From positions 1 to 20,677 of IMG/VR virus record IMGVR_UViG_3300025395_000047: 20,677 bases of DNA. One strand, 5' to 3'. The notes beneath the pieces are model-generated. The model made no database searches, was not told the DNA's origin, and saw only the letters and a list, made by a program, of their open reading frames with translations. Positions 1 through 20,677 of the stretch are shown here, piece by piece. The translations under genes and the position numbers were made by a program. Every line of letters starts with the position of its first letter. Positions within the stretch are counted from its first letter, which is position 1. The DNA comes from a virus.

Positions 1-196
1 CTTGCTCTAATTCCTTAGCTGTGTTTAAGGCTTGCATAAACTGTGGATAAGTATCTCTCCATAAGTATAAAGTTCTAATAGCAAAGCCTAATTCTTTGGC
101 TATTTGCTCTACAGACTTACCCATAGCGCCCAACTCCACGACTTTATCGCAGAATGATTCGTCATAATCAGTTGGTCTACCACCAGGATGTGTCAT
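1..196 (-). CDS. Terminase small subunit, 3' end cut off by window
   Basis: The first 65 residues are in the window. They begin MTHPGGRPTDYDESF and continue with a helix-turn-helix typical of phage small terminases (GKSVEQIAKELGF, then RTLYLWRDTYPQF and an acidic/basic helix). Small terminases bind the packaging site on concatemeric phage DNA and hand it to the large ATPase/nuclease subunit. The start ATG (196-194) overlaps the stop of the upstream gene as ATGA, the junction used throughout this operon. The GRP-x-x-Y-D opening and HTH spacing match families annotated as terminase small subunit. A different HTH regulator cannot be excluded without the C-terminus. The large subunit would be expected just beyond the left edge. 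Confidence 0.75.
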   Translation of the reverse strand, partial: MTHPGGRPTDYDESFCDKVVELGAMGKSVEQIAKELGFAIRTLYLWRDTYPQFMQALNTAKELEQ

Positions 197-825
197 TCTT
201 TACCTTCTTCGTGATAACCAAACTCATAAGGATAACCTTCAGTTGACAATGTTTTGGCAGGTACAGTCTTTTTAAGAATATCGTAATCGCCATCTAAAAC
301 ATTTTCACCATGCCACTTTGCATAATGGTTACTTGTTGTTACCCAATCCCCATGATTGATGTCTTTTATCCCTTTTGGAACTGCTCTATATATTTCAATA
401 GGAGCATAAGGCTTACCTCTAGCTTTTAATGCAGCTATTCTCCATTGAGAATCAATTATTGGGTCACCAATACCATAAAGTCTTTTGCCACTAGCTGAAT
501 AAACATCAGATGGCATAATTTGTGTTAAATCGTGTAAAAAAGCACCGTAATTGTTTGCATTAGGCGCTACATGACTACCTTGATATTCAAGGCTTCCCAC
601 AGGGCTATAAGATGCTGCCATTGACCTACCCAATTCTTGAGTAGCTGGCCCATATTTAAGACCTTCTTGAGCAGCTCGATAAGTAAGATCGTTTAAATCT
701 CTAGCTTGATCGTTTGCATTACCAACTGCTTGTTGAATACTACCAACTGGATTGGAAACAACATCCCCTAGCCTACGTTTAAAGCTATCTATTGAACTAT
801 AAATGTTAGCTAGGGTTGGCATCAT
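193..825 (-). CDS. ADP-ribosyltransferase-like phage protein
   Basis: A 210-residue protein. The N-terminal ~75 residues look helical and polar. The C-terminal ~70 residues resemble the ADP-ribosyltransferase-like (ART) domain found in large polyvalent phage proteins. Visible candidates are an Arg in IYRAVP (R147), the strand GDWVTTS (159-165) followed by YAKWHG (169-173) in place of the S-T-S element, and YEFGY (200-204) near the end in place of the catalytic Glu region. ARTs move ADP-ribose from NAD+ to a protein or nucleic acid; here the target is unknown. ATG at 825 (alternative ATG at 822 with better spacing from AAAGG) overlaps the preceding stop, and its own stop overlaps the small-terminase start as ATGA. 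The fold assignment is inference from motif spacing; enzymatic activity is unproven. Confidence 0.6.
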   Translation of the reverse strand: MMPTLANIYSSIDSFKRRLGDVVSNPVGSIQQAVGNANDQARDLNDLTYRAAQEGLKYGPATQELGRSMAASYSPVGSLEYQGSHVAPNANNYGAFLHDLTQIMPSDVYSASGKRLYGIGDPIIDSQWRIAALKARGKPYAPIEIYRAVPKGIKDINHGDWVTTSNHYAKWHGENVLDGDYDILKKTVPAKTLSTEGYPYEFGYHEEGKE

Positions 826-980
826 TCAGCCTTTGGTGCTTCTTGAACTTCAGGCTTGGGGGCTTGAGCTTGTGCGTTCTGAACCATTTTGTTCAACAAC
901 TCAGTCAAGTCTCTAATCTTGTGCTCAAGTGCTTGGATGACCAAATTAACCTCTTGGGTTGAATGTGTAAAGTTAAACAT
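822..980 (-). CDS. Small hypothetical protein, coiled-coil-like, 52 aa
   Basis: Begins MFNFTHSTQEVNLVIQAL. The middle part has heptad-like hydrophobics (VNLVIQALEHKIRDLTELLNKM) and suits a short coiled coil, and the tail is rich in Ala, Pro, Gln and Glu. Its stop overlaps the next gene as ATGATG, and its ATG (980-978) shares one base with the upstream TAA (TAATG). It sits between the small basic proteins and the ART-like gene. I do not recognise the function. The coupled junctions on both sides are the main reason to accept it. Confidence 0.65.
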   Translation of the reverse strand: MFNFTHSTQEVNLVIQALEHKIRDLTELLNKMVQNAQAQAPKPEVQEAPKAE

Positions 981-1132
981 TATTTCTTACCTTTCTTTTC
1001 TGTCTTTTTAGCTGCTTCACGTTTGATGGCGTAACTGATCGCTACCGCTTGTTTGATGGGTTTACCGGCTTTTACTTCGGTTTCGATGTTTTTCTTTTGA
1101 GTCTTCTCAGACTTACCTTTGATTAGTGGCAT
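980..1132 (-). CDS. Small basic phage protein, 50 aa (MPLIKGK family)
   Basis: Begins MPLIKGKSEKTQKKN, followed by ETEVKAGKPIKQAVAIS and a Lys-rich end. From memory this matches a very common family of ~50-residue phage proteins with the pattern MPLIK.KS......N...E...GKP.KQA.AI.Y..KR. Their function is unknown. The positive charge suggests nucleic-acid contact or packaging along with DNA, but that is only inference. Its start directly follows the TAA of the DUF6321-like gene and its TAA overlaps the next ATG by one base, so it is translated within a tight cluster. Confidence 0.75.
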   Translation of the reverse strand: MPLIKGKSEKTQKKNIETEVKAGKPIKQAVAISYAIKREAAKKTEKKGKK

Positions 1133-1405
1133 TTAACAGTTCCAGTTCTTTAATGATGCTTTAGCCCTTTCTGCAGGCCCTTTAGCGTTCTTTACTACCC
1201 CTTCCATGCGGGCACAAAAAGATGCCTTACGCCCCTCGTCTTTTTTAGTCTTGGGGTTTGGGGCAGGTGCTTTCAAGTTTGAGCCATTCTTAGCGTTGTA
1301 CTCTGCCCTTCCTTTGGCAGTCATACCAGCGCCTTTGTCCGTAGGGTTGTAGGTCTTACCTTTCCCTGTGGTCTTATGCTCAATAGGTTTGTCGTGTTTT
1401 TTCAT
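1133..1405 (-). CDS. DUF6321-like small phage protein
   Basis: A 90-residue Lys-rich protein. It has KGAGMTAKGRAEYN (about 24-37), then a variable Pro/Lys stretch, then RKASFCARM (59-67) and the C-terminal LKNWNC (85-90). These match the signature I associate with DUF6321 of phage proteins (KGAGLT..G...Y..., KSFCARM.G, and a terminal K.W.C). The family has no known function; the conserved Cys residues and basic character could indicate metal or nucleic-acid binding. The start overlaps the upstream stop as ATGA (1402-1405). It belongs to the cluster of four small proteins that follow the GroES-like gene. Confidence 0.75.
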   Translation of the reverse strand: MKKHDKPIEHKTTGKGKTYNPTDKGAGMTAKGRAEYNAKNGSNLKAPAPNPKTKKDEGRKASFCARMEGVVKNAKGPAERAKASLKNWNC

Positions 1406-1566
1406 TTCTTTGCCGTCTTTGCGCTATCTTTGAACGCTTTAGCAGTAGGAGCGCCTTTAGTGCCAGGTTTACGCATACGCTCTACCTTCTCACCTTTGGC
1501 CTTCTCCTCTGCTATCCGAGCCTGTTTAGCGTGGATATTTGCATAAAGTCCAGGTTTACTCGCCAT
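1402..1566 (-). CDS. Small basic phage protein, 54 aa (ASKPGLYANIHAK family)
   Basis: Begins MASKPGLYANIHAKQARI and ends with KGAPTAKAFKDSAKTAKK. From memory this is a widespread small phage protein family (KPGLYANIHAK.RI..G....MRKPG..GAPTA.AF..SAKTAK) of unknown function. An upstream in-frame extension to 1608 exists, but the family start is the ATG at 1566 (or 1569), close behind GAGGAAG and overlapping the end of the upstream acidic gene by 11 bp. Together with the 50-aa and DUF6321-like genes it forms a set often seen side by side in phage genomes. Confidence 0.75.
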   Translation of the reverse strand: MASKPGLYANIHAKQARIAEEKAKGEKVERMRKPGTKGAPTAKAFKDSAKTAKK

Positions 1567-1720
1567 CATCTTCCTCGTCTTCTTCCCACTCAATCTCGTC
1601 TTCAGCAAAAGCTACTAGCAAGTCAGCCAACTCTACCCAATCTGTTGTTTCAGGGCCAACTTGGTCAATAGCGTAACGTGCAACTTCGTATCTGAAATCT
1701 CTGTCTGTAGTCTCAAACAT
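1556..1720 (-). CDS. Small acidic hypothetical protein, 54 aa
   Basis: Begins MFETTDRDFRYEVARYA and ends in a strongly acidic tail (EIEWEEDEEDDGE). The start at 1720 has a very good ribosome-binding site (GAGGAG six bases upstream), so the longer in-frame reading to 1744 is rejected. It lies 2 bp after the GroES-like stop and overlaps the following gene. The fold of residues 8-45 looks helical (ARYAIDQVGPETTDWVELADLLVAFA). Function unknown; the charge is opposite to that of its basic neighbours. Confidence 0.65.
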   Translation of the reverse strand: MFETTDRDFRYEVARYAIDQVGPETTDWVELADLLVAFAEDEIEWEEDEEDDGE

Positions 1721-1722
1721 AA

Positions 1723-1980
1723 TCACTCCTCTAGAATGGCGCATATATCTGCCTCTTGGATAATTTGATAGTCTTGACCGTCTATTCTCTGAACAGGCCA
1801 GTTAAGATAATCACCGTTCCCATACTTAATAAAGTCACCAACCATTGCCTGATCGACCAATGGCCCAATAGCAACAATAGTACCTTCATTAAAGGGTTCT
1901 TTATTATCAACATAGATTATGTCAGATATGTTTCTGACCAACGGCTTCACAACCACTCGATCTCTCAAAGGTTTAAGCAT
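1723..1980 (-). CDS. Phage-encoded co-chaperonin, GroES family
   Basis: An 85-residue protein starting MLKPLRDRVVVKPLVRN, which matches the GroES N-terminus (IRPLxDRVxVK). Further GroES marks are EGTIVAIGP (32-40, family G.V.AVG.G), VGDFIKYG (47-54, family vGD.V.f..) and the end YQIIQEADICAILEE (71-85, family y.i..e.DILAI.e). The mobile-loop region (16-31) keeps a hydrophobic IIYV, comparable with IVL of E. coli GroES, which contacts GroEL. The roof loop is short, and total length is a little below the usual ~95. It would cap host GroEL during folding of phage proteins, as T4 gp31 does. Start chosen for GGGAGG ten bases upstream, overlapping the previous gene by 8 bp. Confidence 0.85.
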   Translation of the reverse strand: MLKPLRDRVVVKPLVRNISDIIYVDNKEPFNEGTIVAIGPLVDQAMVGDFIKYGNGDYLNWPVQRIDGQDYQIIQEADICAILEE

Positions 1981-2212
1981 TTTTTGTTGGCCTCCCACGT
2001 TTCTTTGGCTCTTGGTACATAGGTAAACTCGTTAGTTCCCTCGCCATGCTCTCAAAAGTAGGAATAGGCGTGGGTTCATCGGAATATTTTCTATTCTCGA
2101 ATTCTCCACACCATTCGTTCTCATGTCTGTTTTGATAGACAGGATACCTACGACATTGCCCTAGTGTATCTTTACCCAAGAAATAACGACATGACTTACA
2201 ATTACTATCCAT
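1973..2212 (-). CDS. Small Cys-rich protein with AT-hook-like tail
   Basis: A 79-residue protein beginning MDSNCKSCRYFLG. Four Cys are spaced as C-x2-C (5 and 8), C20 and C35 (in NEWCGEF), a pattern suited to binding one Zn or Fe-S cluster; similar 'CxxCRYF...GxCrRyP...WCGEF' proteins are frequent in phages and bacteria. The C-terminus has KKRGRPTKNA, an AT-hook-like GRP motif. The start at 2212 has AAGGAG five bases upstream. The stop overlaps the GroES-like gene by 8 bp. Function unknown; DNA binding is an inference from the tail. Confidence 0.7.
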   Translation of the reverse strand: MDSNCKSCRYFLGKDTLGQCRRYPVYQNRHENEWCGEFENRKYSDEPTPIPTFESMARELTSLPMYQEPKKRGRPTKNA

Positions 2213-2235
2213 CACAACTCCTTTTGTGTTGGCTA

Positions 2236-2271
2236 GAAGCCCCTAAAAGACTGCAATCTTCTAGGGGTTTC
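2236..2271. other. Strong hairpin in intergenic gap
   Basis: An inverted repeat with arms 2236-2250 and 2257-2271 around a 6-nt loop, nearly perfect (core CCCCTAAAAGA / TCTTCTAGGGG). On the plus strand it is followed by GCTTTTT, so it looks like a terminator for antisense transcription. On the minus strand, where the genes lie, no T-run follows; there it would be an RNA hairpin after the Met-rich gene and before the Cys-rich gene, possibly a processing or stability element. Confidence 0.55.
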
Positions 2272-2276
2272 GCTTT

Positions 2277-2612
2277 TTACATATCTTGAACGTGATCGTA
2301 ACGCTTGTGATCGTAGCAAGATTCTTCTGAAACCTTACCCTTCATCTCACCCATGCGTCCATCGTGATGGCCCATGTGTGATGCTTCACGCATACCAATA
2401 CCGTCTGCTTTACCCATGCCAACTCCACCTTCGATGGGCATCTTACGCTCACCACTTGTGTCGCTGCTCAAAGCTCCCTTAGGAATCTTCTCACCAGATG
2501 CGCCAGGCACAAACTTCTCTTTGTCCATTTTAGGAACGCTAACCTTTTTGTCACCAGTCATATCTGATGACATAACGCCCTTAGGCATTTTTTCCATTTT
2601 TGGATAACCCAT
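2277..2612 (-). CDS. Met/Gly/Lys-rich repeat protein, hypothetical
   Basis: A 111-residue protein beginning MGYPKMEKMPKG. It has an internal repeat: MPKGVMSSDMTGDKK (9-23) and IPKGALSSDTSGERK (43-57), so the unit is [MI]PKG-x2-SSD-x2-G-x-x-K. The rest is rich in Met, Gly, His and charged residues and looks disordered, ending in a His/Asp/Tyr tail. A good site (AAGGA, eight bases upstream) supports the start. It is preceded by a terminator and followed by a hairpin, so it may start a separate transcript leading into the GroES and terminase genes. I do not recognise the function. Confidence 0.6.
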   Translation of the reverse strand: MGYPKMEKMPKGVMSSDMTGDKKVSVPKMDKEKFVPGASGEKIPKGALSSDTSGERKMPIEGGVGMGKADGIGMREASHMGHHDGRMGEMKGKVSEESCYDHKRYDHVQDM

Positions 2613-2634
2613 TTTTAATTCCTTTGTTTCTTTG

Positions 2635-2662
2635 CAAAAAACACTACTCTTGTAGCGCTTTT
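2635..2662 (-). terminator. Intrinsic terminator after recombination operon
   Basis: On the minus strand AAAAGCGCTAC, loop AAGA, GTAGTG, then a run of six T. The arms pair with two G-U pairs, and the A-run pairs with part of the T-run. It lies just after the stop of the SSB-like gene and before the Met-rich gene. Confidence 0.6.
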
Positions 2663-2671
2663 ACTATATCA
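2663..2671 (-). promoter_or_regulatory. Possible extended -10 promoter element
   Basis: TGATATAGT on the minus strand is a good extended -10 (TGn plus TATAGT). No clear -35 is visible. Transcription would start inside the 5' arm of the adjacent terminator and so might bypass it and serve the Met-rich/GroES/terminase genes. Weak evidence. Confidence 0.25.
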
Positions 2672-2675
2672 CAAA

Positions 2676-2912
2676 TCAAAATGGAATACTACTATCCTCA
2701 AACTGCTCTTTTGGCTCTTTTGGCTTGGGTACATTTAAATATGCCCAACCATTCCAATGCTCGTCAGTCAAAGGCATAAGGTCTAGTTTTAACATCAATC
2801 CATTTTTAGTATCAATGACCGACCCAATTCTTTGGTATCTGTTCTTTTTCTCACCGTTTGCATTGGTATAAGACCCAACAATTGCGGTCACTTCATATTG
2901 CGTTCTTGACAT
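2676..2912 (-). CDS. Small OB-like protein with SSB-type C-terminal tip
   Basis: A 78-residue protein: a beta-rich body (YEVTAIVGSYTN, then NRYQRIGSVIDTKNG, MLKLDLMPL, WNGWAYLNV) followed by a Pro/Lys/Glu linker and the end FEDSSIPF. The acidic-then-IPF tip is the feature by which single-stranded DNA-binding proteins recruit partner proteins. Similar short phage and plasmid proteins with G.v......K..LPL are known to me, without firm function. It lies directly after the YqaJ exonuclease (20-bp overlap) and has AAGGAG six bases before its ATG. Best read as a minimal single-strand-binding accessory protein of the recombination module; the fold is inferred. Confidence 0.55.
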   Translation of the reverse strand: MSRTQYEVTAIVGSYTNANGEKKNRYQRIGSVIDTKNGLMLKLDLMPLTDEHWNGWAYLNVPKPKEPKEQFEDSSIPF

Positions 2913-3522
2913 TTAAACTCCTTAAAATGTTTACTTTTTCACTAACTTCTAACAAAAACTGTCTAATTTCTTCTTCCAACGACTTGGCATAAAGTTGCTC
3001 TAAGTTCAATCTTTGGATGTAAAGCTGCAAATCTTCAGGCATCCTCGGATCAAAACTTACAAAATCACACCAAGTCCGACCTGTACACAACATCTGCCAC
3101 ACCATTTGAGGCACATATTTGTCAGGAATCTTGTTCTTGACCAATGTGTCAATGTGCGTTGCTGAGTTGGGACACTTGATCTCTATCAATCCATCCCCTG
3201 CAAAGCCGTCAGGAGAAGCCCCAGACATCTCAATCGTTGGATGGTCAATAAACCCTACCTCCTCAACCAAAATTCCCTTGTGAAGCTCATAGGCAGCTCT
3301 AGCAAGTGGCTCTGTCTCAGTACCCCATTGCATCGCAGCGTTGGTAAAACCCTCGCTTGGCTTATTAGTGAGTCTTTCAACCACCAACTGTGCCATATAG
3401 TTCTCACGACTTGCTGAGTACCCTGATTTGGTTTTGGCTATGACATCTGCAACCCTTGAGGCCGTAACTTTGCCTAATCGTTGTAAATGCCAAGCCTCCG
3501 TTCTTTGTTCTACATCACTCAT
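2893..3522 (-). CDS. YqaJ-family viral recombinase exonuclease
   Basis: A 209-residue protein of the YqaJ/lambda-exonuclease group in the PD-(D/E)xK superfamily, which degrades one strand of duplex ends to expose 3' single strands for annealing. Visible motifs: QRTEAWHLQRLGKVTAS (6-22) at the N-terminus, WGTETEPLAR (66-75), SPDG (103-106, catalytic Asp105), EIKCP (114-118, catalytic Glu114 and Lys116) and YVPQMVWQM (136-144), the usual YxxQ...Q helix. Length is normal. ATG at 3522 overlaps the previous stop as ATGA. Its partner here is the ERF annealing protein at 5308-5856; about ten small genes separate the two. Confidence 0.92.
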   Translation of the reverse strand: MSDVEQRTEAWHLQRLGKVTASRVADVIAKTKSGYSASRENYMAQLVVERLTNKPSEGFTNAAMQWGTETEPLARAAYELHKGILVEEVGFIDHPTIEMSGASPDGFAGDGLIEIKCPNSATHIDTLVKNKIPDKYVPQMVWQMLCTGRTWCDFVSFDPRMPEDLQLYIQRLNLEQLYAKSLEEEIRQFLLEVSEKVNILRSLNVKNAI

Positions 3523-3737
3523 GTATTCTTTTCCTTGAGCTTGGCTTCAATTGCCATACCCACATCAAAAATGTTTACGCTTCCTCTAACACCGCCTTTC
3601 GGGTCAACAACTTTAAGATTGCAACATTCCTCAAAACACTCATGAATCTCATCTTCCGTCAGTCCTACCCAAGGCTTTTTATCAAACAAACCGATTAAAT
3701 AAGACCTAGCATCTAAATGATAGTCTTCGTCAGTCAT
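3519..3737 (-). CDS. Small hypothetical protein, 72 aa
   Basis: Begins MTDEDYHLDARSYLIG. A charged, probably helical protein with an odd Cys cluster in the middle (HECFEECCNL). The start is the ATG at 3737, part of an ATGA overlap with the upstream gene and preceded by AAGGGG; the longer in-frame reading to 3770 has no support. The stop overlaps the YqaJ start as ATGA. No family recognised. Confidence 0.65.
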   Translation of the reverse strand: MTDEDYHLDARSYLIGLFDKKPWVGLTEDEIHECFEECCNLKVVDPKGGVRGSVNIFDVGMAIEAKLKEKNT

Positions 3738-3758
3738 TCTTGTCCCCTTGCTCGGATT
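3730..3758. repeat. Direct repeat, copy 1 (29 bp)
   Basis: Identical to 4145-4173. It covers, on the minus strand, the codons for the RARGQE end of a paralogue, the AAGGGG ribosome-binding site inside those codons, and the ATGA start of the next gene. It marks one edge of the duplicated small gene. Confidence 0.9.
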
Positions 3759-3982
3759 GCACCAGCACATTCGCTTGCTCCCTCACCCATGAATTCGTAT
3801 CTACCTTGTATGTCTATCCATGATAAGTAAAAACCATCACAAATTTCAGCACACGCCTCACGTTCTTTTTCTGCTACCAATTTGGCAAAGTCTATAAACA
3901 TTTTTAATGCAGGTGAATCATCCTCTGGTCTTTCACATCCACCTATTTGCATAACCATCTCAATGATTTCTTCTTTAGTCAT
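3734..3982 (-). CDS. Small phage protein, paralogue A (MTKEEIIEM...IRARGQE)
   Basis: An 82-residue protein: MTKEEIIEMVMQIGG, a spacer, then FAKLVAEKEREACAEIC (helix with Cys) and an end in AGAIRARGQE. I know this pattern (MT.EEII.MA...G......FA.LVA..EREACA..C......AIRARG) as a very common small protein of proteobacterial phages, function unknown. The start at 3982 is preceded by GGGAGG and forms ATGA with the upstream gene. A second copy lies at 4149-4376 with a different middle part, so the gene has been duplicated with one small gene between the copies. Confidence 0.75.
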   Translation of the reverse strand: MTKEEIIEMVMQIGGCERPEDDSPALKMFIDFAKLVAEKEREACAEICDGFYLSWIDIQGRYEFMGEGASECAGAIRARGQE

Positions 3983-4152
3983 TTTGCATCCTCCCAAATC
4001 CATCCCAACAATTCTGTTGTGTTTTTGATTTGTTCATTAGTAGGTTTTGCATACATTGCAAATTTTGTTGTATGTCCACCTCCATACAAACACCAATAAC
4101 CAACTGGTTTAGGTGGTTTATAAATAGTAAATCCTGTTTTTTGTTCAGTCAT
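3979..4152 (-). CDS. Small hypothetical protein between paralogues, 57 aa
   Basis: Begins MTEQKTGFTIYKPPKP and continues VGYWCLYGGGHTTKF, with a WIWEDAK end. Aromatic- and Gly-rich in the middle. Both ends form ATGA overlaps with the flanking paralogous genes, and its own ribosome-binding context (AAGGGGACAAGA) is the same as that before the 72-aa gene at 3737, because the sequence before each is duplicated. No family recognised. Confidence 0.65.
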   Translation of the reverse strand: MTEQKTGFTIYKPPKPVGYWCLYGGGHTTKFAMYAKPTNEQIKNTTELLGWIWEDAK

Positions 4153-4173
4153 TCTTGTCCCCTTGCTCGGATT
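4145..4173. repeat. Direct repeat, copy 2 (29 bp)
   Basis: Identical to 3730-3758. Recombination between the two copies would delete about 415 bp, that is one paralogue plus the 57-aa gene, leaving an intact coupled reading arrangement. Confidence 0.9.
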
Positions 4174-4376
4174 AGTGTTGCATGGTAATTGGTATCACCT
4201 TTAGCGTAATCCTCATAATATTCACAAATATTTGCACATTCTTCACGTTCTTTTTCTGCTACTAGTTTGGCAAAACGTGATAAATCGTCAACATCCAAAC
4301 GCCATTCATCTGGATACTTTTCAGGGCTATAACCTCCAGCCACTCTAACCATTTCTATAATTTCTTCTTTAGTCAT
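4149..4376 (-). CDS. Small phage protein, paralogue B (MTKEEIIEM...IRARGQE)
   Basis: A 75-residue protein sharing its N-terminus (MTKEEIIEMV), its central helix (FAKLVAEKERE-x-CA-x-IC) and its C-terminus (IRARGQE) with the gene at 3734-3982, while residues 11-33 differ. The last codons and following start signal are nearly identical DNA (see repeat at 4145-4173). Its ATG shares one base with the upstream TGA. Function unknown; the duplication suggests either recent copying or concerted exchange of the ends. Confidence 0.75.
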   Translation of the reverse strand: MTKEEIIEMVRVAGGYSPEKYPDEWRLDVDDLSRFAKLVAEKEREECANICEYYEDYAKGDTNYHATLIRARGQE

Positions 4377-4648
4377 CAGTAATCCTTTTGTAAAGCGTAT
4401 TCGTACAAACCCGCTTTGATGTATCGTTTGTTGATCGTGTAAGCCCCAAATCTAGGTTTCCTAAGATTCCTCAACTGAGCACTTACACTCGCTTCAGGGT
4501 CACCAGTAATCTCGCTCAACTGTTTAAGCGTATACCATCTCCCATCGTTGATAGCTTCTTTCACTCGCAATAGTTGACCTGTTAGCCTTTGACTATCACG
4601 CTCGTGATCGTAGTCAGCGCCATCAAATATCAGTTCGCTTTGCTTCAT
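4376..4648 (-). CDS. Small winged-helix DNA-binding protein
   Basis: A 90-residue protein starting MKQSELIFDGADYDHERD. Residues ~25-90 form a winged helix: LLRVKEAINDGRWYTLKQLSEITGDPEASVSAQLRNLRKPRFGAY in outline (helix, 'W.TL.eis..TG.pe.SvsaqLR.LRK' recognition region) then the wing NKRYIKAGLYEY. I recognise this pattern from phage and bacterial proteins annotated as HTH. It may regulate early genes or act with the recombination module. The real start lies inside the upstream gene (26-bp overlap; ATG at 4657 also possible); the much longer open frame upstream overlaps the neighbouring gene and is not used. Confidence 0.7.
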   Translation of the reverse strand: MKQSELIFDGADYDHERDSQRLTGQLLRVKEAINDGRWYTLKQLSEITGDPEASVSAQLRNLRKPRFGAYTINKRYIKAGLYEYALQKDY

Positions 4649-4808
4649 CGGATACATAGCTAATCCCAACATAGTCAATATCGAGCTTGTCCATCTTTTC
4701 ATCGTAAAAAACAATGTGTGCAAAGTCATCAGGCTCAAACTGGTGAACCATCTCCATGTAAGACACAATCATTTTTATCAACTCAGACTTGTTTACGTTA
4801 ATTCTCAT
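4623..4808 (-). CDS. Small hypothetical protein, 61 aa
   Basis: Begins MRINVNKSELIKMIVSY, with helix EMVHQFEPDD followed by strands AHIVFYDEKMDKLDIDYVGIS. ATG at 4808 overlaps the previous stop as ATGA. The compact alpha/beta pattern looks like a folded protein, but I recognise no family. It overlaps the winged-helix gene by 26 bp. Confidence 0.6.
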   Translation of the reverse strand: MRINVNKSELIKMIVSYMEMVHQFEPDDFAHIVFYDEKMDKLDIDYVGISYVSDEAKRTDI

Positions 4809-4981
4809 TTTCTGTCCTTTAATATATCTGCTGCCAATTCATCGTAGTAATACTGCGACATTATCTCTTTTAACAATTTGTAAAACTCTCTCTTTTCCTC
4901 AGATTCAAACGTATTGAATTCATCTGTAGGCTTGACCCACAATTCACCGTTCTTATCCAAGTCAACATTAAATAACCTCAT
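4805..4981 (-). CDS. Small hypothetical protein, 58 aa
   Basis: Begins MRLFNVDLDKNGELWV, then KPTDEFNTFESEEKREFY and a helical end LKEIMSQYYYDELAADILKDRK. The ATG at 4981 has GAGGAG upstream and lies within the last codons of the Cys-containing gene before it (14-bp overlap). The longer open frame to 5035 is not used, since it would sit wholly inside the neighbour. Function unknown. Confidence 0.6.
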   Translation of the reverse strand: MRLFNVDLDKNGELWVKPTDEFNTFESEEKREFYKLLKEIMSQYYYDELAADILKDRK

Positions 4982-5126
4982 CGTCCCACTCCTCTGTTTC
5001 TTCACATCGCTCGCAACCAGGGTGCTCTGGGTCACGACAATGTGGTGCTCTGTTTAACAAATATCTGTAGTTTCTCTGTGCTTGTTCTAGCATCCTGTAC
5101 TCGTGTACAACATCTTCGTCAATCAT
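4968..5126 (-). CDS. Small hypothetical protein with CHCC cluster, 52 aa
   Basis: Begins MIDEDVVHEYRMLEQAQ, a helix followed by a compact cluster: C30, H35, C38 and C41 (CRDPEHPGCERCE), then an acidic tail. The four residues could hold one zinc ion. ATG at 5126 overlaps the upstream stop as ATGA; there is a 14-bp overlap with the next gene. Function unknown. Confidence 0.65.
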   Translation of the reverse strand: MIDEDVVHEYRMLEQAQRNYRYLLNRAPHCRDPEHPGCERCEETEEWDDEVI

Positions 5127-5311
5127 TTTTCTCTCGCTTTCATCATGGCGTCTGCAAACTCATATGCCGCTTTTGCCGCATCCATTGGATATGCTCTGTT
5201 GTCGGGCATGATTACTGGTAAAGCAAGACCAGCAAACCAGTCTCGCAAATCCATGCCGTTATAACCATCAAATTCTTTATCCCATTTAAATTGAAGTGGA
5301 AATGCTTTCAT
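5123..5311 (-). CDS. Small phage protein, GM-x-LRDWFAG family, 62 aa
   Basis: Begins MKAFPLQFKWDKEFDGY and carries NGMDLRDWFAGLALP and the end AAYEFADAMMKAREK. From memory this is a very common small protein of phages and prophages (GM.LRD.FA..A.......A..AY..ADAML.ARE), function unknown; it is often near recombination or early genes. It is ATGA-coupled on both sides, to ERF upstream and to the CHCC gene downstream. Confidence 0.75.
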   Translation of the reverse strand: MKAFPLQFKWDKEFDGYNGMDLRDWFAGLALPVIMPDNRAYPMDAAKAAYEFADAMMKAREK

Positions 5312-5856
5312 TTGAACTTCGCTTTCATCTCATCTTTGGTTGCAATAATCTTTTTCTGCCATACTGCATCACCTTGAGCTGCTTGGTAAGCGTCTTTGTA
5401 CGCAACCTGTAAATCGTTCACATTGCTCACACTCTTGATGTTGGTAATGTGATCTATCATTACACTCTCATTCACAGTGGTCTTACGCACCGCAGCGTTA
5501 CCATCATCGTCTTCAGGAGCTATCCCACAAGCAGACATTAGCGAATAGCGTCTAGCATAGGTCAGGGCAGACCCAAACCCTTGGGCATCGTGTTTGTTGG
5601 CAGGGATAAATATATCTCCACACTCAAGCATCTCACCACTCTCATGGAGCAATACGGTCTGTACGTTAACTCCAGCATCGTTTGACATTAGTCTTTGAGT
5701 CAAGAAAATACCGTTGTTATTTAACCCATCAATTACCGCCTCAATACACGCAGACAAGTCAGCATAACGTGATTTAAAGTGTGGGTTGGTAGATGTCTTT
5801 AGCGCAGGGCCAAACTCTTTTTGTGCCTTTACCAAGGCCGTTGCTATGTTTTTCAT
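5308..5856 (-). CDS. erf: ERF-family single-strand annealing protein
   Basis: A 182-residue protein of the ERF superfamily (P22 Essential Recombination Function type), which anneals complementary single strands in recombination and circularisation of phage DNA. Visible signature: MKNIATALVKAQKEFG, NPHFKSRYADL (24-34), NGIFLTQRL (48-56), and the core DAQGFGSALTYARRYSL (90-106) followed by GIAPEDDDGN (111-120). The C-terminal ~60 residues are a variable helical tail. Starts with an ATGA overlap. It should work with the YqaJ exonuclease (2893-3522) and perhaps the SSB-like protein (2676-2912) as a phage recombination set. Confidence 0.92.
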   Translation of the reverse strand: MKNIATALVKAQKEFGPALKTSTNPHFKSRYADLSACIEAVIDGLNNNGIFLTQRLMSNDAGVNVQTVLLHESGEMLECGDIFIPANKHDAQGFGSALTYARRYSLMSACGIAPEDDDGNAAVRKTTVNESVMIDHITNIKSVSNVNDLQVAYKDAYQAAQGDAVWQKKIIATKDEMKAKFK

Positions 5857-6056
5857 TCAGTCACCTTCATTAATTGTTCTAAATCAGACAATGTGTCTTT
5901 GAGGATTTCTATTTCTTGAAACGCAGTTCTTAGGTAGCTCTCAAGCATACCAATGCGATAGATGTAGCCCATTCGTCTTGAATAGTCTGTGTCTTCTAGT
6001 GCGTAGTACATCTCTGCCAATTGCTTGGCATTGGCAATACAGTATTCTGCGTTCAT
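5853..6056 (-). CDS. Small helical hypothetical protein, 67 aa
   Basis: Begins MNAEYCIANAKQLAEMYY and ends with a heptad-like helix (YLRTAFQEIEILKDTLSDLEQLMK), likely a coiled coil. The stop overlaps the ERF start as ATGA, and the ATG lies 1 bp after the upstream gene. Function unknown; a role in oligomerisation would be a guess. Confidence 0.65.
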   Translation of the reverse strand: MNAEYCIANAKQLAEMYYALEDTDYSRRMGYIYRIGMLESYLRTAFQEIEILKDTLSDLEQLMKVTE

Positions 6057-6057
6057 G

Positions 6058-6249
6058 TTATCTCCAGAAAAATAAATCTAGAGCTAGAACAAATAGTGCG
6101 GTTGCGTAGATGTAAGGAAGAACAACCTCAGACAATGGTTTTGTCTTAGCGGTCAATATGAACTTGATGAGTTCTTCTTCTTGGGTGATGGTGTGTGGTT
6201 TGCGTGGCTCGTAAAATTTACCGATCACGACTTTGCCTGTGTCAATCAT
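6058..6249 (-). CDS. Small membrane-anchored protein, 63 aa
   Basis: Begins MIDTGKVVIGKFYEPRKP, a soluble N-terminus similar to small phage proteins opening with 'DTGKV.IG..Y.P'. Residues about 43-61 (VVLPYIYATALFVLALDLF) form one hydrophobic helix, ending in WR. With no signal cleavage site it would be a C-terminally anchored inner-membrane protein facing the cytoplasm. AAGGA ten bases upstream supports the start. Function unknown. Confidence 0.65.
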   Translation of the reverse strand: MIDTGKVVIGKFYEPRKPHTITQEEELIKFILTAKTKPLSEVVLPYIYATALFVLALDLFFWR

Positions 6250-6278
6250 AATGTTTCCTTAAAAGTCCCTTGCGGGCG

Positions 6279-6521
6279 TTAATCGTAGTAACTGTCTTCC
6301 TCTAGCTCTGGTTCTCCGATACCATGCTCTCTCTCAACATCCCTAGCAAACTTTCTCCAATCCATCGAATGTCTGTACAAAGAGTATAAACGTTCGTCAG
6401 ATAAAGGCGCTTTGGTCAGTCTGTTAATGATAGCTTGTTTTCGGTTAAGTTCCATCGCATATTCAAAAAGTAATTCTTGAATATTCTTCAACTCAAACTG
6501 GAGGCTTTCAACTTCTGTCAT
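6279..6521 (-). CDS. Small phage protein, 80 aa (early)
   Basis: Begins MTEVESLQFELKNIQELL, a long N-terminal helix, then PLSDERLYSLYR and WRKFARDVEREHGIG, and an acidic tail. The motif 'lsdeR......(D/W)..FAR.iE..HGI' is familiar from many short early phage proteins of unknown function. ATG at 6521 overlaps the stop of the upstream 34-aa gene as ATGA. Confidence 0.7.
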   Translation of the reverse strand: MTEVESLQFELKNIQELLFEYAMELNRKQAIINRLTKAPLSDERLYSLYRHSMDWRKFARDVEREHGIGEPELEEDSYYD

Positions 6522-6622
6522 AGGTCACCTGTAGTCATTAGAGCCTGGTTAATTATGTACAAGGGATAAATCATCCCATGCTTCCAATTACTCAAAATCT
6601 GATTGGCTTCAGTCCTTGACAT
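6518..6622 (-). CDS. Very small phage protein, 34 aa, first gene of leftward operon
   Basis: Begins MSRTEANQILSNWKHGM and ends QALMTTGDL. Short phage proteins with this layout (R.EA..IL.......YP...I..AL..TGDL) are common. A strong ribosome-binding site (AAGGAG six bases before ATG) and the ATGA overlap with the next gene support it. As first gene after the divergent control region it starts the leftward early operon. Confidence 0.7.
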   Translation of the reverse strand: MSRTEANQILSNWKHGMIYPLYIINQALMTTGDL

Positions 6623-6663
6623 TGCGTTCTCCTTTTTGTTAACGCAAGTGAATCTTAAATCAT

Positions 6664-6669
6664 TGTCAA
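6664..6669 (-). promoter_or_regulatory. Possible -35 box of leftward early promoter
   Basis: TTGACA on the minus strand, a perfect -35 match, 42 bases before the start of the 34-aa gene. No good -10 lies 16-18 bases downstream (TGCGTT at 17), so this is tentative. An alternative leftward promoter is TTGTAA (6713-6708) with GGTAAT (6691-6686) overlapping the palindrome. Confidence 0.3.
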
Positions 6670-6674
6670 CATAT

Positions 6675-6703
6675 TTGTATTAGGGATTACCCTAATATTA
6701 AAT
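6675..6703 (+). promoter_or_regulatory. Possible rightward early promoter overlapping operator
   Basis: TTGTAT (6675-6680), a 17-base spacer, then TTAAAT (6698-6703). Each box matches four or five of six consensus bases. The spacer is almost exactly the 20-bp palindrome, so a bound repressor would block polymerase. The first rightward gene starts at 6731. Confidence 0.4.
6678..6697. promoter_or_regulatory. Perfect palindromic operator candidate
   Basis: TATTAGGGATTACCCTAATA: two perfect 8-bp half-sites with a 4-bp spacer, in the only divergent intergenic region of the window (6623-6730). This is the expected place and form for a repressor or activator site that sets leftward against rightward early transcription. 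No second copy was seen. Confidence 0.6.
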
Positions 6704-6730
6704 AAATTTACAACACTTTATGATGGAAAA

Positions 6731-6931
6731 ATGGATTACCCAAAATGCTTTCCCAGTTACGAACACTTTAGGAGTTGGGTAGAACTAGCTCGTTTGGCTC
6801 GTGAAGTTGTCTCACCTTGCGATGATTGCAACGTGAAATATCAATTAAAAATGAAAAAGTTGGATTTGTGCGACAGAGATCGTGTGAAAACAATAATTAT
6901 CCGCACCGCTAAAAAAAAAGCTGATGTATAA
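6731..6931 (+). CDS. Small Cys-containing early protein, 66 aa
   Basis: Begins MDYPKCFPSYEHFRSWV, then ARLAREVVSPCDDCNVKYQLKM and LCDRDRVKTI. C30-x2-C33 and C47 make a partial zinc-binding set, a pattern (SPC.DC...Y...M....CD...V) I associate with short phage proteins of unknown function. First gene of the rightward cassette, just after the palindrome; the ribosome-binding site is weak. A run of nine A (6911-6919) lies near the end. DNA binding or regulation is possible but unproven. Confidence 0.65.
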   Translation: MDYPKCFPSYEHFRSWVELARLAREVVSPCDDCNVKYQLKMKKLDLCDRDRVKTIIIRTAKKKADV

Positions 6932-6938
6932 TCCAAAC

Positions 6939-7322
6939 CGTCTGAGTGGCATCGGACGTAGACGCTAATGATAAAACCCCATAGTTTTCTGTGTGGTCTT
7001 GCTAGACAGCAAGCGGAACTTTTGATTAGCGTCATACGTTTTGCTGTTGCTCTCGCCAAGAGCCAAGACCACAGAGTGAATTATGGGGTTTTTGCTTTTG
7101 GACTACACAATGCGGTACGTCGGTGGTTGTGTACGAGATACCCTGAAACACGAGCAAACCAGATCAGGGAACGTGGGCGAATTGCTAGAGCGTGGTGGTT
7201 GAAAATAGTCTGGCATAGTGCAATGCGATGACGTGGCTCCGAAAAGCACCCATCAAGGCATAGAGCGAAACTCGTTTTGGTACGGTTAGGCTATGCTTTG
7301 CTCAAACGTTCACCAAAAAGCA
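6939..7322 (+). ncRNA. Candidate large structured RNA, two domains with pseudoknot
   Basis: The 419-bp gap 6932-7350 holds no convincing gene but folds densely. Hairpin 6939-6945/6952-6958. Domain I: long stem 6973-7001/7064-7092 (27 of 29 positions pair), inner stems 7005-7012/7041-7048 and 7049-7053/7059-7063, and GACGCTAAT (6961-6969) pairing perfectly with the inner loop ATTAGCGTC (7025-7033) as a pseudoknot; TTTTT follows. Domain II: closing stem 7093-7101/7313-7322 (one bulge) around 7104-7110/7127-7133, 7141-7146/7164-7169, 7233-7238/7245-7249 and 7254-7263/7291-7300. At least five pairs are G-U on the plus strand and would be A-C mismatches on the minus strand, so the RNA is most likely plus-sense. 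It resembles no class I can name; a replication-origin structure is the main alternative. Confidence 0.55.
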
Positions 7323-7326
7323 CCAT

Positions 7327-7335
7327 TGTGGATAA
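7327..7335 (-). promoter_or_regulatory. Consensus DnaA-box-like 9-mer
   Basis: TGTGGATAA, a perfect complement of the DnaA box TTATCCACA, lies between the structured region and the gene before the replication-type protein. One box is weak evidence for an origin, and the same 9-mer occurs by chance inside genes of this window (for example 42-50). Confidence 0.3.
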
Positions 7336-7350
7336 CTTTAAGGACTAATT

Positions 7351-7539
7351 ATGAGGTTATGTAGTTGTGGAGGAATTGTCAAACAACATGAAGTCAAAGC
7401 AGGACAAGTTTGGAATTGTGAAAGTTGTGGCAAGTATGAAGTCATTAAGGAAAAAGAATGTTATTTGAATCAGGATTTGATAGATTTTGGAACGCTTGGC
7501 CTAAGTCACCTAGAAAAGGGGGCAAATCAAAATGCCTAG
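7351..7539 (+). CDS. Small zinc-ribbon protein
   Basis: A 62-residue protein beginning MRLCSCGGIVKQHEV. C4-x-C6-GG and C23-x2-C26-G (NCESCGKYE) form a classic zinc ribbon; short phage proteins with 'C.CGG.v..H......W.C..CG.YE' are familiar. AAGGA lies upstream of the ATG. The last ~27 residues (from about Glu36) are read over the start of the next gene (82-bp overlap), so that part may be non-functional or the overlap may be real. Probably nucleic-acid or protein binding; function unknown. Confidence 0.65.
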   Translation: MRLCSCGGIVKQHEVKAGQVWNCESCGKYEVIKEKECYLNQDLIDFGTLGLSHLEKGANQNA

Positions 7540-7823
7540 CGATCTGGGCTAAAAGCTATTGTGAGTCGTGTTGCGATCAGATCATCAAGCACGTTGAGTG
7601 GATGAAAACAACCGATCAATGGCGCAAGGATAACGGTGCGTTTATACCTGCTCCAAGCGTTTATTTGAACCAACAACGATGGGATGGTGCAGAAGTTCCT
7701 GAAATCGCCCCAAAAGTCCCAGAAAACACCTTCTTAAAGGCTTTAGAGGAGCACTCCAAACAAGTTGTGCCTATGCCTGAAGAAATCAAAGCTAAATTAC
7801 AAGCATTAAGGATGGGTAAATGA
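7458..7823 (+). CDS. Replication-protein C-terminal-type phage protein
   Basis: A 121-residue protein. FDRFWNAWPKSPRKGGKSKCLAIW, then IIKHVEWMKTTDQW and the signature GAFIPAPSVYLNQQRWDGAE match the C-terminal module found in many phage replication initiators/helicase loaders (F..FW..YPRK..K..A..AW..........G.FIP.P..WLNQ.RWED). Here the module stands alone, without the usual N-terminal winged helix, so it may be a small helicase-loader-like protein or a relic. The start at 7458 has AAGGA eight bases upstream. Its stop overlaps the methyltransferase start as ATGA. Confidence 0.7.
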   Translation: MLFESGFDRFWNAWPKSPRKGGKSKCLAIWAKSYCESCCDQIIKHVEWMKTTDQWRKDNGAFIPAPSVYLNQQRWDGAEVPEIAPKVPENTFLKALEEHSKQVVPMPEEIKAKLQALRMGK

Positions 7824-8560
7824 ATGAGTTGGCTCTTTTCGCAGGCGCTGGTGGAGGAATACTTGGGGGACATTTGCTCGGATGGCGAACAGTCTGTGCA
7901 GTCGAATGGGAAGCCTATCCAGGAAGCGTATTGTGCGCCCGACAAAATGACGGTCTTCTCCCGCCTTTCCCGATTTGGGATGACGTTAAAACCTTTGACG
8001 GAAGACCGTGGAGAGGAATTGTTGACGTTGTTTCGGGAGGATTTCCATGCCAAGACATCTCAGCAGCAGGAAAAGGCGCAGGAATTGACGGAGAACGATC
8101 AGGAATGTGGGGACAAATGGCTCGCATCATTCACGAGGTACGACCAAAGCACGTCTTTGTGGAAAACTCACCAATGCTCACTTCTAGGGGGCTTGGACGA
8201 GTTCTTGGAGACTTGGCCTCAATGGGGTTTAATGCGAGATGGGGAGTGTTGGGAGCAGGTGACATTGGAGCGCCACATCAGAGAGATAGAATTTGGATTG
8301 TCGCAAAAGAAGTGGCCCACACCAGTTTGCCAGGATTCAAGACACGCAATCAGCAGACATCTAGACCCGACCAACCAACATTGGAAAAGCAATCTTGGAG
8401 AAGTGGTGATGAGCTTAGAGCCAACTACGGATGGCCGGTTGAACCCAACGTGGGTCGAGTGGTTAATGGGATGGCCTCTAGAGTGGACAGACTTAAAGCC
8501 ATTGGCAATGGACAAGTTCCTAGAGTGGCAGCAGTTGCATGGAATATACTCTCAGAATGA
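7820..8560 (+). CDS. DNA cytosine-5 methyltransferase (orphan, phage)
   Basis: A 246-residue C5 methyltransferase that transfers a methyl group from S-adenosylmethionine to cytosine in DNA. Motif I is LALFAGAGGGILGG (4-17), motif IV GGFPCQDIS (73-81, catalytic Cys77), motif VI VENSP (114-118), motif VIII GAPHQRDRIWIVA (150-162) and motif X RLKAIGNGQVPRVAA (224-238). The target-recognition region (~165-215) is short, so this is a minimal enzyme, close to family members I know from phages. No restriction partner is nearby; it probably protects phage DNA or marks its own sites. ATGA overlap with the previous gene. The same DNA also carries a second long frame (7824-8567). Confidence 0.93.
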   Translation: MNELALFAGAGGGILGGHLLGWRTVCAVEWEAYPGSVLCARQNDGLLPPFPIWDDVKTFDGRPWRGIVDVVSGGFPCQDISAAGKGAGIDGERSGMWGQMARIIHEVRPKHVFVENSPMLTSRGLGRVLGDLASMGFNARWGVLGAGDIGAPHQRDRIWIVAKEVAHTSLPGFKTRNQQTSRPDQPTLEKQSWRSGDELRANYGWPVEPNVGRVVNGMASRVDRLKAIGNGQVPRVAAVAWNILSE

Positions 8561-8567
8561 TGTTTGA
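7824..8567 (+). CDS. Overprinted ORF in +1 frame of the methyltransferase gene
   Basis: An open frame of 247 codons, starting 4 bases after the methyltransferase start and ending 7 bases after its stop. Its product has features I associate with separate phage proteins near or derived from C5 methyltransferases: GEELLTLFREDFHAKTS (63-79), EKAQELTEN (83-91), SLWKTHQCSLLGGL (111-124), WPTPVCQDS (164-172) and LNPTWVEWLMGWPLEWTDL (206-224), the last typical of target-recognition ends of this enzyme group. A random frame of this length with such matches is unlikely. It could be a real second protein, a remnant of a frame switch in the enzyme, or a frame kept open by the codon use of the first. Translation could begin at the tandem ATGs after AAGGATGGG. 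Confidence 0.5.
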   Translation: MSWLFSQALVEEYLGDICSDGEQSVQSNGKPIQEAYCAPDKMTVFSRLSRFGMTLKPLTEDRGEELLTLFREDFHAKTSQQQEKAQELTENDQECGDKWLASFTRYDQSTSLWKTHQCSLLGGLDEFLETWPQWGLMRDGECWEQVTLERHIREIEFGLSQKKWPTPVCQDSRHAISRHLDPTNQHWKSNLGEVVMSLEPTTDGRLNPTWVEWLMGWPLEWTDLKPLAMDKFLEWQQLHGIYSQNDV

Positions 8568-8757
8568 AATTGAGCAATTTATTGACCATTACGCACGTCT
8601 AGCCATGATGCCAGGTTGGATTGACCACGCACGATACCAAGTTGGGATCATGGAGAAAGACCCAACAGGTCTATTTACAGGGTTAGGTAAGGCCATTGCA
8701 GCGAGAATTAAGGAATTAGAAAATGAGAGCAGCACGAGTGGATCAGAATCACGTTGA
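8557..8757 (+). CDS. Small phage protein, 66 aa
   Basis: Begins MMFEIEQFIDHYARLAMMPGW (or one Met later) and carries HARYQVGIMEKDPTGLFTGLG followed by a basic helix and a Ser-rich tail. A similar pattern (LA..PGW...A...V..ME.DP.G.F.G....I..RI) occurs in small early phage proteins of unknown function. The ATG overlaps the methyltransferase stop as ATGA; an ATG at 8539 exists further upstream but overlaps more. It overlaps the following nuclease by 35 bp. Confidence 0.7.
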   Translation: MMFEIEQFIDHYARLAMMPGWIDHARYQVGIMEKDPTGLFTGLGKAIAARIKELENESSTSGSESR

Positions 8758-9001
8758 AATCGTTAAAGCTCTGAGAGATCACGGTGCTTTTGTGGTTTCC
8801 CTAGCAACTGTGGGTAAAGGTGTTCCTGATCTGCTTGTTGGCTATAAGAGACATACCATCTTGATGGAAGTCAAGTTTGGCAAAAACAACCTTACTGAAG
8901 ACCAAATTACATTCCACGGAAAATGGCCTGGGGGAACGTTGGCTATTGTGACCGACATTGAGTCAGCCATTAGGGTGCTTAAACTTGTGGATGCGCTATG
9001 A
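8723..9001 (+). CDS. VRR-NUC domain nuclease
   Basis: A 92-residue stand-alone VRR-NUC protein of the PD-(D/E)xK superfamily, a group with structure-specific or Holliday-junction-type nuclease activity in phages. Visible: GVPDLLVGY (33-41, Asp36), ILMEVKFG (46-53, Glu49 and Lys51) and LTEDQ (57-61, Gln61), which is the normal catalytic set; the N-terminal helix DQNHVEIVKALRDHGAFV fits the family. Length is normal for the single-domain phage form. AAGGA eight bases upstream. It probably acts in processing recombination or replication intermediates alongside the Ref-like nuclease downstream. Confidence 0.88.
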   Translation: MRAARVDQNHVEIVKALRDHGAFVVSLATVGKGVPDLLVGYKRHTILMEVKFGKNNLTEDQITFHGKWPGGTLAIVTDIESAIRVLKLVDAL

Positions 9002-9327
9002 ACCCTGAAAAACACGCAGAATTTATAGCCCTAAACGCTAGTGTGTACGCAAGTGCTAAATCTAGACGGATAGGCGCTGAGATGAAATTAAAGACCATCA
9101 AAGCCCATGCGATGCGTGATGCGTTGGAAAATGGCTACACCCAAGTTTCTGCCCAAGAACGTGAGGCTTACGCTAGTGAGTTGTACGCTCAGACCATAAA
9201 CGAGCTTGTAGACGCTGTAAAGGTCGAGGAAACGCTTAAATACGAACTTGAGGCCTCTAGGTTATCCATTGATATATTTCGCACCAGAGAGGCTTCTGAG
9301 AGGCTTGGAATCCGTTCCCATGAATAG
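8998..9327 (+). CDS. Hypothetical early protein, 109 aa
   Basis: Begins MNPEKHAEFIALNASVYAS. Almost wholly helical, with many Ala, Glu and Lys: AEMKLKTIKAHAMRDALENG, then AQEREAYASELYAQTINELV, and an end with EASRLSIDIFRTREASERLG. A related layout (basic helix, 'REAYAS..Y', terminal R-T-x-EAS) occurs in phage genes lying between nuclease genes, function unknown. ATGA overlap with the VRR-NUC gene and 8-bp overlap with the Ref-like gene place it in a recombination/nuclease group. Confidence 0.7.
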   Translation: MNPEKHAEFIALNASVYASAKSRRIGAEMKLKTIKAHAMRDALENGYTQVSAQEREAYASELYAQTINELVDAVKVEETLKYELEASRLSIDIFRTREASERLGIRSHE

Positions 9328-9586
9328 CAAGCTCACTAAGCGTGAACGTGAGCACTTAGGTAGGGTTAAAGAGCTACCTTGCTCGGTCTGTGATGCAAGT
9401 GGCCCATCGGATGCCCACCATATAAAACAAGGCTTGACCTATACCTGTGTTGCGTTATGTAAAGACTGCCACCAAGGGCCAATCATGGGATGGCATGGTC
9501 AGAAACGTATGTGGGCTATCCAAAAGATGGAAGAATTGAATGCCCTAAACGTTACGATTGACCGATTACTTTCTCATGTTAGGTAA
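9320..9586 (+). CDS. Ref-like HNH nuclease (RecA-dependent nuclease family)
   Basis: An 88-residue protein: LPCSVCDASGPSDAHHIKQG (19-38) then ALCKDCHQG (45-53) and GWHGQKRMWAIQKMEELNALN. The order C21-x2-C24, HH (33-34), C47-x2-C50-H51 is a zinc-supported HNH (beta-beta-alpha metal) site. The pattern matches phage proteins related to P1 Ref ('recombination enhancement, RecA-dependent nuclease'), which cut DNA at RecA filaments. The real start is MNSKLTKRE at 9320, overlapping the upstream stop; the longer frame from 9248 is inside the neighbouring gene. Its last 21 bp overlap the convergent minus-strand gene. Confidence 0.8.
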   Translation: MNSKLTKREREHLGRVKELPCSVCDASGPSDAHHIKQGLTYTCVALCKDCHQGPIMGWHGQKRMWAIQKMEELNALNVTIDRLLSHVR

Positions 9587-9787
9587 TGGGGCTTGGGTTT
9601 GACCGTGAACTGTTGCACTAGGTGAGTGCATTGGATGTGCGTGAGTCATGTCTGTCTTCTCATGGGCACGCAATTCTTTTTCAAGCGCCATGATTTTTTC
9701 ACGTTCCTTTTTGTGCTCACGAATAACTTCGTAAACTTCACCTTTAGTGGGTTTATTTTTAGTTTGGGTAATCTTAAAGTTTGTCAT
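9566..9787 (-). CDS. Small hypothetical protein, 73 aa
   Basis: Begins MTNFKITQTKNKPTKGEV, then a charged helix (YEVIREHKKEREKIMALEKEL) suited to a coiled coil, and a His/Met/Pro-rich flexible tail. AAGG lies nine bases before the ATG, 1 bp after the phosphoesterase stop. The last 21 bp overlap the end of the plus-strand nuclease gene tail to tail. Function unknown. Confidence 0.6.
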   Translation of the reverse strand: MTNFKITQTKNKPTKGEVYEVIREHKKEREKIMALEKELRAHEKTDMTHAHPMHSPSATVHGQTQAPLPNMRK

Positions 9788-9788
9788 G

Positions 9789-10739
9789 TTAGACCTTTAT
9801 AACTTGTCCTCTGAACTCGATGTGGTCTTTATCGTACACTTTTACCACTTCAGGCCACAATAATACACCTTTGTGAAACGTAAGTATAGCAAAACCCGAC
9901 CTCCAATTGGTCGGTGCGTGCTCTAGGTAATTCTCAAACTGTGGGCCTGTAGGCTCTGCTAACGTCCCTGTATCCACACCGTATCGTGTACCGTTATAGT
10001 CATCGTATGGGGTTACTTTGAGGCTATGTAGATGCCCTGTAACCATAGAAACACCAGAATTAAGGGTATTGGCATGAGTAGCGTGTGTGCCACCTTTCCA
10101 ACGATGTTTCACGATTACGGTTTCATTTAGCCAAACCGACCAACATGGATGCCAAGCAGGGAAGTGGTCTTTTAAGCTAAACCCTTTAATGTGCTCATAT
10201 TGAGGCGCATTAGCAGCTAATTTATTCTCAAATCTAGCGTCATGGTTGCCCAAAGGCCACATCAACTTAACATTTTTGTTAACCCTTTTGGCTTCGTCTT
10301 CTATTTCACCAAGAGCTATCTCGCACGTTTTAACCTCGTCAACGAGAGATGGTGTTTTATCCCACCCAATTCTAGGAAAGCGACTGATACTAGCTCCATC
10401 AAATGCGTCACCATTGTTAATGACTGCTTTGACATTTTCCATATTCTTGATGGCCCAAATCAATCCATCATAGGCAGTTGTACGGATGCCAGGCCAAAAG
10501 TGTGCATCAGAGAAAACAATGACTGTGCCGTTCAATATGCCTAAATCAAGTCTAGGAGGCTTTGGCTCAACCCTATTCTTAGCCTCTACGGTTTCTAACT
10601 GAATCTCATATCGGCCCTCTAGAGCGTTTCTACGAGCGTATATTGCCCTTTCAGACATACCAAGCTCAGAAGCCATTACGCTAGGGCTTTTGTACAACTG
10701 AAACAACATGATAAATTCTTCGTCAGAATAGTATTTCAC
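9789..10739 (-). CDS. Calcineurin-like metallophosphoesterase with N-terminal HTH
   Basis: A 316-residue protein. Residues ~1-55 hold a helix-turn-helix-like part (SPSVMASELGMSERAIYARR). From ~70 comes a calcineurin-type metallophosphoesterase: SDAH (77-80), GDAFDG (110-115), GNHD (164-167), a His in KHRWKGGTH (~211-219) and GHLH (235-238); these bind two metal ions and hydrolyse phosphate esters. Phage members are known, but the substrate (DNA ends, nucleotides or cyclic nucleotides) cannot be read from sequence. I chose GTG at 10739, with GGAG nine bases before and a GTGA overlap with the GNAT stop; a TTG five codons upstream is the alternative. Confidence 0.85.
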   Translation of the reverse strand: MKYYSDEEFIMLFQLYKSPSVMASELGMSERAIYARRNALEGRYEIQLETVEAKNRVEPKPPRLDLGILNGTVIVFSDAHFWPGIRTTAYDGLIWAIKNMENVKAVINNGDAFDGASISRFPRIGWDKTPSLVDEVKTCEIALGEIEDEAKRVNKNVKLMWPLGNHDARFENKLAANAPQYEHIKGFSLKDHFPAWHPCWSVWLNETVIVKHRWKGGTHATHANTLNSGVSMVTGHLHSLKVTPYDDYNGTRYGVDTGTLAEPTGPQFENYLEHAPTNWRSGFAILTFHKGVLLWPEVVKVYDKDHIEFRGQVIKV

Positions 10740-11155
10740 AGTCTTTTTCTCCAATAAAGAGTTCTACGTCCCCCCCAAGGAATAGAGGGGTTGAATAGTT
10801 TGTAACCGCATGAAATAAGAGAATTAGACGATGGAGGATTATCAGTTGTGTCTGTGATGATCCAGTTGAAGCCTAGCTTCCTAGCCTTGCGTTCTCTAAC
10901 TCTGATAAGGTCTTTTTGTATTCCTTTGCCTCGGTATCGCTTAACAACACCCGCGCGGCAAAAATAACCAGTATCGCTCCAACGTTTAGAGCGAACAAGA
11001 CCACTAAATCCAATAGGGAGATCGTTGTCATAAGCTATCCACCACCATCCATCTAATACGTTATATAAATCATCATGGGGCAAACACTCTTTTTGAAGAT
11101 CATTCAAAAGATCATAGTTCTCTATAACAGTTGCATCTATGATTTTGATTTGCAT
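10736..11155 (-). CDS. GNAT-family N-acetyltransferase
   Basis: A 139-residue GNAT protein, which would transfer an acetyl group from acetyl-CoA to an amine. Motif A is clear: AGVVKRYRGKGIQKDLI (68-84, with the R-x-x-G-x-G/A pyrophosphate-binding loop at R75-GKGI-Q80), followed by the helix ERKARKLG and strand WIITDTTDNPPSSNSLISCGYKLF (98-121), where N-x3-Sxx-L-x-x-x-G-(Y/F) is typical. Many phages carry such a gene near late or lysis genes; substrate unknown (protein Lys, N-terminus or small molecule). It lies after the late-operon terminator and is GTGA-coupled to the phosphoesterase. Confidence 0.85.
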   Translation of the reverse strand: MQIKIIDATVIENYDLLNDLQKECLPHDDLYNVLDGWWWIAYDNDLPIGFSGLVRSKRWSDTGYFCRAGVVKRYRGKGIQKDLIRVRERKARKLGFNWIITDTTDNPPSSNSLISCGYKLFNPSIPWGGRRTLYWRKRL

Positions 11156-11162
11156 AACTAAT

Positions 11163-11182
11163 TGTCACTTTTGTGTGTGACA
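11163..11182. repeat. Inverted repeat before GNAT gene
   Basis: TGTCAC, 8 bases, GTGACA: a perfect 6-bp inverted repeat spaced by 8, between the late terminator and the GNAT start (11155). It could be an operator or a leader hairpin. No convincing promoter is visible beside it. Confidence 0.4.
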
Positions 11183-11192
11183 GTTTTAAGGC

Positions 11193-11218
11193 AAAAAAAA
11201 GGGGAAAGAATTCCCCTT
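11193..11218 (-). terminator. Intrinsic terminator at end of late operon
   Basis: On the minus strand AAGGGGAA, loop TTCT, TTCCCCTT, then six more T. A perfect 8-bp stem with a T-run, 20 bases after the endolysin stop. It should end transcription of the structural/lysis operon. Confidence 0.88.
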
Positions 11219-11238
11219 AAAAGTTTGGCAACTGAGTC

Positions 11239-11670
11239 TCAACTGTACTTCCTTGTGCCTTGTTTGTCAATAATAAGCGCCATTTTTCGTGGTTTATCAT
11301 AGGCATTGTTAGGCACAGAAATGTGAGTCCAACGATCAAATTCCCTAATCACTTGGTCATATCCAAGATCAGATGCGATGATTTTCTGTACTACTTGGTC
11401 AGGAGTGAGGCCAGGTACACGGATGTCAGCAGCACAACCAACCCTATGCTGAGAAGTATCTTTACTTCCAACAGAGTCATTAACTGCTTTAGACCTAAAC
11501 GCTGAGTTAACCATAATTGGAGCACCGCCAAGTAATGTCTTGACATCTTCCAAAAAGACTGCCAATCGCATAAGATTAGCTTTCTCAGTTTCATTTGGAG
11601 TGTTGTCAAGTTCACGATGGTCAGTATGGGTTAGTTCTTCTAAAGTGAAGTGTGTGGTTAGTGTACTCAT
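11239..11670 (-). CDS. Endolysin, peptidase M15A type
   Basis: A 143-residue zinc peptidase of family M15 (subfamily A), which would cut peptide cross-links of the cell wall at the end of infection. Visible: HFTLEELTHTDHRELDNTP (7-25), the usual N-terminal pattern; PIMVNSAFRSKAVND (51-65); SQHRVGCAADI (73-83) with zinc ligands His75 and Asp82; YDQVIREFDRWTHIS (104-118) with catalytic Glu110 and ligand His116. No signal peptide, so release needs the holin upstream (ATGA overlap, 11667-11670). Followed by the late terminator. Confidence 0.92.
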   Translation of the reverse strand: MSTLTTHFTLEELTHTDHRELDNTPNETEKANLMRLAVFLEDVKTLLGGAPIMVNSAFRSKAVNDSVGSKDTSQHRVGCAADIRVPGLTPDQVVQKIIASDLGYDQVIREFDRWTHISVPNNAYDKPRKMALIIDKQGTRKYS

Positions 11671-12164
11671 TTTGCTACAGGTGTTGATTGGTGCAATAAC
11701 TGATCTTTGGCTTGGCTAGAGGCAGAAGAACCAAAATAGAAACTTATAACTCCTGTCCAAGCAGTCCCTAAAGAACCTAGAAGTATCATAAGCGCCTCAG
11801 ATGACTGAACATGACCAGACATCATGCCATACATAATACCAAAGAACCCAATTGTTATCCCAATGGCTAATATAGGGGGAATCCATGACTTAACTGTCAT
11901 CTGCATATCCCTTGCAGACTTGCGATCATTGACCGCCAATTGCTCAAAATCCAAACCCATTTCTTGAGCTTTGGTCTTTAAAGTCAATTCAGCCTGTTGG
12001 ATAGAAGCTATTTGTTCAGCAGATAACTTACCAGTATTGATGGTGTCTTGTACGTCTTTAGGGTCTACACCGATGGCCTTAGACACCGCATCAACGGCTA
12101 AACCAGCTAAAGGGCCACCCAAAGCAGTAGCAATTGTGGGGGCAATTTGTTCAATCCAGCTCAT
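11667..12164 (-). CDS. Holin-like membrane protein (GTA-holin/3TM type)
   Basis: A 165-residue protein: Gly/Ala-rich N-terminal segment (IATALGGPLAGLAVDAVSKAIG, 11-32), a central charged part with DRKSARDM (80-87), then two hydrophobic segments (96-115, IPPILAIGITIGFFGIMYGM; and 124-144). The layout 'amphipathic/weak TM, D..SAR, W..P.L, two TMs' matches the family called holin of 3 TMs (gene-transfer-agent release). It would open the inner membrane for the M15 endolysin encoded directly after it. ATGA overlaps on both sides; the upstream one is with the frameshifted product of the previous gene. Confidence 0.75.
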   Translation of the reverse strand: MSWIEQIAPTIATALGGPLAGLAVDAVSKAIGVDPKDVQDTINTGKLSAEQIASIQQAELTLKTKAQEMGLDFEQLAVNDRKSARDMQMTVKSWIPPILAIGITIGFFGIMYGMMSGHVQSSEALMILLGSLGTAWTGVISFYFGSSASSQAKDQLLHQSTPVAK

Positions 12165-12723
12165 ACACTCTCCAAATGATATTTAGTTTTTAAGTAATCT
12201 TGACGTACCCAGTACATCAACCCAACGAATTCCAAGACAAGGCACAAAATACCGATGCTAACGACCACTCTGACCTTGTATTTATCAATGAGTTCTTGGC
12301 GCTTTCGTAAAGCGTCCATTGCGGCTTTTTTGCCTCACGCTCTGCGGATTCTTGCTCCTTTCTGAGCCTCGCTCTCTCCGCTTCAAACTCTGTCCAAATA
12401 GCGCCCCAACCTGGTGTTTGGTAAATCAGGAACTCTCTTAGCTCTTTTTCCGCTTCTTGCAATTGACGCAACTTCATTATGTTGTCAAAAGCACGCTTGT
12501 TGAGACTTTCCCCCCTACTTGGGGGTGTTTTCTTAGATTCCTCAACCGCTTTAGCCATTGTCTCACTATGTTCCATAAAGGAACCTATGTGACCTGTGAC
12601 TTCTGCGGTAATCTCAACCACATCAGCGCCAACTTCTTTGGCTTCTTTGTATAACTCAACGCACTTCTTGACACCACTAATTGCAGCTTGAGCCATCGCA
12701 AAAGCTGAAATCGGATCAATCAT
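12161..12723 (-). CDS. Late membrane protein read through a -1 frameshift (187 aa)
   Basis: Frame 0 begins MIDPISAFAMAQAAISGVKK and runs 168 residues to 12217, ending in a tail (after Lys133) with no family character. At 12331-12325 lies A AAA AAG; a -1 shift there gives EAKKAAMDALRKRQELIDKY, then a clear membrane helix (RVVVSIGILCLVLEFVGLMYWV) and a stop at 12161 that overlaps the holin-like ATG as ATGA. The helical body plus C-terminal membrane anchor is what I recall for related late proteins of marine and freshwater podoviruses (MIDPISAFA.A.A...). So the 187-residue product is probably the real or additional one; a sequencing error in the A-run would give the same picture. Location by the lysis genes suggests a membrane or virion role. 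Confidence 0.7.
12298..12331 (-). promoter_or_regulatory. Candidate -1 ribosomal frameshift signal
   Basis: Slippery heptamer A AAA AAG (12331-12325), the same as in E. coli dnaX and in the correct phase. Seven bases later follows a hairpin: GG, bulged A, CGCTTT, loop ACG, AAAGCG, CC (12317-12298). AAGGAG lies about 20-25 bases upstream and could add a Shine-Dalgarno stimulus, though farther away than in dnaX. Confidence 0.6.
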
Positions 12724-12920
12724 TTTAGAAACTTTTCAGCAAAGAAATGAACCACGCCACCCATCAATGATGCTATTGCCATGCCTGCCCAAAGGCCACC
12801 TTTGGATTTGTTTGCCATAGCCAATAAGCATTTAATGTCGTGTGACATCTCAGACACTTGACTCTCAAGCATATCAACTTTAGCAATCAACTGTCCATAT
12901 TGAATTGGGTCAACATCCAT
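12720..12920 (-). CDS. Small coiled-coil plus membrane-anchor protein, 66 aa
   Basis: Begins MDVDPIQYGQLIAKVDMLES. Residues ~8-38 form a heptad-like helix (LIAKVDMLESQVSEMSHDI), then GGLWAGMAIASLMGGVVHFFAEKFL (41-65) is one membrane helix. Short phage proteins with 'DP..(Y/F)G.....V..L...V..M......G..W....A..GG' are common next to lysis genes and often called putative holin or haemolysin-XhlA-like. A second lysis regulator or pinholin-like factor is possible. ATGA overlap downstream, TAATG overlap with the fibre gene upstream. Confidence 0.7.
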   Translation of the reverse strand: MDVDPIQYGQLIAKVDMLESQVSEMSHDIKCLLAMANKSKGGLWAGMAIASLMGGVVHFFAEKFLK

Positions 12921-13780
12921 TATGCACCTCTTAAAAATGCCACAGAGAATGTGGTCGCATTACTTAAACCTGTGACACTAGAAATTGTGCCCCCTGATGA
13001 TTGAGCAGCAACTCCTTGAATATAGTCTGTCGTACCATTACAGTAAACAATTGTTGAGCAAACAGGAGTAGTACCATCTGTACCACCTGTACCCACAACA
13101 GAACTAGCAGCAACGTTATAGTCTTTAACAGTACCACTCACAGACACACCAACTCCACATTGGTAACCTGTCGTTGTTGATGCAAAAGTACATGAAACGT
13201 TAACTTGGTAATACCCTGCAATCAAAGGTGTGAATGAGTTATTTGAGCTAACAAAATAACTATTTGAATCAAAGTCAACCACGTTATACGTCACGACCGT
13301 TAATGTTGCAGTCGTAAATGATTGAGCAATGGATTGGTGAGCAAAAAATACTGGGGGGCTAGACACGCCAGTTCCACCATTTGCACGAGCAATTACACCT
13401 GATAACGATACGTTAGGTGTAACCCCAGACGTTACATTGATGGGGCTTGTGCCTGTAACAGAAGTTACTGCAGTTGATGGGCCATAGTAGCTAGATAATC
13501 CTGAGATATTATCGTATGTACCAATTTGATTACCCAACGCATCAGTCAACAAAAACTTGTAGTTGTAAGCAGACTGAAGCCAAATTTCGACTTGGGGTCT
13601 ACCATCAGTACCCAAAGTCAAAGGATTGGTGTTAGCAATCGTACCTGCGCTATCAGAGTATGTTGCCAAAGGTGTGGTTGAACCTGCTTGATATGTATAA
13701 AGCAAACCACCACTCAAAGGTAATCCTGTCGTAGTTGTCTGTGCAACTGCGTTAAATATGGGGGAAAGATTGACGCTCAT
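12920..13780 (-). CDS. Tail fibre/appendage protein with C1q-like end
   Basis: A 286-residue protein. Residues 1-95 (SPIFNAVAQTTTTGLPLSGG, YTYQAGSTTPLATY, DGRPQVEIWLQ, YKFLLTDALGN) are the particle-attachment region I know from tail-fibre-like proteins of many podoviruses. A Thr/Val/Ser-rich beta segment (100-140, including GVIARANGGTG) links to a C-terminal jelly roll: FFAHQSIAQSFTTATL, the strand region FTPLIAGYYQVNVSCTFAS, and the end TFSVAFLRGA, the C1q/TNF-like layout. It should bind the host surface. It begins with an ATGA overlap and is last of the virion genes. Confidence 0.8.
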   Translation of the reverse strand: MSVNLSPIFNAVAQTTTTGLPLSGGLLYTYQAGSTTPLATYSDSAGTIANTNPLTLGTDGRPQVEIWLQSAYNYKFLLTDALGNQIGTYDNISGLSSYYGPSTAVTSVTGTSPINVTSGVTPNVSLSGVIARANGGTGVSSPPVFFAHQSIAQSFTTATLTVVTYNVVDFDSNSYFVSSNNSFTPLIAGYYQVNVSCTFASTTTGYQCGVGVSVSGTVKDYNVAASSVVGTGGTDGTTPVCSTIVYCNGTTDYIQGVAAQSSGGTISSVTGLSNATTFSVAFLRGA

Positions 13781-15789
13781 TTGTTTTCCTTAGTTAATCC
13801 TGCCAAAGGGTTTCTTTGTTCATTTGCGTATGCTTCTTTGCTATATTTTTGCACCAAAGATTTGCCAGCACCAACCAAAGGAATAGAAACGCCACCTGTT
13901 GCACCAGCCAATTTAGCCTCACCCAATGTTAATAAACCTTGTTTAGCTAAATCAGACAATAAAGCACTATAACTATTTGAATAATTAAATGTGCCCGCTT
14001 CTGGTTTGCCAATTTTGCTATTCAATAAACCAATTTCCATTACATCTTGCATGGCTTCTGGGCTTAATGATTCTCTCAATTTTGACTTATTGTTCTTTAA
14101 AAACTCAGCAAATTGGTCAGATTTAATTCTAGATTCATTGGCATTTGTTATAGCTCTTTTAACTCTTTCAAGTTCCCCAAAAGCAATAGCTTGATGTGCT
14201 ATATGATCTTGTGGCAATTCACCTTTTAATCTTCTAATTGCTTCTGGGCTTGAATTAGAAATGAAGTTTTTGTGAAACTTATCTGCTGCTAAACTAACTC
14301 CATCACGAGATAATTTTGCATCTTCAGCTGCATCAATAGCTGCTGCATAAGCAGGGTTAGATTCAATAGTATCAAATCTTTCTTTTGCTAATGCTTTGGC
14401 TTGTGAATACAAAGGTTGTAAATCTGCAGCTTCTTCGCCTAATTCAATATTATTTAATTCATTTCTAAGAATTTTAGCTGCTGCTCTTTGACTACCAACA
14501 CCTTCTCTTTGTGCAACACCCAATCTTTTGTCTAAATTTAAAAATTCTTGGTAATTTAATTTACCATCATTATTTTTAATTAAGTCTAAAAGTTTTTGAA
14601 TTGGTTCAGGAACATCAAATTGTGCCCCTTCTTTAATTAACGCTTTATTTGCGTTTTCTAAAAACTGTTTACCATTTACAGGAAAATCACTTTCAATAGG
14701 TAAACCAGCTTTTTGTTTTGATTCAAGGTAAGCATCACGAAACTTTCTATATGCAGAATCAATACTTTGAACTCTACGTTTATCAGTTTCTGCTAAACCA
14801 TTGATAATATGTTGACCCAATTCTGAGGCATCAGCTTCAGAACTAATATCTGGTGAATTTCTAATTTTAGATTCTTCAAACGCTTTAGCAAGTTGTTTTG
14901 GTTGTTGAGCAAAATCTTCTTGTAAACCATTTTTACCACGACTATTCCATGCTTCGGAATATTCTTGTGTATTACCTGTTCTTTGACTTTTTAATAAATT
15001 AACACCATGTTTTTCTTCTAATGCTCTTGTTTCTAAAGCATTTAAATTAACGTTTTCAGGTGCTTGTGATTTAATATGATTTTGTAATTCAGGAGATGCG
15101 TTAGCTATTGCAGCATCAATATTGCCTTTGATAATAGCAGGGTTAGTGGTTGCTGCAGCGCCCGCACTTTGCAATCCGCTTGGTGCTTTTTCAATTCTTA
15201 CTTTTGGTACTAAATTACCAAATTGTGCTTGCAATTGTTGTTTGGCAGTTTGTCCACCAACAGTAGCTGATTCTCGACTAATTCTTAAACCTTCAGCTTC
15301 TGGAAAAACAGGTGGGGCATGAAATGCTTCAAAACCTTCGCCTAAACTTTCTAGTATTGCTTTGCCTTCTTCAGTTGTTGGTTGAGTTCCAGCATTTTGC
15401 ATACTTCTTTGAACTTTTTGAGCTAATTCTTCACCAGCTTGAACACCTGCTTGAGTTCCAAATTTGCCACTTGTCAACGTACCATAAATGCCAGCAACTG
15501 CACTAGCAGGGTATGATAAAGCAGATGCAATGGTATGTAAGCCAGCCTCACCGCCACCTTTTAACCATGATGGCAGAAACCCACCTAAATCTTTTTCTTC
15601 TGCAGGTTTAGCTTTTCTTTTTTTTAATGCTGAAACATCAACATCTTTTTCATAATCGTAATCATCTTCAGGTTGTAACTGAGGATTTTTACCTGACATT
15701 GGGCTTTTGCCCACAGGTATTTGTGAAACTGCATTTCTTTTACGAATTGCAACTACATCTGGATCAAGATCATCATTATCGAATGGCAT
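13777..15789 (-). CDS. Large virion protein, probable internal/ejection protein (670 aa)
   Basis: Begins MPFDNDDLDPDVVAIRKRNA, a charged disordered lead of ~65 residues. Residues ~72-120 (LPSWLKGGGEAGLHTIASAL, VAGIYGTLTSGKFGTQAGVQAGEEL) form a Gly/Ala-rich amphipathic part seen in large phage proteins that enter the cell with DNA. The rest is long charged helix with many Leu, Lys, Glu, Asn. No enzyme motif seen. Third of three proteins after gp10/gp7-like genes, the place of P22 gp16. The DNA is visibly more AT-rich than the hub gene (for example 30% G+C over 14581-14640 against 42% over 18961-19020). The function is inferred from position and composition. Confidence 0.6.
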   Translation of the reverse strand: MPFDNDDLDPDVVAIRKRNAVSQIPVGKSPMSGKNPQLQPEDDYDYEKDVDVSALKKRKAKPAEEKDLGGFLPSWLKGGGEAGLHTIASALSYPASAVAGIYGTLTSGKFGTQAGVQAGEELAQKVQRSMQNAGTQPTTEEGKAILESLGEGFEAFHAPPVFPEAEGLRISRESATVGGQTAKQQLQAQFGNLVPKVRIEKAPSGLQSAGAAATTNPAIIKGNIDAAIANASPELQNHIKSQAPENVNLNALETRALEEKHGVNLLKSQRTGNTQEYSEAWNSRGKNGLQEDFAQQPKQLAKAFEESKIRNSPDISSEADASELGQHIINGLAETDKRRVQSIDSAYRKFRDAYLESKQKAGLPIESDFPVNGKQFLENANKALIKEGAQFDVPEPIQKLLDLIKNNDGKLNYQEFLNLDKRLGVAQREGVGSQRAAAKILRNELNNIELGEEAADLQPLYSQAKALAKERFDTIESNPAYAAAIDAAEDAKLSRDGVSLAADKFHKNFISNSSPEAIRRLKGELPQDHIAHQAIAFGELERVKRAITNANESRIKSDQFAEFLKNNKSKLRESLSPEAMQDVMEIGLLNSKIGKPEAGTFNYSNSYSALLSDLAKQGLLTLGEAKLAGATGGVSIPLVGAGKSLVQKYSKEAYANEQRNPLAGLTKENK

Positions 15790-17270
15790 CAGAAATCTCC
15801 ACGTTCTAGTCGTTTGAGGTTTTTCATCTTAGTGGCCAATTGATCTAATTGACTTTGACTCATACCAGATGTGTAGTAATCTATGATAGTGTCTTTGTCT
15901 TTTTGTGGAATATTTTGTTGATTTGTATTTTGAATAATAAAAGCAACAGGGTCATAGTTTTGTGACCATGCCTTTTTAAAGTTGTCAGTATTAAGAAATG
16001 CTTTAGTTTTACCATACTTATCTTGCAATTTAGCTGATGCAGCATTGTATTTTTCAGCAGCAAGGTTGGTTGCTTCTGCTCTTTCAACAATGTGAGCCAA
16101 GGCTTCATTGGTAACTTTATCAGTTCCATTTGCAGTCTTTAAGTCTTGTTCAGCAGCAACAGATTTCAAACCCATAAGCGCTGATTGTCTAACTTGTTGT
16201 TCTGCCAAATTCTTAACCAAAGTATCAAGTTCAGTATTGCCAAAAAACATTTGACCTGCATCCCTAACAACTTGACCAGCTTTACTACCTGAAGATGCAG
16301 CCAAGGAACGTTTAATTTGTCTTGCAGCTAATTTGGCATCTTGTGCAATTTGTGCTCTTTCACCTGATGCTTTGTAATCTTCTTCACCAGTTGCATATCT
16401 AGTTTTTTCTTGGTCATTTAATTGGCCTCTTGATGTAGGCTCATCTAATTGCAGTAATGAAGTTTTGCTAATTGTAGGTTTTTGTGTTGCCCCTTGTGGT
16501 GCGACATTTGGCATAGCACTAGGTGCAACAGTAGCGCCTGATGGTTGAACATCAAAAGGTACAAACTTACCGTTCGCATCGTATTGACCAACAACACCAT
16601 TAACAGTTGTAGTGCCTGGGGTTGGCGTAATAGCAATAGATGGCCCAACTGCAGTACCTGGTTTTATTCCTGTAAATGCTTCATTACCCATTTGCCTTGG
16701 TGTAATATTACCACCAGCACTAACCATAGTCGCTGCAGGATAAAGTTTGTTTAATTGCGCTTCAGCATCCAATGAATCTGTTGCGTGCCTAGCAATAAAC
16801 TTTCTTAATTCTGCATCAGTTCCTGTTTTTGGCAAATAAGCTAATTCTTGATTTATAGCTTCAGGAGTTGCATTTGTATTTTTTAATCTTTCTAACGTCC
16901 ATTCTTTTAATTTTTCAGGCGTTAACGGTTCATCAGAAGCAGCTAATTTCAACAAACTTCTAGAATGATTAGAAATTTGCGCCCTTATGTTTTCAATTTT
17001 TTTAGTATTAGCTTCGTAACCTGCTTGTTCAGTAGCCAATTTAGCTTTTTCAATTTCTGGTTCTAATGTACCTTGTGCTTTTTTTGCACCAATTTGAGCA
17101 CTAATTAGATCAGCTTGTGCTTTTTGTAATGCAAGAGGATTAGCTTGTTCTGATTGTTGATATGCTTGAGCACCACGAGCCATGTTAAGCATATCCCCAA
17201 GGCTCATTCCTTGTGGAGGATTAACTTTAGACGCTACATCAGAAAAGTTTGCATTAACTGTTGTTGTCAT
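15789..17270 (-). CDS. Virion protein, probable ejection protein (493 aa)
   Basis: Begins MTTTVNANFSDVASKVNPPQ followed by MSLGDMLNMARGAQAYQQSEQ, a pattern familiar from internal virion proteins. Residues ~45-110 are helical and rich in Ala/Gln/Lys/Glu; ~175-275 is a Pro/Thr/Gly-rich linker; ~290-490 returns to helix, ending with LDQLATKMKNLKRLERGDF. No catalytic motif. The position between the gp7-like gene and the 670-aa gene matches P22 gp20, a DNA-ejection protein. Overlaps: 4 bp with the gp7-like stop and 1 bp with the next ATG. Confidence 0.6.
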   Translation of the reverse strand: MTTTVNANFSDVASKVNPPQGMSLGDMLNMARGAQAYQQSEQANPLALQKAQADLISAQIGAKKAQGTLEPEIEKAKLATEQAGYEANTKKIENIRAQISNHSRSLLKLAASDEPLTPEKLKEWTLERLKNTNATPEAINQELAYLPKTGTDAELRKFIARHATDSLDAEAQLNKLYPAATMVSAGGNITPRQMGNEAFTGIKPGTAVGPSIAITPTPGTTTVNGVVGQYDANGKFVPFDVQPSGATVAPSAMPNVAPQGATQKPTISKTSLLQLDEPTSRGQLNDQEKTRYATGEEDYKASGERAQIAQDAKLAARQIKRSLAASSGSKAGQVVRDAGQMFFGNTELDTLVKNLAEQQVRQSALMGLKSVAAEQDLKTANGTDKVTNEALAHIVERAEATNLAAEKYNAASAKLQDKYGKTKAFLNTDNFKKAWSQNYDPVAFIIQNTNQQNIPQKDKDTIIDYYTSGMSQSQLDQLATKMKNLKRLERGDF

Positions 17271-18088
17271 ACTTCACTCCCTGTTTGGAAATAACTTGCA
17301 ATTCCTCCAGGTGCATTTAAGTTATAACCACCAGAGCTACTAGCATTAGCTCCATTAGGATTTAATAAAGATGCTAAATAATTTGCGTTGGTTGCACCAG
17401 TTAATGCACCTGTCAAAGCATTTGAAGCGCCTACTGTTCCCGCTGCTTGTGCGTTAGCTGCACCAACACCCAAATTAGAAATGTTGGTAGCATTGCCAGT
17501 AGCAAGATTAGAAAGTCCACTAACTGCATTTTGACCAATCCCCGCTATTCCTGCCAAACGGTTATAGATGTTGGTTTGTTGTGCTTGTCCTTGGTTAAAC
17601 TGTTGAGCTTGTTGGCCCATATAGTTTGTTAAAGCATTTTGATAAGCACCAGACGCATAGTTTTGAGTGTAATCCTCAAGTCCTTTTAACGCATTACCAC
17701 CAATCAAACCACCTGTTGCGTTGCTTGCTGCGTTTACTGCGTTTTGACCTTGACCCAATTGGAACTGATAATTAGGTGCTAGGTTTGCATTAAATTGCGC
17801 TTGACCCATCGGTTGATAGGTTTGAGTTGGAGTGGACAAATATCCCAACTGATTGTTTAACTGATTCAACCCTGTTTGCCCTGTTTGCATATAGGGCGTG
17901 TAGTTGGGTTGCAGATTTTGAAAATTCTGTTGTAAGAGTTGTTGACCTTGTGAAGCTGCATTGGCTTGGGTCTGAGCTGCACTCTTGGACGCATTAGCAC
18001 CAAGTAATCCGCTAACAACATTAGCACCCGCAAGTAAAGTAAGAGGATTTGCTCCTGTTACTGCATCAGCTATAAATGCAAAAGGCAT
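17267..18088 (-). CDS. DNA-transfer/ejection protein, P22 gp7-like
   Basis: A 273-residue Ala/Gln/Asn/Gly-rich protein. N-terminus has a hydrophobic Gly-rich segment (NPLTLLAGANVVSGLLGANA, 14-33), then Gln/Ala helix (SKSAAQTQANAASQGQQL), YTPYMQTGQTGLNQL (63-77), and the region APNYQFQLGQGQNAVNAASN with GGLIGGNALKGL (104-137), the 'F.aDPGY.FR..QG..AI..SAAA.GGL.SG' pattern of P22 gp7-type DNA-transfer proteins. These are stored in the capsid and injected with DNA to form the channel through the periplasm. Comparable genes in P22 also follow gp10. Confidence 0.75.
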   Translation of the reverse strand: MPFAFIADAVTGANPLTLLAGANVVSGLLGANASKSAAQTQANAASQGQQLLQQNFQNLQPNYTPYMQTGQTGLNQLNNQLGYLSTPTQTYQPMGQAQFNANLAPNYQFQLGQGQNAVNAASNATGGLIGGNALKGLEDYTQNYASGAYQNALTNYMGQQAQQFNQGQAQQTNIYNRLAGIAGIGQNAVSGLSNLATGNATNISNLGVGAANAQAAGTVGASNALTGALTGATNANYLASLLNPNGANASSSGGYNLNAPGGIASYFQTGSEV

Positions 18089-18090
18089 AA

Positions 18091-18426
18091 TTAACTCCTA
18101 GAAATCAAAAAATCATCAACATCGTCTACTTCGTCTGTTGCATGAATACAAAACCATTCAGAATCCTCTAAAGCCTCAATCATGTGATGCTTTTCTGCTT
18201 CAATGTTAATACAAAAGGGTGCAATTACTTCTTTATTATAATCGTCTGTGCTAATTCTTACCTTACCTTTAGCCAAAATACTAAGGTGTGCGTACTTGTG
18301 CTTGTGCATCCCTGCGACATAGCCTTTAGGGATTGTCATTTTCTTGCAGTAAAGCCCATCCGAAAACGTATGTTCTACGTTTGGATCAACTTGAAACACG
18401 CCTTCTAGCTCTTTAAGGTAGGTCAT
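18091..18426 (-). CDS. Cupin-fold phage protein
   Basis: A 111-residue single-domain cupin. HKHKYAHLSILAKGKVRI (41-58) contains the first motif (H41-x-H43-x3-H47, then G) and EAEKHHMIEALEDSEWFCIHA (76-96) the second (His80/81). The three His plus the later His could hold a metal. It could be an enzyme or only a structural beta-barrel; small cupin proteins lying between tail and ejection genes are seen in other podoviruses, and their role is unknown. Overlaps the upstream gene by 14 bp and lies 2 bp from the gp7-like gene. Confidence 0.8.
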   Translation of the reverse strand: MTYLKELEGVFQVDPNVEHTFSDGLYCKKMTIPKGYVAGMHKHKYAHLSILAKGKVRISTDDYNKEVIAPFCINIEAEKHHMIEALEDSEWFCIHATDEVDDVDDFLISRS

Positions 18427-18637
18427 AATAAGGAACTTTGTACTGTTTACCGTTTACCGTCACTTGAAAGTAACCTTTTGGTGTACTTGGAAGTGCAGGC
18501 GTTGTTGTTGTTGCTTGGAAATTCAATAAGTTTAGAAAAAACTGTTGCCAAGGTCTTGTAGGCCTTTTGCTTGAAGCATCCAAAAACTCACTTTGTGGGT
18601 AAGGATTGTTTTGAGGAGAACCATAAATACTAGGCAT
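18413..18637 (-). CDS. Small virion-region protein, 74 aa
   Basis: Begins MPSIYGSPQNNPYPQSEF. A Pro/Asn-rich lead, then RPTRPWQQFFLNLLN (26-40) and a Thr/Ala/Pro linker, ending in a short beta region (GYFQVTVNGKQYKVPYYDL). Small proteins with 'P.RPW..(W/F)F.NL' are common between tail genes of podoviruses and may be a neck or tail-adaptor part. Its ATG shares one base with the gp10-like stop (TAATG). Function unknown. Confidence 0.65.
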   Translation of the reverse strand: MPSIYGSPQNNPYPQSEFLDASSKRPTRPWQQFFLNLLNFQATTTTPALPSTPKGYFQVTVNGKQYKVPYYDLP

Positions 18638-20677
18638 TAGTTTTCCCCAACGCTAGATTTAAGGTTGCTAGAGACAATCGTGGCAAAAATAGGGTCACTC
18701 ACCACAACTTCAAAAACTCTATCCCTAGCCATGCCTAAACGCCTCCAAATGGCACGATTTTTATATTTGCCTTGTTTGCCAATGGAAACCCAATGTTCAT
18801 TTGACCAAGTAGAGCCACCGTCATTTGACCATCTAAGCATAGCTTGAGGATTGACGCCAGACGTATTAGATGTAGAAACACCAGTATTGCCTGAGACTGC
18901 TAGACCGGCAATCGCAATCCCTGCTACCGCAGACGTTGTGGTTGTAGACGCAGTTGGATTCAAACCAACGCCAGGTTGAAACTGAATCTGTAACTCATCA
19001 AAATACTCACGTTGCAAGTCTGCCACCAAATGTGGTGCTCGTCTTAAACGTCTTACTTCTTGACCATTGTCTGTGTAGTTATTTGGGTCTAGCTTGTAAA
19101 TGTTTCCATTTTGCCAATCACCAACGTACACATAGCCATTAAAGACCGCAGAGCAATTTCCACGATGTCTATGGTAAACATTGTAGTTATCCACCCAAAG
19201 CCATTTATGCCACATCGTAGTGGTCACATCATAAACCCATGTCAAATCTAGGCTTGGGAATGTAATAACATAGCACTCATGGCCTTCTAGTTGGTAAGTC
19301 CAAGCAATTGCATCGTCAATCTTTTGGTTAACCAAAGTATTCTCAACTGCGTGGGTACTGATCCTAGTTGGCACATATCCATTCATCATTACGATTTGGC
19401 CTTGACCACGTTGGTTTCTAGATAGGTAAGCAAACGAATTACCTACCCTAGAAATAGAAAACTTGGCAATGATACCGTGTTGAGTATTAGTGCCTGGGAT
19501 TCTTTGTAAGGGGAATGGAAAAGAACCCACATCCACCCAAACCTCAGAGCTTACCTCACCCAACAAATAAACTTCTCGATGGTCGACAATAAGAGAAACT
19601 AGGTTATCAGGTGAACCATCTTTACTTGAGAAAGCCAAAGGGCTAGACAAGGTTTGCAATAGATTAGACGTTGCAAACTGTTGCGTGTTAGGTCTGTTGT
19701 AAACAAAATAGTTATCCACAACATCCACTACGTCTGCGCCTGTGAACGCACCATCATTGCTTGGAATGACCGTAAAGTTGTTGAAGTTAAATACTTGTTG
19801 AGCACCCAATGGGCTAGTCTGAGCAGATAATAATGCGCCTGTCCCTGTGCCTGACACATACAAAATAGGTGTTGATGTGTAGAAAGAACCTGCGTTTGTT
19901 ATGGTGTAATCATTATTCAGACCAAAAACCAAGTTAATCGTTGCGTTCTTACCTGTGCCACCAAGGAAAGTTACAGGGCTAGTTGGCGCTGCTTGATAAA
20001 CACCATTTGTGATAACTTGGTAGGTAGCGATAACGCCACCAGAAACGGTTAAAACCTTGATTTGGCAAGCAGTTGTATATGTGCCCCCAAACCCCGTTAA
20101 AACGTCACCTACCGTGTATCCTGTGCCCCCAGACCCCAAAGTTGAAGATACAACTGTGACCGAGTTCCAAGTGACAGTAGCTATCTGACCAATGATGGGG
20201 CTAGAAACTTGAACCGATGGGGGTGATGTATAACCAGTCCCTGCAGCATTTATGGTTATTCCAGTCAACGTACCATTGCTAACAGAGTTGTTTAAAGAAT
20301 AAACACCTGTGCCATTAGTTGTATTGGGTGAACCTGTAATGATGGTATTTGATGGCACGCCTGAGCCTGTAATTGCTTGGCCCACTTGCAACTTGCCAGA
20401 AACGATTGAAACCACATTGACTTGGTTTCCTGAAATAATTCCATTAAAACTACCTGTTAATGTTGTTGATATGTAGTAAGAATAACGGTTAGTCCCATCG
20501 GTAATCATTACCTGTAAACCGTTGTCAGAGATGCCAACACGACCTGTGGTAGTTGTTAGTTGACCAATGGTTGTTGTAGCGCCACTCGTGTCTAAACTGT
20601 AAACACTAGCTCCACAAACTGCGATCATGTATTGACCACCTGATACGGTGTGCAATCCCCTTACTTCACCTTGAGCA
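18637..20677 (-). CDS. Packaged-DNA stabilisation/tail hub protein, P22 gp10-like, 5' end cut off
   Basis: At least 679 residues; the reading frame stays open to the right edge (…AQGEVRGLHTVSGGQYMIAV), so the N-terminus is missing and the TTG at 20655 is not the start. It shows the gp10 pattern: GLHTVSGGQYMIAVCG near the start, VIPSNDGAFTGADVVD (~300), VDHREVYLLGEVSSEVW, GIIAKFSISRVGNSFAYLSR, YVVTFPS-like YVITFPSLDLTWVYDV and the end RRLGMARDRVFEVVVSDP. In P22 gp10 plugs the portal-tail channel and holds packaged DNA. P22 gp10 is about 470 residues; here an insert of roughly 200 residues (~75-290) rich in Gly/Thr/Ser with repeats such as GTGYTSPPSV and GGTGYTVGDVL has been added. Head of the late genes in the window. 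Confidence 0.82.
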   Translation of the reverse strand, partial: AQGEVRGLHTVSGGQYMIAVCGASVYSLDTSGATTTIGQLTTTTGRVGISDNGLQVMITDGTNRYSYYISTTLTGSFNGIISGNQVNVVSIVSGKLQVGQAITGSGVPSNTIITGSPNTTNGTGVYSLNNSVSNGTLTGITINAAGTGYTSPPSVQVSSPIIGQIATVTWNSVTVVSSTLGSGGTGYTVGDVLTGFGGTYTTACQIKVLTVSGGVIATYQVITNGVYQAAPTSPVTFLGGTGKNATINLVFGLNNDYTITNAGSFYTSTPILYVSGTGTGALLSAQTSPLGAQQVFNFNNFTVIPSNDGAFTGADVVDVVDNYFVYNRPNTQQFATSNLLQTLSSPLAFSSKDGSPDNLVSLIVDHREVYLLGEVSSEVWVDVGSFPFPLQRIPGTNTQHGIIAKFSISRVGNSFAYLSRNQRGQGQIVMMNGYVPTRISTHAVENTLVNQKIDDAIAWTYQLEGHECYVITFPSLDLTWVYDVTTTMWHKWLWVDNYNVYHRHRGNCSAVFNGYVYVGDWQNGNIYKLDPNNYTDNGQEVRRLRRAPHLVADLQREYFDELQIQFQPGVGLNPTASTTTTSAVAGIAIAGLAVSGNTGVSTSNTSGVNPQAMLRWSNDGGSTWSNEHWVSIGKQGKYKNRAIWRRLGMARDRVFEVVVSDPIFATIVSSNLKSSVGEN

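Follow-up and report, generated by a model that had tools for sequence, protein, structure and literature searches.

A pseudoknotted noncoding RNA built of two exchangeable domains and often found next to a replication gene in uncultured phages

The CI RNA of phage P4 and the C4 RNA of phage P1 are structured molecules that include a terminator-like element, lie near phage replication genes, and recognize an element in the transcript of a competing phage. The RNAs of type III toxin-antitoxin systems (ToxI-like) consist of an H-type pseudoknot flanked by short direct repeats. In ColE1, the contact between RNA II and its template is of the G-rich/C-rich kind. RNA II is a noncoding RNA whose promoter is located 550 bp upstream and whose persistent hybrid opens and primes the origin (PMC5043065). 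The large phage RNA known as GOLLD includes one conserved part, the 3′ region, and one variable part (PMC12286853).

The window analyzed in this study, a stretch of 20,677 nucleotides, is a phage fragment found in IMG/VR as a 20.7-kb virus record. A conserved region, 6924-7325, occupies a gap between two of its genes and corresponds to a folded RNA of approximately 390 nt. The comparisons described below make it nearly certain that this region specifies a structured noncoding RNA of that size, with its own σ70-type promoter and two exchangeable domains (D1 at the 5′ side and D2 at the 3′ side), in uncultured phages that, judging from the sources of the contigs, are mainly from freshwater. A first-pass annotation of the window had proposed a two-domain structured RNA of no known class, and this proposal was supported: there is no match in Rfam, and the domains are separable, each being found with alternative partners.

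The replication protein encoded next to the RNA was used as a query to fetch 80 viral loci, many of which contain 6924-7322 at approximately 75-82% nucleotide identity. A scan of viral contigs with a motif from the P4 region, which includes the sequence of hairpin P4 (see below), produced at least 120 matches, and scans with the 3′ domains added further loci. A recognized D1, or a 3′ domain of type A (the one present in the window) or type B, was found in at least 325 viral loci, a lower bound for the abundance in viral collections; IMG/VR contigs may be incomplete. DNA searches of GenBank phages produced chance matches only or none, and those of PLSDB plasmids no real match to the unit. When 84,980 bacterial and archaeal genomes were scanned with one motif (P4 region), the five matches were due to chance and none had the RNA around it. 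None of the Rfam 15 covariance models (including GOLLD, ROOL, C4, and group I and II introns) matched the window at the gathering threshold, the same was true for ten related loci covering 3′ domains of types A, B, C, and D, and permissive scans gave chance-level matches only. Readings as a group I intron or an HDV-like element, suggested by motifs, were dropped because their defining elements are missing and there were no Rfam matches. In MW202484, the closest named relative according to the replication protein, annotated genes occupy the place expected for the RNA directly upstream of that gene. The absence from GenBank phages, plasmids, and Rfam fits a host range among uncultured bacteria. 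Apparently, the RNA is missing from catalogues because none of the cultured phages in the collection searched has it.

The elements of D1 in the window are as follows.

6927-6932, plus strand: -10 box TATAAT, which shares bases with the stop codon of ORF 6731-6931 upstream, with no clear -35 in the window copy
6939-6945/6952-6958, plus strand: 5′ hairpin HP1, loop GTGGCA
6961-6969, plus strand: pseudoknot strand, GACGCTAAT
6973-7001, plus strand: long stem P2, 5′ strand
7025-7033, plus strand: partner strand of the pseudoknot, ATTAGCGTC, in the apical part of P2
7049-7063, plus strand: hairpin P4 (GCTCT-CGCCA-AGAGC)
7064-7092, plus strand: long stem P2, 3′ strand
7085-7101, plus strand: P2 base and U-rich tract, GGGGTTTTTGCTTTTGG, predicted to be intrinsic-terminator-like, at the D1/D2 junction

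In the nonredundant set of copies with flanks, most copies (52) have a -10-like hexamer whose first base lies 12 nt ahead of HP1, and the hexamer at that place is TATAAT in 36 and TATACT in 12. A score of at least 9/12 against the σ70 consensus was reached by 59% of the copies, compared with 2.2% of positions drawn at random from those loci. The assignment of the RNA to the plus strand, already made in the first-pass annotation, agrees with this conserved upstream promoter and with the fold energies, which compared better with shuffles on the plus strand (z = -2.84) than on the minus strand (z = -1.85).

The pairing of 27 of the 29 positions of P2 was confirmed (25 Watson-Crick and 2 G-T pairs), and 25 shuffles of the region that approximately preserved its dinucleotides gave a best 29-nt pairing of 21-24. 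The perfect 9-bp match between 6961-6969 and 7025-7033 was also re-derived from the sequence. Covariation was measured on sequence-based alignments (MAFFT) by an APC-corrected G-test against null alignments that preserve the tree and the substitution counts, a home-made, R-scape-like procedure with 20-40 replicates. The named helices showed 90-100% paired cells, compared with 5-71% in slid versions. HP1 is paired in 99% of cells, with double changes in two pairs and a mean pairwise identity of 90%, and P4 is nearly invariant (100% paired, 99% identity). In the long stem, covariation exceeds all nulls at 6981/7084 and 6985/7080, and in the pseudoknot (94% paired, compensatory changes in 8 of 9 pairs) 6963-6967/7027-7031 covary above every null score. 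Stem and pseudoknot thus both exceed every null simulation in their covariation across homologues, which places the pairings far beyond chance, as had been suspected from their number and length in one gene-free gap; the homologues show the compensatory changes that a structured RNA predicts.

The pseudoknot strand is at the same time the most variable element of D1, with 50-54% identity compared with 73-99% elsewhere and 56 distinct strands in 63 sequences. The two strands match over a mean of 9.5 nt within their own phage and over 4.6 nt when one of them is replaced by that of another phage. Across D1 families, the base of the stem is repeatedly GC-rich and leads into a U-tract; a simple terminator scanner was silent at 7085-7101 because its loop limit is 8 nt.

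The elements of D2, type A in the window, are listed next.

7105-7110/7127-7132, plus strand: helix, 96% paired, compensatory changes in 5 of 6 pairs; 7106-7109/7128-7131 covary (E 0 to 0.025)
7141-7145/7165-7169, plus strand: helix, 100% paired, compensatory changes in 4 of 5 pairs; 7144/7166 above all nulls
7171-7173/7191-7193, plus strand: helix, 99% paired; 7171/7193 and 7172/7192 above all nulls
7183-7185/7213-7215, plus strand: helix crossing the previous one; 7183/7215 and 7184/7214 covary (E approximately 0.025)
7242-7250, plus strand: E2, internal copy of the 3′-terminal segment of the RNA, AAAAGCACC, matching E3
7258-7262/7292-7296 and 7263-7269/7297-7303, plus strand: putative H-type pseudoknot between E2 and E3, 92% and 98% paired
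7316-7324, plus strand: E3, 3′ end of the conserved RNA, AAAAGCACC, directly after CACCA

The existence of D2 as a structured domain was borne out by five helices that covary or pair consistently, in a plan that differs from the one first drawn. The helix 7093-7101/7313-7322, thought to close the domain, was rejected: over 8 bp, 78% of its cells are paired, the version slid by one column reaches 76% with no fewer compensatory changes, and the two are not separable. From its pairing pattern, 7258-7303 probably forms an H-type pseudoknot, in which two pairs of the first helix and none of the second show compensatory changes.

In type A the last 8 or so nucleotides of the RNA (E3) repeat the internal E2 exactly, at a spacing of 71-75 nt, and are hypervariable between phages; beyond E3 the sequences are unrelated. 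In 53 of 59 sequences, compared with 7% of swapped pairs, at least 7 nt are common to E2 and E3, and the shared run has a mean length of 7.7 nt within a phage and 4.2 nt after swapping. In the joint alignment, 7244/7318 and 7247/7321 are identical by covariation above all nulls. A complement of E2/E3 was sought in the transcript and in nine near-complete-sized genomes, and none was found at a consistent place; the U-tract at 7089-7099 was rejected as a partner since it fits common variants only. A general function of E3 as a Shine-Dalgarno site was also rejected, as only 24 of the 59 type A sequences have a start codon at a suitable distance (the ATG of an ORF of at least 40 aa, 11-22 nt after CACCA). 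Type C, unrelated in sequence, includes a constant 9-nt direct repeat, AACTAGCAT, at 75-77 nt spacing, and no matched hypervariable pair resembling E2/E3 was found in type B. Over the 80 nt that follow E3, the purine fraction falls from 0.72 to 0.62 and the GC skew from 0.40 to 0.26, the values inside the RNA being 0.53 and 0.17.

At least five sequence families of D1 share one plan: promoter, pseudoknot strand, long stem with the partner strand in its loop, and U-tract. Among the loci collected, family alpha has 187 members, beta, a loose cluster, 103, and gamma and delta 9 each; the two singletons are L231 and L269, of which L269 looks similar to beta by eye. The beta D1 has its own covarying stem and its own matched variable contact, with runs of at least 6 nt in 72% of own and 12% of swapped pairs. 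The 3′ domains belong to types A, B, C, and D, which are mixed freely with D1: alpha was found combined with all four, and beta with A and B. Type B has covarying helices of its own. Type C (L107, L116, L185, and others; approximately 360 nt after D1) is a larger conserved element with few diverse copies. In the gamma group, direct reading of the sequences showed an intrinsic terminator-like hairpin that precedes and overlaps the promoter. Elsewhere in the window, on the minus strand, a YqaJ-type exonuclease (2893-3522) and an Erf annealing protein (5308-5856) form a phage recombination pair, which may help domain shuffling.

The gene that follows the RNA in the window is the following.

7458-7823, plus strand: replication-initiation-like gene, neighbor of the RNA and outside it (phrog_9474, E = 2e-14)

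The phrog_9474 match covers only the C-terminal part of the profile (177-255 of 288). The early description of the RNA as part of an early operon, before a replication-type gene, was correct for the window, where 7458-7820 matches replication-initiation PHROGs. Across the 304 units that could be placed, a count that includes near-identical contigs and is not fully dereplicated, 253 are found just before the replication gene (median distance 97 nt), 12 just after it (49-246 nt), and 39 elsewhere. A leader acting in cis would always precede the replication gene on the same transcript; since 12 units come after this gene and another 39 lack one in their vicinity, the RNA is not simply the leader of the replication gene. 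Some of the 39 remote units precede a capsid gene, with a fresh promoter-like site between unit and gene. In L220, L249, and L213 a promoter-like site and then a conserved leader, possibly a further structured RNA, lie between a gamma/type A unit and the capsid gene. Within 6600-7460 one promoter-like site was detected; it is on the plus strand and not part of the RNA. Among twelve near-complete-sized genomes, only some have a GC-skew minimum within approximately 1 kb of the RNA, in a comparison that is confounded by gene orientation. After the replication gene, two long plus-strand ORFs in different frames, 7820-8560 and 7824-8567, overlap almost completely; their products are a C-5 cytosine methylase (PF00145, phrog_363) and a 247-aa protein matching DNA-methyltransferase phrog_1008 (E = 2e-24). 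This overlap looks like true dual coding because it is kept in 55 of the 61 related loci that have both. A 210-aa protein encoded at 193-825, minus strand, matches a ParB C-terminal domain (phrog_2579).

We tentatively propose that the RNA acts in cis as a transcription-coupled replication RNA (R-loop or pre-primer). The nascent transcript would work at the replication locus, where D1 would fold first and its pseudoknot-locked, terminator-like long hairpin would gate or slow elongation. D2 would fold next and present E2 which, because its sequence is that of the RNA's own 3′ edge, could hybridize to the template strand of the DNA at E3 or exchange places with E3. The RNA-DNA hybrid would anchor the transcript in the purine-rich stretch downstream of E3, open the duplex, and prime or nucleate replication, with help from the short, initiator-like product of the neighboring gene, in which the N-terminal part of the PHROG profile is missing. 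Pairing to the template at E3 would explain the concerted evolution of E2 and E3, for which no complementary partner was found in the transcript or at a consistent place in nine genomes. The proposal also fits the 265 of 304 placeable units that lie immediately to one side or the other of the replication gene, the similar spacing of the repeats in types C and A, the purine-rich, G-skewed flank after E3, and an initiator whose profile match is confined to the C-terminal third. Against it stand the 39 units away from the replication gene, the lack of a matched hypervariable pair in type B, the mixed GC skew, and the ribosome-binding site that E3 or its surroundings often provide; the purine-rich flank may simply be ribosome-binding sequence, and no antisense counterpart of RNA I was noted. 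The full version of the idea is more doubtful still: a modular, pseudoknot-gated nascent RNA would make an R-loop origin via its copied 3′ edge, replacing the DNA-binding half of the initiator, and its self-matching sequences would diversify rapidly between phages.

An equally tentative reading is that the unit is a portable, structured untranslated leader of whichever operon follows. D1 would then be a pseudoknot-controlled attenuator and D2 would control ribosome access to the first gene, with E3 often serving as a Shine-Dalgarno sequence. The promoter followed by a terminator-like hairpin and U-tract is what such a leader would have, the next gene starts nearby, E3 or the end of type B is often a ribosome-binding site, and the large majority of units (253/304) precede the replication gene. 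However, the units that follow this gene or precede other genes, the fresh promoter-like site before the gene after capsid-side copies, and the many type A copies, the majority, with no start codon at ribosome distance of E3 argue against a leader, which also leaves the need for E2 to equal E3 unexplained. Somewhat less probable is a trans-acting, stand-alone folded particle that works like GOLLD or ROOL. It might form oligomers or act as a decoy for some factor of the host, and its hypervariable pseudoknot and repeat would make assembly self-specific or allow escape. Self-assembly is known for large RNAs of phages (PMC12286853), and the RNA described here has its own promoter, an elaborate pseudoknotted fold, several genomic contexts, and contacts that are hypervariable yet matched. 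Its strong tie to the replication gene and the lack of matches to the GOLLD and ROOL models speak against a particle, and no terminator of its own was seen after D2. A leader accounts for the ribosome-binding sites but not for the repeat, and a particle for the mobility but not for the locus; the three readings are therefore nearly equal in probability, the replication RNA having a slight lead.

Two other explanations carry much less weight. In RNA-based immunity or copy control, D1 would be processed into a small RNA whose hypervariable strand recognizes the same element in the transcript of a competing phage. The diversity of the pseudoknot strands within otherwise conserved surroundings and the terminator-like 3′ end of D1 agree with this improbable reading, but the pseudoknot pairing is satisfied inside one molecule and Rfam gave no C4 match. 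Moreover, lysogeny is not indicated, because searches of the longest relatives gave no phage integrase (PF00589) in 18 records of mostly near-complete size and no repressor HTH (PF01381) over the cut-off in 16, all of them possibly incomplete; the records searched thus gave no sign of a temperate phage with lysogenic control. That the region is not an RNA at all, its repeats acting as DNA (origin iterons or a cruciform) or its sequence encoding a peptide, is very improbable. The repeats are visible in DNA too, and ORFs of 87 aa (plus strand) and 72 aa (minus strand) cross the region. Coding by 6968-7231 (plus) and by the 6901-7059 part of the minus-strand ORF was rejected, as neither has a Pfam or PHROG match and most homologues have disrupted frames, with an internal stop in the homologous start frame in 46 of 61 and a length difference that is not a multiple of three in 39 of 61. 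The region is therefore not translated as a conserved protein, and the G-U pairs, the covariation of several helices with conserved loops, and the fixed promoter point to an RNA.

We know of no described RNA class that combines exchangeable domains of the same plan and unrelated sequence, matched hypervariable contacts, and a self-copying 3′ edge. The putative H-type pseudoknot flanked by the short direct repeats E2 and E3 resembles a ToxI-like RNA; unlike that system, there is a single unit, no toxin gene was seen next to the RNA in the window, and the repeats are hypervariable between phages. The P4 CI and P1 C4 RNAs differ in that the RNA described here has no lysogeny genes found with it, no C4 match, and a much larger second domain. 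With GOLLD and ROOL it shares the character of a large pseudoknotted phage RNA of unassigned role, and with GOLLD also the combination of a conserved and a variable part, but it is shorter (approximately 390-560 nt), is located by a replication gene rather than in tRNA islands, has two domains that are both exchangeable, and does not match their covariance models. It is a widespread, strongly covarying, previously uncatalogued RNA of common freshwater phages, and if it were a leader or a particle it would still be a new class for structural work.

RNA II of ColE1/pMB1 differs from the RNA described here, which is phage-borne, adjoins an initiator-like gene, and has another fold, and for which a hybrid is proposed. 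No counterpart of the antisense RNA I was noted beside it; the one promoter-like site detected within 6600-7460 is on the plus strand. Like RNA II, it would be a structured noncoding transcript of several hundred nucleotides with its own promoter at a replication locus, and close to its 3′ edge the template could be matched by an internal stretch of the RNA in type A (E2 = E3) and in type C (its repeat), though not in type B. A role in replication, if true, would make it a non-plasmid example of RNA-opened origins.
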